From Bacteroidaceae bacterium (lineage in GTDB: Bacteria; Bacteroidota; Bacteroidia; Bacteroidales; Bacteroidaceae), in assembly GCA_017547385.1 (NCBI GenBank), contig JAFYPU010000012.1, forward strand, positions 27,702 through 91,701: a stretch of 64,000 nucleotides of DNA. Reading direction: 5' to 3'. The position numbers and the translations under genes are program-made. Below are positions 1 to 64,000 of the stretch, piece by piece (positions within the stretch are counted from its first letter, which is position 1; every line of letters starts with the position of its first letter). The notes below the pieces were generated by a model that did not search any database, was not told the DNA's origin, and saw nothing but the letters and a program-made list of their open reading frames with translations.

Positions 1-1701
1 GAACTCTTCACTCCCTATATTGCGGGTGCAACGCTCAATCCCTATCTCTTCGATACGGATTCTGACTACGAATACTTCTATCTTGCGAAGGTGAAGCCCG
101 AAGGTACAGAAGTGGTGAACGATGTGTTGTGCTTGGCCGATGGCGATGGCAGCACCATCCGCACTTTCGGCCCTCCCACAGCCGGAGGCACTTTCTCGAG
201 CGGCGACATTTTTGATGCAATGACCCCTGCTCCGAAACTCGTTCTCTGTTATAACAACTCAGACACCGATTCTTATGACGTCTGCTTCTATCACCTTCCC
301 TTGGCTAAGTGGCCTGCCGGTGGTGATGGCACAGTGGAAAACCCTTATGTCATCACTACAGCCGGCGACATGCTTCTCATGCATAGCAACCCCGCGGCTC
401 ACTATGTGCTCGGTGCTGATATCGACATGAATCTCTATGCCATGGATTGGCAGCCCGTCAACGAGTTTACGGGAACCTTCGACGGACAAGGTCATACCAT
501 TCGTGGTCTCCGCATCAAGACAGATAATGACTATGTGGGCATTTTTGCTACTACCGGCGAAGGGGCTGTGGTGAAGAACTTCAATCTAGTGAACCCTGTG
601 GTGGAAACGCATAAGTACAATTACTATGCTTCTTTTGTGGCAGCTTATTCACTTGGCACGAAGTTCGAAAACATCCACATCTACAACGGTGTGTTCTCAG
701 GTGCTGAAACCGAAGCTGTGGTCGGAGGTCTTTGTGGTGAAGCTTGTATGGAAAGTTCGTTCAACGGATGTTCTGTTCAGGATGTAACCATCAACGTTCC
801 TCTCGCTCAGATGGTGGGTGGTATCTGCGGCGACACCCGTACCACCACCACGGTGAACGCCTGCTTTGTGAGCGGCGACATCACTGCAGCCTCGTCTTTG
901 GGTGGTATTGTTGGTACAACCGGAAAGAACTCCACCGTGAGCAATAGCCATGTGTCGGTGAACCTTACGGCAGAATACTCCGTGGGTGGCATTGTGGGTG
1001 TTTCAGAACGTGCTCCTATCGACCATTGTTATGCTGCAGGCACAGTTACGGCAACCAAGGGCAACTTCTATGGCAACCTATGCGCCGGTGGTATTGTGGG
1101 CTTACTCGAAAGCAATTGGGAAGGCTCAACATCGAAGGTACTCTCAGCCTGTGTGTCAATGGTGGACCTTTCTGCCATGCCGACTGATGCCAAGGCTGTG
1201 AACCGCATCGCAGGTATGACCATCGAAAGTGAGACGTATGATGTTGATGAAGAGGTGAAGTACGAAGGCGGTTTGGCTGCCAACTATGCCACTACTGCTT
1301 GGGGTGCACCCTCTGCCTTGGATACCGTTGCCAACGGTGCCGACATTGCGATGGAAGCACTTACGGCTGAATTCTTTGCTTCGTTGGGTTACGCCTATGG
1401 CACAGACATCACTGCTCCCTGGACCGGTGAAAACATCCCTGTGCTTTATTTTGAGGACGAAAAGCCTGCCGGCATTGGCGCAGTGGCAGTTCCCGGCAAG
1501 GGAGTTGCTTTGCAGCGTGACGCCGACGAGGTGAAGGCTTCGGGTGCGGCATGCATCGCGCTTTATAGCGTTGAGGGCAAGCGCGTAGCCGTGGTGCGAG
1601 GCGACAGCCTCTCACTCTGCGGAGTGCCCGCCGGTGTTTATGTGGTGGTGGCCACCGATGCGCAAGGTCGTCGCACCTCTGCCAAAGTATTGGTGAAGTA
1701 A
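1..1701 (+). CDS. GLUG-repeat secreted protein with C-terminal sorting-like domain (5' truncated)
   Basis: The reading frame is open from base 1, so the N-terminus lies outside the window; a GTG at 91 is only an internal codon. The visible 566 residues contain repeated GGIVG/GGICG segments between about residues 240 and 380, the GLUG-type beta-helix repeat seen in Bacteroidetes surface proteins and adhesins. The last 50 residues (IALYSVEGKRVAVV, then GVPAGVYVVVATDAQGRR and KVLVK at the end) resemble the type IX secretion / Por sorting domain, so export to the cell surface is likely. Ligand unknown. Followed by a strong terminator, so it ends its transcription unit. Confidence 0.8.
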   Translation, partial: ELFTPYIAGATLNPYLFDTDSDYEYFYLAKVKPEGTEVVNDVLCLADGDGSTIRTFGPPTAGGTFSSGDIFDAMTPAPKLVLCYNNSDTDSYDVCFYHLPLAKWPAGGDGTVENPYVITTAGDMLLMHSNPAAHYVLGADIDMNLYAMDWQPVNEFTGTFDGQGHTIRGLRIKTDNDYVGIFATTGEGAVVKNFNLVNPVVETHKYNYYASFVAAYSLGTKFENIHIYNGVFSGAETEAVVGGLCGEACMESSFNGCSVQDVTINVPLAQMVGGICGDTRTTTTVNACFVSGDITAASSLGGIVGTTGKNSTVSNSHVSVNLTAEYSVGGIVGVSERAPIDHCYAAGTVTATKGNFYGNLCAGGIVGLLESNWEGSTSKVLSACVSMVDLSAMPTDAKAVNRIAGMTIESETYDVDEEVKYEGGLAANYATTAWGAPSALDTVANGADIAMEALTAEFFASLGYAYGTDITAPWTGENIPVLYFEDEKPAGIGAVAVPGKGVALQRDADEVKASGAACIALYSVEGKRVAVVRGDSLSLCGVPAGVYVVVATDAQGRRTSAKVLVK

Positions 1702-1737
1702 GCAGCTGTTTCCATACATTATATATATAATAATAAA

Positions 1738-1786
1738 AGCCCGACCGACGGATGGCGCAGTGCCTCTCGTCGGTCGGGCTTGTTTT
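1738..1786 (+). terminator. Intrinsic terminator after the GLUG-repeat gene
   Basis: A 13-bp perfect stem (1738-1750 with 1768-1780, core cccgaccgac/gtcggtcggg) with a 17-nt loop, followed by TGTTTT, lies 36 bp after the stop codon. Confidence 0.9.
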
Positions 1787-1898
1787 GGGGAGGTCTTTAT
1801 TATAATATATAATGTGTGGTGTGAGGTGAGAGGGGTGGGCGAGAGAGGTGGTGTTATCATCTGAGATTTGTAACAGAAACATGCAAGCACAAGGTGTG

Positions 1899-1967
1899 AA
1901 AATCTGCAAGGCGTTTAGAAAATTCTGCAGTGCTTGTAGAAAATTCTAAACGCCTTGCAGATTTTCA
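1899..1967. repeat. Family A REP-like palindrome, copy 1
   Basis: Nested palindrome: outer arms aaaatctgcaaggcgtttag and its complement flank a central imperfect palindrome (ctgcagtgcttgtag), with aaaatt spacers on both sides. The same architecture recurs near 8409, 19988, 21858 and 49975. It sits in the gene-free stretch 1702-2230, which otherwise holds only the terminator and the rplM promoter. Confidence 0.85.
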
Positions 1968-2069
1968 AGGGTGGGGTATGGCAAAAAAACTGGTTCTGTC
2001 TTTGCTTTTCTGACGTGCCTCCGGAAGAACGGAACAAGTCGCCTCATGACAAAAAGTTGGGTGTAAGCC

Positions 2070-2100
2070 TTTGTCAATTCGGCAAGAAGTGGTACTTTTG
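2070..2100 (+). promoter_or_regulatory. Bacteroidetes-type promoter for rplM operon
   Basis: TTTG (2070-2073), 19-nt spacer, TACTTTTG (2093-2100): an exact match to the Bacteroidetes -33/-7 consensus TTTG-N19-TAnnTTTG. It leaves a leader of about 120 nt before the GTG start of rplM. Confidence 0.85.
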
Positions 2101-2230
2101 CACGCCGATTATTATCAAGCGGGCTCTCCGAGCCTGTCTTTCTGTGAGTTAAGCGGATAAGTCTTTGGCCGGACCCCGTGAGCTTGCAGTAGATTTTTTA
2201 GTAGTTATAATCATTTAAAACAAAACAAGA

Positions 2231-2692
2231 GTGGACACTTTAAGTTACAAGACCATTTCTGCTAACAAAGCGACCGCCAACAAAGAATGGGTTGTAGTGG
2301 ATGCTACAGACCAAGTATTGGGTCGTCTTTGCACGAAAGTTGCCAAATTGTTGCGTGGTAAGTACAAACCCAACTTCACTCCGCACGTTGACTGTGGCGA
2401 CAATGTTATTATCATCAATGCCGACAAGGTGAAGCTCACCGGCAAAAAGTGGACAGACCGCATCTATTACACTTACAGCGGCTATCCCGGTGGTCAGAAA
2501 GAGCACACCCCCGAAAGCATCATGGCAAAGCCCAACGGCGCAGAGAAGTTGCTCCGTCGCGTAGTGAAGGGTATGCTTCCCAAGAACCGCCTTGGCGCAC
2601 ACATCCTCGGTAACCTCTACATCTACGAAGGTGGTGAGCACAAGCACGAAGCACAAAGCCCGAAGGCAATTGATATTAACCTCTATAAATAA
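2231..2692 (+). CDS. rplM: 50S ribosomal protein L13
   Basis: Large-subunit protein L13, an early assembly protein binding 23S rRNA. The 153-residue length fits the Bacteroidetes form. Family segments visible include VVVDATDQVLGRLCTKVAKL near the N-terminus and MLPKNRLGAHILGNLYIYEG near residues 115-135. The start is GTG at 2231; the MDTLSYKTI opening matches what is known of Bacteroidetes L13, and there is no better in-frame ATG. First gene of the rplM-rpsI-rpsB-tsf cluster, 8 bp before rpsI, so L13 and S9 are surely co-transcribed from the promoter at 2070. Confidence 0.97.
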   Translation: MDTLSYKTISANKATANKEWVVVDATDQVLGRLCTKVAKLLRGKYKPNFTPHVDCGDNVIIINADKVKLTGKKWTDRIYYTYSGYPGGQKEHTPESIMAKPNGAEKLLRRVVKGMLPKNRLGAHILGNLYIYEGGEHKHEAQSPKAIDINLYK

Positions 2693-2700
2693 TTGCAGCA

Positions 2701-3087
2701 ATGGAAATGATTAATGCATTAGGCCGTCGTAAGAGTGCTATCGCACGTATTTACGTAACAGAGGGTACTGGTAAAATCACCATCAATAAGCGCGACCTTA
2801 CCGAATACTTCCCCTCTTCCATCCTGCAGTTCGTTGTAAAGCAACCCCTGAACTTGCTCAACGTTGCAGAAAAATATGACATCAAAGTAAACCTTTGCGG
2901 TGGTGGTTTCACCGGTCAGTCTCAAGCTCTCCGTTTGGCTATCGCTCGCGCTTTGGTGAAAATCAACGCTGACGACAAGAAGGCTCTCCGCGCTGAAGGC
3001 TTCATGACTCGCGATCCCCGTGAGGTTGAACGTAAAAAGCCGGGTCGTCCCAAGGCACGTCGTCGCTTCCAGTTCAGCAAACGTTAA
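2701..3087 (+). CDS. rpsI: 30S ribosomal protein S9
   Basis: Small-subunit protein S9, whose C-terminal tail reaches the P-site tRNA. 128 residues, normal length. The conserved GQSQALRLAIARAL helix (about residues 76-90) and the basic C-terminal tail PGRPKARRRFQFSKR are present. It starts 8 bp after rplM. A 167-bp gap with pairing potential separates it from rpsB. Confidence 0.97.
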   Translation: MEMINALGRRKSAIARIYVTEGTGKITINKRDLTEYFPSSILQFVVKQPLNLLNVAEKYDIKVNLCGGGFTGQSQALRLAIARALVKINADDKKALRAEGFMTRDPREVERKKPGRPKARRRFQFSKR

Positions 3088-3107
3088 TCTCGGCATTGCT
3101 GCTGGAA

Positions 3108-3254
3108 TACGTTTAGCATCTAAACCGACGGGACTTCCCCTATGGCGGAACTACCCGGCGGCTGGTTGACAAAACAAGCCATATTGCAAAGGCTCTCGAG
3201 CACTTGAAGGATGGCACCAACTCAAAAGAAAGTAAACGAACAAAACAAATCAAA
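3108..3254 (+). promoter_or_regulatory. rpsI-rpsB spacer, possible r-protein leader
   Basis: The 167-nt spacer is long for this tight operon. It can form a stem between 3125-3132 (ccgacggg) and 3154-3161 (cccggcgg), 7 of 8 pairs, with gttgac just after it. This could be an autoregulatory S2 leader or simply an internal promoter region; nothing in the sequence decides between them. Confidence 0.35.
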
Positions 3255-4064
3255 ATGGCTAGAACAAATTTTGAAACCCTTTTGCAGGCCGGATGTCATT
3301 TCGGTCACCTCAAACGTAAATGGAACCCCGCTATGGCTCCCTATATCTTCATGGAGCGCAACGGCATCCACATCATCGACCTCCACAAGACTGTGGCTAA
3401 GATTGACGAAGCTGCCGAAGAACTCAAGAAGATTGCTAAGCAGGGAAAGCGTGTCCTTTTCGTTGCTACTAAAAAACAGGCAAAGCAAGTAGTTGCTGAG
3501 AAAGCAGCTTCTATCAATATGCCTTACGTTGCAGAACGTTGGCCGGGCGGTATGCTCACCAACTTCCCCACCATCCGTAAGGCAGTGAAGAAAATGGCCA
3601 ATATCGATAAGCTCACCAGCGATGGTACTTATTCAAACCTCTCTAAGCGCGAAATTCTCCAAATCACTCGTCAGCGTGCCAAGCTCGAGAAGAACCTCGG
3701 TTCAATCGCAGACTTGACTCGTCTTCCTGCCGCTCTCTTCGTGGTTGACGTGTGCAAGGAACACATCGCAGTGCGTGAGGCTCAACGTCTGGGCATCCCC
3801 GTGTTCGGTATCGTTGATACCAACTCTAATCCCAATGGTATTGATTACATCATCCCCGCTAACGACGATGCAAACAAGAGCATTGAAGTAATCCTCGATG
3901 CTTGCTGCGCTGCCATCGCTGAAGGTGTGGAAGAACGTAAGGCTGAGAAAGTTGACGCTGAGGCTGCCGGTGAAGCCGGTGAAGAAAAGGCTCCTCGCAA
4001 GCGTGCTTCTAAAGCTCGCGTAGAGAAGACTGAAGAAGCTGCCGAAGCTCCTGCTGAAGCTTAA
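3255..4064 (+). CDS. rpsB: 30S ribosomal protein S2
   Basis: S2 of the small-subunit head/body junction. I choose ATG 3255 (MARTNFETLLQAGCHFGH), giving 269 residues; the frame extends upstream to 3204 but those 17 residues are unlike S2. Conserved S2 blocks: KRKWNPAMAPYIF, RWPGGMLTNFPTI and the LEKNLGSIADLTRLP region. The last 45 residues are an Ala/Glu/Lys-rich tail beyond the core, common in Bacteroidetes. Followed by tsf, as in most bacteria. Confidence 0.96.
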   Translation: MARTNFETLLQAGCHFGHLKRKWNPAMAPYIFMERNGIHIIDLHKTVAKIDEAAEELKKIAKQGKRVLFVATKKQAKQVVAEKAASINMPYVAERWPGGMLTNFPTIRKAVKKMANIDKLTSDGTYSNLSKREILQITRQRAKLEKNLGSIADLTRLPAALFVVDVCKEHIAVREAQRLGIPVFGIVDTNSNPNGIDYIIPANDDANKSIEVILDACCAAIAEGVEERKAEKVDAEAAGEAGEEKAPRKRASKARVEKTEEAAEAPAEA

Positions 4065-4090
4065 ACAGATTTTTAAATAACCCAATAGTA

Positions 4091-4131
4091 TCTCCCTCGC
4101 TCCGCCGCAGGAGCGGCCGAAGCGAGGGAGA
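4091..4131 (+). terminator. Hairpin between rpsB and tsf
   Basis: An 11-bp perfect stem (tctccctcgct 4091-4101 with agcgagggaga 4121-4131) lies 26 bp after rpsB and 24 bp before tsf. No U-tract follows, so it may be an attenuator or an RNA stabiliser/processing site that separates S2 from EF-Ts levels, not a full stop. Confidence 0.6.
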
Positions 4132-4155
4132 ACTCTTATAAAACAGAAAAGAACT

Positions 4156-5148
4156 ATGGCAGTATCAATGGAAGATATCAAGAAACTGCGCGCTATGACC
4201 GGCGCAGGTCTTGGAGACTGCAAAAAAGCCTTGGCTGAGGCCGAAGGCGATATCGAAGCAGCAATCGAAATCATTCGTAAGAAGGGTCAGGCTGTGGCAG
4301 CTAAGCGCTCAGACCGTGAAGCTTCTGAAGGTTGCGTGCTCTGCAAGGCTGAAAACGGCTTTGCCGCTATCATCGCTTTGAAGTGCGAAACCGACTTCGT
4401 AGCTAAGAACGCCGACTTCGTTAAGCTCGCTCAAGATGTTATCGACGCAGCTGTTGCCAACAAGTGCAAGACGCTCGAAGAAGTAAAGGCTCTCCCCATG
4501 GGTGGTGCTACTATCGCTGATGCAGTGGTTGACCGTAGCGGTATCACCGGTGAGAAGATGGAACTCGATGGCTACATGTTCATCGAAGGCGAAAACGTAG
4601 CTACATACAACCACCAAGGCACTAACACTCTCTGCACACTGGCTGCATTCAATAAGCCTGCAGACGAACAAGTAGCTAAGCTCATCGCTATGCAGGTGGC
4701 TGCTATGAATCCTATCGCTGTTGACGAGGACGGTGTTCCCGAATCAGTGAAGGAAACCGAAATCAGCGTTGCTATCGAAAAGACAAAGGCTGAGCAAATT
4801 CAGAAAGCCGTTGAAGCCGCTCTTAAGAAGGCCGGTTACAATCCTGCTCACTTCGACAGCGAAGACCACATGCAGAGCAACCAAACCAAGGGTTGGATCA
4901 CTGCTGAGGACGTTGAGAACGCAAAAGTTATCATCGCTAAGACTTCTGAAGAAAAGGCTGCAAATCTTCCCGAAGCTATGATTCAGAACATCGCCAAGGG
5001 CCGTCTGAACAAGTTCCTCAAGGAAGTATGCTTGCTCAACCAGGAGTTCATCATGGACAGCAAGAAGACTGTGAAAGATATGCTCAAGGAAGCCGATGCC
5101 GAATTGCAGGTAGTGGACTTCAAGCGCTTCACTCTCCGCGCAGAATAA
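4156..5148 (+). CDS. tsf: Elongation factor Ts
   Basis: Guanine-nucleotide exchange factor for EF-Tu. The 330 residues contain the N-terminal UBA-like domain with LRAMTGAGLGDCKKALAEA (about 11-29) and the TDFVAKN motif (about 80-86) that inserts near the EF-Tu magnesium site. Length is standard for Bacteroidetes. It starts with MAVSMEDIKKL at 4156 after the inter-gene hairpin and ends the ribosomal cluster at a strong terminator. Confidence 0.97.
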   Translation: MAVSMEDIKKLRAMTGAGLGDCKKALAEAEGDIEAAIEIIRKKGQAVAAKRSDREASEGCVLCKAENGFAAIIALKCETDFVAKNADFVKLAQDVIDAAVANKCKTLEEVKALPMGGATIADAVVDRSGITGEKMELDGYMFIEGENVATYNHQGTNTLCTLAAFNKPADEQVAKLIAMQVAAMNPIAVDEDGVPESVKETEISVAIEKTKAEQIQKAVEAALKKAGYNPAHFDSEDHMQSNQTKGWITAEDVENAKVIIAKTSEEKAANLPEAMIQNIAKGRLNKFLKEVCLLNQEFIMDSKKTVKDMLKEADAELQVVDFKRFTLRAE

Positions 5149-5171
5149 GTACTACGCTTACATACAAAGCC

Positions 5172-5209
5172 AAAACTCGCCGACGGATGCCGTTCGGCGA
5201 GTTTTTTTA
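5172..5209 (+). terminator. Intrinsic terminator after tsf
   Basis: Stem aaaactcgccga / tcggcgagtttt with a short loop and a run of seven T at 5202-5208, about 25 bp after the tsf stop. Confidence 0.93.
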
Positions 5210-5306
5210 TTGCTTTAGAAAATTGAATGATGCGTGCCGAATGCTTGGGTGTGTTTCTCAATAATCCCCAAAGCATTGCATGAAGCTCTGGAATGTTTCT
5301 TCAATG

Positions 5307-5367
5307 CAAAATCCCGTATTGTCAACTGCTGCCTCTCGGGGTACACAGTTGATGATACGGGATTTTG
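5307..5367 (-). terminator. Long hairpin ending the lipid kinase unit
   Basis: 22-nt arms 5307-5328 and 5346-5367 (outer part caaaatcccgtat) pair with two mismatches around a 17-nt loop. It lies 24 bp beyond the stop of the minus-strand kinase and between convergent genes, so a terminator role for that gene is likely. Confidence 0.65.
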
Positions 5368-5390
5368 AAAATCTGTAAAGGGAAGAAAAG

Positions 5391-6419
5391 TTACAACTTC
5401 TTGATTTTCTCAATCAGAATATGGTTGCGTCGCTTTGTGTCTTGTATGTCGCGTTTCAGTTGCTCGGTGCGCTGCACGGCCCATTCGTTGATGCGTTCCA
5501 CAAACGTGGTGATGATGTCGGCATTGCGTACTTTTGCTTGTGGGTTTACCACCACTTTGAAACTGTTCGGCACCATCTCAACATCGATAATGGCTCCGGT
5601 GGTCAGCGGCTCACCGTCGCAATGCATAGCTCCGGGGGCGGTGCGTGTGATGCGGATTTTGCGTGCTCGAAAAGTCTTGACACGTTTGCTCTCAAGCAGT
5701 GTGTTGTTGAAAAGATGGAATGCCACTTGCGGTGCTTCGATGGTGGGGAACGGCTCCATCACGATGATGTCCATTAAACCGTCTTTCATGGAAGCGTGCG
5801 GTGCGATGAAGGCATTGTTGCCATATTGTGAAGCGTTGGCACAAGCGATGAGAAACGCTTTATGGCTCACTGTTCCGTTTTCGTCCTCGATGGTGTATGT
5901 GTCGGCGTTGTATTTCAAGCCTTCGCGCAGGGTGTTTTCGATGTAGGAGAGGGGGCCGCGTTTCCCGCTTTCGGCAAATTTCTGACTGACAAAGGCATCG
6001 AAGCCTACGCCGCAGGTGCAGAAAAACGGCAGATTATTGATGATACCATAGTCGAGGCTATGCACGATGTCTGCATTCAAGATGCGAATGGCTCCTGCCG
6101 TATCGAGCGGAATTTGAAGGTGTCGTGCCAAACCGTTGCCCGAGCCGCAGGGCACAATGCCCAAGGCTGTTTGTGTGTGAACGAGTGAGCGTGCTACCTC
6201 GTTCACTGTGCCATCACCTCCCACGACTGCCACAATGTCAACCCCCGCAGCGGCAGCCTCTTTGGCCAACTCTGAGGCATGTCCGGCATATTCGGTGAAC
6301 TTTGTCTTGTATTCGAAACGCTCCATATCCAGATTTTCACGAATGATGCGCCGAATGTTGCGTTTCTTGTCGGTTCCCGAAATCGGATTGACGATGAAAA
6401 GGATTTTCTTTTTGCTCAT
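5391..6419 (-). CDS. Diacylglycerol/sphingoid-type lipid kinase (YegS/BmrU family)
   Basis: Lipid kinase of the DAGK catalytic superfamily, using ATP to phosphorylate a lipid hydroxyl. From ATG 6419 the protein is 342 residues and opens MSKKKILFIVNPISG, the usual family start; the frame extends upstream to 6488 but that part overlaps the promoter. Motifs: VGGDGTVNEVA (about 64-74), the GSGNGLARHL glycine loop (about 95-104), and a catalytic GVGFDAFV segment. Substrate is not determined by sequence. It is divergent from serine palmitoyltransferase, which makes a sphingoid or ceramide-derived substrate plausible but unproven. Confidence 0.88.
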   Translation of the reverse strand: MSKKKILFIVNPISGTDKKRNIRRIIRENLDMERFEYKTKFTEYAGHASELAKEAAAAGVDIVAVVGGDGTVNEVARSLVHTQTALGIVPCGSGNGLARHLQIPLDTAGAIRILNADIVHSLDYGIINNLPFFCTCGVGFDAFVSQKFAESGKRGPLSYIENTLREGLKYNADTYTIEDENGTVSHKAFLIACANASQYGNNAFIAPHASMKDGLMDIIVMEPFPTIEAPQVAFHLFNNTLLESKRVKTFRARKIRITRTAPGAMHCDGEPLTTGAIIDVEMVPNSFKVVVNPQAKVRNADIITTFVERINEWAVQRTEQLKRDIQDTKRRNHILIEKIKKL

Positions 6420-6446
6420 AAAATTACACATCCTGCCTTCTGTGAG

Positions 6447-6454
6447 CAAAAATA
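6447..6454 (-). promoter_or_regulatory. -7 box for the lipid kinase
   Basis: On the minus strand TATTTTTG (complement of 6447-6454) lies 28 bp before the chosen ATG, supporting that start. The nearest TTTG upstream is 22 nt away, longer than ideal. Confidence 0.55.
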
Positions 6455-6527
6455 AGGAATTCTGTGCCACTTCTTCCAAATTCAGCACATAAAAAGATTG
6501 AACGTGTAATTTTCTTTAACAAATCCC

Positions 6528-6557
6528 CTTGTTTCTGTATTATAATGCGTAAATTTG
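6528..6557 (+). promoter_or_regulatory. Promoter for serine palmitoyltransferase
   Basis: CTTG at 6528-6531, 18-nt spacer and TAAATTTG at 6550-6557 fit the Bacteroidetes promoter and precede the chosen start at 6632 by about 75 bp. Confidence 0.7.
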
Positions 6558-6631
6558 CGCAAATATTTGAAAAGTGTGCCGAGCGTTTTTGCGTTATTGC
6601 ACGTGGCACGCATAAAAGAAATAGACGTATT

Positions 6632-7819
6632 ATGGGAATTTTACAAGACAGATTGGCGAAATACACCATGCCCCAGGAATTCATGGCGCAGGGCGTATAT
6701 CCCTATTTCCGCGAGATTGACGGAAAGCAAGGCACTGAAGTTACTATGGGTGGGCACAAGGTGCTGATGTTCGGCTCAAATGCATACACCGGGCTTGTGG
6801 GCGATGAGCGCATCATCAATGCTGCGATTGCCGCCACTCACAAGTACGGAACAGGATGTGCCGGTTCGCGTTTCCTCAACGGTACGCTGGATTTGCACGT
6901 GCAACTCGAAAAGGAATTAGCCCAGTTCTTGGGCAAGGATGAGTCGCTCTGCTTCTCCACAGGCTTCACGGTGAACTCCGGCGTTATAGCTTGTCTCACC
7001 GGCCGAAACGACTATATCATTTGTGATGACCGCGACCACGCCAGCATTGTGGACGGCCGTCGCCTCTCATACTCCACGTGCTTGAAATACAAGCACAACG
7101 ACATGGAGGACCTCGAGAAGCAATTGCAGAAGTGCGCTCCCGAGGCTGTTAAGCTCATTGTGGTGGATGGCGTGTTCTCCATGGAAGGCGATTTGGCTCC
7201 CTTGCCCGAAATCATCCGCCTCAAGCACAAGTATAATGCCACGGTAATGGTGGACGAAGCCCATGGTCTCGGTGTTTTCGGTAAGAACGGACGCGGTGTG
7301 TGCGACTATTTCGGTCTCACAGACGAGGTGGACCTCATCATGGGTACCTTCTCCAAATCTTTGGCCAGCATCGGCGGTTTCATCGCTGCCGATAGCACCA
7401 TCATCAACTGGTTGCGCCACAACACACGCACCTACATCTTCTCTGCCTCCAACACGCCGGCTGCCACAGCTGCCGCCATGGAAGCCCTGCACATCTTGCA
7501 AGAAGAGCCGGAGCGCATCCAGGCACTCTGGGACGTAACGAACTATGCGCTCAAGCGTTTCCGCGAAGCCGGTTTCGAGATGGGCGAAACGCAAAGCCCC
7601 ATCATTCCGCTCTATGTGCGCGATGTGGAAAAAACATTCCTCGTTACGAAGATGGCTTTCGATGAAGGTGTGTTTATCAACCCCGTCATCCCGCCCGCCT
7701 GTGCGCCGCAAGACACCTTGGTGCGCGTAGCCCTGATGGCCACCCACACCAAGGAGCAGGTGGACCTCGCCGTGGAGCGTCTCAGCAAGGTGTTCCGTCA
7801 GTTGGACATCATCAAGTAA
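6632..7819 (+). CDS. spt: Serine palmitoyltransferase (alpha-oxoamine synthase family)
   Basis: PLP enzyme condensing serine with a long-chain acyl-CoA to 3-ketosphinganine, the first step of bacterial sphingolipid synthesis. From ATG 6632 it has 395 residues, the usual bacterial SPT length; upstream in-frame sequence is promoter DNA. Visible: DHASIVDG with the PLP-stacking His near 136, VMVDEAHGLG (about 206-214), and the PLP lysine in GTFSKSLASIGG (K242). The related enzymes KBL and BioF share the fold, but the length, the TFSKSLASIGGF segment and the Bacteroidales setting favour SPT. It ends at a terminator. Confidence 0.88.
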   Translation: MGILQDRLAKYTMPQEFMAQGVYPYFREIDGKQGTEVTMGGHKVLMFGSNAYTGLVGDERIINAAIAATHKYGTGCAGSRFLNGTLDLHVQLEKELAQFLGKDESLCFSTGFTVNSGVIACLTGRNDYIICDDRDHASIVDGRRLSYSTCLKYKHNDMEDLEKQLQKCAPEAVKLIVVDGVFSMEGDLAPLPEIIRLKHKYNATVMVDEAHGLGVFGKNGRGVCDYFGLTDEVDLIMGTFSKSLASIGGFIAADSTIINWLRHNTRTYIFSASNTPAATAAAMEALHILQEEPERIQALWDVTNYALKRFREAGFEMGETQSPIIPLYVRDVEKTFLVTKMAFDEGVFINPVIPPACAPQDTLVRVALMATHTKEQVDLAVERLSKVFRQLDIIK

Positions 7820-7847
7820 GAAATTTCGAAAAACATTACAGCATAAC

Positions 7848-7884
7848 AAAAAGCCGGAGGCCGTTGAGCTTCCGGCTTTTTTTG
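7848..7884 (+). terminator. Intrinsic terminator after spt
   Basis: Stem aaaagccgga / tccggctttt with a 9-11 nt loop and a TTTTTTTG tract, about 30 bp after the stop. Confidence 0.92.
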
Positions 7885-7924
7885 ATGGTTGGCGGGGGAG
7901 GTGAAAAAACAAACGTACTCTCCG

Positions 7925-8262
7925 AAGCATTTCTCAGTAATCCGGTAAATCCGTATCATCCGTGTTCAAAAATCACCCCCACTTGTTTAATCTCGTTTAA
8001 TCAGTTGACGACAAATCATCAGCATCCGATAAATCCGTGTCATCCGTGTTCAAAAATCCATCCACTTGTTTAATCTCGTTAAATTCAGTTGACGACAAAT
8101 CATCAGCATTCGATAAATCCGTGTAATTCGTGTTCAAAAAATCATCCACTTGTTTAATCTCGTTTAATCAGTTGACGACAAATCATCTGGATCCGATAAA
8201 TCCGTGTAATTCGTGTTCAAAAAATCATCCCACTTGCTCAATCTCGTGTAATTCGCTGATAA
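7925..8262. repeat. Family D tandem repeat array 1 (about 84-bp period)
   Basis: Successive copies of a unit beginning cagttgacgacaaatcatc occur at 8002, 8086 and 8169 (periods 84 and 83 bp), preceded by a partial copy. Each holds tccgtgt(a/c)at(c/t)cgtgttcaaaaa and ttgtttaatctcgtttaat. No open frame runs through it. It is part of the 793-bp gene-free stretch 7820-8612, with repeats C and A. Confidence 0.85.
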
Positions 8263-8266
8263 ACAT

Positions 8267-8325
8267 TCCGGACGGTGCTTCTCCCCTGGTGCAGGGGAGA
8301 TGCCCATAGGGCAGAGGGGTAGAAA
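8267..8325 (+). repeat. Family C two-hairpin repeat, copy 1
   Basis: Contains cccctggtgcagggg (first hairpin), gcccatagggc (second hairpin) and gaggggtagaa. The same layout recurs at 10.6-11.1, 29.3, 34.0 and 46.5 kb. Confidence 0.8.
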
Positions 8326-8408
8326 GCAAATCTTCTGCCCCATTCAAGGAAGCTTCGTGCACTTTGGATTTTTATTGAAGCCACGCACAACTTTCCCCCT
8401 GCCGATGC

Positions 8409-8478
8409 CGGAACATCTGCAGTGCTTGCAGAATTTTCCGCAAGCACTGCAGAAAATTCTGCAAGCACTGCGCATTTT
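8409..8478. repeat. Family A REP-like palindrome, copy 2
   Basis: catctgcagtgcttgcag, spacer aattttccg, caagcactgcag, aaaattctg, caagcactgcg: alternating copies of CAGTGCTTG and its complement that can fold as nested hairpins. Confidence 0.8.
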
Positions 8479-8612
8479 CCCGAAAGCATCCCTCATTTTT
8501 CGGCAAAGTGACTGCAACGACGAAAAATGCTCATCGGATTATCCCACAGTGATGCTAAAAATGCTTAACTTCGGCACGAAAACATAAAAGAAACTTATAC
8601 ATCACCGAGGAT

Positions 8613-10583
8613 ATGGAAGCACAAATAGACGGAAAACACTCCCTGCTGCCTGTGGGCACGCTGCTTTTTCACGGCACTTATCGCGTGGTGCGCCACTTGG
8701 CCTCCGGCGGTTTTGGCAATACCTACGAGGCTGTGGACACGCAGTTGGGCGATTCGGTGGCCATCAAGGAGTTCTTTCCTAAGCAGCTCTGTGGCCGCAG
8801 CAGCGAGGGTGGTACCGTAACGCTGCTGAGCACCGACTGCGGCGAGCTCTTCACGCAGCTGCGCACCAAGTTCAAGAAGGAAGCCACGCGCATCCGCAAG
8901 CTCAACCATCCGCACATCGTGCGCGTGCTGGCTTATTTCGAGGAGCAGGGCACGGCTTTCTATGCCATGGACTTCCTCCGGGGCGAAAGCCTCTCGGCAC
9001 GCATGAAGCGCACCGGCCGTCCGCTCACTGAGACTGAGGTGCGGCGTTATCTGCCCCAGGTGCTCAGTGCGCTGAAAGAGATGCACGCCAAGGAGTTGTG
9101 GCATCTCGACCTCAAGCCCGGCAACATCATGATCAACGAGCGCGACGAAGCCGTGCTCATCGATTTCGGCGCGAGCAAGCAGTTGCGCACCGAGGAGGGC
9201 GTCTCTGTTTCCACTTCGCTTAGTTGTGCCTACACACCCGGCTATGCGCCGCTCGAGTTGGTGGATCAAAATTTGGAAAAATTCGGTCCGTGGACCGATC
9301 TCTATTCTCTCGGTGCCACGCTTTACAATCTCCTCACCGGGGTGCGTCCGCTCTCACCCTCACATCTCATTCAGGGCGAACAACTCGCTTTTTCGCCCTC
9401 CGTTAGCACCGCTATGCAGCAGCTCATCACTTGGCTGATGCAGCCCGTAATGACCAAACGGCCGCAGAGCGTGAGCGAAGTGGAGGCATGGTTGGCAGAA
9501 GCGAGTGGGGCTGTGGCAGATACGCCTTTAAACAATGAAGAGCACTACCCTCAGCCCGAAACCATGCGTCCCGAGTCTGTCAGCACTGAATGCGTGGGTA
9601 TGCCGGATCAGGTAACGATTCCCAAGGACCGTGGCACTACCCTCCCGGGTGGTACACCGGTTGTTGAAAAAGAGGAAGCCAATGCCGGTAAGTCGGTTCC
9701 GGCTGCGCCGAAGAAATCTTCAAACCAATGGAAGTGGTTGTTAGGTATTGCTGTGGCAATTGCTGTGATAACAGGAGTTACGGTGAATAGATGCACCGCC
9801 GGTGGAGGAAGTTCTGCAGAGAATACAGAGGGAGATTCTTTGGCAACAGATAGTGTTGTTGCAACAATTGTTGTTCCGGATAATTGTCCTGAAGTAATAA
9901 AGAAACTTGCAGAAAATATGGTCCGCGTGGAAGGCGGCACATTCACCATGGGTGCCACGGCTGAGCAGGGTAGCGATGCTGACAACGACGAGAAGCCCGC
10001 TCACCAAGTAACGCTGAGCACTTACTACATTGGTAAGTATGAAGTTACGCAGGCGGAATGGCAAGCCGTGATGGGCACGAACCCTTCTGAGTTCAAGGGC
10101 GACAATCTGCCCGTTGAGCGAGTGAATTGGGACGATTGCCAGGAGTTTATCCGCAAGCTGAACGAACTGACGGGCAAGCAGTTCAGGCTGCCCACGGAGG
10201 CGGAGTGGGAATATGCCGCCCGTGGCGGGAATAAATCAAACAGAACAAAGTATGCCGGCGGCAGCGACATCGACAATGTGGCGTGGTATGGCGAAGACAG
10301 CAACAGCCCCACGCACTCTGTGGGACAGAAGCGTGCCAACGAATTGGGCCTTTACGATATGACGGGCAACGTGTGGGAATGGTGTCAGGATTGGTTTGGT
10401 TATTACAGCAGTGCTTCTCAGACGAATCCGCGAGGCCCTGCCACCGGCGACTGTTGTGTGTTGCGTGGGGGCAGTTGGTGCATGGATGCGCGGTGCTGCC
10501 GCCTCTCGTTCCGTAGCTACGGCGACCCCGGCCTCGGGGGCGACCACTGCGGGCTGCGCCTCGCCCTCCTCAGTTTACAATGA
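8613..10583 (+). CDS. Ser/Thr kinase - TM - SUMF1/C-lectin-fold protein with DGR-like variable C-terminus
   Basis: A 656-residue fusion. Residues 22-295 are a Hanks-type kinase: glycine loop GGFGNTYEA (32-40), VAIK with K52, HLDLKPGN with catalytic D166, DFG at 184-186. A 70-residue linker leads to one membrane helix (about 374-391), so the kinase is cytoplasmic and the C-terminal domain outside. Residues 436-656 are a SUMF1/FGE-sulfatase (C-type-lectin-like) domain, from VRVEGGTFTMGA to GGSW...GLRLALL. The tail from GGSW (619) matches the layout of DGR variable proteins and its codons are overwhelmingly NNC (see findings). FGE-type catalytic cysteines are not at the usual spacing, so a ligand-binding role is more likely than enzyme activity. 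No reverse transcriptase or template repeat is in the window. Confidence 0.9.
   Translation: MEAQIDGKHSLLPVGTLLFHGTYRVVRHLASGGFGNTYEAVDTQLGDSVAIKEFFPKQLCGRSSEGGTVTLLSTDCGELFTQLRTKFKKEATRIRKLNHPHIVRVLAYFEEQGTAFYAMDFLRGESLSARMKRTGRPLTETEVRRYLPQVLSALKEMHAKELWHLDLKPGNIMINERDEAVLIDFGASKQLRTEEGVSVSTSLSCAYTPGYAPLELVDQNLEKFGPWTDLYSLGATLYNLLTGVRPLSPSHLIQGEQLAFSPSVSTAMQQLITWLMQPVMTKRPQSVSEVEAWLAEASGAVADTPLNNEEHYPQPETMRPESVSTECVGMPDQVTIPKDRGTTLPGGTPVVEKEEANAGKSVPAAPKKSSNQWKWLLGIAVAIAVITGVTVNRCTAGGGSSAENTEGDSLATDSVVATIVVPDNCPEVIKKLAENMVRVEGGTFTMGATAEQGSDADNDEKPAHQVTLSTYYIGKYEVTQAEWQAVMGTNPSEFKGDNLPVERVNWDDCQEFIRKLNELTGKQFRLPTEAEWEYAARGGNKSNRTKYAGGSDIDNVAWYGEDSNSPTHSVGQKRANELGLYDMTGNVWEWCQDWFGYYSSASQTNPRGPATGDCCVLRGGSWCMDARCCRLSFRSYGDPGLGGDHCGLRLALLSLQ
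10461..10580 (+). other. Putative DGR variable repeat (VR) with IMH-like 3' end
   Basis: Codons from 10479 to 10550 are 17 of 24 of the form NNC, including seven in a row at 10515-10535, and this stretch has only 7 adenines in 72 bases. That is the footprint expected when AAC-type template codons are mutated at A. The GC-rich, A-free end from 10551 (gggctgcgcctcgccctc) has the position and composition of an initiation-of-mutagenic-homing (IMH) site. Confidence 0.6.
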
Positions 10584-10642
10584 AGACCTTCTAAGGAGAA
10601 AAAGGCGAACGAAGAACGCCCGAAAGCACTCGGCCGGCCGAC

Positions 10643-11088
10643 CCTCCGAATGGTGCTTCGCCCCTAAAGTAGGGGAGATGCCCGTAGGGCAGAGGGGTAT
10701 GAAAAAATCATTTGCAGAAGTATCGTTTCCCGTTTGTTCATACCCCTCACCCGTTCCGGAAGCTCCCCTACTTTAGGGGAGCAGTAGCCGTCCGGCTGCT
10801 TGTTGCCCTGCGGTGCGTTTCCCGTGTTCGGACATTCCGGATGGCACTTCGCCCCTAAGGTAGGGGAGATGCCCATAGGGCAGAGGGGTATGAAAAAGTG
10901 TATTATATTCTTAGTCAACGTATTCCGTTTGTTTATACCTCCTCCGCTTCGCTCGTCCTCCTACCTTAGGAGGACAGCCCCATCCGGTCTGCCTGCATCC
11001 TTCTTGCTGTATTCAGCGTTCGGACAAGCCGGATGGGGCTGCTCCCCTAAGGTAGGGGAGCTCCCGGAACGGGTGAGGGGTATGAATA
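10643..11088. repeat. Family C repeat cluster, copies 2-6 in alternating orientation
   Basis: Five copies: 10643-10703 (+), 10737-10797 (-), 10836-10893 (+), 10930-10988 (-), 11024-11087 (+). Each ends in GAGGGGTATGAA or its complement, has a CCCCTA..TAGGGG-type first hairpin (CCTCCTA..TAGGAGG in the fourth), and starts at CCGGATGG or a variant. Second hairpins differ: gcccgtagggc, cccgttccggg, gcccatagggc, cgcttcgctcg, cccggaacggg. The 589-bp stretch 10584-11172 holds nothing else. Confidence 0.85.
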
Positions 11089-11172
11089 ACGCTTATGTCC
11101 GTTTCAAAAAAGGGACATAGGAATAGAAAAAAGCGCAGAGGGAGTTTTCTTGAAAACGATGTGAAAACTTTC

Positions 11173-12198
11173 TTACTTGATGCCTCGCTCATTGAGTGCC
11201 TGCACGTATTTCCGTGCGTTGGCCTTGTGTTCTTCGTAAGTGGCGGCAAAATTGTGCGTGCCGCTGAAGTCTTCTTTCGCACACATATATATATAATTGT
11301 GTTCCGTGTGGTTGAGCACGGCATCAATGCTGGCGATGGACGGCAGGCAGATGGGGCCGGGAGGCAAGCCGGCGTAGACGTAGGTGTTGTAAGGGCTGTC
11401 GCAGGTGAGGTGCTTGTTCAGAATGCGGCGCAGACCGAAATCCTGTAGCGCAAACTTCACCGTGGGGTCGGCCTGCAGTTTCATGCCTTTGCGCAGCCGG
11501 TTGAGATACAGCCCTGCGATGTCGGGTTTCTCCTGATTGTTGGCCGTTTCTTTTTCCACGATGGAGGCCAACGTGATGACCTCTTCTTGTGTCAGTCCGA
11601 CCTTCTCAGCTTTGTTCTTGCGTGCCGTGGTCCAGAACTTCTCGCTTTCGCGCTTCATGCGTTGTGCCAGTTCGTTGGGCGTGATGTCCCAGTACACTTC
11701 GTAGGTGTTGGGAATAAAAAGGCAGGGCAGGGTGGCCGTGTCGCAGCCGTGCTTCTCACAAAATGCGGGGTCGGTGAAGGCTTCTGCCAATGTGGCGGAA
11801 TCGGCCTCTAAGTGCTTGGAGAGACGTTTGGCCAAGTGTTTCATGGTGTGAACCGTTGGAATGGTAAGCCTGACGGGCGATTGGCGACCGTGCAGCAGCC
11901 GTCGCATGAGCGCAAAAGTGCTGATGCTCGGTTCCACCTCGTATCGGCCGGTGTGCAGATGCTCTTCATAGTGGTCGACATGCGCCAACAAGTGCAGTGC
12001 CATCATGGAGTGTGAATGGCCATACTGCTTCAATTTGTGAAAAACCGAGTCAGCCGTGTCGTTTCGGTCGATGAAAAGCACTTCAGTGCTGTCGGTGCGA
12101 GAGAAAGGAAGGAAGAAGAAACTCAAGAATAGCAATAGAGAACAGCCGATGGCGATGGCGATGATGGCTGCAATGCGCTTGGAAATATGTAGCTTCAT
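11173..12198 (-). CDS. mltG: Endolytic murein transglycosylase MltG
   Basis: Inner-membrane lytic transglycosylase that cleaves nascent glycan strands and releases them from synthesis. 341 residues: a short cytoplasmic N-terminus, one membrane helix (about 10-33, IAAIIAIAIGCSLLLFLSFF), a LysM-like region, then the YceG catalytic domain with the active-site Glu in LASIVEKET (about 216-224) and the family blocks YLNRLRKGMKLQADPTV and YAGLPPGPICLPSI. Length is normal. Its upstream region is shared with the divergent acyl-CoA ligase. Confidence 0.94.
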   Translation of the reverse strand: MKLHISKRIAAIIAIAIGCSLLLFLSFFFLPFSRTDSTEVLFIDRNDTADSVFHKLKQYGHSHSMMALHLLAHVDHYEEHLHTGRYEVEPSISTFALMRRLLHGRQSPVRLTIPTVHTMKHLAKRLSKHLEADSATLAEAFTDPAFCEKHGCDTATLPCLFIPNTYEVYWDITPNELAQRMKRESEKFWTTARKNKAEKVGLTQEEVITLASIVEKETANNQEKPDIAGLYLNRLRKGMKLQADPTVKFALQDFGLRRILNKHLTCDSPYNTYVYAGLPPGPICLPSIASIDAVLNHTEHNYIYMCAKEDFSGTHNFAATYEEHKANARKYVQALNERGIK

Positions 12199-12275
12199 AC
12201 GTGATTTTTGTGGGTTGTGAGCACAAAAATACGCTTTTTGTGCAAGGATAATGATAATTTATTGCACAAAAGTAC

Positions 12276-12304
12276 TTGTTGTATGCATAAAAGTACTACT
12301 TTTG
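12276..12304 (+). promoter_or_regulatory. Promoter for acyl-CoA ligase
   Basis: TTG (12276-12278), 18-nt spacer, TACTTTTGC (12297-12305). It gives a 5' leader of about 60 nt. A TATTTTTG on the opposite strand (complement of 12224-12231) is the best -7 candidate for mltG. Confidence 0.7.
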
Positions 12305-12369
12305 CACAAGTTAATAAATAATGTGCCAAAAAAGCTTCTGCATACGGCATAAAAAGACATACAATAGTT

Positions 12370-14043
12370 ATGGAATACAATTATTCTGATTTTATCGGTC
12401 AAATTCAGGAAACACTTACAACCAACTGGGATTTGGATGCCCTTACTGACTATGAAGGTACTACCTTGCAGTATAAGGATGTTGCGCGTAAGATTGAGAA
12501 ACTTCACATCCTCTTTGAAAACGCTGGCGTAAAGGAAGGCGACAAAATCGCTCTTTGCGGACGCAACAGTGCCAATTGGTCTGTGGCTTTCTTGGCAACA
12601 TTGAGTTATGGCGCAGTGGCTGTGCCCATTCTTCATGAGTTCAAGGCTACTCAAGTGCACGACATTGTGAACCATTCGGAAGCACGTCTGCTTTTCGTGG
12701 GAGACTTGGTTTGGCCTACACTTGATGCTGAAGCAATGCCCGCTCTCGAAGGTATCATTTACATTCCTGACTATTCGCTCAAAGTGAGTCGTACAGAACA
12801 ACTCACACAAGCACGTGAGCACCTCAACGAATACTTTGGTCGCAAATACCCGAAGTATTTCCGCAAAGAGCACGTGCAATATCGTTCGGCCGGAAGCGAG
12901 GAGTTGGCACTTATCAACTATACTTCAGGAACTACCAGCAACTCCAAGGGTGTGCTCATCCCTTACCGTGCTCTGTGGTCTAACGTGGAATTTGGCCGCG
13001 AGGCGTTGGGAGATAAGCTCAAGCGTGGTGACCACGTCATCTCCATGCTCCCGTTGGCACACATGTATGGCATGGCTTTCGAGTTTTTGTTTGAGTTCTT
13101 GCTTGGATGCCACATTTTCTATCTCACACGCGTTCCGTCGCCCAAAATAATCTTCAAGGCATTCTCCGAAATCCGTCCGCACATTGTTATCTCCGTGCCT
13201 CTGATTATCGAAAAGATTATTCGCAAATCTGTATTGCCCAAATTGCAAACTCCCAGCATGAAGGTGTTGCTCAAACTCCCCTTCATCAATACGAAAATCC
13301 GTGAGAAGGTGCGTGAGCAAATGGTGGCAGCCTTTGGCGGTCGCTTCTACGAAATCATCGTGGGCGGTGCTGCATTCAATAGCGAGATTGAAGAATTCTT
13401 GTATAAGATTGGCTTTAATTTCACCGTGGGTTACGGAGCCACAGAATGTGCCCCCATCATCAGTTATGCCGACTGGAAAGAATTCCGTCCAGGTTCCTGC
13501 GGTAAGGCTGCACCGCGTATGGAAGTGAAAATCAATTCTTCAGATCCTCACAACGTAGTGGGAGAAATCCTGACTCGCGGTGCCAATGTGATGTTGGGCT
13601 ATTTCAAAAATCCTGAAGCTACAGCTGCCGTTTTGGATAAGGACGGATGGTATCACACCGGCGACTTGGGAATTATCGACGAAGATGGTTATATCTATAT
13701 CAAAGGCCGTAGCAAAAACATGCTCCTCGGTGCATCAGGTCAAAACATCTATCCCGAAGAAATTGAAGACAAGCTCAATACATTGCCTTACGTCAGCGAA
13801 TGTGTCGTGATACAGAAGGGCGAAAAACTCTACGGACTTGTGTTCCCCGACTTCGATGAAGCCGAAAAGGCCGGACTTGATGAGGAAGGATTGCGTGCCG
13901 CTATGGAGCAGAACCGTAAGGACTTGAATGTTATGGTAGCCTCTTACGAACAGCTGTCGGGTATTCGCATCATGCAGGAAGAGTTTGAGAAAACTCCCAA
14001 ACGCAGCATCAAGCGCTTCCTCTACGAAAATGCAGAAGTGTAA
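12370..14043 (+). CDS. Long-chain fatty acid-CoA ligase (AMP-binding)
   Basis: Adenylate-forming enzyme activating a fatty acid with ATP to acyl-CoA. 557 residues with the A3 phosphate loop INYTSGTTSNSKGVLIP (about 176-192), GYGATECAPII (about 355-365), YHTGDLGIIDEDGYIYIKGR (about 436-455) and the C-terminal catalytic lysine region EKTPKRSIKR near the end. No membrane segment is obvious, though this family is often peripheral to the membrane. Chain-length preference cannot be read from sequence. It ends 7 bp before lptB, so the two are probably co-transcribed. Confidence 0.92.
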   Translation: MEYNYSDFIGQIQETLTTNWDLDALTDYEGTTLQYKDVARKIEKLHILFENAGVKEGDKIALCGRNSANWSVAFLATLSYGAVAVPILHEFKATQVHDIVNHSEARLLFVGDLVWPTLDAEAMPALEGIIYIPDYSLKVSRTEQLTQAREHLNEYFGRKYPKYFRKEHVQYRSAGSEELALINYTSGTTSNSKGVLIPYRALWSNVEFGREALGDKLKRGDHVISMLPLAHMYGMAFEFLFEFLLGCHIFYLTRVPSPKIIFKAFSEIRPHIVISVPLIIEKIIRKSVLPKLQTPSMKVLLKLPFINTKIREKVREQMVAAFGGRFYEIIVGGAAFNSEIEEFLYKIGFNFTVGYGATECAPIISYADWKEFRPGSCGKAAPRMEVKINSSDPHNVVGEILTRGANVMLGYFKNPEATAAVLDKDGWYHTGDLGIIDEDGYIYIKGRSKNMLLGASGQNIYPEEIEDKLNTLPYVSECVVIQKGEKLYGLVFPDFDEAEKAGLDEEGLRAAMEQNRKDLNVMVASYEQLSGIRIMQEEFEKTPKRSIKRFLYENAEV

Positions 14044-14050
14044 TAGCAAT

Positions 14051-14863
14051 ATGGACGAAACACAAGGCTTGTCTGCCATGGCAGTCTCTGAGTCGATGGT
14101 GCTGCGCACCGAAGGCTTGGTGAAGAAATACGGCAAACGAACTGTGGTCAATGGCGTTTCGTTTGACGTAAAGCAGGGGGAAATTGTGGGCTTGCTCGGA
14201 CCGAATGGTGCGGGCAAGACCACATCTTTTTATATGACAACCGGATTGGTGGTGCCCAATGGAGGACGCATCTTCTTGGACGAACAGGAAATCACCGACT
14301 ATCCCGTGTATAAGCGTGCCAAGGCCGGCATCGGTTATCTCGCACAGGAGGCATCTGTGTTCCGCAAGATGAGTGTGGAAGACAACATCGCTTCTGTTCT
14401 GGAGATGACCGGCCGTTCCAAGGAATACCGTCGCGAAAAACTGGAAAGCCTCATTGCCGAATTCAACTTGCAAAAAGTGCGCAAGAATTTGGGCGACCAA
14501 CTTTCGGGCGGTGAGCGTCGACGCACCGAAATCGCTCGCTGTTTGGCTATCGATCCCAAGTTCATCATGCTCGACGAACCTTTTGCAGGCGTTGACCCCA
14601 TTGCCGTGGAAGATATTCAGTATGTGGTGTGGAAATTAAAGGATCGCAACATCGGTATCCTCATCACGGACCACAACGTGGAGGAGACACTTTGCATCAC
14701 CGACCGTGCCTATTTGTTGTTCGAGGGACGCATACTTTTCCAAGGTACACCCGAAGAATTGGCCAACAATCAGGTGGTGCGCGACAAGTACCTCACCAAT
14801 AGCTTCAAATTGAGAAAGAAAGATTTCTCCTTGATGGAGAAGCAGCGTGAAGCCACTCTCTGA
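14051..14863 (+). CDS. lptB: LPS export ABC transporter ATP-binding protein LptB
   Basis: Cytoplasmic ATPase of the LptB2FG complex that extracts LPS from the inner membrane. I use ATG 14051, just 7 bp after the previous stop (270 residues); later starts at 14081 or 14099 would be closer to the usual 240-250 residues. Walker A GPNGAGKTTS, signature LSGGERRR, Walker B FIMLDEPFAGVDP, H-loop ITDHNVEE, and the LptB-specific YLAQEASVFRKM Q-loop region are all present. Its LptF/G partners are not in the window. Confidence 0.95.
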   Translation: MDETQGLSAMAVSESMVLRTEGLVKKYGKRTVVNGVSFDVKQGEIVGLLGPNGAGKTTSFYMTTGLVVPNGGRIFLDEQEITDYPVYKRAKAGIGYLAQEASVFRKMSVEDNIASVLEMTGRSKEYRREKLESLIAEFNLQKVRKNLGDQLSGGERRRTEIARCLAIDPKFIMLDEPFAGVDPIAVEDIQYVVWKLKDRNIGILITDHNVEETLCITDRAYLLFEGRILFQGTPEELANNQVVRDKYLTNSFKLRKKDFSLMEKQREATL

Positions 14864-14910
14864 TTTCAGAAGTCGGGGAGCAAATGTGGCCGATGCTGCC
14901 GAAAATATGA

Positions 14911-14956
14911 AATGCCACCGACAAGCATCGCAATGCGCTTGTTGGTGGCTTTATTT
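14911..14956 (+). terminator. Intrinsic terminator after lptB
   Basis: Left arm aatgccaccgacaagc (14911-14926), right arm gcttgttggtggcttt (14937-14952), nearly perfect, followed by a short T-rich run. Confidence 0.85.
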
Positions 14957-15013
14957 ATATGATAAAAAAGCAAGGACTCCGTGTATGAGTTCGTAAACAC
15001 AAAGTATAAAATC

Positions 15014-15397
15014 ATGGGAAGAAACAAGTTTTCGCAACGTGAGATTGACATCATCGGCAAATTGTTGCGCCGAAAGATGGCCGGTACGCGTTTTCAGCAA
15101 AAGATGGTTCGACACACTTTGCGCACCACTTTTGAATTCAATATCTCCGATTTTAATGTGCAGGGAAAGGCTTTTGGCCCCGACGACCTCAATGAATGCA
15201 TTCGCCGAGGCATCATCCATGTGCTCGACGATGCCACCATTGCCACCATGAAGCAACGCCACGAGGAGAAGCGTCAGCGCGAGGAGGCCTTGCAGCAAGC
15301 TGAGGCTGTTGCCAATGGCGATGTTGTGGATTGGCAGGAAGTGCAGCGGCAGTGGGATGCGTATTACGGAACGCAGACTCAGGAGGCAGAGCAGTAG
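15014..15397 (+). CDS. Conserved hypothetical protein (127 aa, charged, C-terminal coiled coil)
   Basis: A small cytoplasmic protein from ATG 15014 (MGRNKFSQREIDIIGKLL). No signal peptide or membrane segment. The N-terminal half is basic with helical, HTH-like spacing (REIDIIGKLLRRKMAG, then QQKMVRHTLRTTF), and residues 80-105 are a Glu/Arg/Lys/Gln-rich probable coiled coil. I do not recognise a named family; it has the look of a conserved Bacteroidales housekeeping protein. It follows a terminator and precedes the S9 peptidase by 41 bp. Confidence 0.7.
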   Translation: MGRNKFSQREIDIIGKLLRRKMAGTRFQQKMVRHTLRTTFEFNISDFNVQGKAFGPDDLNECIRRGIIHVLDDATIATMKQRHEEKRQREEALQQAEAVANGDVVDWQEVQRQWDAYYGTQTQEAEQ

Positions 15398-15438
15398 AAA
15401 GGCTTTTGGAAAAACAAAAAATCAATCAAATAAAATCT

Positions 15439-17931
15439 ATGAAGAAGTTGTTTCTTGCATTGTTGCTTGGGCTGCCGATGGTTGCCCAAGCTGACACCAT
15501 CCGTGTGGAACGCGCATGGATGACCGAACCGGTTAAAATTTTCTCGCCCTATCAAGTCGATTCGCTCAGTGCCAAGCGAGCCAAGTTCGACTTGAAGGAA
15601 GTTTTGTCCAACAACGCTTCGGCGGCTTTTCTCACACGTCAGGCTTCTACGGAAGTGTTGCACGGAACAGCGTTGTCCGCTCTCGACAGCACGGCCACGT
15701 TGCGCCTTGTGCGTTTCCCCGTGTCGGTTTCTCGTTTCGTGAAAGCCAAAATCTCAGTGAAGAATCTGGCATCTTATAAATTGTATGTCGACGAAAAGGA
15801 AGTGAGTGGGGGAGAAGTTAAGTTGCTTCCCGGAACTTCGGAAGTGGCTCTCCTCTGTTTGACGCAGCCTACTGCGAAAGACTCCTTCAGTGTCTGCATT
15901 GAAGGGAAGAACTTGGCCGGTCTCACGCTTCCCACGTATGGTGATAAGCGTGCCTACACCATGGCCGAGATGTTGGAGGGCGATCGTCCCTACAGTGTTT
16001 CCGTTTCGCCCGATGGCAAATATCTCGTTGCATCCTACTATAACAAGAAAAGCGATGGCTCCAACCAATTCCGTACAGTGCTGTCCGAACTCTCCACTGG
16101 TCGCGAACTGATGCGCTTTGGTGAGTATAAAAACCTGCAGTGGCTGCCCACACGCTCTGTGCTCCACTTTACGCGTACCGGTGTCCAAGGAACAGAACTC
16201 GTGTACCTTGACCCGCAAACCATGAAAGAGACTGTCGTTGCCCAAGGGCTGCCTGCCACTTCGTTCACGCTTTCGCCCACCGAAGATTACTTCATCTACA
16301 GCAAAACAACTGAGGGAGAGAAAGAGAACGGCAGCTTGCGCAGAATTCAAGAACCCGACGACAGAATGCCGGGTTGGAGAAACTGCAGCGAACTCTATCG
16401 TTATGATTTGAAAACAGGCTTGGCGCAACGTCTCACCTTTGGCGAGACCGGTGTCGGCCTCAATGACATCTCTGCAGACGGCAAGTGGTTGCTCCTTTCA
16501 TTCAGTCGCATGGATACCCGTCGCGCTCCGTTCCGTCGTGCCACCTTTGTGCGTATGGACGCTTACAGCGGCCGGGTTGATACACTTCTTTCCGACACAG
16601 CTTTCGTCAGTCAGGCCAAGTTCTCCCCCGATGCCAAGCAATTGCTCATCAAGGCCACACCGGCAGCCTTCGAGGGTATCGGTAGCGAAGTGGCTGAAGG
16701 ACAAACGCCGCAGGGCTTTGATTATCGCCTCTATATCTACGACATCGACACAAAGCGTGTGCGTCCTGTTCTGCGAAGCTTTGCGCCCTCCGTCGAGAGT
16801 TTCCATTGGCATGCCGTCGACAACACCGTTTATTTCTCTGCCACCGATGGTGCCGACATAAGCATCTTCAGTCTTTCGCCTACCACTGAGAAGGTGCAGC
16901 GCTATCAACTTCCGATTACCTATGTGCAAGGCTACAGCATAGCCCGTGGCATGAAAAAACCTCGCATGGTGTTCCACGGACAGACCGGTGAGCGTGCCCG
17001 TGAAATGTTCCTTTGCACACTCTCGGCAGCCCAACCCAAGAGTCAACGCATCGGCGAAACGAATTTCGACGAGCAATTTGCCAACGTAGCCATCGGAACT
17101 TGCCACGATTGGAGTTTCCTTTCATCGCGCGGCGACAGCATCCGAGGTTTCTACTTCCTGCCCCCCGATTTCGATAAGTCCAAGAAGTATCCTCTTATCG
17201 TCTATTATTATGGTGGTTGCACGCCTACGCCGAAAATGCTCGAGTTTCAATTCCCCCTCCAAGTGCTTGCCGCACAAGGCTACGTGGTCTACGCTTGCCA
17301 ACCCAGCGGTGCCATTGGTTTCGGTCAGGAATTTGCTGCACGCCACGTCGGAACCTGGGGACAAGGCTCGGCCGACGACATCATTGAGGGAACCAAGGCC
17401 TTCTGCGCCGAGCACCCTTATGTGAATGCCGAAAAGATTGGTTGCATGGGCGCTTCCTATGGCGGATTTATGACGCAGTATTTGCAGACGCGCACCGACA
17501 TCTTTGCAGCCGCCATTTCGCATGCCGGTATTTCCAACATCGCGAGCTATTGGGGCGGAGGCTATTGGGGATATACCTACGGTGAGGTGGCGCAATACGG
17601 CAGCTATCCTTGGAACAACCCCGAACTCTATGTGAAACAATCGCCCTTGTTCAACGCCGACAAAATCAACACACCGTTGCTTTTGCTGCACGGCACGGTG
17701 GATACCAATGTGCCCACAGACGAGAGCCAACAGCTCTTCACGGCTTTGCGTATTCTTGGCAAACGTGTGAGCTACATTCATGTGAACGGCGAAAACCATG
17801 TCATAACCAATCACACCAAGCGTCTGGCTTGGCAGAATGCCATCTTCGCTTGGATGGCCTATTGGCTGAAAGACGAACCCGAATGGTGGGAAGACCTCTA
17901 TCCCACAGACAAGTTCGGACAGGACAAATAA
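15439..17931 (+). CDS. Secreted S9-family prolyl oligopeptidase / dipeptidyl peptidase
   Basis: Serine peptidase of the DPP4/prolyl tripeptidyl peptidase type, processing oligopeptides in the periplasm. From ATG 15439: 830 residues with a signal peptide (MKKLFLALLLGLPMVAQA), a beta-propeller region (about 190-580, with YSVSVSPDGKYL and similar blades), and a C-terminal alpha/beta hydrolase domain. Catalytic triad visible as S673 in GASYGG, D755 in HGTVDTNVP and H787 in NGENHV. The in-frame extension upstream to 15331 runs into the preceding gene and is not used. Peptide specificity is unknown. Confidence 0.92.
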   Translation: MKKLFLALLLGLPMVAQADTIRVERAWMTEPVKIFSPYQVDSLSAKRAKFDLKEVLSNNASAAFLTRQASTEVLHGTALSALDSTATLRLVRFPVSVSRFVKAKISVKNLASYKLYVDEKEVSGGEVKLLPGTSEVALLCLTQPTAKDSFSVCIEGKNLAGLTLPTYGDKRAYTMAEMLEGDRPYSVSVSPDGKYLVASYYNKKSDGSNQFRTVLSELSTGRELMRFGEYKNLQWLPTRSVLHFTRTGVQGTELVYLDPQTMKETVVAQGLPATSFTLSPTEDYFIYSKTTEGEKENGSLRRIQEPDDRMPGWRNCSELYRYDLKTGLAQRLTFGETGVGLNDISADGKWLLLSFSRMDTRRAPFRRATFVRMDAYSGRVDTLLSDTAFVSQAKFSPDAKQLLIKATPAAFEGIGSEVAEGQTPQGFDYRLYIYDIDTKRVRPVLRSFAPSVESFHWHAVDNTVYFSATDGADISIFSLSPTTEKVQRYQLPITYVQGYSIARGMKKPRMVFHGQTGERAREMFLCTLSAAQPKSQRIGETNFDEQFANVAIGTCHDWSFLSSRGDSIRGFYFLPPDFDKSKKYPLIVYYYGGCTPTPKMLEFQFPLQVLAAQGYVVYACQPSGAIGFGQEFAARHVGTWGQGSADDIIEGTKAFCAEHPYVNAEKIGCMGASYGGFMTQYLQTRTDIFAAAISHAGISNIASYWGGGYWGYTYGEVAQYGSYPWNNPELYVKQSPLFNADKINTPLLLLHGTVDTNVPTDESQQLFTALRILGKRVSYIHVNGENHVITNHTKRLAWQNAIFAWMAYWLKDEPEWWEDLYPTDKFGQDK

Positions 17932-17952
17932 GAAACAACACCTTCCACACGC

Positions 17953-17993
17953 AAAGGCGGAAGCTCCATCCCGGGGCTTCCGCCTTGTTGTTT
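17953..17993 (+). terminator. Intrinsic terminator after S9 peptidase
   Basis: Stem aaggcggaagc / gcttccgcctt with a short loop and TGTTGTTTG, about 20 bp after the stop. Confidence 0.85.
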
Positions 17994-18036
17994 GACAACT
18001 GCAAAGTGTTTTCGCAAAATTTGCCGGTGCTTGCAG

Positions 18037-18107
18037 GAAAAGTGGCAGGCCTTGCCACTTTTTTGGCAGTGCTCGCCACTTTAGTGGCAAGGCCTGCCAC
18101 TTTTTGC
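18037..18107. repeat. Family B REP-like palindrome, copy 1
   Basis: aaagtggcaggccttgccac, ttttt, ggcagtgctcgcc, actttagt, ggcaaggcctgccacttttt: outer arms are each other's complement and each is itself palindromic, around a centre resembling the CAGTGCTTG core of family A. Related copies lie at 30653 and 59043. Confidence 0.88.
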
Positions 18108-18183
18108 GCGAAGCCTCCGGAAAGTTACACGTTTGCCGCGGCACATTTCGCAATCCCTGCCACGGCTTTCGCTCCGCACCGGT

Positions 18184-18257
18184 CAGGCTGCGGCTCGGGA
18201 ATAAAACTAAAAGCTTCGCATTTTACTTTGTATTCCACTCGCCTTGCACTAACTTTG
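18184..18257 (+). promoter_or_regulatory. Family E promoter-bearing repeat driving pyrK
   Basis: From 18184: caggctgcggctcggga, then an A/T-rich hairpin (aaactaaaag / cattttacttt), then TTTG (18227-18230), 19 nt (ending ctcgccttgcac) and TAACTTTG (18250-18257). This is an exact TTTG-N19-TAnnTTTG promoter, and both constant boxes match the region upstream of map near 46.3 kb. Confidence 0.8.
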
Positions 18258-18283
18258 CAAGCATATAGATAAATTAACACTGA

Positions 18284-19066
18284 ATGAACATGAAGAAATA
18301 TGCGCTCGACCTGATTGTAGCTGCCGTGGAAACTCCACGCGAAGGCTATGTGCTGTTGCGCCTCACGCACGACGAAACGCTGCCGGAGATGCTTCCGGGA
18401 CAGTTCGTTGAAGTGCAAGTGCGCGGCTCTGAAACCACATTTTTGCGACGCCCCATTTCAATCAACTACGTGGACCGCGTGAACAACGAACTTTGGCTCT
18501 TGGTGCATGTGGTAGGCGAGGGCACACGTGCCATGGCCTCTCTCAAAGCCGGCGACACACTCAATTGTGTTTTCCCCTTGGGCAATGGTTTCACCGTGCC
18601 TGCCGGAACCGGAAAAAAAGTGCTCTTGGTGGGTGGCGGCGTAGGCACTGCGCCTTTGCTCTATCATGGTGAGACTCTCCGTGCCGCCGGCCATTGTCCT
18701 GTGTTCCTGTTGGGTGGTCGCACCGAAGCCGACCTGATGCAGCTTGAGCACTTCCGTCGTTATGGTGAAGTGTTGCTCACCACTGAGGACGGCTCAGTCG
18801 GCACTAAAGGCTTTGTTACGCATCATCCCGTTTGGGAGGAACAGCAATTCGACCTCGTTGCCACTTGCGGCCCCAAGCCTATGATGGTGGCTGTGGCGCG
18901 TATGGCCAAGGCCAAAGGCACTGAGTGTGAAGTGTCGTTGGAGAACTTGATGGCTTGCGGCCTCGGAGCTTGCTTGTGCTGCGTAGAGAAAACGCACGAA
19001 GGCAATGTGTGTGTATGTAAAGACGGACCTGTATTCAACATAAACCAACTGACATGGCAAATCTAA
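18284..19066 (+). CDS. pyrK: Dihydroorotate dehydrogenase electron transfer subunit
   Basis: FAD and [2Fe-2S] subunit that passes electrons from PyrD to NAD+ in class 1B dihydroorotate dehydrogenase. 260 residues: an FAD-binding barrel with FLRRPISIN (about 49-57), a nucleotide-binding [17 protein letters not shown] (about 111-127), and C-terminal cluster cysteines in [13 protein letters not shown] and [10 protein letters not shown]. Start at ATG 18284, with an equally possible internal ATG 6 bp later. Its end overlaps pyrD by 13 bp, so the two are translationally coupled. Confidence 0.94.
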
Positions 19067-19965
19067 GCGTTAACATCGGCGCAATGTCGCTGAAAAATCC
19101 CGTGATGACAGCATCCGGAACTTTCGGATACGGTCTGGAGTTTGCCGACTTCATCGACTTGAACGAACTCGGCGGTTTCATAGTGAAAGGCACAACGCTC
19201 AATCCCCGTGAGGGCAACGACTATCCGCGCATGGCCGAGACGGCCGGCGGCATGCTCAATTGTGTGGGCCTGCAAAACAAGGGCGTTGATTATTTCTGCG
19301 AGAAGATTTATCCGCAACTCGAAGGACTTGATACCAATGTGCTGGTGAACGTCTCCGGCAGCACTCCCGAAGATTATGCAGAGTGTGCTGCCCGCATCGA
19401 CGCCCTGCCCGGCATTCCGGCCATCGAGTTGAACATCTCGTGCCCCAATGTGAAAAACGGCGGCATGGCTTTCGGCGTAACCTGTGAGGGAGCTGCGGCC
19501 GTGGTCAAGGCGGTGCGTCAGGCCTATCACAAGACACTGATTGTGAAACTCTCGCCCAACGTTACGAACATAGCCGACATCGCTCGCGCCGTCGAGGCCG
19601 AAGGTGCCGACAGCGTTTCGCTCATCAACACTCTCATGGGTATGAGCATCGACATCGAACGCCGACGCTCACGCCTCAGCATCGGCACCGGCGGACTTTC
19701 GGGCCCGTGTGTCAAACCCGTAGCCTTGCGCATGGTGTGGCAGGTGGCAAAAGCCGTCAACATTCCCGTGGTGGGTTTGGGCGGTATTATGAATGCCACC
19801 GATGCCATCGAGTTTCTCATGGCCGGTGCCACCGCCATCGAAATCGGTACGGCCAATTTCATCGACCCGGCCATCACCGTCAAAGTGGTGCGCGGCATCA
19901 ACGAATGGCTCGATGCGCATGGTTGCAAAGACGTGCACGAAATCATAGGAGCACTCGAGGTATAA
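19054..19965 (+). CDS. pyrD: Dihydroorotate dehydrogenase, class 1B catalytic subunit
   Basis: FMN enzyme oxidising dihydroorotate to orotate, fourth step of pyrimidine synthesis. 303 residues, cytosolic class 1 length. [13 protein letters not shown] near the N-terminus, the active-site cysteine in [13 protein letters not shown] (Cys, not Ser, marks class 1), [16 protein letters not shown] and the FMN phosphate site [21 protein letters not shown] are present. Pairing with PyrK confirms class 1B, using NAD+ and not quinone. Confidence 0.96.
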
Positions 19966-19984
19966 TCTCCCGGCATCCTGACAT

Positions 19985-20052
19985 TTTTCACAAGGCGTTT
20001 AGAAAATTCTGCAAGCACTCCGGAATTTTCTAAACGCCTTGCAGATTTTCAT
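19985..20052. repeat. Family A REP-like palindrome, copy 3
   Basis: Outer arms aaggcgtttagaaaattc and gaattttctaaacgcctt surround tgcaagcactccg. The outer arms are the same sequence as in copy 1, in a separate intergenic region. Confidence 0.85.
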
Positions 20053-20133
20053 CCCCTTGGTGAGGACCGTAAGTCCCTGCTGTTTGCACTTCACAAAGTT
20101 TAAGTTTCGTAAATAAAGATATATACCCAATTT

Positions 20134-20165
20134 TTTGCAAGCCATACGAAGAACTTCTATCTTTG
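20134..20165 (+). promoter_or_regulatory. Promoter for superoxide reductase
   Basis: TTTG (20134-20137), 20-nt spacer, TATCTTTG (20158-20165), 86 bp before the ATG at 20251. Confidence 0.8.
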
Positions 20166-20250
20166 CTGCATCCGGAAGCCTCGGCTCGTACGAAAATCTT
20201 TCCGGTGAGAGAACAAAGACATAACACAAACTCTAAAAAACAAACGAACT

Positions 20251-20637
20251 ATGAAAACGAAGTTCTTTAAGTGCCAACATTGTGGCAACGTGATTGTGAA
20301 AACTGTGGACTCGGGTGTTCCCGTGGTGTGCTGCGGAGAAAAAATGGAAGAACTCATTCCCGGTACTGTGGAAGCCAGTGTGGAGAAACATCTGCCCGTG
20401 GTGAAGCGTCTGGACGAGTGTCGCATTCGTGTGGAAGTGGGCAGCGTGCTCCATCCCATGCAGCCGGAACATCACATCGCCTTTGTCTATGTTGAGACAG
20501 AACATGGCGGACAGATTCGTCACCTTTCCGGTGAGCCCGTGGCCGAATTCTGCACCGGAGCCGACAAACCCGTAGCCGTCTACGAGTATTGCAACCTGCA
20601 CGGACTTTGGAAAACTGAACTCTCTGCCGATTTTTGA
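20251..20637 (+). CDS. dfx: Desulfoferrodoxin / superoxide reductase
   Basis: Reduces superoxide to hydrogen peroxide without making oxygen, a typical defence of anaerobes. 128 residues: an N-terminal desulforedoxin-type FeCys4 centre (CQHC at 9-12 and CC at 28-29), then the SOR domain with the catalytic Fe(His4Cys) ligands in EKHLPV, HPMQPEHHIAF and the C-terminal CNLHGLW. This is the two-iron (class I) form. It has its own promoter and lies 77 bp before ferritin; together they form an oxidative-stress/iron pair. Confidence 0.94.
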   Translation: MKTKFFKCQHCGNVIVKTVDSGVPVVCCGEKMEELIPGTVEASVEKHLPVVKRLDECRIRVEVGSVLHPMQPEHHIAFVYVETEHGGQIRHLSGEPVAEFCTGADKPVAVYEYCNLHGLWKTELSADF

Positions 20638-20714
20638 AGAATATGAGGCGTGAGTCCGAAGTTCTTGAATGCCACGCTGTAAATGCATTTCGTTAACCCA
20701 AAATCTATATCCCA

Positions 20715-21239
20715 ATGATCAGTCAGCAACTTCAAACAGCCATTAACAAACAAATCAATGCCGAGCTTTGGTCGGCTTATCTCTACCTTGCCATGTCGAT
20801 GGATGCAGAGGCCAAAGGTCACAAGGGCGTGGCCAATTGGTTCTACGTGCAGTTCCGTGAGGAGCAGGATCACGCCCGCATCTTCATGAACTATCTCAAC
20901 TCTCGCGACGCTCGTGTGATGCTCGAACCCATCGAGGGCGTTCCCACGCATTGGGACACGGTGCTCGACATGTTTCGTGCCACTTTAGAGCACGAGAAAA
21001 AGGTGACGGCGATGATCAACGAACTCGGTGCCATCGCTCATGCCGACCGCGATTTTGCTTCCATGAACCGCGTGGTGTGGTTCATCGATGAGCAGGTGGA
21101 GGAAGAAGACACGGCTCGCGAAATGATACAAGCCGTTGAAGCTGTTGAGGACAACAAGTATGGCATGTACATGCTCGACAAAGAACTGGCTGCCCGCACT
21201 TACGCCACTCCCTCACCCCTTGCTGCAGAAGGCGAATAG
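20715..21239 (+). CDS. ftnA: Non-haem ferritin
   Basis: 24-mer iron storage protein with ferroxidase activity. 174 residues, a four-helix bundle. Ferroxidase ligands are recognisable in AELWSAYLYLAM (Glu in helix A), REEQDHARIF (E-x-x-H, helix B), TLEHEKKV (helix C Glu) and FIDEQVEEED (helix D region). The C-terminus ends in a 10-residue tail (TPSPLAAEGE). No separate TAnnTTTG is clear, so it may be read from the dfx promoter. Confidence 0.93.
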   Translation: MISQQLQTAINKQINAELWSAYLYLAMSMDAEAKGHKGVANWFYVQFREEQDHARIFMNYLNSRDARVMLEPIEGVPTHWDTVLDMFRATLEHEKKVTAMINELGAIAHADRDFASMNRVVWFIDEQVEEEDTAREMIQAVEAVEDNKYGMYMLDKELAARTYATPSPLAAEGE

Positions 21240-21270
21240 TCTTCCGAAGTTCCTCTGAGGCATCATAAAA

Positions 21271-21309
21271 AGCGAGGCCGGTTACCCGAAAAAGGTAGCC
21301 GGCCTCGCT
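21271..21309 (+). terminator. Hairpin after ferritin
   Basis: Arms agcgaggccggttacc and ggtagccggcctcgct are almost fully complementary around an 8-nt loop. There is little U-tract (tgcgtttg), but position 31 bp past the stop suits a terminator. Confidence 0.75.
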
Positions 21310-21381
21310 GCGTTTGTGAGTAAAGGGGCGAAAAGGCAGGATTTTTATCGGTTTTTCTAAAGCCTAAGGCTAAGAGTTGAA

Positions 21382-21819
21382 CTAATTGAGTGCGAGAATG
21401 AGCGAGCGTTCTATCACTTCTTCCAAACTTTTCCCATTGATGCGGATTTCGTTCCACATTCTCATATCCGGCTCCTCAAAAGAGTAAAGCACCTCGCCGT
21501 TGTCATGTGTATCGTAAGTGCATCTTTCTCCAAGGTATTTCTCGTTCTTGTTTTGCGGTAGTATTTTTACTTCTGTGGGGATGCATTCGGTGTGAATGCC
21601 GTAGAAAGTATCATTATCCACGTAGTAAAAAGCAAAATTAAAGCCGATTTCTATTACATAGTATTTGAAAATTTCTCGAGACACAGAACTCATTGCATCA
21701 ATTCGATCGTTTTCCTGCCATCCCAATTGATCTTCATACAGATGCTCTCCTGGAGCAAAGAATTCGGGGATAACAATTTTCCTTTTGATGTTTAGTTTTT
21801 TTCTATAATTAAGTCCCAT
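21382..21819 (-). CDS. Hypothetical protein (145 aa)
   Basis: Start chosen at ATG 21819 (MGLNYRKKLNIKRKIVIPEF); 14 further in-frame residues upstream overlap a repeat and look non-coding. No signal peptide, membrane segment or known motif. The protein is acidic, rich in Tyr/Phe/Asn, and ends NGKSLEEVIERSLILALN. Composition is more AT-rich than the neighbours. It is the first gene of the accessory block to 25.2 kb; it could be an immunity-type protein, but this is only a guess from size and setting. Confidence 0.5.
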   Translation of the reverse strand: MGLNYRKKLNIKRKIVIPEFFAPGEHLYEDQLGWQENDRIDAMSSVSREIFKYYVIEIGFNFAFYYVDNDTFYGIHTECIPTEVKILPQNKNEKYLGERCTYDTHDNGEVLYSFEEPDMRMWNEIRINGKSLEEVIERSLILALN

Positions 21820-21854
21820 TTTTATGTGTGTGAAGTAAAAAAATAGGTAAACGT

Positions 21855-21906
21855 TGTGCAAAAATCCGCAGTGCTTGCAGATTTTTCTACAAGCACTGCG
21901 GATCTC
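21855..21906. repeat. Family A REP-like palindrome, copy 4 (short)
   Basis: aaatccgcagtgcttgcaga, ttttt, ctacaagcactgcggat: a single inverted pair built on the CAGTGCTTG core, lacking the longer outer arms of copies 1 and 3. Confidence 0.8.
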
Positions 21907-21933
21907 AGTAGAATGCCGTGCGGAAAATCAGGG

Positions 21934-23058
21934 TTACTTTCCCGATTTTCGTCTATTGCAGTCTCGGCAGAGCATCTGGCAGTTTTCGGAAATGGTTTTG
22001 CCACCGGCATGCCACGGCGTGATGTGATCGGCTTCCATCTCGGTGAGCTCGAAAACTCGATCTTTATGCGGACAATTGGGATTGGCGCATCTCCCACCGC
22101 ACGCCTCATAAGCTGCCGCCTTTTGTGCCGGAGTGAATGTTCGGATGGAAAGGTGATGTTCGTCGTATGTGAGGAGGTAAGGGTAAATGCCTTTCTTGTT
22201 TGTTACATCGTCGTCCATAAGCAGACGGGCGGTTTCGGCTTCAAGTTGTGCGGCATCGAAAACTTTCTCCTTGAAACGATTATAGAGGCTTCCCCAGTCC
22301 ACACCTTTCATCTCGCGACGCTTCTTGGGAAAGAGAGCACGCACCCAACTGATGACACTTTGGAAGTATATCCAAAGGGCAGAAGCATTTGCATCGTGTT
22401 GGTGTCGGCTCATGTACTCCTCAATTTGGTCTTCCGAGATCCATCGGATGGCAGTCTCAAAGTATTCCTGCCGAATGGCTGAGCCGGAGAGCAAATCACT
22501 TGCCAAACCCTGTGCCGGGCAGCCCATACGACTGAAATATCGTTTGGCATCGCTTACCCACGAACCGGCAAAAACGGCATTTCGCAACTCCTGTTCCGTG
22601 AGCCGTTCACCTGCGATGTTAATGGTTTTGAACCATGACAAACGCTCGGCATCCGTTCCGCTGCATAGGTAAACCATGAGCCGATAGTTCAAGATGCGTT
22701 CGCGTTCATCGTCTTGCAGATTGTGAAAAGCACGAGGATGAGGAAAATCTCCCAAACGTGTGGAGAAATCTCCCATAACATATTGGCAAATCGAAATGGT
22801 GCGTTGCTGTCCGTCTATGACCTCATAAGGTGTTTCGGTGTTGTCGGTGCGGACGGCCCAATACATTACATTGAGCGGAAAACCTCGGAACACGGTTTCG
22901 ATAACGGCTTCACGTTGTTTGTCTTTGTAAACAAATTCGCGCTGATAGGGTGGGCGGATGTCCAAATGGCCATCAAGACCACGCACACCGCCTTCGTTGT
23001 TGTCCGTATAACCGCTGCAAAGTTCGCGGACGGTGATTTCATGAAGCTGTATTTGCAT
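21934..23058 (-). CDS. DUF262 + HNH nuclease (GmrSD-like)
   Basis: 374 residues. The N-terminal DUF262 (ParB-like/Srx) domain shows RPPYQREFVYKDKQREAVIE and the YEVIDGQQRTISI signature (DGQQR near residue 98), which in this family binds or hydrolyses NTP. The C-terminal 45 residues are an HNH nuclease with CANPNC, the catalytic EADHITPWHAGG and CRDCNRRK zinc/metal site. This combination is typical of anti-phage or restriction nucleases. It lies 17 bp after the methylase gene, in the same direction, so it is the likely restriction partner. Whether it cuts unmodified or modified DNA is not readable from sequence. Confidence 0.85.
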   Translation of the reverse strand: MQIQLHEITVRELCSGYTDNNEGGVRGLDGHLDIRPPYQREFVYKDKQREAVIETVFRGFPLNVMYWAVRTDNTETPYEVIDGQQRTISICQYVMGDFSTRLGDFPHPRAFHNLQDDERERILNYRLMVYLCSGTDAERLSWFKTINIAGERLTEQELRNAVFAGSWVSDAKRYFSRMGCPAQGLASDLLSGSAIRQEYFETAIRWISEDQIEEYMSRHQHDANASALWIYFQSVISWVRALFPKKRREMKGVDWGSLYNRFKEKVFDAAQLEAETARLLMDDDVTNKKGIYPYLLTYDEHHLSIRTFTPAQKAAAYEACGGRCANPNCPHKDRVFELTEMEADHITPWHAGGKTISENCQMLCRDCNRRKSGK

Positions 23059-23075
23059 GGGGATTGTATTTCTCT

Positions 23076-24047
23076 TTATTGTATACGTTTTATGAGTACT
23101 CGTGTAAATTTTTCCTTACCATTTATTATTGGCTTAAAAAGGTCGTAAGCGTTGTCGCACCCATGATTGGCAATTCCAACAAGTTCGAATTGTTCAGGGC
23201 AATACTTGCTCATAAATGTAATGGGTACTCCCATGACACCGGAATAGTCGTAAGGAATTTCTGCCACTTTGTTCACATTGATGGCATCGTAGTTGTCATA
23301 ATGCGGATACTCTTCGGGCGTGTATCGCTTGTAGAGGAGAAGCGGCTCATGGCGTTTGGAGAAATCGAGATTGGTGAACCAGCAAATGTTGCCCATGCTG
23401 CGCCATTTCTGTCCGCTTTCGTCTTGCCAATAGCGTGTAGCGCGAGGTTCGGAGTCGGCAGGGACATGAAAGGCCATATCACCGGCATGATTGCCGAGCC
23501 ATACGCGATTTTCCTTAAATAGAGGGAAAATATCTGCATAATGGATGGCATTCTGTGGACCTATGATTAGAAATTTTTTACCATGCTCTATGAGTTGTGC
23601 AACATACTCATTGAATAATGAAAACGGTGGATTGGTTACCACGATGTCAGCTTGTCGGAGCAGTTCCTTGCATTCGCCGCTTCTGAAATCGCCATCGCCA
23701 CGCAGCGGATGGATGCCAATTTCTTCAGGGTCGGGCACACGGTTGCCGTTGCGGTCGCCATCATAACTCAACCACACAGCCTGTTCGCTTGCGCCTTGAC
23801 TGAAGAGATCTGCATCGCGGTTTTTGTAGCATGTTGTGATGAGTCGACGCAGGCCGAGAGCTTCGAAGTTATAGGAAAAGTAGTGAAAAAAATTACTGAC
23901 GCGTGGGTCGTCGCAGTTGCAGAACACGGTTTTTCCTTTGAAGTGTTCGCGATAGTGGCGCAGTTCGTTTTCGATGTCGGGCAATTGGATGTAGAATTCG
24001 TCGTTGCGAGTCCGAGCCGCAGCGTTGAGGCTTTTGTTTCCGGCCAT
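23076..24047 (-). CDS. EcoRI-type adenine-specific DNA methyltransferase
   Basis: 323 residues resembling the EcoRI methylase family (N6-adenine, AdoMet-dependent). The catalytic motif IV is DIVVTNPPFSLFNEYV (about 127-142, NPPF). Upstream are TVFCNCDDPRVSNFFHYF and LITTCYKN, typical of this family, and KFLIIGPQNAIHYADIFPL follows. No target-recognition prediction is possible by eye. First gene of a two-gene unit with the DUF262-HNH nuclease; a long structured non-coding region lies directly upstream. Confidence 0.88.
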   Translation of the reverse strand: MAGNKSLNAAARTRNDEFYIQLPDIENELRHYREHFKGKTVFCNCDDPRVSNFFHYFSYNFEALGLRRLITTCYKNRDADLFSQGASEQAVWLSYDGDRNGNRVPDPEEIGIHPLRGDGDFRSGECKELLRQADIVVTNPPFSLFNEYVAQLIEHGKKFLIIGPQNAIHYADIFPLFKENRVWLGNHAGDMAFHVPADSEPRATRYWQDESGQKWRSMGNICWFTNLDFSKRHEPLLLYKRYTPEEYPHYDNYDAINVNKVAEIPYDYSGVMGVPITFMSKYCPEQFELVGIANHGCDNAYDLFKPIINGKEKFTRVLIKRIQ

Positions 24048-24097
24048 GGTGTGATAGCTTTTCAGAGCACGCGGCTATCACTTTCGCTCGGGTCATA

Positions 24098-24345
24098 AGA
24101 AAGGTGCAGACCTTTCCTTTCGCGTTCACGGGAAGCCTGAGAAGAAACCCGCCTACAACCGGAATAAGCCCACACCCATGTGGTGTGAACATTATCTAAA
24201 GGTTGTAGAAAGGAAGTCCCTTAGGGCTTCTCGTGAACATTATTCCGAGAATCAGGAAATCAGTTTCTCAGGCTTTTTCTTGAACGCGAAATAATAGCTA
24301 ATGCTTCTATGTTAGTATGTCAGATGTCTGGTTATTTTTTGCTCG
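24098..24345 (+). ncRNA. Candidate structured RNA with mutually exclusive stems
   Basis: A perfect hairpin 24101-24118 (gaaaggt-gcag-acctttc) is followed by a long-range stem: tttcgcgttca (24120-24130) with tgaacgcgaaa, and aagcctgagaa with ttctcaggctt. Inside, ctacaacc pairs with ggttgtag, cacacc with ggtgtg, gaagtccc with gggcttc, and ggaataa with ttattcc. Alternatively gttcacgggaagcc can pair with ggcttctcgtgaac. A T-rich tract follows (24335-24359), favouring the + strand. The long irregular hairpin is 6S-like in outline, but I cannot assign a family. Strand and ends are uncertain. Confidence 0.5.
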
Positions 24346-24480
24346 TTTTTTGTTTTTTAGACCGTCCTTAGGCGTATGGCCGGGCGGCATGTGAGTACTT
24401 ACGAAGCAAATGTACGAAGAAATCCTAACATGTTGTGAATTTCGGTAATGACACTTTTCGATTTTCTTCTGTCGTTACGT

Positions 24481-24692
24481 TTGTGTCGCACCTAAAGGCG
24501 CGAAAACGAATGCGGCTTTAGTACCCACGGCTGTGCCATGGGCTATTTTATGACGGGGCTGTGCCCCTTTCTTTGTGGCGGCTGCAATTATCGAAGAGGT
24601 AGAAGCCCCAATGTGGGCGCAATAATTTAGCCCATGGCGTAGCCGTGGGATTTGTGAGGTGGGGCATTCGCGCCTTTAGGTGCGACACAATA
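24481..24692. repeat. Large inverted repeat / REP element beside the transposase
   Basis: Perfect 23-bp terminal arms (starting tgtgtcgcacctaaaggcg at the left and reading its complement at the right) enclose a second pair, cccacggctgtgccatggg with tagcccatggcgtagccgtg (20 of 22 paired), and an inner ggggctgtgcccc hairpin. The right end is 6 bp from the stop of the transposase. The 650-bp stretch 24048-24697 holds this element and the RNA candidate. Confidence 0.85.
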
Positions 24693-24697
24693 ATATA

Positions 24698-25153
24698 TTA
24701 CTCGAAGATTCTCCAGTGTTCGTCGGGAGTGATGCCTTGAGCATGGAGGAACGAAAGATATTCTTCGCGAAACGAAACTTTGTGGTGGTGTTCCGCTTGG
24801 TGTAGAATGTAGTTGCGGACAGCGTTGCAGTTTTGTGAACTAACGGAAAACATTCCGTAGCCACCTTGCCAGTAGAACAACAGATAATAGGGGCTTAGTG
24901 TTTTTATCCAACGGCTGCTTCCACCTTTTATCTTCTCAACAAAAGATGCCACGGAAATGTCGCGAGGGAGTGTGCAAAGTATATGAACATGGTCGGATAC
25001 ACCACCCACTTGTAGGGCATTGGCTCCCAATCGATGAATGGTGCCTGCGATGTATTTCCACACCGTTTCCAAATCTTCTTGTCTGAAGCAAGGGGCTGTG
25101 CTCTTAATGTGAAATACAAGATGAACCGTCAAGCAAACGAAGGAGTGGGACAT
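24698..25153 (-). mobile_element. REP-associated / IS200-like tyrosine transposase (TnpA, HUH)
   Basis: 151-residue Y1 transposase of the IS200/IS605 type. It opens MSHSFVCLTVHLVFHIK; the metal-binding HUH motif is DHVHILCTLP (about 54-63), followed by FVEKIKGGSSRWIK, and the candidate nucleophile tyrosine is in NYILHQAEHHHK. Length equals typical full-size TnpA, so it is probably intact. No TnpB/IscB partner is present. The adjacent large inverted repeat suggests a RAYT-REP arrangement, in which the enzyme acts on its flanking hairpin DNA. Confidence 0.88.
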
Positions 25154-25162
25154 AATGTTTCT

Positions 25163-26452
25163 TTAATGGCAGTTTAGCACCTTTGCACCCTCTTTCAGTG
25201 TTTCCAAACACGGGGTGTCGGTGGCAAAAACGGAGTAGAGTCCTTGCGGATTGCAGGGGTTGTCGCCGGTGAGCACACCTTGCTTCCACACAAAGTCTTC
25301 GGCCCGAAATTCTCCGCTCCATGCCGAAACAAAGCCGCCGGCCAACACATCGTCGGAGGTGGCAGAGGCTGTGAACAGACTCATCACAAATTCGTAGAAG
25401 GCTTTGCGGTAAAAGGCCGGGCTGTCGGGGGTGAAGAAGTGGCGGTCGCGTGGATAGGCGAAAGCGGTGAGCACAAGTGGGAGGTTGGCGTTTTGCGCAA
25501 TGCGGCGGTGTTGCTCGTAATAGTCGGTGGCTTTCAGATAAGTGTTGGGCAAGTCTTCCAGTGTGCGGCTCTTGTGTGCCCAGTCCCAACGCAAGGGTTG
25601 GAGTTGCAACGAAGCAAAGCCGAATGCCCCCGTGGTGTAGAGCATTTCGTAGATGCGTTCGTTGTCGGCGCAATGCCTGATGCCGGCAGTTCCGAGGCTT
25701 ATCAGGTGGTTGGGGTCGGCCTTTCGGATAATGGCTGCTGTGCTCATGGCCCAACTGATGAAGTGCCCGTTCATGGCACCGCCGGTCGTTTGCGGCTCGT
25801 TGCAGAGTTCCCATGCCAGGATGGTGGGGTCGTTCTTATAGGCTTTTCCTGTGATGCCGTTGGTGCGGTTCACGATGGTCTGCACGGTGTTTTGATAGCG
25901 TTTTACAGCCTCTGTGTTGGCATAGAAACGAGCCACACGAGCGGCATAGGCTTCGGGCGTTTCTTCGGCTTGCATGGGAGCAATGCTGTCGCCCGTTTCG
26001 CGCAGATAGTGTGCCAGTCCGCCACTCCAGCTATAGGTGTTGGTGAGGCTGAGCACGGCACGCATATTGCGCTTTCCGAGTTCGGAGAGCACATAGTCCA
26101 ATCCCGAAAGCAGGGTGTCGTTGAGCGTTCCGCCTGATTGCACCAAAGCGGGTCGCACGGCACGTGGGTCGTCGGGGGCAGGCTCTTCGCTCACGGCCAG
26201 AAGGCGCACTGTGTTGATGCCAAGACCTTTCAGACGATCGAATTCGGCACAGAGGCGTGTGCGGTTGCCTTCCTGAATTTCGGAGGCCATGTGCACGGCA
26301 TACCACATGTTGGCACCGAGAAAGCGGAAAGGCTTTCCGTTTTCGGTGAGGTGCATTCCGTCAGCGCGGACAAAACTTTGCGAACCGGTTTGTGCCATGG
26401 CCGCGAAACCGAACAGGAGGCTGAAGATGAGGAGTAGGAGGGAGTGCTTCAT
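25163..26452 (-). CDS. GH5 mannanase-like protein with altered active site
   Basis: 429 residues with a signal peptide (MKHSLLLLIFSLLFGFAAMAQ) and the fold markers of GH5 subfamily 7 endo-beta-mannanases: GKPFRFLGANMWYAVHM, RLKGLGINTVRLL, the acid/base region ILAWELCNEPQ (NEP kept), and C-terminal FVWKQGVLTGDNPCNPQGLYSVF. However, where active homologues have PLVxEEFGxPRD this protein has PLVLTAFAYPRD, so the catalytic nucleophile glutamate is replaced by Ala, and the HIWP histidine site reads QLQP. It may be a non-catalytic mannan-binding protein or a decaying gene. It starts 8 bp after metH ends, hence likely co-transcribed with it. Confidence 0.82.
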   Translation of the reverse strand: MKHSLLLLIFSLLFGFAAMAQTGSQSFVRADGMHLTENGKPFRFLGANMWYAVHMASEIQEGNRTRLCAEFDRLKGLGINTVRLLAVSEEPAPDDPRAVRPALVQSGGTLNDTLLSGLDYVLSELGKRNMRAVLSLTNTYSWSGGLAHYLRETGDSIAPMQAEETPEAYAARVARFYANTEAVKRYQNTVQTIVNRTNGITGKAYKNDPTILAWELCNEPQTTGGAMNGHFISWAMSTAAIIRKADPNHLISLGTAGIRHCADNERIYEMLYTTGAFGFASLQLQPLRWDWAHKSRTLEDLPNTYLKATDYYEQHRRIAQNANLPLVLTAFAYPRDRHFFTPDSPAFYRKAFYEFVMSLFTASATSDDVLAGGFVSAWSGEFRAEDFVWKQGVLTGDNPCNPQGLYSVFATDTPCLETLKEGAKVLNCH

Positions 26453-26460
26453 GCGGTGTG

Positions 26461-29214
26461 TCAGAAAAGTTGGGGTTTGTTGTTGCGAGCTTCAGAAAGT
26501 GATAAGAGGTTGGCTTCCCGGCTTGTATGTTCGTTGCGTAAGCGTTGATATTCGTCGGCAATGCCTTTCAGAAAATCATTGCGTGTGCTTTCGTTCATCA
26601 ATTGTGCTGCCACACCCACCATTTGCGAAGCATCTTTCACGTGAATCACAGGGCCGTCATAGGCCGGTGCGATGTGCAAAGCCGTGTGCAGCTTTCCGGT
26701 GGTGGCGCCTCCCACGATGAGCGGAATGTGCAGGCTGGCGGCTTGCATGGCTTGGGCCACGCGAATCATTTCGTCCAAACTTGGCGTGATGAGACCGCTC
26801 AGACCGACGAAATCAGCCTGCGTGCGGATGGCTTCGGAAACAATCCGGTCGGTGGGGCACATCACGCCCAAATCCGTAACCTCGTAGTTGTTGCAGCCCA
26901 TCACCACCCCGACAATGTTTTTGCCGATGTCGTGCACGTCGCCTTTCACCGTAGCGATGACCATGCGCCCGGCTTTGTTGTGTTGATGGCTTTGCTGTGC
27001 TTCGATGTGCGGTTGCAGGATGTCCACGGCTTGCTTCATGGTGCGTGCCGTCTTTACCACTTGCGGCAAAAACATCTTGCCGGCACCGAAAAGCTCTCCC
27101 ACGTGGTTCATGCCCTGCATCAGCGGTCCTTCGATGATGTCGACGGCACGTGGATACTGCTGCAGTGCTTCAGTCAGGTCGTCGGCCAGGTGGTCGGGCA
27201 CTCCCTTGATAAGGGCTTGCGAGAGGCGTTCGCTCACAGGGCGTTCGCGGCGTTGGGCTTCGGTGGTGTTTGATTGGGAAAGGCTTGTGGCGGCTTCGTT
27301 ATTGCTCAGCACACTCTCTGCCAAGGCAATCAAGCGGTCGGCACCGGGGCGGCGATTGAGCACCACGTCTTCCAGAATTTCAAGATGCGCTGCCGGAATG
27401 TCTTCATACATCACAGCCGTTGCCGGATTGACGATACCCATGTCCATACCGGCTTTAATTGCGTGAAAAAGGAATACGGCGTGCATGGCCTCGCGTATAT
27501 AATTATTGCCACGGAAAGAGAACGAAAGATTGCTCACACCGCCACTCACGTGAGCGCCGGGCAGGTTTTTACGTATCCAACGTGTGGCTTCGATAAAGCT
27601 GCGTGCGTAATCATCGTGCTCACTCATGCCTGTGCAGATGGCGAGTATGTTCGGGTCGAAGATAATGTCGCAAGCGGGGAAACCTACCTCCTCTGTCAGG
27701 ATGCGGTAGGCACGTTGGCAGATGCTGATGCGACGTTCGTAAGTCGTGGCTTGTCCCTCCTCATCAAAGGCCATGATCACCACGGCAGCCCCCATGCGAC
27801 GCAGTTCGGCGGCCCGTGTTTTGAAAACGGCTTCTCCCTCTTTCAACGACAGGGAATTGACAATGCATTTGCCTTGCACACATTTCAAGGCAGCACGGAT
27901 GACTTCCCAGTCGGACGAGTCGATCATGAAGGGGCGGCGTGCCACTTCCGGCTCGGCGGCCAAGAGATTGAGAAAGTGCACCATCTCTTCGCGAGTGTCG
28001 AGCAGACCATCGTCCATGTTGATGTCGATGATTTGTGCCCCGTCTTCCACTTGTCGGCGTGCGATGGCCACAGCTTCGTCATACTTTTTCTCTTTGATGA
28101 GTCGCAGGAACTTGCGCGAACCTGCCACGTTGCAGCGTTCGCCCACGTTGATGAAATTCATGCCGGGCTTCAGATCGAACAGGTCAAGACCGGCCAATTG
28201 CATGTGCTCGGTCGGGGTGGTGGGGACGTGGGGTGGGAGGAAAGCACCGCCCTTTTGTATGATTTTGGGATATTCGGCGATGTATGCATCTGTGGTGCCG
28301 CAGCATCCGCCTATGATGTTCACAAGTCCGGCCTCGACATAGTGGCGCATCTCCTCGGCCATGGCTTCCGGTGTCTGGTCGTAACCACCGTCGGCATTGG
28401 GAAGACCGGCATTGGGATACACCGAAATGCGATAGGGAGCGCATTGAGCCAGTTCCTCAACGAAAGGACGCATTTCGGCTGCGCCAAACGAGCAGTTCAG
28501 TCCCACGCTGAAGATGTCGGCATGCGCCACCGAGGCAAGAAAAGCCGTGAGTGTCTGTCCTGAAAGTGTTCGTCCGGCACGGTCGGCTATGGTCACGGAA
28601 AGCATGATGGGCACACGACGTCCTGTGCGTTGCATGGCCGTTTCGGCAGCATGCAGGGCTGCTTTTGCATTGAGCGTGTCGAAAATTGTTTCGATGAGCA
28701 AGGCATCCACTCCCTCGCTGATAAGGGTTTCCATCTGCTCGACATAAGCTTCGGTCAGGGCATCGAAAGTGAGGGCACGCAATGCAGGGTCGTTCACGTC
28801 GGGACTCATGGAGAGCGTTTTGCCCGTGGGACCTACGCTTCCGGCTACCAAGCGCGGTTTCTCCGGGGTGCGCCGTGTGTATTCGGCTGCCAACTCTTTG
28901 GCCAGGGCCACTGCCGACTTGTTCAGCTCGCGGCAAAGGTCCTGACAGTGATATTCGCTCATGGAGATGCGTTGCGCACTGAACGTGTTGGTCTCGATGA
29001 TGTCGGCACCGGCTTCAAGGTATCGACGGTGTATATCGGCAATGATGTCGGGGCGCGTCAGGGTGAGCAGTTCGTTGTTTCCCTTTTGCACACCCGGCAA
29101 GTGGGCAAAGCGTGTGCCGCGGTAGTCGGCTTCGGAGAGGCCGTAACCTTGAATCATGGTGCCCATGGCGCCGTCGAGAATGAGTATGTGTTGAGAAGAT
29201 AGCTTTTCGAGCAT
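26461..29214 (-). CDS. metH: Cobalamin-dependent methionine synthase (no reactivation domain)
   Basis: Transfers the methyl group of methyltetrahydrofolate via cobalamin to homocysteine. Domains in order: homocysteine domain (about 8-325) with zinc ligands in GLNCSFGA and [10 protein letters not shown]; pterin domain (about 355-615); cobalamin cap and binding domains (about 680-890) with [14 protein letters not shown] (the cobalt-ligating DxHxxG). The protein stops at 917 residues, right at the linker ([13 protein letters not shown]), so the C-terminal AdoMet-binding reactivation domain of the roughly 1,200-residue enzyme is absent; a separate activation protein elsewhere is possible. No riboswitch is evident upstream, only family C repeats. 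Confidence 0.93.
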
Positions 29215-29256
29215 TTGTGTGGTGTGGTTTGTCTTTTGAATAGTGTTGCTTGGGGA

Positions 29257-29400
29257 TTTTCATACCCCCTCCGCTTCGCTCGTCCCCTAATCTCAGGGGG
29301 ACAGTTCCGTCCGGAGTGTTTCAGCTTCGCGTTCGGTAGATTTTCATACCCCCTCCGCTCCGTTCGTCCCCCTACCTTAGGGCGACAGCCCCGTCCGGAG
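29257..29400 (-). repeat. Family C repeats, copies 7 and 8
   Basis: Two direct copies (29257-29318 and 29339-29400), each from ttcatacccc(c)tccgct to gccccgtccgg or tccgtccgg. The second hairpin is the cgcttcgctcg / cgctccgttcg type. They fill the 210-bp gap between smpB and metH. Confidence 0.85.
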
Positions 29401-29424
29401 TGTTTTTGTGTGGTTGGCGAGTTG

Positions 29425-29901
29425 TCAGTAACTCTTGTTTTTCATCACGCGGTCCACTTCGCGGCGGTCGGCCTTGTCGCGCAGAGTGGCGCGCTTGTCA
29501 TATTCTTTTTTGCCTCGGCACAATCCGATGCTGAGCTTGGCGCGTCCGTTTTCGTCGATGAAGAGGCGGAGCGGCACAATGGTGAAGCCGGGCGAGCGGG
29601 TGGCGTCTTGCAGTGCTCCGATTTCCTTGCGGTTGAGCAGGAGCTTGCGGTCGCTTCGTGTGGCGTGGTTGTTGTAAGAGCCGAAGCTGTATTCGGCGAT
29701 GTACATGTTCTTCACCCAGATTTCGCCGTTGTGGATGTAGCAATAGGTGTCCACGAGGCCGGCTTTTCCGGCGCGGATGCTTTTCACCTCAGTGCCGGTG
29801 AGCACTATGCCGGCGGTGTATCTGTCGATCACAAGATAGTCGAACTCGGCTCGGCGGTTCTTGATGTTGATGCGTGCGGGCTTTATTTCTTTTTTTGCCA
29901 T
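29425..29901 (-). CDS. smpB: SsrA-binding protein
   Basis: Binds tmRNA and brings it to stalled ribosomes for trans-translation. 158 residues, standard. Core blocks: [40 protein letters not shown] near the N-terminus, then HDPxR-like [18 protein letters not shown] and the basic C-terminal tail with [24 protein letters not shown]. It starts 12 bp after the DUF4375 gene, so the two form an operon. Confidence 0.96.
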
Positions 29902-29913
29902 GAATGTGAGTGT

Positions 29914-30432
29914 TTAGACGATGGTGGCAAAATTCTCGATGTGTTCGTCGATGTAGTGCGCCACGGCAGCTTGTATTTCCTCCTCTTGTTCGATGAAGCT
30001 GTCGTCCAGTTCGTCGAATTCCGGGAACTGTTCGAACAGTGCCATGAACTCCTCGTCGGAACACGGTTGTTCGATTTTTTCGCCGTGCAAGTCGTAGAGG
30101 GCGCGTGCTTCATAGAGCAATTTGGAGAAAGCGTGCAGTCCCCAAAGACGCATGGCCTTGGCGAAGGGATTGCGGAAGAAGAACGGGCCGTAGCCGTTGT
30201 GTATGAGTTGCACAAAACCGCCGTCCATCAGTTCGTCGTGCAGCAGGGTGTATCCCCACAAGGTGATTTGGTCGGCGTTGAGGCTTTGCATGGCTTCGGC
30301 ATTGAGTTCGCCGCCGGCCGCTTCGGTAATGGCATCGGCAAAAGCTTTGACAAAGGCATCCATGCCCTCGGTGGCAGCTTGTCGGAGAACATCGTCGGCA
30401 ATGCAGACTTGCAGGGGTTGTTTTTGTTCCAT
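29914..30432 (-). CDS. DUF4375 (DMP19-like) family protein
   Basis: 172-residue acidic, helical, probably cytoplasmic protein. The conserved centre ITLWGYTLLHDELMDGGFVQLIHNGYGPFFFRNPFAKAM (about 56-94) is the mark of the DUF4375/DMP19 family in Bacteroidetes; the family name refers to a DNA-mimic protein, but the function of this member is unknown. The C-terminus is very acidic (PEFDELDDSFIEQEEE). It lies just upstream of smpB in one operon. Confidence 0.8.
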   Translation of the reverse strand: MEQKQPLQVCIADDVLRQAATEGMDAFVKAFADAITEAAGGELNAEAMQSLNADQITLWGYTLLHDELMDGGFVQLIHNGYGPFFFRNPFAKAMRLWGLHAFSKLLYEARALYDLHGEKIEQPCSDEEFMALFEQFPEFDELDDSFIEQEEEIQAAVAHYIDEHIENFATIV

Positions 30433-30652
30433 CGTTCGGAGAGTTTATGCTGTGTTAAAATGAATGTGTGCAAGGCGTTTATGTGGGCAAAAATACGATT
30501 TTATTCCCTTATACGTGAGGTTGGCAACACTTTTGGTGGGTTTTCGGCATTTGGGCGAAGCCGTTGCGGCATTTTGCGCACCGGTTTGCATGAGCCTCGC
30601 GGCTTGTTGCAATTTTGCATGGGCTTTGGCAGAAATTTGCATGCCTTGAGGT

Positions 30653-30726
30653 GAAAAGTGGCAGGCCTTACCACTTTTGTGGCAGTGCTCGCCACTTTTG
30701 TGGCAAGGCCTGCCACTTTTTGCAGA
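30653..30726. repeat. Family B REP-like palindrome, copy 2
   Basis: aaaagtggcaggccttaccac, ttttgt, ggcagtgctcgccac, ttttgt, ggcaaggcctgccactttt: same layout as copy 1 at 18037, with one base change in the left arm. Confidence 0.88.
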
Positions 30727-30770
30727 AAGCCTATGCGTTTTCCGACAAGGTGCCACCATCTTTCAGAGGT

Positions 30771-30785
30771 TGGCACAGAATTTGC
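30771..30785 (+). promoter_or_regulatory. Sigma-54-type promoter for htpG
   Basis: TGGCACAGAATTTGC: TGGCAC at 30771-30776 and TTGC at 30782-30785, with GG and GC exactly 10 nt apart, matching the RpoN -24/-12 consensus. A start near 30797 would give a leader of about 77 nt. No good TAnnTTTG is seen between the REP element and htpG. Confidence 0.6.
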
Positions 30786-30873
30786 AAAAAGCAAGGCAGT
30801 GCTCACTCTGCACAATATATAATAATGAGTGTGGGGAGCCGAACGGATTAAAACAAACTAAAAACATACTACT

Positions 30874-32925
30874 ATGCAAAAAGGAAACATCGGGATTACG
30901 ACCGAAAACATCTTTCCCGTCATCAAGAAATTTCTCTATTCGGATCACGAAATCTTTCTCCGCGAAATCGTGGCCAATGCAGTGGATGCCACGCAAAAGC
31001 TGAAGACCTTGGCAGCCAAGGGAGAGTGTCCGGGCGAACTGGGCGACCTCACCATCAGCATCAAGCTCGATGCCGAAGCCGGCACACTCACTGTGAGCGA
31101 CCGCGGTATCGGTATGACGGCCGAGGAGGTGGATAAGTATATCAACCAAATTGCTTTCTCGGGTGCCAACGACTTCCTGGAGAAATACAAAGACGATGCC
31201 AACGCCATCATCGGCCACTTCGGCCTGGGCTTCTATTCTTCCTTCATGGTGGCCAAGCAGGTGGAGATCTTCACGCGCAGTTATAAGGAGGGGGCCGTGG
31301 GTGCTCACTGGACCTGCGACGGCAGTCCGGCTTACGAACTCGGCGAGTGCAACAAGGCCGAACGCGGCACGGACATCGTGTTGCACATCGATGATGAGAA
31401 CAAGGACTTCCTGGAAAAATCGAAGGTGGAAGGCTTGTTGCGCAAATACTGCAGCTTCCTGCCCATCCCCGTGGCATTGGGCAACAAAACCGAGTGGAAG
31501 GACGGACAGCAGGTGGAGACAGACGAACCGAACGTCATCAACGACACCACCCCCCTGTGGACAAAAACACCCTCAACACTCAAGGACGAGGACTACAAGA
31601 GTTTCTATCGCCAGCTCTATCCCATGAGCGACGAACCCCTATTCTGGATTCACCTCAATGTGGACTATCCGTTCAACCTCACCGGTGTGCTTTATTTCCC
31701 CCGCATCAAGAGCAACATCGAGATACACCGCAACAAGATACAGCTCTATTGCAATCAGGTGTTCGTGACGGATCAGGTGGAAAACATCGTGCCCGAATTC
31801 CTGACCCTGCTCCACGGTGTCATCGATTCGCCGGACATTCCGCTGAACGTGAGCCGCAGCTACTTGCAGAGCGATGCCAACGTCAAGAAAATCTCGACCT
31901 ACATCACCAAGAAGGTGTGCGACCGCCTGCAGGGTATCTTCAAGAACGACCGTGCCGACTTCGAACAAAAGTGGGACGACCTGAAACTCTTTATCCACTA
32001 CGGCCTGCTCTCGCAACCGGACTTCTACGACAAGGCAAAGAACTTTGCACTGCTCAAGGACGTTGACGGAAAGAGCTTCACTTATGACGAATATCGCGAC
32101 CTCATCAAGGCCACTCAGACAGATAAGGACGGCAATCTCATCTACCTCTATGCCACCGACAGCGAAGCACAGTATAGCTACATCGAAGCAGCTCGTGCCA
32201 AGGGTTACAGCATTCTGAACATGGACGGACAGCTCGACAGTCCGCTGGTGGGCATGCTGGAACAGAAGTTCGAGAAGTGCCGCTTCTCGCGTGTGGATGG
32301 CGACACCATTGACCGCCTCATTCAGAAAGACGAGAACAAGGGCGAAGAACTTGCAGCCGACGAGGCTGAACGCTTGACCGGTATTTTCAATGCCGTTCTG
32401 CCCAAGCTCGACAAGGTGGAATTCCACGTAGAAACCCGTGCAATGGGCGAAGAAACCGCTCCGGTGGTTATCACACAAAGCGAATACATGCGCCGAATGA
32501 AGGAAATGAGTCAGCTGCAAGCGGGCATGAGTTTCTATGGCGAAATGCCCGACATGATGGGCCTTGTGCTCAACTCTGACCATCGTCTGGTGAAGGGTGT
32601 GCTCACCGATGCCGCTTCGCTGAACGAACAGCTCCAACCTATGGAAGCCGACTTGCGCGGACTGAATGCGCGTCGTCAGGTGATGGAACAAGCGCAGCGC
32701 GACAAGAAGTCTGAAGAAATCACGCAGGAAGAGCGCGACGAACTCACCAAGACCAACAACGAAATCAGCGAGAAGCAAAACCAAAAGAAGGAAATCCTGG
32801 CGGCTTATGCCAAAGGCAACCAAGTGGTTTCGCAGCTCATCGACATCGCATTGTTGCAAAACGGACTGCTGCGCGGCGAGGCCCTCAGCAAGTTCTTGCG
32901 TCGCAGCATCGATATGATAAAATAA
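30874..32925 (+). CDS. htpG: Molecular chaperone HtpG (Hsp90)
   Basis: ATP-driven dimeric chaperone of the cytoplasm. 683 residues. The N-terminal GHKL ATPase has LREIVANAVDATQK (catalytic Glu and the magnesium-binding position; canonical Hsp90 has NAxDA), SDRGIGMT and GHFGLGFYSSFMVA. The middle domain has the catalytic-loop Arg region LNVSRSYLQSD, and the C-terminal dimerisation domain ends at KFLRRSIDMIK without an MEEVD tail, as in bacteria. The DUF1460 gene starts 5 bp after its stop, so the two are probably co-transcribed. Confidence 0.97.
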   Translation: MQKGNIGITTENIFPVIKKFLYSDHEIFLREIVANAVDATQKLKTLAAKGECPGELGDLTISIKLDAEAGTLTVSDRGIGMTAEEVDKYINQIAFSGANDFLEKYKDDANAIIGHFGLGFYSSFMVAKQVEIFTRSYKEGAVGAHWTCDGSPAYELGECNKAERGTDIVLHIDDENKDFLEKSKVEGLLRKYCSFLPIPVALGNKTEWKDGQQVETDEPNVINDTTPLWTKTPSTLKDEDYKSFYRQLYPMSDEPLFWIHLNVDYPFNLTGVLYFPRIKSNIEIHRNKIQLYCNQVFVTDQVENIVPEFLTLLHGVIDSPDIPLNVSRSYLQSDANVKKISTYITKKVCDRLQGIFKNDRADFEQKWDDLKLFIHYGLLSQPDFYDKAKNFALLKDVDGKSFTYDEYRDLIKATQTDKDGNLIYLYATDSEAQYSYIEAARAKGYSILNMDGQLDSPLVGMLEQKFEKCRFSRVDGDTIDRLIQKDENKGEELAADEAERLTGIFNAVLPKLDKVEFHVETRAMGEETAPVVITQSEYMRRMKEMSQLQAGMSFYGEMPDMMGLVLNSDHRLVKGVLTDAASLNEQLQPMEADLRGLNARRQVMEQAQRDKKSEEITQEERDELTKTNNEISEKQNQKKEILAAYAKGNQVVSQLIDIALLQNGLLRGEALSKFLRRSIDMIK

Positions 32926-32930
32926 GAACG

Positions 32931-33893
32931 ATGCGCACACGTAATTATATAAAGGTGTGCAGCCTCACCGCAATGCTCATGGCTTTCGTGCCATGCATTC
33001 AGGGTGCAACTTCTCCGCAGAACGGTTACTTCGGTAGCCGCTCTGCGGTTTTTGATGTGCCGGCGGCAGAGGCTGAAAGCGACATAAGAACCGACGAAAC
33101 CTATCTTCAGACGGTGGTTTATGCAGCAGAGGATTCCGTTCGCGTGGAGCAACTTTTGCAAGCCGATTGCGGCGAAAACGATGTGCTCTTCTTCGCCCGA
33201 CAATTCCTTGGTACGCCTTATGTGGCCCATACTTTGGAAGTGAGCGACCCGGAACGCTTGGTGGTGAACCTGCGACAGCTCGACTGCACTACGTTGGTGG
33301 AAACGGTCAATGCACTTTGCATCACGCGGCGTAAGGGGCAAAAACGTTTTGTGGACTTTTGCCGAAACCTGCAGGCCTACCGCTATCGTGGCGGACGGAG
33401 AAACGGTTATCTGTCGCGTTTGCATTATTTTGATTGGTGGATCAACGATGCCACAGAGCGCGGACTGGTGAGCGAAGTGGCCGACAAAAAGCATTTCACA
33501 GGTCGGAAGCGAATAGAGAACAGCTACATGTCGCGCCATTACGGGAAGTATAAGATGCTGGCAGCGCACCCCGAATGGGCAGACAGCCTCCGTGCGATGG
33601 AGACTGCCGGCAACGGAGCCGTGGTGAGCTACCTGCCGGAGGCAAAGACCGGACTGACAAGCCGCGAACTCTCTTGCATCAACACCGGCGACATTGTGGC
33701 CATTGTTACGACCAAAGCCGGGTTGGACTATTCGCACCTGGGCTTTGCAGTGTGGGGTAGGGACGGGCGTCTGCACCTGCTCAATGCCTCGTCCATTCAC
33801 AAGAAAGTGGTGTTGGAGCCGATGACGCTCCGCCAGTACCTGGGTAAACATTCCACATCGGTGGGCATCCGCGTGTTCAGGCTTGTGCCGTAG
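32931..33893 (+). CDS. DUF1460 family amidase-like protein, secreted
   Basis: 320 residues with a signal peptide (about 1-26, ending CIQGA). The DUF1460 domain is an NlpC/P60-like amidase fold: FLGTPYVAHTLEV, the proposed catalytic Cys in RQLDCTTLVETV (about 117-128) and the His in LDYSHLGFAVW (about 263-273). Likely acts on peptidoglycan or another amide in the periplasm; the substrate is not known. It begins 5 bp after htpG. Confidence 0.82.
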   Translation: MRTRNYIKVCSLTAMLMAFVPCIQGATSPQNGYFGSRSAVFDVPAAEAESDIRTDETYLQTVVYAAEDSVRVEQLLQADCGENDVLFFARQFLGTPYVAHTLEVSDPERLVVNLRQLDCTTLVETVNALCITRRKGQKRFVDFCRNLQAYRYRGGRRNGYLSRLHYFDWWINDATERGLVSEVADKKHFTGRKRIENSYMSRHYGKYKMLAAHPEWADSLRAMETAGNGAVVSYLPEAKTGLTSRELSCINTGDIVAIVTTKAGLDYSHLGFAVWGRDGRLHLLNASSIHKKVVLEPMTLRQYLGKHSTSVGIRVFRLVP

Positions 33894-34011
33894 GAGGTTT
33901 CCCCTTATCGTGTTTTTCAGCATATTGTTTAGATATTTTGCAGTGCTATTTTAGTGCTCAGACGTCTCCTCCGGATTGTCTGAACGCCGAGTGCACAATG
34001 CGAGGAACAAT

Positions 34012-34070
34012 CATCCGGATGGAACTGTCCCACTAGGGTAGGGGGACGAGCGAAGCGGAGGGGGTATGAA
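34012..34070 (+). repeat. Family C repeat, copy 9
   Basis: catccggatggaactgtccc, then actagggtagggggacgagc with gaagcggagggggtatgaa: second hairpin of the cgagcgaagcg type. It lies in the 356-bp gap 33894-34249, which otherwise holds only the next promoter. Confidence 0.82.
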
Positions 34071-34162
34071 CCAACTGCAAAAAGTTCAAAAGAATAACTC
34101 GGTTTTCTACCATTCTCCTCTATTTTCTTACGCCTCATTCGTTTCGTCGGATGGGGCTTTGC

Positions 34163-34193
34163 TTTGCTCTTACGTCAGTATGTTGTAACTTTG
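34163..34193 (+). promoter_or_regulatory. Promoter for HAD phosphatase-panB
   Basis: TTTG (34163-34166), 19-nt spacer, TAACTTTG (34186-34193): an exact consensus, 57 bp before the chosen ATG at 34250. Confidence 0.85.
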
Positions 34194-34249
34194 CGGCGAA
34201 TTTTGAATTTCGGCAGAGCATACCTCTCTCGAATTCTTCAAGAAAAGAC

Positions 34250-34909
34250 ATGAACACAAAGGATTTCAAAAGAGCTGCGTTGTTTGACCTCGATGGTGTG
34301 TTGGTTGACACCGAATCGCAATATACTGCGTTTTGGAAAGAAATCGGGCGTGAGTTTTTTTCTACCAATCCCGACTTTGCCGAAAGTCTGAAAGGACATA
34401 CGTTGACGCATATCTACAACACTCATTTTGCTGATAATGCCGAGGCGCGTGAACTTGTGCGAAAACGCTTGGAAGACTTTGAGGCACAGATGCGCTATCC
34501 GCTTATGGCCGGTTGCATGGAATATGTCAGCACACTGCGCGAAAAGGGGTGGGGATTGGCTGTGGTAACAAGTTCCGACCGAGTGAAAATGGAATGCTTC
34601 TATCGCTCGCATCCCGATTTCTCGCAGCAGTTTCACCAAATCCTGACGGCTGAAGACGTGGAGCATTCCAAACCTGCTCCCGATGGGTATGTGAAAGCTG
34701 CTCGCAGTTTCGGACTTGCACCCGAGGCGTGTGTTGTTTTTGAAGACTCGCTTAACGGACTCCGAGCCGGCAGAGCTTCGGGTGCCAAGTTAGTGGGGCT
34801 CACCACATCACTGACGGCTAAGGAAATAGCTCCCTTGTGTGATGTCGTGGTGAATGATTACGAAAGTTTGTCTCAATTGAATATAGAAGAATTATGGCAG
34901 GATATTTAG
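34250..34909 (+). CDS. HAD-superfamily phosphatase / beta-phosphoglucomutase-like
   Basis: 219 residues. HAD motif I is [16 protein letters not shown] (nucleophile and acid aspartates DxD), motif II Thr/Ser in [11 protein letters not shown], motif III Lys in [14 protein letters not shown], motif [15 protein letters not shown]. The C1 helical cap between motifs I and II fits the beta-phosphoglucomutase / phosphoglycolate phosphatase class. The frame runs back to 34151, but that includes the promoter. Substrate unknown. Its 3' end overlaps panB by 16 bp, so translation is coupled. Confidence 0.86.
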
Positions 34910-35712
34910 TGGACGATGCGCGTAAAGTAACGACGCACCGACTGAAAGAAATGAAAGAGCAGGGCAAGAAAATCGCCATGCTCACTTCTTACGACTATAC
35001 AACAGCTAAAATTGTGGATGGTGCCGGTGTGGATATCATCCTTGTGGGCGACAGTGCTTCGAATGTGATGGCCGGCAACCAAACTACATTGCCCATCACC
35101 ATCGACCAAATGATTTATCATGCTCGCTCGGTGGTGAGAGGTGTGAAGCGTGCTTTGGTGGTGTGCGACATGCCCTTTGGAACTTATCAAGTGAATGCCA
35201 CCGACGGTGTGCGCAATGCCATCCGCATTATGCAGGAAACGGGTTGCGACGCATTGAAATTGGAAGGCGGTGTGGAGATTCTTGATACGGTGAAGAAGAT
35301 TTTGGAAGCCGGTATCCCTGTGATGGGACACCTCGGACTCATGCCGCAGAGCATCAACAAGTATGGCACTTACACCGTGCGTGCCAAGGAAGAAGCCGAG
35401 GCCGAGAAACTTTTGTCTGACGCCCGTGCCTTGGCCGAAGTGGGATGCTGCGCCTTGGTGCTGGAAAAGATTCCGGCATCCTTGACCGCCCGTGTGGTGA
35501 GCGAAATTCCCATCCCTGTGATTGGCATCGGTGGCGGACCGGCAGACGGACAAGTGCTCGTCATCGACGATATGTTGGGCAAGACACAGGGGTTTGCGCC
35601 GCGCTTTCTGCGTCGCTATGCCGACCTCAACAGCGTGATGACAGATGCCATCGGTCGCTACGTGACTGATGTGAAGAGCGGCGACTTTCCTAACGAAAAG
35701 GAGCAGTATTGA
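34894..35712 (+). CDS. panB: 3-methyl-2-oxobutanoate hydroxymethyltransferase
   Basis: First step of pantothenate synthesis, adding a hydroxymethyl group from methylene-THF to ketoisovalerate. 272 residues, normal. Visible blocks: [33 protein letters not shown] (magnesium-binding Asp), [18 protein letters not shown] and the catalytic Glu in [13 protein letters not shown] 34894 overlaps the end of the HAD gene. The operon ends at a strong terminator. Confidence 0.95.
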
Positions 35713-35729
35713 TAAACTATGACCCTATA

Positions 35730-35775
35730 AAATGCCGGCGCAGAGGTGCTTACTCCCTCTGCGCCGGCATTTTAT
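35730..35775 (+). terminator. Intrinsic terminator after panB
   Basis: Stem aaatgccggcgcagag / ctctgcgccggcattt with an 11-nt loop and TTTTATTT. Confidence 0.93.
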
Positions 35776-35864
35776 TTAGAAGCCATTTATGTAAAACTGC
35801 ATACAATAACAAACATCCAAAACGGAATTTGGAAATCTTCACAGCCCATATAGAAAACTTTGAT

Positions 35865-36225
35865 TACATTTGCAACGATACACTGAGTATTAACAGAAAA
35901 TAATTTGCCTATGAAGCATAGCGTATAAGTTGATACGCGCATTTTAAGACATATCGGAAAAGCGTTTTAGCTTTATTCTTTCACTTCGAAAGTTTGGCGA
36001 CTAAAAAAGGTAGAAAGGAATAACAGTTAGAATGCTCATGCTATATAGCGTGGGCTTTTACTTATTCTTCTACCAAGGTTACGCCAAACACCTCGAAGTG
36101 AGAATATACTAAAAAGTTCTGCGCTTTTTTGTGTGCGTATATTCACGATTTGAAGAACTACGGAGTAACCTGAAAAGCCGTAAAGTGAGTAGGGGTGATA
36201 TTAAAATAATTTATAGAAAAGCAAT
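35865..36225 (+). ncRNA. Highly structured leader or independent RNA before an AT-rich gene
   Basis: TACATTTG at 35865-35872 is a plausible -7 box. Then come a hairpin gcgtat-aagttg-atacgc (35921-35938); a long stem of about 45 nt per arm (35973-36022 with 36062-36106; key parts tcacttcgaa...tttggcg and cgccaaa...tcgaagtga, ggtagaa and ttctacc); an apical hairpin gctcatgct-atat-agcgtgggc with G-T pairs; and agttct/agaact (36115-36159). Gene 36226 starts right after. It could be a cis-regulatory leader, a free RNA or the end of a mobile element. No protein-coding signal is seen in 35713-36225. Confidence 0.6.
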
Positions 36226-37134
36226 ATGAAGATAAAGATCGTATTCGTGTTTTTAGCATTATTGTGTGCAACTCAGAGCTACTCAAAAAAAGCAAATGCG
36301 ATTTGGTATTTCTTAGAAAAATCAAATGCTTCAGTTACAGAAAATGGAGATGTCTCTATTGTATATGGTATATATACGAAGTATGCAAATTTGGGAATTG
36401 GTGATAAAACTGGAGTTGGTGGACAAGCACCTTTTCCTACAATGCGAATAATGGTTACAAACAAAACGGATAAAATTGTATATGTTGATTTGGGTACATC
36501 ATATATAAAGAAAAACGAAATCGCATCAGTGATATATACACCTACTGTAACATCTACAATGGTTGGGCAGTCATTTGGCTCTAGTATAAATATTGGTAGT
36601 TCGACAAACTCTATAGGAATCGGTGGATTTGTTGGAACTATTATGGGGGGAATAAGTGTTGGAAGTAGTATTAGTACAGCAACTGCAACTTCTACTTATG
36701 CACAAAGATATGTTAGTATTCCTCCTAAGAGTTCTGTTTTTTTAGAGGATATACCAATCTTGACACCAGGAAGTGAAAAGGCTTTGGGAAACATATTTTA
36801 CTATAGAGAAGTGGGAATGGGAAAGTATAAATGGACAGCATGTCTTTCACCAAAGTTTGATGATGTCGAAAGTGGTAAAATTATAGATTTCTTAGAAGAA
36901 AATACTCCGTTTAAGATAGGGGGATTTATAAACTATTCATTTAGTGAGGATTTTAAGGAGTCATATAATTTGGAAACAACTTATTATGTAAAGAAAATAA
37001 TAGGAACCTCTTGGGGGTTTAAGATGGGAGCCGTTAGTGATAAGGAGTTTACAATTATGGATAGAACCTTTCCTCAATGGAGAGACGAAGTAGGAACGGG
37101 TAGGTTAGAAATTATTCGTTTGTGGGCTAAATAA
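36226..37134 (+). CDS. Hypothetical exported protein, AT-rich
   Basis: 302 residues beginning with a signal peptide (MKIKIVFVFLALLCATQSYS). The middle (about 100-150) is Gly/Ser/Thr-rich (FGSSINIGSSTNSIGIGGF, GGISVGSSISTATATS) and could be membrane-inserting or a flexible linker; the C-terminal half has no known motif. Codons strongly favour A/T at third positions (AAA, ATA, TTT, GGA), unlike all neighbours, which indicates recent acquisition. The start follows GAAAAGCAAT with no clear RBS, as is usual here. I do not recognise the family. Confidence 0.65.
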   Translation: MKIKIVFVFLALLCATQSYSKKANAIWYFLEKSNASVTENGDVSIVYGIYTKYANLGIGDKTGVGGQAPFPTMRIMVTNKTDKIVYVDLGTSYIKKNEIASVIYTPTVTSTMVGQSFGSSINIGSSTNSIGIGGFVGTIMGGISVGSSISTATATSTYAQRYVSIPPKSSVFLEDIPILTPGSEKALGNIFYYREVGMGKYKWTACLSPKFDDVESGKIIDFLEENTPFKIGGFINYSFSEDFKESYNLETTYYVKKIIGTSWGFKMGAVSDKEFTIMDRTFPQWRDEVGTGRLEIIRLWAK

Positions 37135-37152
37135 GTAATTTTATCTATTACT

Positions 37153-37190
37153 AAATACAGAAAGAGGGAGTGTCGCTCCTTCTTTCTGTA
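37153..37190. terminator. Bidirectional hairpin between convergent genes
   Basis: acagaaagagggag (37157-37170) pairs with ctccttctttctgt (37176-37189), with one unpaired spot, around tgtcg; a longer alternative pairs aaatacaga with tctgtattt at 37197-37205. It serves the AT-rich gene and possibly the convergent fic gene. Confidence 0.75.
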
Positions 37191-37228
37191 CTTCTATCTG
37201 TATTTAGGATAGCATTTTGTTTTTGGAT

Positions 37229-38116
37229 TTACTCCTTGAACTTTATTCTAAAGTACCCCAAGAGAGCTTTGTATTGGTCTTGTGCGGTGAGGCAAGTGTC
37301 GGTCAGATAGCCATCGATGCTTCCCCAATTTTGAAGACCGCGGTAGTAGAACAGACGGAGATCTTGTGTGATAATAAAGGGCACGAAGCCCGTTTGAAGG
37401 CACTGCCAAAAGAGTAACAGTCTGCCCACGCGACCATTGCCGTCTTGGAAAGGATGAATACGTTCGAACTTGACGTGAAAATCCAAGATGTCGTGAAAGG
37501 TGGTTTCGGCCAAGGCGTTGTATGCTATGAGCAGTGCTTTCAGTTCTTGATGCACATCCTCGGGCAATGTGGTGTCTGTGCCGCCGACCTCATTGGGCAA
37601 CCGCTTGTATTCTCCCACGGCAAACCAATCTTTGTAGCTGTCAGAAGTGCCCGTCTTCAAAATGAGGTGCAGTTGCTTGATGTGTGCTTCTGTGATTTTT
37701 TCGGTGGCGTGATAAATAACGTAATCAACGCAGCGAAAGTGGTTCAGTGTTTCCAGAATGTCGTCAATGCTTGTGTCCTCAGTCGTGATGCCCAAGGTGT
37801 TCGTTTCAAAGATGTGTCTGGTTTGCTCCTCAGTCAATCGGCTTCCCTCGATGTGGTTGGAATTATAGGTGAGATCTATTTGCGTTCGATGGTAAATCCC
37901 GCCTTTCATGCGGCTTTGCTTTTCTTCACGCAAACGAATAAGTAGCGGAGACAACTTCTTTCTGCTCTTTTGAGGCAAAGTGGCATCTTCAGGAATACAC
38001 CATGTTTTTCCTGTTAAGAAAGCTCCGTCAATTTTTCCTTGAGCGCAATAGTTGCGTGCAGTACGTTCGCTGATGCCATGCTTCTCTGCGAATTTGCTGA
38101 TTGAAATGTAAACCAT
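37229..38116 (-). CDS. Fic family protein (AMPylation-type) with N-terminal HTH-like domain
   Basis: From ATG 38116 the protein has 295 residues. The frame extends 11 codons upstream (to 38149), but that ATG lies inside the -7 box, so 38116 (MVYISISKFAEK) is preferred. Residues 1-45 look like an HTH/MerR-like segment (ISKFAEKHGISERTARNYCAQGKI). An inhibitory-helix-like motif, SNHIEG, occurs near 85. The Fic core is HVKFERIHPFQDGNGRVGRLLL (catalytic HPFxDGNGR intact). It probably transfers AMP to a target Thr/Tyr; target unknown. No antitoxin gene is adjacent, consistent with the built-in inhibitory motif. Confidence 0.87.
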   Translation of the reverse strand: MVYISISKFAEKHGISERTARNYCAQGKIDGAFLTGKTWCIPEDATLPQKSRKKLSPLLIRLREEKQSRMKGGIYHRTQIDLTYNSNHIEGSRLTEEQTRHIFETNTLGITTEDTSIDDILETLNHFRCVDYVIYHATEKITEAHIKQLHLILKTGTSDSYKDWFAVGEYKRLPNEVGGTDTTLPEDVHQELKALLIAYNALAETTFHDILDFHVKFERIHPFQDGNGRVGRLLLFWQCLQTGFVPFIITQDLRLFYYRGLQNWGSIDGYLTDTCLTAQDQYKALLGYFRIKFKE

Positions 38117-38146
38117 GCTATCGGCAAGTTTTAGTGAATTTCTTTG

Positions 38147-38183
38147 CAAATATAGCTTATTTTTGCCGATACCGGCAAGTTCT
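38147..38183 (-). promoter_or_regulatory. fic promoter with palindromic operator-like site
   Basis: TATATTTG on the minus strand (complement of 38147-38154) fixes transcription start near 38141. Just upstream, 38163-38178 is a palindrome ttgccg-atac-cggcaa, and a related half site tatcggcaagtt is at 38119-38130 inside the early transcript. The N-terminal HTH of Fic could bind here. Confidence 0.5.
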
Positions 38184-38257
38184 GAACAAATATAGGTAAA
38201 GAATGGGGGCTTGCCATGCGTTGTTTACCGGAGGTGCGTGAGAAACTTTCCTGTGGT

Positions 38258-38304
38258 AAAAAGAGAGGGCATGTCGGAACTTAAGTTTCTGACATGCCCT
38301 CTCT
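38258..38304 (-). terminator. Intrinsic terminator after the HU-LysM gene
   Basis: Arms agagagggcatgtc (38262-38275) and gacatgccctctct (38291-38304) are perfectly complementary; on the minus strand the stem is followed by TTTTT. It is 26 bp past the stop at 38330. Confidence 0.9.
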
Positions 38305-38329
38305 ATGTGTGAAATATGGTTTTGAAAAC

Positions 38330-39775
38330 CTATTGTGCCAATTCCAATTCCGGCAAACGGATGACAGCACCCGCTTGCACGCGGTCGGGGTTGCTCAAGT
38401 GATTGTGGCGAATAATGTAAGGAGCATATCCCTTGCTGCCGTATTCGTTGAGAGCCAAGGTGCGAAGCGTTTCGCCGCTTTGCAGCGTGTGGCTGCGTTT
38501 TGTTCCAACGATGCGATATTTGCCGCCGGGCACTTGTGAATAGGTTTCTTTCGGAGTGGCAACTTCTTGAACAGGGACGGGTGATACCTCAGGGGTGGGA
38601 GCCGGAGTGGCTTCGGGGTGAGGCGTTGGTGCGGCCTGTACAGGTTTCTTGGAAATGGGAGCCGGTGAGGCTACACGCGGAGAAACCGGAGCTGTGGGCT
38701 GAGCGCGATCAACGGAAGGCAGATGGTCGGGTTGGTTGATGGAGTCCTCGGGCTGTGTAAGGGAAGTGCTGTCGTTGCTGTTGGCGTTGAGCGAATCGGC
38801 AGCCAGGGAATCTGTAGCTACTTCGGTGGTGGGGAAAGGAGTGCTGCATGAGCCAAACACACGGAAGTATCCGGTGAAATAGCTGATGACCATAAGTAGG
38901 GCCACAAGCAGTGTGAGTGCTGCCACTTTCCACCAGTTCGTTTCTGAAGGCTGTGCTGTGATGGGGCTTTTTGCTTCTTCCATATCGTTGTCTGCTGTTG
39001 ATGGTTCGGGAATGGCTTCTTCGTTTCCGGCAAGTGCTTCTTCGCTTGCTTCCTCTTGTGTTGTCGATACTTCTTCGGGAGTGGGAGCAAGTGCTTCAGC
39101 AGTGTTCACTTCTGTTGTCTCTTCTGACAAGGTTTCTTCTTGCTCTGCAATTTCTTCAGAGGAGGGGGTGGGGAGGGGTGTAGGCTCTTCCACCGGTGCT
39201 TCTGCACTTTCAGTGTCTTCTGTAGATGCTTCGGGGAATGTCTGTGTCTCGTTCAGCTCCTCTTGTTCGGCTTCTACCTTTTCTTCTTTCGTGGGTTGAA
39301 GCGGTGTGGCTACAATGTTTTCAGCCTTTGTGATAGGAGCTGTTTGTTCGGTGTCGGTCTTTTCTGTTTGTTCGACTACTTCAGCTTCTTCAGCAACGGC
39401 TTCTTCCTCTTGATGCAGTGCGTCTATTTTGTCGAAGTCAGCGGTGTCGGTTCCTTCGTTCAGAATGACGGTTTGGAAGTGGGCGAAGGGCTTATTGATG
39501 AGGTCGCGCAATTCGGCATCGGGTGTGAAAGAAATCTTCGTGTGTCCGCTGATTTGAAATCGTTCACCGGTGCTGACGTTCACACTTTCGCGTTCGCTGA
39601 CGCTGACCATCTTGAACGTTCCGAAACCTTTGATCTTGACAAATTTGTCCTTGTCGAGTCCGGTTTCAATAATCTCGAAGAAAGCCTTGGCAAAGGTTTC
39701 GGCTTTTTTCTTTGTGAGCTTTTCGCGTGCTGCGAGCATTTCGGAAAGCTCTTGCAGAAGGATGCGTTTTTCCAT
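38330..39775 (-). CDS. HU-family DNA-binding domain fused to TM segment and LysM
   Basis: 481 residues with three parts. Residues 1-95 are an HU/IHF-type DNA-binding fold (KKKAETFAKAFFEIIETGL, then VKIKGFGTFKMVSVSERESVNVSTGE, and ISFTPDAELRDLIN). Residues 100-280 are a Glu/Thr/Pro-rich, very acidic linker. One membrane helix lies at about 283-303 (KVAALTLLVALLMVISYFTGY). After a Pro/Ala/Ser-rich spacer, a LysM domain ends the protein (about 420-481, HTLQSGETLRTLALNEYGS to IRLPELELAQ). Topology by inference: DNA-binding part in the cytoplasm, LysM in the periplasm. It follows a separate HU gene by 13 bp. Role unknown; it could tether nucleoid to cell wall. Confidence 0.88.
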   Translation of the reverse strand: MEKRILLQELSEMLAAREKLTKKKAETFAKAFFEIIETGLDKDKFVKIKGFGTFKMVSVSERESVNVSTGERFQISGHTKISFTPDAELRDLINKPFAHFQTVILNEGTDTADFDKIDALHQEEEAVAEEAEVVEQTEKTDTEQTAPITKAENIVATPLQPTKEEKVEAEQEELNETQTFPEASTEDTESAEAPVEEPTPLPTPSSEEIAEQEETLSEETTEVNTAEALAPTPEEVSTTQEEASEEALAGNEEAIPEPSTADNDMEEAKSPITAQPSETNWWKVAALTLLVALLMVISYFTGYFRVFGSCSTPFPTTEVATDSLAADSLNANSNDSTSLTQPEDSINQPDHLPSVDRAQPTAPVSPRVASPAPISKKPVQAAPTPHPEATPAPTPEVSPVPVQEVATPKETYSQVPGGKYRIVGTKRSHTLQSGETLRTLALNEYGSKGYAPYIIRHNHLSNPDRVQAGAVIRLPELELAQ

Positions 39776-39788
39776 AAGTCTTTCCGTT

Positions 39789-40061
39789 TTATTTAAGTTT
39801 ATCTTTCAATATGTTGCTGGGCTTGAAGCTGAGTGCCAATTTGGGCGGAACAAGCATGCGTTGCTTTGTACCGGGTTTCACGACCACACGTTCCATCTTT
39901 TTCTTCACTTCAAAATTGCCAAAGCCTTGGATGCTGAGTGTGCGCCCCTCTTCCAGTTTTTCGGCCAAGTGGGTGTTAAACGCTTGCGTGAGTTGCTGCG
40001 TCTCTTTGGTGCTGATGCCCATGCGTGCAGCCAGGGCGGTGATAAATTCTTTGTTGTTCAC
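39789..40061 (-). CDS. HU-family DNA-binding protein
   Basis: 90-residue histone-like protein bending DNA as a dimer. MNNKEFITALAARMGISTKETQQL is the HU N-terminal helix pair, LSIQGFGNFEVKKKMERVVVKPGTKQRMLVPPKLALSFKPS the beta-arm and end. Normal full length. It lies 12 bp after rimO and just before the HU-LysM fusion, so two HU domains with different fates are encoded in tandem. Confidence 0.93.
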   Translation of the reverse strand: MNNKEFITALAARMGISTKETQQLTQAFNTHLAEKLEEGRTLSIQGFGNFEVKKKMERVVVKPGTKQRMLVPPKLALSFKPSNILKDKLK

Positions 40062-40073
40062 GTTGAATATCTT

Positions 40074-41378
40074 TTAAGCGTTGATCACTTCTGCATACAA
40101 GTCATACTCGTCTGCTCCGGTGATACGTACTTGGTGAAAACTTCCGGAAGCCATAGGTGTGTTGGCAGGAATGAGCACTTCGCAATCCACTTCGGGCGAA
40201 TCGTGCTCGGTGCGTCCGATGTAGTAGTCGCCTTCCTGTCTGTCGATGATGACACGACATTCCCGGCCAATCTTTTCAGCACAAAGCTCTGCCGAAATTC
40301 TCTCTTGCAACTCCATGAGACGGTCCAAGCGGCTTTGTTTCACGTCTTCAGGGATATCATCTTCATAGTGCTCGGCAGCGTATGTTCCTTCTTCTTCGCT
40401 ATAGGCAAAGGCTCCCATGCGGTCGAAGCGGGTGGTGCGCACAAAGTCCATGAGTTCTTCGAAATCTTCTTCGGTCTCTCCCGGGAAACCCACCATCAGT
40501 GTGGTGCGGATGCAGATGCCGGGCACTTCGCGGCGCATGGCTTGCAGCAACTCAATGGTTTCTTTGGCTGTGGTGTGGCGTTGCATCCGTGAAAGCACGG
40601 AGTCGCTGATATGTTGCAGGGCGATGTCAATGTAATTGCAAACATTGGGGCGCTCGCGCATCACTCGCAGCAGGTCCATCGGGAAATGGTTGGGGTAGGC
40701 GTAGTGAAGGCGTATCCATTCCACACCGGGGATTTCGGACATTTGCTCGATGAGTTGCGGCAACATTTGCTGCTTGTAGAGGTCTATGCCGTAGTAAGTG
40801 AGTTCCTGGGCAATGATTTGAAATTCCTTTACACCCTTTGCCACCAGATTTCTTACCTCTTCTAAAATCTCTTCCATCGGTCTGCTGACATGACGTCCCG
40901 TGATGATAGGAATGGCGCAGTAGGCACATTTGCGGTCGCAGCCTTCCGATATTTTTATGTAGGCATAGTGCTCGGGGGTGGTCAGCACACGTTCGTTGTT
41001 GAGGCTTTCCTGATATTGGCTGTTGAGCTCTTGCAGCATGGCGGGCCAATCAAACTTACCATAGAACTTGTCAACAGTGGGAATTTCGGCTTGCAATTCC
41101 TCTTTGTAGCGTTCTGAGAGGCATCCCATCACATAGATTTCGTTCAGTTCGCCTCTTTCTTTTTGCTCGCTCAACTCCAGAATCATGTTGATGCTTTCCT
41201 CTTTTGCATCGCCAATAAAGCCGCAAGTGTTCACGATAGCTATGTCGCCGTGTGTGGCTTCCGGATTGTGATAGAGCGTGAAGCCACATTCCTGAAACTG
41301 ACGCATGAGGTGCTCGGTGTCCACAAGGTTTTTCGAGCATCCCATGGTGATAAGGTCGATGGTGCGTTTTGTTTTCAT
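40074..41378 (-). CDS. rimO: Ribosomal protein S12 methylthiotransferase
   Basis: Radical-SAM enzyme adding a methylthio group to Asp88/89 of S12. Start ATG 41378 (MKTKRTIDLITMGCSKNLVDTEHL), giving 434 residues; the TTG two codons upstream is less likely. Three N-terminal-domain cysteines (MGCSKN, VNTCGF, MGCLSER), the radical-SAM CxxxCxxC in GCDRKCAYCAIP, and the C-terminal TRAM domain (VIIDRQEGDYYIGRTEHDSPEVD) that marks RimO over MiaB. It starts 2 bp after the ftsY stop; one operon. Confidence 0.95.
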   Translation of the reverse strand: MKTKRTIDLITMGCSKNLVDTEHLMRQFQECGFTLYHNPEATHGDIAIVNTCGFIGDAKEESINMILELSEQKERGELNEIYVMGCLSERYKEELQAEIPTVDKFYGKFDWPAMLQELNSQYQESLNNERVLTTPEHYAYIKISEGCDRKCAYCAIPIITGRHVSRPMEEILEEVRNLVAKGVKEFQIIAQELTYYGIDLYKQQMLPQLIEQMSEIPGVEWIRLHYAYPNHFPMDLLRVMRERPNVCNYIDIALQHISDSVLSRMQRHTTAKETIELLQAMRREVPGICIRTTLMVGFPGETEEDFEELMDFVRTTRFDRMGAFAYSEEEGTYAAEHYEDDIPEDVKQSRLDRLMELQERISAELCAEKIGRECRVIIDRQEGDYYIGRTEHDSPEVDCEVLIPANTPMASGSFHQVRITGADEYDLYAEVINA

Positions 41379-41380
41379 AA

Positions 41381-42346
41381 TCAAAGTTTGGCGCCGTCAA
41401 AAAGTGAGTCAACAAATTCTATACGGTTGAAAGGTTGCAGGTCAGTAACCTTTTCGCCCAAGCCGATGAACTTCACAGGCACTTTGAGTTGGTTGGAAAT
41501 GCCTATCACCACACCTCCCTTGGCTGTTCCGTCGAGTTTGGTGATGGCCAGAGAGCTTACTTCGGTAGCCTTGATGAATTGCTTGGCTTGTTCGAAGGCG
41601 TTTTGGCCTGTGGAACCGTCGAGCACGAGCATCACGTCGTGCGGCGCATCGGGTACCACCTTTTGCATCACGTTCTTGATTTTGGTCAGCTCATTCATCA
41701 GACCGATTTTGTTGTGCAAACGACCGGCTGTGTCAATCAGCACCACATCGGCATCATTGGCTTTAGCTGAAGACAGTGTGTCGTAAGCAACGCTGGCGGG
41801 GTCGGAACCCATTTGTTGCTTGATGACAGGCACACCCACGCGTTCACCCCAAATGCAGAGTTGCTCCACGGCAGCGGCGCGGAAAGTGTCGGCTGCTCCG
41901 AGATATACCTTCTTGCCGGCAGCCTTGTACATGTGTGCCAGCTTGCCGATGGTAGTGGTTTTACCCACACCGTTCACACCCACGACCATGACTACATAAG
42001 GCTTTTTGTCGGCCGGAAGTTCAAACCCTTCACCATCGGTGTTGCCGCTACGAGTGAGCAGAGCAGCAATCTCTTCTTTCAGGATGGTGTGCAGTTCGCT
42101 GGTGTTGACATACTTGTCGCGTGCCACACGTTGTTCAATGTTCTGAATTATTTCGAGCGTAGTTTCCACGCCTACATCGGAGGTGATGAGTGCTTCTTCC
42201 AAGTTGTCAAGCACTTCATCGTCCACTCTTGACTTGCCGGCAACGGCACGGGCTATCTTGGAAAACACGCTGGTTTTGGTCTTTTCGAGACCGGCATCCA
42301 GTACTTCCTTTTTTTCTTTCTTTGAAAAGATGTTGAAAAACGCCAT
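41381..42346 (-). CDS. ftsY: Signal recognition particle receptor FtsY
   Basis: SRP-GTPase that docks ribosome-nascent-chain complexes to the translocon. From ATG 42346 (MAFFNIFSKKEKKEV) it has 321 residues: the N domain, then the G domain with GVNGVGKTTTIGKLA, DTFRAAAVEQL, VLIDTAGR and TKLDGTAKGG. The upstream 12 codons of the open frame lie over the transcription start. The acidic A domain of E. coli FtsY is absent, as in most Bacteroidetes. First gene of ftsY-rimO-hup-HU/LysM. Confidence 0.96.
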   Translation of the reverse strand: MAFFNIFSKKEKKEVLDAGLEKTKTSVFSKIARAVAGKSRVDDEVLDNLEEALITSDVGVETTLEIIQNIEQRVARDKYVNTSELHTILKEEIAALLTRSGNTDGEGFELPADKKPYVVMVVGVNGVGKTTTIGKLAHMYKAAGKKVYLGAADTFRAAAVEQLCIWGERVGVPVIKQQMGSDPASVAYDTLSSAKANDADVVLIDTAGRLHNKIGLMNELTKIKNVMQKVVPDAPHDVMLVLDGSTGQNAFEQAKQFIKATEVSSLAITKLDGTAKGGVVIGISNQLKVPVKFIGLGEKVTDLQPFNRIEFVDSLFDGAKL

Positions 42347-42368
42347 ATATAATTTGTTTCTATTTCTG

Positions 42369-42400
42369 CAAAGATAGTGCAAAGTAATGCGGCAACCAAC
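42369..42400 (-). promoter_or_regulatory. Promoter for ftsY
   Basis: Minus-strand TATCTTTGC (complement of 42368-42376) in the extended context GCACTATCTTTGC, with TTG about 20 nt upstream. It gives a leader of about 17 nt before ATG 42346. The rest of the 587-bp gap 42347-42933 shows no coding or repeat signal that I can see except the terminator at its end. Confidence 0.75.
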
Positions 42401-42875
42401 AAAACGACTTTTTTTTAGTCGGGGAACATGCTTTGAGGTTGGCGGTTGAAAATCCGACTTGCTAAAATGCTTTTAAGATTCTGCCCCTTGCTTTTGTAAG
42501 TGCAGCGACTTCTTCCTCTTTTTTTTATGATAACTGTATTGTCTCCTTTGGGCAATGATTGATGAGGGAAAGACGCTCTTGAATGTTAGATGTCATGTCT
42601 TCCGATCTCGTGTCTTCGGTTCTGCCTTTTTCGGGGTGCTTGGCAGTGCTTTTGAAGGTATGGGATTTCTTTGATAAAGAAGTCCTATATCTCTTGCAGA
42701 GAAAGTGCGTATCTTGGGCAAAGATATGCACTATCTCCGAAACCCTTGTTTTTTGCCCGTTTTTTGCGGGAATGGAAAGTGTTTGGTGCGGGGTGGAGAG
42801 TGTGTGTGGGCAGTATCGTTTTCTGTGCAAAGTGTTATGCAAAAGCTGTGCGTCGCAGGAGTGATTGGTAACAAC

Positions 42876-42910
42876 AAAAAACCTCTCCCGTTGATGAGGA
42901 GAGGTTTTGT
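42876..42910 (-). terminator. Intrinsic terminator after rpmB-rpmG-DUF4295
   Basis: aaaacctctcc and ggagaggtttt pair around cgttgatga; the minus-strand reading ends in a U-run. It sits about 25 bp past the small ORF at 42934. Confidence 0.88.
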
Positions 42911-42933
42911 ATCTTAGGTTGAATTCGTTCAGA

Positions 42934-43092
42934 TTAGTCTTTGAAGAAATCCTTAACGTCTTCGTTGCGCACCATGCGCTCGTCAAAAACGTATGCACCG
43001 GTCTTGGGGCTCTTAACCATCTTGATAACCTTGGTGTAGGAACGACCGTCGGTCTTACCGGTTTGGAGAGTAGCGACTGCTTTCTTTGCCAT
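42934..43092 (-). CDS. DUF4295 domain protein (52 aa)
   Basis: A short gene, MAKKAVATLQTGKTDGRSY... to ...DVKDFFKD, 52 residues, basic. It is the DUF4295 protein that follows rpmB and rpmG throughout Bacteroidetes and is probably ribosome-associated, but no function is known. It starts 15 bp after the rpmG stop, so the three form one operon. Confidence 0.9.
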   Translation of the reverse strand: MAKKAVATLQTGKTDGRSYTKVIKMVKSPKTGAYVFDERMVRNEDVKDFFKD

Positions 43093-43107
43093 GTCCTATG
43101 AGTGTTA

Positions 43108-43296
43108 TTATTTGATTTCTTTGTGGATTGTCATTCTCTTGAGGATGGGGTTGTATTTCTTCAACTCCATGCGCTCGGGGGTATTCTTGCGGTTTTTGGT
43201 AGTGATGTAGCGAGAAGTTCCGGGCAGACCGCTTTCTTTCATTTCAGTGCACTCCAGGATAACCTGCACTCTGTTACCTTTTGCTTTCTTTGCCAT
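43108..43296 (-). CDS. rpmG: 50S ribosomal protein L33
   Basis: 62-residue L33, basic, with the family core [23 protein letters not shown]. Zinc-binding CxxC pairs are absent, so this is the zinc-independent (C-minus) type. Second gene of rpmB-rpmG-DUF4295, 10 bp after rpmB. Confidence 0.95.
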
Positions 43297-43306
43297 GATT
43301 CTGATT

Positions 43307-43567
43307 TTAGCCGATTACTTTAATATCTTTCCAGTCGCAATATCCCTTGGCAACCGCGTTGTTCAACGCAGCGTCAAGTCCCATCTTGTTGATTACGCGC
43401 AAGCCGGCAGCGCTAATTTTGAGGCTGATCCAGCAGTCCTGCTCAACGTAGAAGAATTTTTTAGTAAACAAGTTCACATTGAAAGTGCGCTTTGTGCGAC
43501 GCTTTGAGTGCGAAACATTGTTGCCTGTCATGGCTTTTTTTCCTGTAATTTGACAAATCTTAGACAT
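43307..43567 (-). CDS. rpmB: 50S ribosomal protein L28
   Basis: 86-residue L28. Core: [31 protein letters not shown] near the N-terminus and [20 protein letters not shown] towards the end. There is one Cys at residue 5, with no zinc ribbon visible. First gene of its operon, with its own promoter about 135 bp upstream. Confidence 0.96.
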
Positions 43568-43700
43568 TGCTTTCGCTTGTTTTAATGTTGAGAAAAGTGT
43601 AAGCTTGTTTGTTTCTGCTGACCGGGCTTGGTGGTTTGTTGTTGCGTAATCTTGGGGTGGTATTCAAGCTTCCGGAACAGTCTATTTTGCTTACGGGGTG

Positions 43701-43732
43701 CAAATTTAGTGCATTAAATGTTATTGAACAAG
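43701..43732 (-). promoter_or_regulatory. Promoter for rpmB operon
   Basis: Minus-strand TAAATTTG (complement of 43701-43708) with TTG 20 nt upstream (43730-43732). The -7 context GCACTAAATTTGC matches that of the ftsY, pyrK and map promoters. Confidence 0.78.
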
Positions 43733-43756
43733 TTTTTGTCGTACTTTTCGGGAAAA

Positions 43757-44275
43757 TTATTCCTCGGGTCCTTTCAAATCTTCTTCCTTGAGGAAATCTC
43801 GCAGCATTTGCATGGCAACTTTGGTGGCGGCGGCAAGGTTTTTGTCGCGTCCGTTGTCTTCTTCAATCATTTTGGTTGCAATTCTTTCGTTCGAGCCGAC
43901 GGCAATCCAGATGGTACCCACGATGACACCGCTCTTGCCGTTGTCCGGCCCACCGGGACCGGCATATCCGCTGATGGCTACGGCATAATCCGTGCCGAAG
44001 AGTTTGTTGGCACCTTTCACCATTTGTTGCACCACTTCTTCGCATACGGGTGATTTTTCTTCGATGATGTCGGCATCAACATCAAGGAGTTGCTCTTTCA
44101 CTTCGTCTGCATAACAAATCAGGCCGCCTTTGAAGTAGTTGGAACTTCCCGGAACGGCGGTAATCACGCTGGCAATGCGGCCGGCAGTGCAACTTTCGGC
44201 TGTGCTGAGCGTTTTGTGGTCGCGCCAAAGCATTTCGTTGATTTCTTTGCTGGCGAGTTTGAGGTCTAAATCCAT
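43757..44275 (-). CDS. pncC: CinA-family nicotinamide-nucleotide amidohydrolase
   Basis: 172 residues equal to the C-terminal CinA (PncC) domain alone: TAESCTAGRIASVITAVPGSSNYFKGGLICYADEVK, then GANKLFGTDYAVAISGYAGPGGPDNGKSGVIVGTIWIAV. It deamidates nicotinamide mononucleotide to nicotinate mononucleotide in NAD recycling. The catalytic Ser/Lys region is within the AESCTAG segment. It lies 80 bp after tsaD in the same direction. Confidence 0.92.
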   Translation of the reverse strand: MDLDLKLASKEINEMLWRDHKTLSTAESCTAGRIASVITAVPGSSNYFKGGLICYADEVKEQLLDVDADIIEEKSPVCEEVVQQMVKGANKLFGTDYAVAISGYAGPGGPDNGKSGVIVGTIWIAVGSNERIATKMIEEDNGRDKNLAAATKVAMQMLRDFLKEEDLKGPEE

Positions 44276-44355
44276 GGTCGGTTATGTTTTTATTCTTGTT
44301 GTTGGATATTCCTTATATATATTATATATGTATAGCGATGCGATGGGGCAATGGC

Positions 44356-45393
44356 TTATATTGACGTGCGCGAATAGGCCGGCTTGTCCATTGGACAATA
44401 CTCGCCGTCAACGAATTTGTAGTGCCCCGTGATGGCAATCATTGCCGCATTGTCGGTGGTGTAGCTGAATTTGGGGATGTAGATGTCCCACTTTCCTGCT
44501 TCTTTTCGTTGGATAAAGGCATTGCGAAGTGCGGTGTTGGCCGAAACTCCTCCTGACAGGGCCACATGTCGAATACCGGTTTGTTTTACGGCCTTCTCCA
44601 GTTTTTTCATGAGAATGTCCACCACGGTTTTCTCCAATGAGGCTGCCAGGTCTTCCTTGTTCTCTTCGATGAAGTTGGGGTTCTCCTTGAGTTGGTCGCG
44701 CAGGAAGTAGAGGAACGATGTCTTCAGACCGCTGAAGCTATAGTCGAGTCCCGGGATGTTGGGCTTGCTGAACGAATATGCCTCTGCATTTCCTTGGCGT
44801 GCCAGTCGGTCGATGATAGGTCCGCCGGGGTATCCCAATCCCATCACTTTCGAGCATTTGTCCAGGGCTTCGCCGGCCGCGTCGTCAATGGTTTGCCCGA
44901 TAATTTCTTGTTGGTTGTAGGCCGTAACCTTCACTATTTGTGAGTTTCCGCCACTCACGAGCAAGCACAGGTAAGGGTAGGGCGGCACGGCGTGCTCGTT
45001 GCCTTCTTCTTGAATGAAGTGGGCCAGGATATGTCCTTGCAGGTGGTTGGCTTCGATGAGGGGGATGCCCAATGAGATGGCCAATCCTTTGGCAAACGAT
45101 ACGCCCACCAAGAGCGAACCCATCAGTCCCGGGCCGAGCGTAACGGCGATGGCCGAGAGTTCTTCCTTGGAGATACCGGCTTTCTTGAGAGCCTGATCCA
45201 CCACGGGCACAATGTTTTGCTGGTGTGCTCTTGATGCCAATTCCGGCACCACGCCTCCGTAGGCTTCGTGCACGGCTTGCCCGGCTGTTACGTTGCTGAG
45301 CAGCACACCGTTTTTCATCACGGCGGCCGATGTGTCGTCGCAGGAGGATTCGATGGCAAGGATGATGATATCTTTATCTTGGGAGAAATCCAT
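44356..45393 (-). CDS. tsaD: tRNA N6-adenosine threonylcarbamoyltransferase TsaD
   Basis: Transfers the threonylcarbamoyl group to A37 of ANN-decoding tRNAs. 345 residues, ASKHA fold: LAIESSCDDTSAAV at the start, the metal-binding histidines in ASRHxxN-type ASRAHQQNIVPV and ANHLQGHILAH, the phosphate-binding LLVSGGNSQIV, and HVALSGGVSANTALR. Partners TsaB/TsaE/TsaC are outside the window. It begins 29 bp after map. Confidence 0.96.
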   Translation of the reverse strand: MDFSQDKDIIILAIESSCDDTSAAVMKNGVLLSNVTAGQAVHEAYGGVVPELASRAHQQNIVPVVDQALKKAGISKEELSAIAVTLGPGLMGSLLVGVSFAKGLAISLGIPLIEANHLQGHILAHFIQEEGNEHAVPPYPYLCLLVSGGNSQIVKVTAYNQQEIIGQTIDDAAGEALDKCSKVMGLGYPGGPIIDRLARQGNAEAYSFSKPNIPGLDYSFSGLKTSFLYFLRDQLKENPNFIEENKEDLAASLEKTVVDILMKKLEKAVKQTGIRHVALSGGVSANTALRNAFIQRKEAGKWDIYIPKFSYTTDNAAMIAITGHYKFVDGEYCPMDKPAYSRTSI

Positions 45394-45422
45394 GTCGTAA
45401 GGGTGTTATATTCTTGTGAAGT

Positions 45423-46280
45423 TTAATAGGTGAGCACTTCCACGCCGTCTTCGGTCATCAGGAAGGTGTGTTCCCATTGTGCAGAGGGAAGTTCGTCTTC
45501 CGAAACAACAGTCCATCCGTCTTCCTCGTCTACGAATACTTCCCATGTGCCCATGTTGATCATGGGTTCGATGGTGAACACCATGCCCGGCACCAGCAGC
45601 ATACCTTTGTGGCGTGTGTCGTAGTGTTCCACCTCGGGTTCTTCGTGAAACTCCAAGCCTACGCCGTGTCCGCAGAGGTCGCGCACCACGCTGAAACCAT
45701 TCTTGTGAGCATGGCGAGCAATGGCTTTGCCGATTTCGCCCACAAAATGCCACGGCTTGGCGGCTTCGGCACCGATTTCCAAACACTCTTTGGCTACGCG
45801 CACCAGGCGTTCGCGGTCGGGGTCGGTCTTGCCGATGACAAACATACGCGAGGCATCGCTGTAATAGCCGTCCAAGATGGTCGAAACATCCACGTTGATG
45901 ATGTCGCCCTCTTCCAGTATTTCGTCTTCCGAGGGAATGCCGTGGCACACCACTTCGTTGATGCTCGTGCACACACTCTTCGGGAAACCTTCGTAGTTCA
46001 GCGGAGCAGGAATAGCCCCGTGGTCGGTTGTGTAGTCGTAGACCAGACGGTCAATCTCGGCCGTGCTCATGCCGGCGCGTATTTCCTGTGCAATGAGATC
46101 CAGCACTCCGGTGTTTATTTTGCCCGAGCGACGTATGCCTTCAATCTGTTCGGGTGTCTTGATGAGTTGGCGTGTGGGCACAAGGAAACCCTGGTTCTGA
46201 AAGTCCAAGACGCGCAAGTCAAACTCCGTCAGCGTTTCGCTTGCCGGTATATATCGTTTCTTGATTTTTCGTTTTTGCAT
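45423..46280 (-). CDS. map: Methionine aminopeptidase, type I
   Basis: Removes the initiator methionine. 285 residues with an N-terminal extension of about 45 residues before the catalytic fold. Metal ligands lie in INVDVSTILDGYYSDASRMF (two Asp), GHGVGLEFHEEP (His), MVFTIEPMI (Glu) and SAQWEHTFLMT (Glu). The substrate-binding His is in VVCHGIPS. Transcribed first in a map-tsaD-(pncC) unit from the family E promoter at 46300. Confidence 0.96.
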   Translation of the reverse strand: MQKRKIKKRYIPASETLTEFDLRVLDFQNQGFLVPTRQLIKTPEQIEGIRRSGKINTGVLDLIAQEIRAGMSTAEIDRLVYDYTTDHGAIPAPLNYEGFPKSVCTSINEVVCHGIPSEDEILEEGDIINVDVSTILDGYYSDASRMFVIGKTDPDRERLVRVAKECLEIGAEAAKPWHFVGEIGKAIARHAHKNGFSVVRDLCGHGVGLEFHEEPEVEHYDTRHKGMLLVPGMVFTIEPMINMGTWEVFVDEEDGWTVVSEDELPSAQWEHTFLMTEDGVEVLTY

Positions 46281-46299
46281 TTTGCTTACTATTTGTGGG

Positions 46300-46380
46300 C
46301 AAAGTTAGTGCAAGGCGAGCGCAGAGCAAAAGGAAAAAGCGTTTTTCTTTTGCTCTGCCGAGCCGCAGCCTAACTTGCGC
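46300..46380 (-). promoter_or_regulatory. Family E promoter-bearing repeat driving map
   Basis: Minus strand: aggctgcggctcgg, a strong hairpin (agagcaaaag...cttttgctct), TTTG, 19 nt ending ctcgccttgcac, and TAACTTTG (complement of 46300-46307). This is an exact TTTG-N19-TAnnTTTG, in the same two-box layout as the pyrK promoter at 18184. Confidence 0.8.
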
Positions 46381-46512
46381 GAGGCGAAAGTGTGAAAGGC
46401 GAGAGGAAAGCCAAACTTGTTTGGGCTTTTCCGAGCCGCAGCCTAACTTGGGTGCCAGCCAAAGTGTGCAAGGCAAGAGGAAAGCCAAACTTATTTGGGC
46501 TTATTCTCAGCA
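46300..46512 (-). repeat. Family E repeats, three head-to-tail copies
   Basis: Box gccgagccgcagcctaacttg occurs at about 46357 and 46430 (73 bp apart); a third copy, less preserved, ends near 46510. Each copy has a hairpin of different sequence between constant boxes: agagcaaaag / cttttgctct in copy 1, aaagccaaac / gtttgggcttt in copy 2, aaagccaaac / atttgggcttat in copy 3. Confidence 0.75.
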
Positions 46513-46720
46513 TACGGACAATCCGCATGGTGCTGCTCCCATAAGATAGGGGAGCTCCGCGTAGCGGTGAGGGGTATGAATTAGCAGCTATAGGACTATT
46601 CTACCCCTCTGCCCTATAGGCATCTCCCCTGCTCCAGGGGAGAAGTTCCATGCGGAATGTTAACAGAATGATTCTCAACATACGGACAAGCCGCACGGCA
46701 GCTGCTCCCATAAGATAGAG
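46505..46720. repeat. Family C repeats, copies 10, 11 and a truncated 12
   Basis: Copy 10 (46505-46582, +) has second hairpin ccgcgtagcgg; copy 11 (46596-46662, inverted) has gccctataggc; copy 12 (46672-46720) repeats catacggacaagccgcacgg and gctgctcccataagatag, then stops at the next terminator. These fill 46281-46785 together with family E. Confidence 0.8.
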
Positions 46721-46721
46721 A

Positions 46722-46772
46722 AAAAAACTCACCGCGCCAACATGCTTTGATGTTGGCGCGGTGAGTTTTTGT
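46722..46772 (-). terminator. Intrinsic terminator after the PCMD gene
   Basis: About 20-bp arms (aaaactcaccgcgccaaca / tgttggcgcggtgagtttt) around a 9-nt loop, with T-runs on both strands. Confidence 0.93.
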
Positions 46773-46785
46773 TTGTGTGTATGCC

Positions 46786-47790
46786 TTAATAGCACAGGCG
46801 CACGTTGTCCACCCAGAGAGTGTTGCCCTCGCTGCCGATGTAGGCACCGCCGTGGCTGGAGTTGAAAGCCAGTACGATGTGTGTGGGAGTCTCGTTGGCA
46901 TCTGCCCAACCCACTTCCTGAATCTTCACGAGCTTTCCTTTGCTGTTTTTGGCGTATTTCACAAAGTCGCCGGTGGTGAGGTCCATGTACGACTTGAAGA
47001 ACGATTGTTTGGTGATGTCGCCATAGTGAATGGTAAACTTGGCATTGTTCACCCAGCCCGTGTTGCGGCTGAAGCGTTGCACCATGGTGCCCACGCGCTT
47101 GGCAAGGATGTTTCCGTCAGCGTCTTCCCAACGCTTCTGCAAATAGAGCACGCAGTCGGCCATGTCCATGCCCTGCACAGTGCTCACCTTGCTGAAACCT
47201 GTCTGCTTCACGCGGTTGGATTGTCCGGAGAGTTGCACTTTATAGTCAAAGCAGAGGGCGGTGGGGCGACGGCCGAACTTGATGCCGGAGTCCATCTTGC
47301 TCATCGGGTTCTTGGTGCCAGTGATGGGTTCCATCATTTTGCCGAGAAACAGCGAACCGGCTGCCATCACCTTGATATTGACAAGGCCCATCACCTTCAC
47401 CTGCTCCACGTGAGTGAGCAGTTTGGCGCAATAGCCGTGTCCGGCACGGGCTTCGCGATAAACGGAGGTGTTGGTTTTTACCACACCGGCCACTTTTGCC
47501 AATACGTTGGAGGTGGCCCAGGGCGAACCGCCCAAACCGCTGTACACATTATTGTTGTTCCAAGTGGCATTGGGAGCAACGGCATAAAGGGTTTTGGTGT
47601 TACCGCCGATGATGGCACTTTCCTTGATGTTGCGGACGAGCCATTGGTCAAAGTTTCCGAATTTGATGTACTCCACAGAACCGTTTGTCTGTTCGGTTTC
47701 CATAAATTCAGGAGCGTAGGGTATGGCCTGCGCTGTTTTTCCGCCGATGGTCAGTGCCATAGCGGCGATGATGCAATGTCTTAGTTTCAT
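46786..47790 (-). CDS. PCMD-domain secreted protein
   Basis: 334 residues with a signal peptide (MKLRHCIIAAMALTIGGKTAQA). The rest resembles the PCMD (putative carbohydrate metabolism) beta-sandwich of Bacteroidetes: FGNFDQWLVRNIKESAIIGGNTKTLYAVAPN, TGTKNPMSKMDSGIKFGRRPTALCFDYKVQ, and the end THIVLAFNSSHGGAYIGSEGNTLWVDNVRLCY. Presumably binds carbohydrate outside the inner membrane; no catalytic residues are known. It starts 36 bp after the barrel protein gene. Confidence 0.82.
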   Translation of the reverse strand: MKLRHCIIAAMALTIGGKTAQAIPYAPEFMETEQTNGSVEYIKFGNFDQWLVRNIKESAIIGGNTKTLYAVAPNATWNNNNVYSGLGGSPWATSNVLAKVAGVVKTNTSVYREARAGHGYCAKLLTHVEQVKVMGLVNIKVMAAGSLFLGKMMEPITGTKNPMSKMDSGIKFGRRPTALCFDYKVQLSGQSNRVKQTGFSKVSTVQGMDMADCVLYLQKRWEDADGNILAKRVGTMVQRFSRNTGWVNNAKFTIHYGDITKQSFFKSYMDLTTGDFVKYAKNSKGKLVKIQEVGWADANETPTHIVLAFNSSHGGAYIGSEGNTLWVDNVRLCY

Positions 47791-47826
47791 CGTTATTGTG
47801 TGTTTGAAGGTTTTTGTATAAACTTT

Positions 47827-49062
47827 TTAGAATGCTTCGTTCATGTTGAAGATAATTCCCATGTCCTTGGGTGAAGTCCATCCGAGGTCGATGCGAAGAT
47901 TTACGCGCTTCATGAATTCCCATCGATAGCCGATGCCCCAGTTCGGGAGAAACTTGCTGTCGCTCCATTGGTTGAAGTCAGGGAATACCTTGGCTGTTCC
48001 TGCCCACACCACAAGGCCGTTGCGCTTCCAGATGTTCTGACGCAATTCGAGCTGCACCTCCATGATGTTGTTGTCGCGGTATCGGCCTTCGTAATAGCCA
48101 CGCATGCGATAGGGCGAACCGGCTTCGGCTTTCATGAGCCACGAGGGCTGACCGTCGTAGTTGAGCTGTGTGTGAAACTCACCGGCCAGCACAGCCCCTT
48201 TCCATAACTTTTGGTAGCCGCAGAGGGTGAGTTCGGAGGTGATGAAATGGTTTTCGCCGTTGCCCAGGAAGCGTGGTGTGAATGTTTGGTCAAACTGGAT
48301 GAAGCAGCCCTTGTAGGCATTGAGGCGGAAGTCGCGGTTGTCGAAAGTGAACGACACGCCCACCGTTGTGGCATGTGCATCGCGGTCAAGTCCGTCAAAC
48401 ACTTGCGTGTTTTGAGCCTGAATGTTTTGCGCCTTCATGTAGCGGAAGTGCGCAATGGGACCGAGGTAAGTCTTCGGCGCAATGCGGAAGAGATAACGCG
48501 CCATGGCTTCCACTTGCAGATTTTTGTAGTTGGGAACAGTGTCATAGTCCACGGCACCCTGTTCGTAGCCCACTCCCCAAAAGTCGGTGGGGCAGAACTC
48601 GGTTTTTATCTTGTATTCCAATCGCTGCCTTTCCTTTTTGAAGATGTTTGTGCCGCGAATACCTATGTTCACCTTGCCCTTTGTGGTGAAGTCGCCATAG
48701 ATATCAACATTCGAGAGGGGCAGGGTGGGGTCGCTCTTGTCCATGCTGTAAGTGCCGGTGGCGATGATGCCGATACCAAATCCGTCGGTTGACGAATAGT
48801 GAGGCCCGGGAATTACGCCGAAGTTGAACTTGCGATAATCCGTGCGCTTGTTGGCATTGGCATAATAATCTATGATTTTTCGGAAGATGTTACGCTTCTT
48901 TGTGGTGTCCTGTGCAACGCCGGTAGTGCTGCTGTCGGCAACGGCCGATAGGGAATTGCACAAAGTGTCGGCTTCGTGGATGGAAGCCTCAGACTGTCGG
49001 GGCATGGCGAAGCTTGACAGACTCATCGCCATGGTGCAAAGGAGGAGTGCTGATTTCATCAT
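47827..49062 (-). CDS. BamA/TamA-like outer-membrane beta-barrel protein
   Basis: 411 residues: a signal peptide (about 1-19, ending SSFA), then alternating aromatic/hydrophobic strands of an Omp85/D15 surface-antigen barrel without recognisable POTRA domains. The later strands include SPYRMRGYYEGRYRDNNIMEVQLELRQNIWKRN and the end FMKRVNLRIDLGWTSPKDMGIIFNMNEAF, ending in Phe as outer-membrane proteins do. Function probably transport or envelope assembly. The -7 box TAACTTTG (complement of 49070-49077) is only 7 bp from ATG 49062, so the transcript may be nearly leaderless, or ATG 49059 is used. Confidence 0.82.
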   Translation of the reverse strand: MMKSALLLCTMAMSLSSFAMPRQSEASIHEADTLCNSLSAVADSSTTGVAQDTTKKRNIFRKIIDYYANANKRTDYRKFNFGVIPGPHYSSTDGFGIGIIATGTYSMDKSDPTLPLSNVDIYGDFTTKGKVNIGIRGTNIFKKERQRLEYKIKTEFCPTDFWGVGYEQGAVDYDTVPNYKNLQVEAMARYLFRIAPKTYLGPIAHFRYMKAQNIQAQNTQVFDGLDRDAHATTVGVSFTFDNRDFRLNAYKGCFIQFDQTFTPRFLGNGENHFITSELTLCGYQKLWKGAVLAGEFHTQLNYDGQPSWLMKAEAGSPYRMRGYYEGRYRDNNIMEVQLELRQNIWKRNGLVVWAGTAKVFPDFNQWSDSKFLPNWGIGYRWEFMKRVNLRIDLGWTSPKDMGIIFNMNEAF

Positions 49063-49179
49063 ACGGCCGCAAAGTTACTTATTTTGTGGGAAAACAACTC
49101 GTTTTTGAACTTTCGTTTCGGTGAGCTTACTTTTTTGTACGGTAATTGTGTCCAAATGGAATGATTTTGAACACGGGTG

Positions 49180-49955
49180 CATACCCGCAGAAGCCTCTTT
49201 CTCCCCTCATTAGTTCCATCTCGTTTAATCCGTTGAGAAAATCACAAAGTCATTCGCCAAATTCGTGCCATTCGTGTTCAGAGATATAGTTAGAACACGA
49301 ATATCTCGAATATCACGAAAACCGTTTCATTCATGTAATCAGTTATTTAAATAATTATTCGTTAAATTCGTGCTATTCGTGTTCAAAAAATCCCTTCATC
49401 AGTTCAATCTTGTTTAATCCGTTGACAAAAATCACAAAGTCATTCGCCAAATTCGTGCTATTCGTGTTCAGAAATATAGTTTGAACACGAATATCTCTAA
49501 TATCACGAAATCCGTTTCATTCATGTAATGAGTTGATTAAATAATTATTCGTTAAATCCGTGCCATTTGTGTTCAAAAAAAATTACCATCAGTTCCATCT
49601 CGTTTAATCTGTTGACAAAATCACAAAGTCATTCGCCAAATTCGTGCTATTCGTCTTTAGTGATATAGTTAGAACACGAATATCACGAATATCACGAAAT
49701 ATGTTTCATTCATGTAATCAGTTGCTTAAATACTCATTCGTTAAATTTGTGCCATTCGTGTTCAGAAATATAGTTAGAACACGAATATCTCGAATATCAC
49801 GAAACCCGTTTCATCAGTGTAATCAGTTGCTTAAATACTCATTCGTTAAATTCGTGCCATTCGTGTTCAAAAAAACTATCATCTGTTCAATCTCGTTTAA
49901 TCCGTTGATAAGATTTCAGACCTTTTCGCTAAATCTGTGCTATTCGTGCTCAAAC
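49180..49955. repeat. Family D tandem repeat array 2 (about 190-bp period)
   Basis: The segment cacaaagtcattcgcc recurs at about 49243, 49433 and 49622 (period 190 and 189 bp), with degenerate copies after. Each unit contains attcgtgttc ... gaacacgaat, an inverted pair that can form a hairpin. Shares attcgtgttcaaaaaa and tcgtttaatccgttga with array 1. The 1,201-bp stretch 49063-50263 holds this, one family A copy, and no gene. Confidence 0.85.
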
Positions 49956-49973
49956 CCTCCATGCGCCGAGCCC

Positions 49974-50043
49974 GAAAATCCCCAGTGCTTGCAGAATTTT
50001 CCGCAAGCACTGCAGAAATTTCTAAACGCCTTGCAGATTTTTG
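49974..50043. repeat. Family A REP-like palindrome, copy 5
   Basis: ccccagtgcttgcagaatt, ttccgcaagcactgcagaaa, then tttctaaacgccttgcagat: combines the short core pair of copy 4 with one outer arm of copy 1. Confidence 0.85.
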
Positions 50044-50263
50044 CCAGTTGGGAGTCAAGTACAGAGGCATGTGTTTTTTATCACCACCGTCCCCTCGCGT
50101 ATAAATAATAAAACAATGTGTGCCGAGAGGAGGGGCAATCCTGACAGAGAAGACCGATTTGCAGCCTTTCTGCTTGCTTTCCGAGAAAAAATGTGGAATG
50201 TTTTTGCTATTTCATATCTTTTAAGCAAATTTGCAAAGACTAACTATCAAAACACGTGAAACT

Positions 50264-51346
50264 ATGGAAAACAATCAACCGGCCCTCAGCGGTCTGAAAC
50301 GTGAAGACTTTCAAAAACAAGTAAATGGAAAGGAAGTGGACCTCTACTTCCTGCGTAATGCCAACGGATGCGAAGTGGCTGTAACCAACTATGGCGGTTC
50401 GCTCGTCGCCATCATGGTGCCTGACCGCGATGGAAACATGGCCAACGTCATACAGGGACACGACAACATCGACGATTGCGTGAATTCGCCTGAGCCGTTC
50501 CTCTCAACCCTCGTGGGTCGCTATGGCAACCGCATCTGTCACGGAAAGTTTACGCTCAACGGAAAACAATATAATCTGGCCATCAACAACGGTCCGAACC
50601 ACTTGCATGGTGGTCCCACAGGCTTCCATGCCCGTGTTTGGGATGCTGAACAAGTGAACGAACACACACTTGTGCTTCGCTATGTGTCAGCCTATTATGA
50701 AGAAGGCTTCCCCGGCGAACTCAGCATGACGGTGATGTACACTTGGACCGATGACAACGAACTCATCATCGATTATAAGGGAAAGACCAACAAGAAGACC
50801 ATCGTCAATATGACCAGCCACGGTTTCTTCTCACTGACGGGTATTGCCAATCCCACGCCCTCGCAGGAAGATGTGCTGTGTACCATCAATGCCGACTTCT
50901 ATGTGCCTATCGATGAAAACTGCATCCCCACAGGCGAGATTCGCAGCGTGAAGGGTACGCCTTTCGATTTCACCGAGCCTCACACCGTGGGCGAGCGCAT
51001 CAATGCCGATCACGAACAAATCAAGAACGGTGCCGGTTATGACCACTGTTATGTGCTCAACAAGCGCGAGCCGGGTGAACTCTCATTCGCAGCCAAAATC
51101 GTGGAACCCAAGAGCGGTCGCACCATGGAAGTCTATACCACCGAACCCGGTGTGCAGTTCTACAGCGACAACTGGGCAGATGGCTACAAGGGACAACATG
51201 GCGCAACATTTGGCAAGCGCAGCGGACTCTGCTTCGAAGCACAGCATTTTCCCGACAGTCCCAACCGCGCTCACTTCCCCAGTGTGGTGCTGAATCCGGG
51301 TGAGGTCTACACACAGAAAACCGTCTACAAGTTTGGTGTAGAATAA
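50264..51346 (+). CDS. galM: Aldose 1-epimerase (mutarotase)
   Basis: Interconverts alpha and beta anomers of galactose before phosphorylation. From ATG 50264 (MENNQPALSGL) the protein has 360 residues; the frame extends to 50231 without need. Motifs: VGRYGNRICHGKF, the substrate-binding NHLHGGPTGFH, catalytic His in MTSHGFFSL, and the catalytic Glu in GLCFEAQHFPDSPN. First gene of galM-transporter-galK (59 bp and 41 bp gaps). Confidence 0.95.
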   Translation: MENNQPALSGLKREDFQKQVNGKEVDLYFLRNANGCEVAVTNYGGSLVAIMVPDRDGNMANVIQGHDNIDDCVNSPEPFLSTLVGRYGNRICHGKFTLNGKQYNLAINNGPNHLHGGPTGFHARVWDAEQVNEHTLVLRYVSAYYEEGFPGELSMTVMYTWTDDNELIIDYKGKTNKKTIVNMTSHGFFSLTGIANPTPSQEDVLCTINADFYVPIDENCIPTGEIRSVKGTPFDFTEPHTVGERINADHEQIKNGAGYDHCYVLNKREPGELSFAAKIVEPKSGRTMEVYTTEPGVQFYSDNWADGYKGQHGATFGKRSGLCFEAQHFPDSPNRAHFPSVVLNPGEVYTQKTVYKFGVE

Positions 51347-51405
51347 ACCTTAATGATTTGAAAACCAAATTTCAAACAATTAAATAATAAACAAAAATTA
51401 CAACA

Positions 51406-52671
51406 ATGAGTAATCAAGCAAAACAATGGGGAGCCATCATCGTGATGATTGCGCTCTTCGCGATGATTGCCTTCGTGACAAACCTTTGCACACCGATGGC
51501 AACCATCATCAAGAATCAGGGCGAAATCTCTAACGTGCTTGCCCAAATCGGTAACTATGGCAACTTCGTGGCTTACCTCGTGATGGGTATTCCTGCAGGT
51601 ATGTTGATTGCCAAGTTCGGTTACAAGAAAACTGCGCTGATCGGTCTTGCCGTTGGTGCACTCGGTATCGCTATTCAATGGTTCAGTGGTCAGTTGGACG
51701 CTCAAGCCAACCTTGGCCTCGTGTTTACCGTGTATCTGATTGGTGCATTCATCGCCGGTCTTTGCATGTGTATTCTGAACTGCGTGGTTAATCCCATGCT
51801 TAACCTCCTCGGTGGTGGTGGTAACTCCGGTAACCAGCTCATCCAAATCGGTGGTGTGTTCAACTCAACTGCCGCTGTTTGCTGCTACATCCTCATGGGT
51901 GCGCTTATCGCTGATGCCACTAAGGCTAAAATCGCTGATGCCACTCCTGCTTTGATGATTGCCCTCGCCATCTTCGTTGTGGCTTTCATCGTAATCCTTT
52001 TCACCAAGATTGAAGAACCCGAACAAGCTCCCGTGCGCGTTGACTTGATCAAGGGTGCCATGAGCCACCGTCATTTCGCTCTCGGTGCTTTGGCCATCTT
52101 CCTCTACATGGGTATCGAAGTGGGTGTGCCCAACTTCGTTCAGCAATACCTCATTGCCGATGGTATTCCCGCCGGCACAGTGGGTATGCTTGTGGCTGTT
52201 TATTGGTTCATGATGTTGATCGGTCGTTTGGTGGGTGCTTCCATCGGCGGTATGATCAGTGCTCGCGCCATGATCACCACAGTGTCAACTGCTACACTCG
52301 CTTTGGTGCTCTTCGGTATGTATGCTCCCACAGACGTGTTGGTGGAATTCCCCGGTGTGAACTGGGCCACACTCGAAATGGTTTGGCAGCCCGTTCCCGT
52401 GGGCATCTTTGCATTCCTGCTCGTGGGTCTTTGCACTTCTGTGATGTGGGGTGCCATCTTCAATATGGCTGTTGAGGGTCTTGGCAAGTACACCGCCATT
52501 GCTTCCGGTATCTTCATGACAATGGTATTTGGTTGTGCAGTGATGATGGCTATTCAGGCTGCTGTGGCCGACGCAACAAACTATATCACCAGCTTCTGGG
52601 TGGTTGTTGGCTGCGCTGCTTACCTCTTGTTCTATGCCCTCGTGGGTAGCCGCGTGAGCAAGAAGGCTTAA
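51406..52671 (+). CDS. MFS sugar transporter (galactose/glucose type)
   Basis: 421 residues with about 12 hydrophobic helices, the FucP/GluP-type major facilitator layout: an N-terminal TM with MIALFAMIAFVTNLCTPM, a short loop motif AKFGYKKTALIG between TM2 and TM3, and NPMLNLLGGGGNSGNQLIQIGGVFNS in the fourth to fifth helices. The central cytoplasmic loop carries EEPEQAPVRVD. Placed between galM and galK it most likely imports galactose; specificity is inferred from context. Confidence 0.9.
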   Translation: MSNQAKQWGAIIVMIALFAMIAFVTNLCTPMATIIKNQGEISNVLAQIGNYGNFVAYLVMGIPAGMLIAKFGYKKTALIGLAVGALGIAIQWFSGQLDAQANLGLVFTVYLIGAFIAGLCMCILNCVVNPMLNLLGGGGNSGNQLIQIGGVFNSTAAVCCYILMGALIADATKAKIADATPALMIALAIFVVAFIVILFTKIEEPEQAPVRVDLIKGAMSHRHFALGALAIFLYMGIEVGVPNFVQQYLIADGIPAGTVGMLVAVYWFMMLIGRLVGASIGGMISARAMITTVSTATLALVLFGMYAPTDVLVEFPGVNWATLEMVWQPVPVGIFAFLLVGLCTSVMWGAIFNMAVEGLGKYTAIASGIFMTMVFGCAVMMAIQAAVADATNYITSFWVVVGCAAYLLFYALVGSRVSKKA

Positions 52672-52712
52672 TGAAAAACGAAATTGTAAAACTCAAAAAT
52701 ACTTGAACGATC

Positions 52713-53873
52713 ATGAAATTGACAATTGATGACGTAAGATCACGTTTTATAAAGCACTTCGATGGCGAAACCGGTAGCGTGTATGCTTCTCCCGGTCGTA
52801 TCAACCTCATCGGCGAACACACTGACTATAACAATGGTTTCGTATTCCCCGGTGCAGTGGAACAAGGCATGATTGCCGAAATCAAGCCCAACGGCACTCG
52901 CAACGTTCGCGCTTACTCCATCGACCTGAAGGACTATGTGGAGTTCTCGCTCGACGATGAGGCAGGTCCCAAAGCCACTTGGGCACGCTACATCTTCGGT
53001 GTATGCCGCGAAATGATGGCACTCGGTGTTCCCGTTGAGGGTTTCAACACTGCTTTCGCAGGTGATGTGCCCCTCGGCGCCGGTATGTCTTCTTCTGCAG
53101 CCCTCGAAAGCACATACGCTTTCGCTTTGAACAATCTCTTTGGAGAAGATAAAATTGAACGTCTTGAATTGGCACGTGTGGGACAGCGCACCGAGCACAA
53201 GTATATCGGTGTGAACTGTGGTATCATGGACCAAGCTATTTCTTGTCTTGGTAAGGCTGGTCACTTGATGCGTATGGACTGTCGTTCTGGAGAAATTGAA
53301 TATTTCCCTTGGAATCCGAAAGGCTATCAGCTCGTACTTGTAAATAGTTGTGTGAAGCATGAGCTGAAAGGTTCTCCCTACAACGAACGTCGTCTCCAAT
53401 GTGAGCATGTGGCCGAAGTAATCGCTAAGAAGCATCCCGAAGTAACTTCACTCCGCGATGCCAACTTTGATATGTTGGAAGAAGTGAAGAACGAGATTAC
53501 AGCAGACGAATACAAGCGTGCCCGCTACGTGATTGGTGAAGTGGTACGCGTGTTGAACGTGTGCAATGCTCTTCACGCCAGCGACTACGAAACTGTAGGT
53601 CAAATGATGTACGAAACTCACTACGGCCTCAGCAAGGAATATGAAGTGAGCTGCGAAGAACTCGATTACCTCAATGATATCGCCAAGGAAGAAGGCGTTA
53701 CCGGTTCACGCATCATGGGTGGCGGCTTCGGTGGTTGCACCATCAACCTTATCGCAGACGAATTGGTTGACAACTTCAAGAAGGTGGTAACCGAGAAGTT
53801 CGAAGCCAAGTATGGCAAGAAGCCCATCATCATCGACGTAGTTATCGGTGATGGTTCACGCAAGCTTTGCTAA
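52713..53873 (+). CDS. galK: Galactokinase
   Basis: Phosphorylates galactose to galactose-1-phosphate, entering the Leloir pathway. 386 residues, GHMP fold: galactokinase signature ASPGRINLIGEHTDYNNGF (about 27-45), ATP motif PLGAGMSSSAALES (about 121-134), catalytic Asp in NCGIMDQAIS, and motif 3 SRIMGGGFGGCTINL (about 330-344). Full length. Ends the galactose operon; galT and galE are not in the window. Confidence 0.96.
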   Translation: MKLTIDDVRSRFIKHFDGETGSVYASPGRINLIGEHTDYNNGFVFPGAVEQGMIAEIKPNGTRNVRAYSIDLKDYVEFSLDDEAGPKATWARYIFGVCREMMALGVPVEGFNTAFAGDVPLGAGMSSSAALESTYAFALNNLFGEDKIERLELARVGQRTEHKYIGVNCGIMDQAISCLGKAGHLMRMDCRSGEIEYFPWNPKGYQLVLVNSCVKHELKGSPYNERRLQCEHVAEVIAKKHPEVTSLRDANFDMLEEVKNEITADEYKRARYVIGEVVRVLNVCNALHASDYETVGQMMYETHYGLSKEYEVSCEELDYLNDIAKEEGVTGSRIMGGGFGGCTINLIADELVDNFKKVVTEKFEAKYGKKPIIIDVVIGDGSRKLC

Positions 53874-53920
53874 AATACCCTCGTGCGCGTATTATATATA
53901 TTGTATGCGTGTAGAAACAT

Positions 53921-53956
53921 TAGAGCCGCTCCGCAAGGGGTGGCTCTCTTGTTTTG
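53921..53956 (+). terminator. Intrinsic terminator after galK
   Basis: agagccgctcc and ggggtggctct pair (one bulge and a G-T) around gcaa, then TTGTTTTG. Confidence 0.85.
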
Positions 53957-54008
53957 TATGCTTTATGAGGGGTGTGAGATTTTTTTCTTCAAAAAAAAGA
54001 GAAGATGC

Positions 54009-54039
54009 TTGGCTGTAAAAATAATTATCACTACTTTTG
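54009..54039 (+). promoter_or_regulatory. Promoter for the tRNA-Val cluster
   Basis: TTG (54009-54011), 20-nt spacer, TACTTTTGC (54032-54040), 20 bp before the first tRNA. Confidence 0.82.
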
Positions 54040-54059
54040 CATCGCTTTTGAGAGGAAAG

Positions 54060-54134
54060 GGGCGCTTAGCTCAGCTGGTTCAGAGCGTCTGCCTTACAAG
54101 CAGAGGGTCGGCGGTTCGAATCCGTCAGCGCCCA
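54060..54134 (+). tRNA. tRNA-Val (anticodon TAC), copy 1
   Basis: 75-nt cloverleaf: acceptor gggcgct / agcgccc, D arm agctcagctggttcagagc, anticodon arm tctgc-cttacaa-gcaga (anticodon TAC, Val), T arm ggcggttcgaatccgtc. Discriminator A; the 3' CCA is not encoded. Confidence 0.96.
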
Positions 54135-54180
54135 CACTAAACTCCGAAATTCCTTTCAAAAAGCTTGCTGTTTGGCAAAA

Positions 54181-54255
54181 GGGCGCTTAGCTCAGCTGGT
54201 TCAGAGCGTCTGCCTTACAAGCAGAGGGTCGGCGGTTCGAATCCGTCAGCGCCCA
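54181..54255 (+). tRNA. tRNA-Val (anticodon TAC), copy 2
   Basis: Identical in all 75 positions to copy 1, 46 bp after it. Confidence 0.96.
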
Positions 54256-54286
54256 CGCTTTTGCCCGACAATGAAAATCCCGAAAG

Positions 54287-54361
54287 GGGCGCTTAGCTCA
54301 GCTGGTTCAGAGCGTCTGCCTTACAAGCAGAGGGTCGGCGGTTCGAATCCGTCAGCGCCCA
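54287..54361 (+). tRNA. tRNA-Val (anticodon TAC), copy 3
   Basis: Identical to copies 1 and 2, 31 bp after copy 2. Spacer sequences between the copies differ, so the tRNA bodies alone are conserved. Confidence 0.96.
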
Positions 54362-54546
54362 CAAAAGAATGGAAGTTGCAATGTCAAAGTGCAACTTCTT
54401 TTCTTTTGTATATGGAAGAGGGATTTCGGGTGTGCTTTTGGAAGAGCGCACGTTTTTCATTAACTTTGCACAAAAGCCGAATGGCTTCCGGTGGAAGCGG
54501 TCGGAAACATGAACAATCGTGATAGAAACATACAAATTAAGTATAT

Positions 54547-56241
54547 ATGGCTACAGTTGACGACAAGAAAATTATCTTCTCGATGGTGGGGCTCACCAAA
54601 ACCATCAAGCAGACAAACAAAACCATTCTGAAAAACATATACCTCTCGTTCTTTTACGGAGCTAAGATTGGTATCATCGGTTTGAACGGTGCCGGTAAAT
54701 CAACATTGATGAAAATCATCGCCGGACTCGATAACGATTATCAGGGCGATGTGGTATTCTCTCCGGGATACACCGTGGGGTATCTGCCGCAGGAACCGCA
54801 TCTTGATGACAACAAGACGGTGAGAGAAATCGTGCAAGAAGGTGTGCAGAACGTTGTGGATGCCTTGGCTGAATACGAGGAAATAAATCAGAAGTTCGGT
54901 TTGCCCGAATACTACGAGGATGAGGATAAAATGAATGCGCTCTTTGCACGTCAGGGAGAGTTGCAGGACATTCTCGATGCTACCGATGCGTGGAACTTGG
55001 ACAGCCGTCTTGAACGCGCCATGGCCGCTCTGCGCTGTCCGGACCCCGACCGCACAGCCGAACATCTGTCGGGCGGTGAGCGTCGTCGTGTGGCGCTTTG
55101 CCGACTTTTGTTGCAAAAACCTGATGTCTTGTTGCTCGACGAACCGACCAACCACCTCGATGCTGAAAGTATCGACTGGCTGGAGCAGCACTTGAATCAA
55201 TATGAAGGCACTGTGATTGCCGTTACTCACGACCGCTACTTCTTGGATGATGTGGCCGGTTGGATTCTTGAACTCGACAGAGGCGAGGGCATTCCTTGGA
55301 AGGGAAATTATTCTTCATGGCTCGACCAGAAGACGAAGCGCATGGAGATGGAAGAGAAAGTGGCGAGCAAACGTCGCAAAACCTTGGAACGTGAGTTGGA
55401 ATGGGTGCGCATGGCTCCCAAAGCACGTCAGGCAAAGGGAAAAGCACGTCTGAATTCTTACGACAAACTTCTCGGTGAAGACCAAAAGGAGAAAGAACAG
55501 AAACTTGAGATTTTCATTCCCAACGGACCGCGTCTCGGCAATAAGGTAATCGAAGCGCAACACGTGGCAAAGGCTTTTGGTGAACGCACACTGTTCTCCG
55601 ATCTCAACTTCATGCTTCCGCCCAACGGTATCATCGGTGTGATAGGTCCCAACGGCGCAGGAAAAACAACGCTTTTCCGTATGATAATGGAATTGGAGCA
55701 GGCCGATGCCGGTAACTTTGAAGTGGGAGAAACTGTGAAGCTTGCCTATGTGGACCAACAGCACAAGGATATCGACCCCAACAAGTCGGTGTATGAGGTA
55801 ATCAGTGGCGGTAACGAACTGATGCGTATGGGAGGACGCGAAATCAATGCGCGTGCTTACCTGAGCCGTTTCAATTTCTCTGGAGCTGATCAAGAAAAGA
55901 AGTGCGGTGTGCTTTCGGGTGGTGAACGCAACCGTTTGCATTTGGCTTTGGCTTTGAAGCAAGAGGGCAACGTGTTGTTGCTGGACGAACCTACCAATGA
56001 TATTGACGTGAACACACTCCGTGCGTTGGAGGAAGGCTTGGAAGCATTTGCCGGTTGCGCTGTGGTTATCAGCCACGACCGTTGGTTCCTCGACAGAATC
56101 TGTACGCACATTTTGGCATTCGAGGGCGATGGCAACGTGTTCTTCTTTGAAGGAAGCTACACCGATTATGAAATCAATAAGGCCAAGCGCTTGGGATTGG
56201 AAGAGCCTAAGCGCATTCGCTATCGCAAGTTGGAGGAATAA
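54547..56241 (+). CDS. ettA: Energy-dependent translational throttle protein EttA
   Basis: ABC-F protein binding the ribosomal E site and gating elongation by energy state. 564 residues with two ABC domains: Walker A GLNGAGKSTL (about 46) and GPNGAGKTTL (about 369), signatures LSGGERRRV and LSGGERNRL, Walker B LLLDEPTNHLD and LLLDEPTNDID. The short arm and the linker with LEWVRMAPKARQAKGKARLNSYDKLL fit EttA. No membrane segments. It may be followed in an operon by the nucleosidase (17-bp gap). Confidence 0.95.
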   Translation: MATVDDKKIIFSMVGLTKTIKQTNKTILKNIYLSFFYGAKIGIIGLNGAGKSTLMKIIAGLDNDYQGDVVFSPGYTVGYLPQEPHLDDNKTVREIVQEGVQNVVDALAEYEEINQKFGLPEYYEDEDKMNALFARQGELQDILDATDAWNLDSRLERAMAALRCPDPDRTAEHLSGGERRRVALCRLLLQKPDVLLLDEPTNHLDAESIDWLEQHLNQYEGTVIAVTHDRYFLDDVAGWILELDRGEGIPWKGNYSSWLDQKTKRMEMEEKVASKRRKTLERELEWVRMAPKARQAKGKARLNSYDKLLGEDQKEKEQKLEIFIPNGPRLGNKVIEAQHVAKAFGERTLFSDLNFMLPPNGIIGVIGPNGAGKTTLFRMIMELEQADAGNFEVGETVKLAYVDQQHKDIDPNKSVYEVISGGNELMRMGGREINARAYLSRFNFSGADQEKKCGVLSGGERNRLHLALALKQEGNVLLLDEPTNDIDVNTLRALEEGLEAFAGCAVVISHDRWFLDRICTHILAFEGDGNVFFFEGSYTDYEINKAKRLGLEEPKRIRYRKLEE

Positions 56242-56258
56242 TAACATTGTGTCAGACA

Positions 56259-56858
56259 ATGGAGTATACCGACAAACAACCTTTGGTCCTGATTTGTTAT
56301 GCCGTGGAAGGCGAGCGGGTGAATTGGCACCTGCCCGGCTTTCGCGTGCAAGCAGTGAAGACCGGCATAGGTAAGGCTTGCGCAGCTTTTCATCTGACGC
56401 GGGCCATCATGCAGGCATGTCCTGATTTCGTGCTGAATGTCGGAACTTCCGGCACATTCACTCACAAAGTTGGGGACGTGTTGGTGTGTCGTCGCTTCTT
56501 GGACCGCGACTTTCAGCCGTTGGCACTGCCGGGTGTGGAGTGGGAGATGGAATTCACCGATGCTCTGCCGTTGCATTTGCCTTCGGTGCAGAATGGACAA
56601 GTGATGGACCGGAATTTCACACTCAGCACAGGCGATGATTTTGTTACCACTGCGTCAAACGTGAAAGCCGATGCTGTGGACATGGAAGCCTTTGCTGAAG
56701 CCATGGTGTGCCGTGAAATGGGTATTCCCTTTGTTGCGGTGAAATATATCACGGATGTGGTGGGACAAAACTCCGTGAAAGAGTGGGAAGAACGCCTTGC
56801 GGATGCTCGTGTCGGGCTTACTCATTATTTTGAAAACTTTGTGGAAATCCGAAAATAG
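56259..56858 (+). CDS. Nucleoside phosphorylase-superfamily protein (MTA/SAH nucleosidase-like)
   Basis: Start at ATG 56259 (MEYTDKQPLVLICYAVEGE), 199 residues; a TTG 4 codons upstream is possible. The MTAN/PNP-like fold shows VKTGIGKACAAFHLTRAI, NVGTSGTF, then the active-site DAVDMEAFAEAMVCREMGIPFVAVKYITD (Glu in MEAFA, substrate-contacting Asp in ITD). It is shorter than E. coli MTAN (232 aa) and lacks its N-terminal opening, so specificity is uncertain. Followed 3 bp later by the SUI1 gene. Confidence 0.82.
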   Translation: MEYTDKQPLVLICYAVEGERVNWHLPGFRVQAVKTGIGKACAAFHLTRAIMQACPDFVLNVGTSGTFTHKVGDVLVCRRFLDRDFQPLALPGVEWEMEFTDALPLHLPSVQNGQVMDRNFTLSTGDDFVTTASNVKADAVDMEAFAEAMVCREMGIPFVAVKYITDVVGQNSVKEWEERLADARVGLTHYFENFVEIRK

Positions 56859-56861
56859 CTT

Positions 56862-57203
56862 ATGGCAAACAATGATTGGAAGAGCCGTTTGGGTATGGTG
56901 TATTCCACCAACCCCGATTACCACTTTGAAACTTCGGAAGAGCCCGAAGCCGAAACTTTGCCCCCTGCCGAACAGCGACTACGCGTCAGGATGGAAAGAG
57001 CAGGGCGTAAAGGAAAAACCGTAACGCTTGTGGAAGGTTTTGTTGGCACTGAAGAAGATTTGAAAGAGCTGGCAAAGAACTTGAAAACCAAGTTGAGCAC
57101 CGGCGGAAGTGCCAAAGACGGTGAAATCGTAATTCAGGGTGATGTGCGGCAGCGTGTGGCAGAGTTGTTGCGTGTTTTTGGATATTCGCAAACCAAAGGC
57201 TGA
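56862..57203 (+). CDS. yciH: SUI1/eIF1-type translation factor (YciH)
   Basis: 113 residues: a variable acidic N-terminus, then the SUI1 beta-alpha-beta domain with MERAGRKGKTVTLVEGF and LKELAKNLKTKLSTGGSAKDGEIVIQGDVRQRVAELLRVFGY. It is related to eIF1 and discriminates start codons or initiator tRNA. Starts 3 bp after the nucleosidase. Confidence 0.94.
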   Translation: MANNDWKSRLGMVYSTNPDYHFETSEEPEAETLPPAEQRLRVRMERAGRKGKTVTLVEGFVGTEEDLKELAKNLKTKLSTGGSAKDGEIVIQGDVRQRVAELLRVFGYSQTKG

Positions 57204-57308
57204 GTTTTTTACGGGCATTGTGCCGAATGATAATTCCCTTGGTGAAAAACTTGACTGGTTTGCAGTGTTATAAGTTATAGTATTCCTCTTTTTATATAAT
57301 TCTCGGGT

Positions 57309-58232
57309 ATGTCTATCAACAGGTGGCAGCGTCTTCCTCGCAGCGATCGGCGCGGTTTGGCTTTTCTCTTGATAGTTGCCGTGGTCGTTGCCATAATTCT
57401 CTTTTGCGTACCGCAATGGAGGGAGTCGCAGACTGTACCTTTGTTAACAGAAGAGGAAATTCGTGAATTGGGCGAGTTTGAACAAGCCTTGCGGGATGAT
57501 TCGGCAAAACGTGCTGCGCAATATTCTCACAATGCTGTAGGAAATCGCACTCCCGAGTTGTTTCATTTCAATCCCAATACAGCCGATTCGGCAACGCTGT
57601 TGCGTCTTGGCCTGCGGCCTTGGCAGGTTCGCAACATGCTGAAGTATCGTCGCAAAGGGGGACGTTGGCGTTCGCCGGACGATTTTGCTCGCTTGTATGG
57701 CCTGTCGCACGAAGACTTCTTGCGCTTGCGGCCTTATGTGCAAATCTCTCCCGAAGAGGCGCATCCGTATCGTGAAGATGAGAAAGGCAAGGAGCATCCC
57801 GATAGTTTTGTCCGGAAATACCCCGAGAAGTTTCCGGCCGGCACAGTGCTCGATTTGAATATGGCAGATACCACGTTGCTGAAAGGCATTCCGGGGATAG
57901 GAAGTTATTATGCCGGTAAGATTTGTCGTTATCGCGAGCGGTTGGGAGGATTTGTGCGTGTGGAACAAATCAAGGAGGTGGAAGGATTGCCCGAAGGCAT
58001 TGAAGCCTGGTTTGAAGTGGCTGCCGATGCCCGGCCGCGGCAGATAAATGTTAACACGGCGGATTTCCAGACATTGGTGCGCCATCCTTATCTTTCGTAT
58101 GAGCAGGTGAAGGTCATCACAGCGCATCGGCAGAAATACGGCAAGCTGCAAGGCTGGGAGGATGTGCGGCTGCATGAATTGTTTCAGGGGATGGACTTTG
58201 ACCGGTTGGAACCCTATTTTTTATTTCGTTGA
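57309..58232 (+). CDS. ComEA-like helix-hairpin-helix protein, membrane-anchored
   Basis: 307 residues. An N-terminal membrane helix lies at about 15-36 (LAFLLIVAVVVAIILFCV), then a charged stretch and three HhH-type repeats: FNPNTADSATLLRLGL (about 96-111), LDLNMADTTLLKGIPGIGSYYAGKICRYRERLGGFV (about 182-217), and VNTADFQTLVRHPYLSYEQVKVI (about 246-268). Binds DNA non-specifically, probably outside the membrane, as in the ComEA uptake family. It is followed 9 bp later by a ComF-type gene. Confidence 0.85.
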   Translation: MSINRWQRLPRSDRRGLAFLLIVAVVVAIILFCVPQWRESQTVPLLTEEEIRELGEFEQALRDDSAKRAAQYSHNAVGNRTPELFHFNPNTADSATLLRLGLRPWQVRNMLKYRRKGGRWRSPDDFARLYGLSHEDFLRLRPYVQISPEEAHPYREDEKGKEHPDSFVRKYPEKFPAGTVLDLNMADTTLLKGIPGIGSYYAGKICRYRERLGGFVRVEQIKEVEGLPEGIEAWFEVAADARPRQINVNTADFQTLVRHPYLSYEQVKVITAHRQKYGKLQGWEDVRLHELFQGMDFDRLEPYFLFR

Positions 58233-58241
58233 TTTCAGCAT

Positions 58242-59015
58242 ATGAAAGGCTTTTCTTCATTCGTGCGCTTGCTTTCGGAAGTGGGAGACATCCTTGCTCC
58301 GCGTCGCTGTGCCTTGTGTGGAAAGCGGTTGATGGCCGGTGAAGATTTTCTTTGCCTTTCGTGTTTGTCGGAATTGCCTTTTACGCGATATTTCGGTCGC
58401 AAGGGTAATCCCGTGGAACGACTTTTCTGGGCGCGAATTCCTGTGGCTCGTGCCAATGCGTACTTGTTCTATTTTCCCGAAAGCATGGTCAGCCGTTTGT
58501 TTCTGTCTCTGAAATATGGCAATCGCCCTCATTATGGGCAGGCCCTGGGCGCCATGATGGCGGCAGAGCTTTCGGATACCGATTTCTTTGATGGTGTGGA
58601 TGCCATAGTGCCCGTGCCTTTGGCGCAAAAGCGTTTGCGGAAACGTGGCTATAACCAGAGCGAGAAGTTGGCCGAAGGTATCAGTTCGGTAACGCATCTC
58701 CCGATATTCACCCGGGCTGTGGAGCGCGTGGTGGCCAATCCCACACAGACGCAGCTCACACGGACGGAACGTCGGGAGAACGTGGCGGATGTTTTCATGC
58801 TTTCCCGTCCGGAACTTTTGGCCGGAAAGCATCTCTTGCTGGTGGACGACATTCTCACCACCGGCAGCACATTGATGGCTTGTGCGGAGGAAATGGCAAA
58901 AGCCGGTGATGTGAAAATCTCTATTCTCACTTTGGGGTTGGCCGGAAAGCACGGCGAAGGACCGGAGCTGCATCCCGAAACCATTAACTACGGCAGAGAA
59001 GCATTCGTGCGGTGA
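58242..59015 (+). CDS. ComF-family phosphoribosyltransferase-like protein
   Basis: 257 residues. N-terminal zinc-binding CALCGKRL and CLSCLSELPF (about 19-43), then the ComF domain with VPLAQKRLRKRGYNQSEKLAEGI, and the PRPP loop LLVDDILTTGSTLMACAEE (about 205-223). It is implicated in natural transformation in other bacteria, and here lies just after the ComEA-like HhH gene, which supports a shared DNA-uptake role, though this is unproven in Bacteroidales. Confidence 0.9.
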   Translation: MKGFSSFVRLLSEVGDILAPRRCALCGKRLMAGEDFLCLSCLSELPFTRYFGRKGNPVERLFWARIPVARANAYLFYFPESMVSRLFLSLKYGNRPHYGQALGAMMAAELSDTDFFDGVDAIVPVPLAQKRLRKRGYNQSEKLAEGISSVTHLPIFTRAVERVVANPTQTQLTRTERRENVADVFMLSRPELLAGKHLLLVDDILTTGSTLMACAEEMAKAGDVKISILTLGLAGKHGEGPELHPETINYGREAFVR

Positions 59016-59042
59016 GTCTGTGTGTTTCTCTCCCCGTTGCAG

Positions 59043-59115
59043 AAAAAGTGGCAAGGCCTGCCACTTTTTTGGCAAGCCGTGCCACAAAAGTGGCAGGCCT
59101 TGCCACTTTTGTAGA
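59043..59115. repeat. Family B REP-like palindrome, copy 3
   Basis: aaagtggcaaggcctgccac, ttttttggcaagccgtgccac, aaaagtggcaggccttgccacttttgt. The arms are the same as in copies 1 and 2 but the centre is GGCAAGCCGTGCCAC instead of CAGTGCTCG. Confidence 0.85.
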
Positions 59116-59156
59116 AATGGGGTTGTGTTTTTGACGATGGGGGAGAGCTTCTCCTG

Positions 59157-59203
59157 AAAAGCCGAAGGCTGAAGTCTGCATGGGACTTCAGCCTTCGGCT
59201 TAA
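59157..59203. terminator. Bidirectional terminator between comF-like and META genes
   Basis: aagccgaaggctgaagtc and gacttcagccttcggctt are fully complementary around a 7-nt loop; both strands end in short A/T runs. It lies between convergent genes. Confidence 0.85.
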
Positions 59204-59249
59204 TGGTCGGAATGTTTGTGTTGTCTTGGCTGTGTACTTTAAGAGGCGC

Positions 59250-60023
59250 TTAGGGCTTTTCGCTCCGAGTGAGCACCATCAGCACTTTGCCTTGGGCATC
59301 GCAGAGTTGCAACGAAGCATCTTTAAGCTCGATGCGGCGGGCTTGTCCCAGTGTGGCAAGCATTTCGGTTTCGAAGCGTGTGTCGCGGCAAAGCATGCGT
59401 GTGCTTCCCAGTCCGTCAAGGCTGATTTTGCCTTTCAGCACCTCTTTCATGTTCAGCGCTCCGGTGATGCGGTTGCAGCCGGTGTAGCCATAGAGTTGGC
59501 CTTGAGCTGTGTTGAAACCGAGGAAAGGCATTTCTTCGCTCTGCTCAACAGCTTTGCCATTCAGCCGGGTGATGTCCCAACGGCCTTCCAGAAGTTGTGC
59601 AGTGAGTTGTCGTTCTGTCAGTTCCATCAGGATGTTGCCTTCGTTGTCTTTCAGTTGCAGCATCTTGCCTTTGCGAGCAATGGATTTCACCTTCTGCACT
59701 TGGCTGATGAATGCTGTTTCGTATCGGTTGTCGGGGCAAACGCGCATGGTCATGGCTGTGCGTCCGAAGTCCACTTTGCCGGCATTCAACTCCTCTGCCG
59801 AGACGGGCAGTGTGAAGGTGTTGCATCCGGTGAAGCCATAAATCTTTTCGCCGTCGTATCCCAGATAGGGGCTTTCGCTTTCGGGTGTGATGATGAGGGT
59901 TCCCATTTTCACTACATCCCATTCACCGGTCAGTTGGTTCGCAATGTTGTTGCTGCATGAGCAGAAAAGAAGACCGGTGATAGCACCGGTCCCTATGAGA
60001 GTTGTTAGTTTCATGATTTTCAT
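59250..60023 (-). CDS. META-domain lipoprotein (HslJ-like, two META domains)
   Basis: 257 residues. A lipoprotein signal with a lipobox near LLFCSC at about 18-23. Two META domains: LTGEWDVVKMG...YLGYDGEKIYGFTGCNTF...PVSAEEL (about 31-75) and LLEGRWDITRLNGKA...FLGFNTAQGQLYGYTGCNRITGAL (about 145-190). Related to E. coli HslJ (novobiocin resistance, heat-inducible), but its role here is unknown. It lies 27 bp after the OmpP1-like gene in the same direction. Confidence 0.88.
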   Translation of the reverse strand: MKIMKLTTLIGTGAITGLLFCSCSNNIANQLTGEWDVVKMGTLIITPESESPYLGYDGEKIYGFTGCNTFTLPVSAEELNAGKVDFGRTAMTMRVCPDNRYETAFISQVQKVKSIARKGKMLQLKDNEGNILMELTERQLTAQLLEGRWDITRLNGKAVEQSEEMPFLGFNTAQGQLYGYTGCNRITGALNMKEVLKGKISLDGLGSTRMLCRDTRFETEMLATLGQARRIELKDASLQLCDAQGKVLMVLTRSEKP

Positions 60024-60050
60024 TTGTTTTGGTTTTTTTGAGTGGGCGTA

Positions 60051-61646
60051 TTAGAACTTATATCCCAATGTCAGCATCACGTTGTGGCGGTTCTGCTGAA
60101 TGTCGGCCGCTTGCAGACGATTCTGCTCACCGGCCTGTTCAGGCACGTGGAAGGTGTAGAGTTCGCCCTTTTGGGTTTGGTATTGGTAGGTCATGTCGGC
60201 ATAGAAGTGCTTGCCGCGCAGACCCAAGCCGGCTGTGGCTCTGTGAGTGTCTCCCCAGTTCACGTAGTCGGTGTTTGTGCTATAGAAATAGGACGGACTG
60301 TCGGTGAAGAGGTTGAGATAGGCATCCTTTTCGAAGGGAGCTGACACAAAGTTGTAACCCACACGGGCAAAAACGCCTTTGGCCAATCGGGCTTCAGCAC
60401 CGAGGCGAACCGTGCTCACGGGCTTGAGGAAGCGATCGATTTCCCGGTTGAGCGGTTTGTCTTTCACGCCTTGGTCCCAATAGTTGTTCCATTCGTCAAG
60501 GTAGTTGTCGTAGCTGATGCAAGCACTGCCATAGTCTGCAAATTCATACTCCGCACCCAGGGCCAGGAAGTTGCCCACGGTGGTTCCGAGGCTCAGGTTG
60601 AATTTCCACGGTGTGCGGATGTTGAAGTTGTTGTCCCATATCTCAGCCGATGCTTCGGTGTAGTTGCTGATTTGGTCGCCCTTGTCGTTGTAGAGCGCAA
60701 AGGGGCTGTTCATGTAGAGGTAGGCATCTTGTGTGAGGTTGTAGAAGGTAGGAGTGTGCACCGCCAATCCGATGCGGAACGGAGACTCCTGAATGGGGCG
60801 CAGAATGATACCCATCTTGATGTCCCAACCAATGCCGGAGAGTCGTTCCTCGTTAATCATATAATAGTCGTGCAATCCGCCATTGGCGTCGGGCAGCCAT
60901 TCGGTGTAGTCGGTGGCGGCGTGGTGGCTGACGTTGTAGACACCGAGCGTCAAGCCGGCATACACTTGGTCTTCCCAGTTCATGGCGATGTTGAAGTCGT
61001 ATTGCTGTGTGCTGCCCCACTGCACACGTTTGTAGTCGTAGCTTTCGGCCTCCACGGGGTTGTATCCGTCAATCTTCCCGTTGTTGTCGTAAATTGGTTC
61101 GAGCATCTGTGTGTCGTAGCCCAACTTTGTGAGCGGTGTTGTGAGGTCCCAATCTTCTTCATAACGGTAGTCGAGCCATCCGTTGACGTAGCTGAGATCG
61201 AGCATCTGCAATGACTGCGACAGTCCGCCGGTTCTGAAGTTTTGCACTCCGATGAAGTTCTTCAGGTTGCGGCTCTTTTGGTAATTGAAACCGAAGTTCA
61301 CGAATTTCACACCGCTATCACCATTACGTGCAGCGACAACAAAACCGATGTTGTCGAACGAGGCGCGTGCTTTGTTGATATCGTAGAAGTCTTCGGCATC
61401 GGGTTGAATGTTCACGCTTCCCGTCATGTTGATGTCGCTGCTACGGAAGAGACCGATACCTGCCGGGTTGGTTCCCATGGTCGAGATGTCGGCTCCCAAG
61501 GCTCCCATGGCACCGCCCATACCCACGAAGCGGGCAGTTCCGTTGAGGTCTTTGTTCGTAACTTGTTCCACTTTGTATATGTCCTGAGCTGATGCCGCAG
61601 TTGCCAGCGTCATTGCGGCTACGGCCATGCACAATCTTTGTTTCAT
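60051..61646 (-). CDS. OmpP1/FadL-family outer-membrane protein
   Basis: 531 residues with a signal peptide (MKQRLCMAVAAMTLATAASA). The plug start GTARFVGMGGAMGALGADISTMGTNPAGIGLFR (about 36-68) is the FadL/TodX signature, and the rest is alternating beta-strand sequence ending NVMLTLGYKF (C-terminal Phe). Probably imports hydrophobic compounds such as fatty acids. FadL-type proteins in Bacteroidetes can also be PorV-like; this one is longer than PorV and has no clear link to the type IX machinery. Confidence 0.88.
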   Translation of the reverse strand: MKQRLCMAVAAMTLATAASAQDIYKVEQVTNKDLNGTARFVGMGGAMGALGADISTMGTNPAGIGLFRSSDINMTGSVNIQPDAEDFYDINKARASFDNIGFVVAARNGDSGVKFVNFGFNYQKSRNLKNFIGVQNFRTGGLSQSLQMLDLSYVNGWLDYRYEEDWDLTTPLTKLGYDTQMLEPIYDNNGKIDGYNPVEAESYDYKRVQWGSTQQYDFNIAMNWEDQVYAGLTLGVYNVSHHAATDYTEWLPDANGGLHDYYMINEERLSGIGWDIKMGIILRPIQESPFRIGLAVHTPTFYNLTQDAYLYMNSPFALYNDKGDQISNYTEASAEIWDNNFNIRTPWKFNLSLGTTVGNFLALGAEYEFADYGSACISYDNYLDEWNNYWDQGVKDKPLNREIDRFLKPVSTVRLGAEARLAKGVFARVGYNFVSAPFEKDAYLNLFTDSPSYFYSTNTDYVNWGDTHRATAGLGLRGKHFYADMTYQYQTQKGELYTFHVPEQAGEQNRLQAADIQQNRHNVMLTLGYKF

Positions 61647-61699
61647 TATCTTAGGTTTTTAGTTTCTGAACAGGGTGAATGTCTCTTTTTTGCAAGCAC

Positions 61700-62668
61700 T
61701 TATCTGCGTCCGCCACGGCTACCGCCTCCGCCACCGAAGGAGCGTCCGCCACCCGAACGGCCGGATGAATAGCTGCCATTGCTGCGCGAGTTGCTACCAC
61801 TGTTGTAGGAAGGAGTGCTATTGGAGCGTGAGCTGTTTCCGCTGTTGTAGCTGCGTGAGGGTGTGCTGCTTGAATTGTTGCTTGTGCCGTAGTTGCGTGA
61901 GGGACGGTAGCTGTTGCCGTTGCCTCCGTTGCGTGTTTCGCGGTTGCCGCTTCTGTATCGGCTGCCGGTGCTGCTGTAGCCTCGGTGATTGCCTTGGTGC
62001 GAATAGTTCACGTGTCCGCCGGTGGGGCCTCGGTGGCTGCCGTTGTTGGCATATCCGGGATGGTGTCCGGGGTGGTGCGGATGGTGTCCGCCACCGGGAT
62101 GCCAATAGGGGTCATACCAAGGATGATGCCAGGGATCGTACCAACCATACCAGCCATACCATCCGGTGTACCAGTAGGGGGAGTAGCCGTAACCCCATCC
62201 CCACCATGGGTCGTACGCACCCCAATACCAAGAACTGCGATACCAAGGGTCGTACCAATAGGTGTCATAGTAGAAATCCACATAATAGGGGCTGCTGACG
62301 CATACTCCCGGGCTGGGGGAGTGGAAACGGATGATGCGCTCGGTGCAGTCGTATCCCGAACCGCCGGCATAGAGGCTGAGGCTGTCGGCATACATGCTCT
62401 GATAGAGTGAGTCGGCATTCAGACTGTCGGCATAGGCTCCGCGACGATTGTAGGCGTCGACATCCCAATGGTCGTTGCCACGTCCTTCTGCCCAATAGCT
62501 TTCGTTGCGGGTGCCGATGGGCTGGTAGCTTGACGAGGGAACTCCGGAGGAGGGAGTAACCTTTGTTTTGGCACTGCGTGAGGGCACGAAATAGAGGTCG
62601 TCGTCCTGTGCGAAACTTCCCATGCTGACAGTGCAAAGAGCTATCAAGGAGATGAAAATACGTTTCAT
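61700..62668 (-). CDS. Low-complexity Tyr/Trp/Gly/His/Ser-rich secreted protein
   Basis: From ATG 62668 (MKRIFISLIALCTVSMGSFAQ, signal peptide) the protein has 322 residues. About 140-210 is Trp/Tyr/Gly-rich with WYDPWYRSSWYWGAYDPWWG and then WHHPWYDPYWHPGGGHHPHH; the C-terminal 100 residues are Ser/Asn/Arg/Gly repeats (NSGNSSRSNSTPS and similar) ending GGGGSRGGRR. No known catalytic motif. Could be a structural or metal-binding surface protein. Repetitive composition, so sequence-based function is not supported. Confidence 0.7.
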   Translation of the reverse strand: MKRIFISLIALCTVSMGSFAQDDDLYFVPSRSAKTKVTPSSGVPSSSYQPIGTRNESYWAEGRGNDHWDVDAYNRRGAYADSLNADSLYQSMYADSLSLYAGGSGYDCTERIIRFHSPSPGVCVSSPYYVDFYYDTYWYDPWYRSSWYWGAYDPWWGWGYGYSPYWYTGWYGWYGWYDPWHHPWYDPYWHPGGGHHPHHPGHHPGYANNGSHRGPTGGHVNYSHQGNHRGYSSTGSRYRSGNRETRNGGNGNSYRPSRNYGTSNNSSSTPSRSYNSGNSSRSNSTPSYNSGSNSRSNGSYSSGRSGGGRSFGGGGGSRGGRR

Positions 62669-62810
62669 AATGTTAGGTGTTTTGTTTGTTGTTTGATGCA
62701 AATGTAAGTTTTTTGAACTGAAAACCGAAATTTGTCTTCGAGTTTTGTGTTGCTTATAACATTTGTTTAGAATGATTAACGCGTTGTGTGCAAAGTGTTA
62801 AGCAAATGGC

Positions 62811-63731
62811 TCAGCGAATGCGCAGATATTGTCCTGCCGTGGGCACGTAATTGTCGGGCAGGTCGTTGTTCTGATAGAGCGTCTTGATGCGTATGCCGTA
62901 GAGCTGTGCAATGCGGTGCAGGCTTTCGCCCGTTTGCACGATGTGATATTTTCCTTTCATGCTTCGGTCGGCTTTTTTTCGTTTCTTTTCGAGGTAAACG
63001 ATGTCGCCGGCTTGGAGTGTGTGTTTGCGGCCCACTTCGTTGTATTTGCGCAGTTTGCGTTCGCTGATGCCCATGGCTTGTGCAATGGCGGCATAGGTGT
63101 CGCCGCTGCGTGCTATGACATAATAGTTGTCGTTGCATCGCCCGATGTTCCATTGCTGGGAGGTGTTTCCTTGTGGTGTGGAGAGGGTGGTGGTGTGCCG
63201 GTGTTGTTGGCTCTGCCCGGGTTTCATGTGGTCAAAGCGTGCCAGGTCATATCGTTCGATGATGTCGATGAGGCTGTAGGCATAGCGTGGGTTGGTGGCA
63301 TAGCCGGCTTGCTTCAGTCCGTGCGCCCAGCCTTTGTAGTCGGTGCGGCTGAGCGAGAAGAGAAAGGAGTAGCGTCCTCGGGTGGTGAGGAAGAGCGAAT
63401 GGTCTTCGTAGCTTTCGCGCGGTGAATTGTAAACGCGAAATTTCTCATTGCGTTCGTCGTCGTCTTTCAGCATATAGGGACCGTTCCATGTGCCGCCACA
63501 CTTGATGCCGAAGTGATTGTTGGCTTTCACGGCCAACATGCTGCGTCCGGCACCGCTTTCCAGCAGCCCTTGTGCCAGGGTGATGCTGGCCGGAATGCCG
63601 TGGCGATGCATTTGCTCGATGGCCATTTCCTTGTAGGTCTCGATGTAAGTTTCGTAGTGGGTGTTCTGAGCCGAAAGCGTGGTGCTCAGCCACAGCAGGG
63701 TGGCGATGAGGAGGATATGTGGTTCTCTCAT
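62811..63731 (-). CDS. Glucosaminidase with two LysM domains, secreted
   Basis: 306 residues with a signal peptide (MREPHILLIATLLWLSTTLSA). The glucosaminidase (LytG/FlgJ-like) domain, about 27-165, contains ITLAQGLLESGAGRSMLAVKANNHFGIKC with the likely catalytic Glu (LLESG) and YATNPRYAYSLIDIIERY. Then LysM 1 (YYVIARSGDTYAAIAQAMG...DIVYL) and LysM 2 (YHIVQTGESLHRIAQLYG...YLRIR). It hydrolyses peptidoglycan between GlcNAc and MurNAc. Confidence 0.93.
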   Translation of the reverse strand: MREPHILLIATLLWLSTTLSAQNTHYETYIETYKEMAIEQMHRHGIPASITLAQGLLESGAGRSMLAVKANNHFGIKCGGTWNGPYMLKDDDERNEKFRVYNSPRESYEDHSLFLTTRGRYSFLFSLSRTDYKGWAHGLKQAGYATNPRYAYSLIDIIERYDLARFDHMKPGQSQQHRHTTTLSTPQGNTSQQWNIGRCNDNYYVIARSGDTYAAIAQAMGISERKLRKYNEVGRKHTLQAGDIVYLEKKRKKADRSMKGKYHIVQTGESLHRIAQLYGIRIKTLYQNNDLPDNYVPTAGQYLRIR

Positions 63732-63852
63732 GGGCTTGGTGGTATAATATATATAAATGTGTGGGAGGTGTTTTTGGGCTTCTTTGGCAAAGTTACGGCT
63801 TTTCTTTCATGCGTGCAAATGGGTGCGAGAAGCACCTTGGGATGTACTGAAA

Positions 63853-64000
63853 AGCACTCTGTTGTGTACTAAATAAGTTGACACAATTAAAAAAAGTTAT
63901 GTCACGCTTAATTAGTAATTCATTGCGATTGGAAATCGTGAGGGCCTGTTACTATGGTCATCTAAAGAAGACGGAAATTTGTAAGAAATATGGTGTGTCC
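63853..64000 (+). mobile_element. Left end of an insertion sequence (probable IS3-type orfA, truncated)
   Basis: tgtgtactaaataagttgacac at 63863-63885 has the look of an IS terminal region and is followed by ATG 63899: MSRLISNSLRLEIVRACYYGHLKKTEICKKYGVS to the window edge. The short open frame resembles the HTH N-terminus of an IS3-family orfA transposase (ICKKYGVS). The rest lies outside, so the family assignment is tentative. Confidence 0.5.

Follow-up and report, generated by a model that had tools for sequence, protein, structure and literature searches.

The window, that is the whole 64,000-nt stretch of DNA analysed here, encodes a protein with a kinase domain, a single hydrophobic helix and, at its C-terminus, an FGE/SUMF1 domain (Table 1). 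The VAIKE, HLDLKPGN and DFG sequences are kinase motifs. Residues 373-391 form the highest 19-residue hydropathy peak of the 656-residue protein and probably cross the membrane. The FGE assignment is a match at the level of the family (Pfam and the solved structure 2y3c). Among 28 solved relatives, the closest by sequence is 2y3c, the variable protein 1 of Treponema denticola (E 1.4e-39), whose C-terminal stretch can be aligned with the tail of the kinase-FGE protein. That protein, TvpA, is described as a target of a diversity-generating retroelement (DGR) (PMC4891356, PMC4159848). The resemblance to known SUMF1/C-lectin DGR targets pointed out in the initial annotation, which had also correctly placed GGSW at residue 619, finds its best solved counterpart in TvpA: the gene has the same layout, a C-terminal FGE domain with a variable repeat (VR) at its end.

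Table 1. Features of the kinase-FGE gene (positions in the window).
Feature	Position	Strand	Basis
Kinase - membrane helix - FGE gene, 656 aa	8613..10583	+	ORF; Pfam Pkinase 4.7e-38, FGE-sulfatase 1.4e-51
Protein kinase domain, residues 23-285, with VAIKE, HLDLKPGN and DFG motifs	8679..9467	+	Pfam, sequence
Hydrophobic helix, residues 373-391	9729..9785	+	Hydropathy
FGE/SUMF1 domain, residues 434-651	9912..10565	+	Pfam; solved relative 2y3c
Variable repeat (VR), GTGTTGCGTGGGGGCAGTTGG to last variable codon	10458..10550	+	Copies, G012 template comparison
Constant GC-rich 3' end of repeat, IMH-like, stop codon included	10551..10583	+	Sequence

The variable codons of this repeat are concentrated between 10479 and 10550, where 17 of 24 codons are NNC and 7 of 72 bases are A; all seven codons of 10515-10535 are NNC. 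A recount returned each of these values as first reported. The remainder of the gene contains 198 NNC codons out of 622 and has an A fraction of 0.232 (binomial P 1.0e-4 for NNC and 0.003 for A). From 10551 onward, 21 bases pass before the first A, and the terminal segment is near-identical in both other copies found in the same genome and in all five copies of a sister species. With its GC-rich composition and A-free first 21 bases it resembles an IMH, as proposed earlier, and may act as one.

The assembly holding the window (G000; 2.35 Mb in 34 contigs, 86.5% complete) contains 11 FGE stretches matched by PF03781. At the DNA level the tail matches two further genes near full length, C13 (82%) and C4 (81%), and the remaining FGE genes have more diverged tails. 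The three similar tails have the blocks GTGTTGCGTGGGGGCAGTTGG, GCGCGG, TGCCGCCTCTCG and GGGCTGCGCCTCGCCCTC in common and differ chiefly at the first two bases of NNC/NNT codons. Three features are not explained by changes at A: the kinase-FGE codon at 10482 is ATG where the other copies have NNT; codon 11 is CGG in all G000 copies and AGG or GGG in the sister species; and the C13 copy is two codons shorter than the others, its gap having been placed by hand in the codon alignment. A second kinase-FGE gene of this genome (L006, contig C2; FGE match 1501-2094, downstream to 2151) has a tail which departs from the GLRL frame inside its VR-like part and looks frame-shifted.

The sister species (G008, same genus, assembly 81% complete) carries five copies of the VR block and a sixth, weaker match at 75%. 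One of the five lies in the syntenic ortholog of the window gene, with flanks aligning at 83.7-91.2%, and this cross-species pair was used in place of strain variation. The kinase and linker (window 8332-9793) are 91.8% identical to the ortholog. In the first 310 codons, the pair shows 9, 4 and 31 differences at first, second and third positions, respectively, and in the 32 VR codons 11, 12 and 4. The 185 FGE codons preceding the VR are intermediate (28, 16 and 53), with 34 nonsynonymous codons out of 185 compared to 11 out of 310 in the first part of the gene. In another G008 copy, 335953, the VR block is found in a gene with a different kinase. Compared without gaps, its flanks have 9-27 of 60 bases in common with the other copies, and the 24 bases from GGGCTG onward are identical in all three comparisons; with gaps allowed, its upstream FGE part is 34-37% different. 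The VR homology block has abrupt edges in this one unrelated gene. Separately, an intergenic repeat, CCTAARGTAGGGGAG (10663-11060), is present in four copies in the window, three on the + strand and one on the - strand (none in 100 shuffles), and similar repeats occur at the same place in G008.

As in DGR systems, the VR copies differ mainly at template-A positions and largely agree elsewhere. The template-A columns were taken from the template of a relative of the same genus (G012, see below) and not derived from the copies under test. Within G008, 27 of 30 A columns vary compared to 10 of 81 other columns (P 2e-14); the corresponding values within G000 are 18 of 30 and 6 of 81 (P 2e-8). Restricting the test to positions 1 and 2 gives P 5e-12 (G008) and 8e-7 (G000). 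Since selection on exposed residues could also yield a template-A pattern, third positions were compared in three non-overlapping copy pairs, each with 41 VR codons. They differ in 0 of 41 VR and 100 of 180 upstream codons in the first pair (P 5e-13), 2 of 41 and 54 of 181 in the second (P 3e-4), and 2 of 41 and 44 of 181 in the third (P 0.003). Changes at positions 1 and 2 are more frequent in the VR than in the upstream part for the second and third pairs (P 0.004 and 0.002); the first pair (292946-335953), whose upstream parts are very unlike each other, shows no excess (VR 15 of 41, upstream 71 of 180; P 0.69).

Among same-dinucleotide VR codons within each genome, 0 to 11.5% differ at the third position, far below the 16-51% of the upstream FGE parts, which points to recent copying. 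Moreover, codons 29, 34 and 35 end in C in each of the three G000 copies and in T in each of the five from G008. Because these framework bases differ between species and not within them, we infer that VR copying continued after the G000/G008 split in at least one lineage. Clustering by genome is partly seen in the upstream FGE regions as well, which indicates a contribution from recombination among paralogs. In the 16 hypervariable codons, the bases at the first two positions are 88 A, 75 G, 71 T and 20 C.

Could such a pattern arise without a DGR, from diversifying selection on exposed FGE residues combined with gene conversion homogenising the rest? The same structural positions could be exposed across all FGE proteins, and the partial grouping of upstream parts by genome is what gene conversion is expected to give. 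However, gene conversion should homogenise every base, variable or constant, and selection should leave its mark on third positions as well. Of the codons changed at position 1 or 2, the third base has also changed in 14 of 181 in the VR and in 325 of 543 upstream when the 13 within-genome pairs, which are non-independent, are summed, and in 2 of 20 and 15 of 35, respectively, in the ortholog pair (P 0.015). We therefore hold this explanation to be very improbable. Still less credence can be given to the notion that the tail is a GC-rich, C-ending stretch of no special meaning, produced by chance or local composition. It is true that the constant codons flanking the variable ones are likewise GC-rich, but only 8 of 17,695 24-codon windows (ATG-started ORFs of at least 200 aa, both strands, whole window) reach both the NNC and the A values, and all 8 start within this tail, from 10479 to 10506. 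The comparative pattern among the copies and the ortholog also speaks against it.

Intact DGRs with the same FGE framework are present in relatives. In G012 an AAC-rich template is clustered with genes for an FGE protein, an HRDC protein (Pfam 1.4e-5) and a reverse transcriptase (RT; 2.9e-11). Of the 132 bases compared, 20 are mismatched between its template and VR. All of the first 16 mismatches are at A; the other 4 are confined to the last six bases, at the end of the repeat. The 16 changed A are G or T in this VR, never C, and some template A have become C in the VR of G342. At least two members of the same family, G342 and G238, have an RT, a template and an FGE target, with 14 of 15 and 17 of 17 mismatches at A, respectively. 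A third, G375, has an RT and a template of which 21 of 39 mismatches with one VR are at A; that VR is probably not its own target, and a second VR looks closer. Template-like repeats are found near an RT in G052 and G053 (same order), and the HRDC gene was confirmed in G052 and in one of the two G053 loci. The templates of these relatives read RGGSWNNN..NC...NRNNN, with small departures in G053, and those of G012, G342 and G238 translate to RGGSWNNN..NC...NRNNN.P.N.NNN.GLRL; they are close to the template predicted beforehand from the VRs. Five aligned RTs, four from these DGR loci and one from G004, have GLPIGNLTSQ in common, the SQ of which we take to be a mark of DGR RTs.

Several other loci were noted in the course of these searches. 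A kinase gene without an FGE domain (L071, 4218-6122) adjoins the RT and template of G012. Template-like N-rich tails occur in L249 (G415) and L250 (G268), each with no RT match in the 8 kb covered, and are possible DGR remnants or remote templates. Within the genus, RT genes of G004 (L098/L102), G028 (L099/L103) and G072 (L092) lie near AAC-rich stretches unlike the FGE type and possibly belong to other DGRs.

The initial annotation saw no RT or template in the window, and this extends to the full assembly, which gives no RVT_1 match and no template-like DNA match. The genome search that it had proposed for both elements, and whose failure it had named as one half of a refutation, was negative in G000, in an assembly just 86.5% complete. 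RVT_1 has no match in G008 (81% complete) either. The G012 RT as query, the HRDC protein, and a five-row RT profile which does detect G012 and G053 likewise found no match in G000 or G008. No template is among the DNA matches in the two assemblies, from searches of which one missed the known G012 template. ORFs of at least 110 aa on contig C13 of G000, read by eye, include no RT- or HRDC-like gene beside the VR. At E 1e-5, the inferred template matches G000, G008 and G019 only, among 58 genomes of the genus. The family search gave a match in 18 of 399 genomes, including these three, with two candidates scored per genome, and an RT match was present in 3 of the 10 family genomes whose regions were inspected. 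Both searches failed to report the G012 template, which was found with a slightly different query, and their absences are therefore weak; a template belonging to G000 or G008 itself should nonetheless have matched the inferred query no worse than the VRs.

The search was extended to other sequence collections. The exact framework pattern has 8 matches in genome contigs (Methylobacterium, Chloroflexi, Parvibaculum (2), Curtobacterium, Roseovarius, Candidatus Binatia and Azospirillum), which we attribute to chance on the basis of the record titles. In viral contigs, the framework pattern and the template pattern have 0 matches each. The RT alignment retrieves 482 relatives from viral contigs, with a best identity of 43% among the best 80 of the 482; the DGR cassette may be carried by a phage.

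A single cassette would be missed by chance in both assemblies in about 3% of cases, by simple arithmetic from their completeness (86.5% and 81%), and repeats and mobile carriage make such a double absence likelier than this. We do not claim a complete DGR for G000; the tail alone is assigned, as a VR of a known kind. It seems rather likely that the cassette is present in the cell, either unassembled or mobile. The VRs could also be fossils of a past DGR whose RT and template have since been lost in the G000 lineage and in G008, leaving a frozen set of FGE sensors. The absence of RT, HRDC gene and template from either assembly, and the low figure for a chance absence, fit such a loss, and T. 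denticola isolates without complete DGR systems, with target genes taken as remnants, are reported (PMC4891356). The small third-position difference of the VRs relative to the upstream FGE parts, indicative of recent copying, and the species-specific bases of codons 29, 34 and 35, indicative of copying that outlasted the split in one lineage or both, argue against it. We consider a fossil state possible but doubtful; it is a variant of the preferred explanation which concerns the present state, and the two are not mutually exclusive.

The preferred explanation is that the 3' end of the kinase-FGE gene is a DGR variable repeat served by a cassette outside this assembly, and we regard this as very probable. 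The reading first made from the sequence of the tail is supported by the silent sites common to the copies, the variation at template A, the rewritten VR of the ortholog, the edges of the block, and the RTs and templates of the relatives' DGRs. In the proposed mechanism, a template-repeat RNA with AAC/AAT codons, from the cassette absent from the assembly, would be reverse-transcribed with random changes at A. The mutagenised cDNA would then replace the 3' ends of at least three G000 FGE genes, anchored at the constant GC-rich 3' end, so that each target would keep its FGE framework and gain a new set of about 15 residues. The more specific proposal that the two sister species keep VR-bearing FGE sensors, the membrane receptor-like kinase among them, rewritten by a DGR outside the core genome, for example a DGR that a mobile element carries and that works in trans on genes of the host, appears distinctly unlikely.

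The T. denticola DGR is reported to include FGE targets, an HRDC accessory gene and remote targets (PMC4891356). The system described here resembles it in its C-terminal FGE target with the VR at the end, in its best solved relative (2y3c), in targets far from a cassette, and in the HRDC gene of G012, G052 and one G053 locus. Unlike in T. denticola, the target domain forms one protein with a kinase and a membrane helix, and the assembly lacks a cassette. Kinase - C-lectin remote variable proteins are described for cyanobacterial DGRs (PMC7517822). As in those proteins, an N-terminal Ser/Thr kinase is joined here to a C-terminal variable domain of C-lectin type and the paralogs are dispersed; the lineage is another one, apparently Bacteroidota, and the cyanobacterial RT and template share a genome with the target. 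The present gene thus has a remote-target layout, a kinase fused to a variable C-terminal domain with the cassette absent from both window and assembly. In Thiohalocapsa PB-PSB1, VRs of remote targets are reported to match the template at non-adenine sites, from which service in trans was argued (PMC10907252). The VRs described here share this pattern, with A positions taken from the G012 template; of the two systems, Thiohalocapsa is the one with a known template of its own and known metagenome variation. The DGRs of G012, G342 and G238 have their RT and template beside the target, unlike the kinase-FGE gene. Pfam detects no kinase domain in the G012 target, near which a separate kinase gene is located.

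FGE is described as a frequent DGR target domain in human microbiomes (PMC4159848), and RT-first surveys are reported to miss remote targets (PMC8144416). Literature listings and the beginnings of abstracts yielded no paper dealing with this kinase in the group, which carries little weight as a negative, and the kinase-lectin targets found in print are cyanobacterial (PMC7517822). We interpret the product as a membrane Ser/Thr kinase whose outer domain varies in the manner of a DGR target, a case of an already known kind. The G000/G008 pair shows that paralogs and a single ortholog are enough to recognise VRs and to predict a template when the RT is not available; surveys starting from the RT would overlook targets such as this gene.

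A protein built from a single kinase domain, a single hydrophobic helix and an FGE domain at the C-terminus suggests a receptor-like kinase with a diversified outer ligand-binding face. The paralogs C4, C13 and C21-start open with a signal-peptide-like segment, as judged by eye, which fits an FGE domain on the outer side. With this probable topology, the changed residues would sit in the domain beyond the membrane helix, and the choice of ligand could shift while kinase and framework stay the same. If ligand binding and signalling are as the domain architecture leads us to expect, a membrane kinase with an outer domain rewritten by a retroelement would constitute a signalling receptor with a self-generated repertoire. 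A VR-bearing kinase-FGE gene of G008 (L076, contig C9, 9346-11082) has a different kinase and no membrane helix by eye, and its variable FGE domain may therefore also reside in the cytoplasm.
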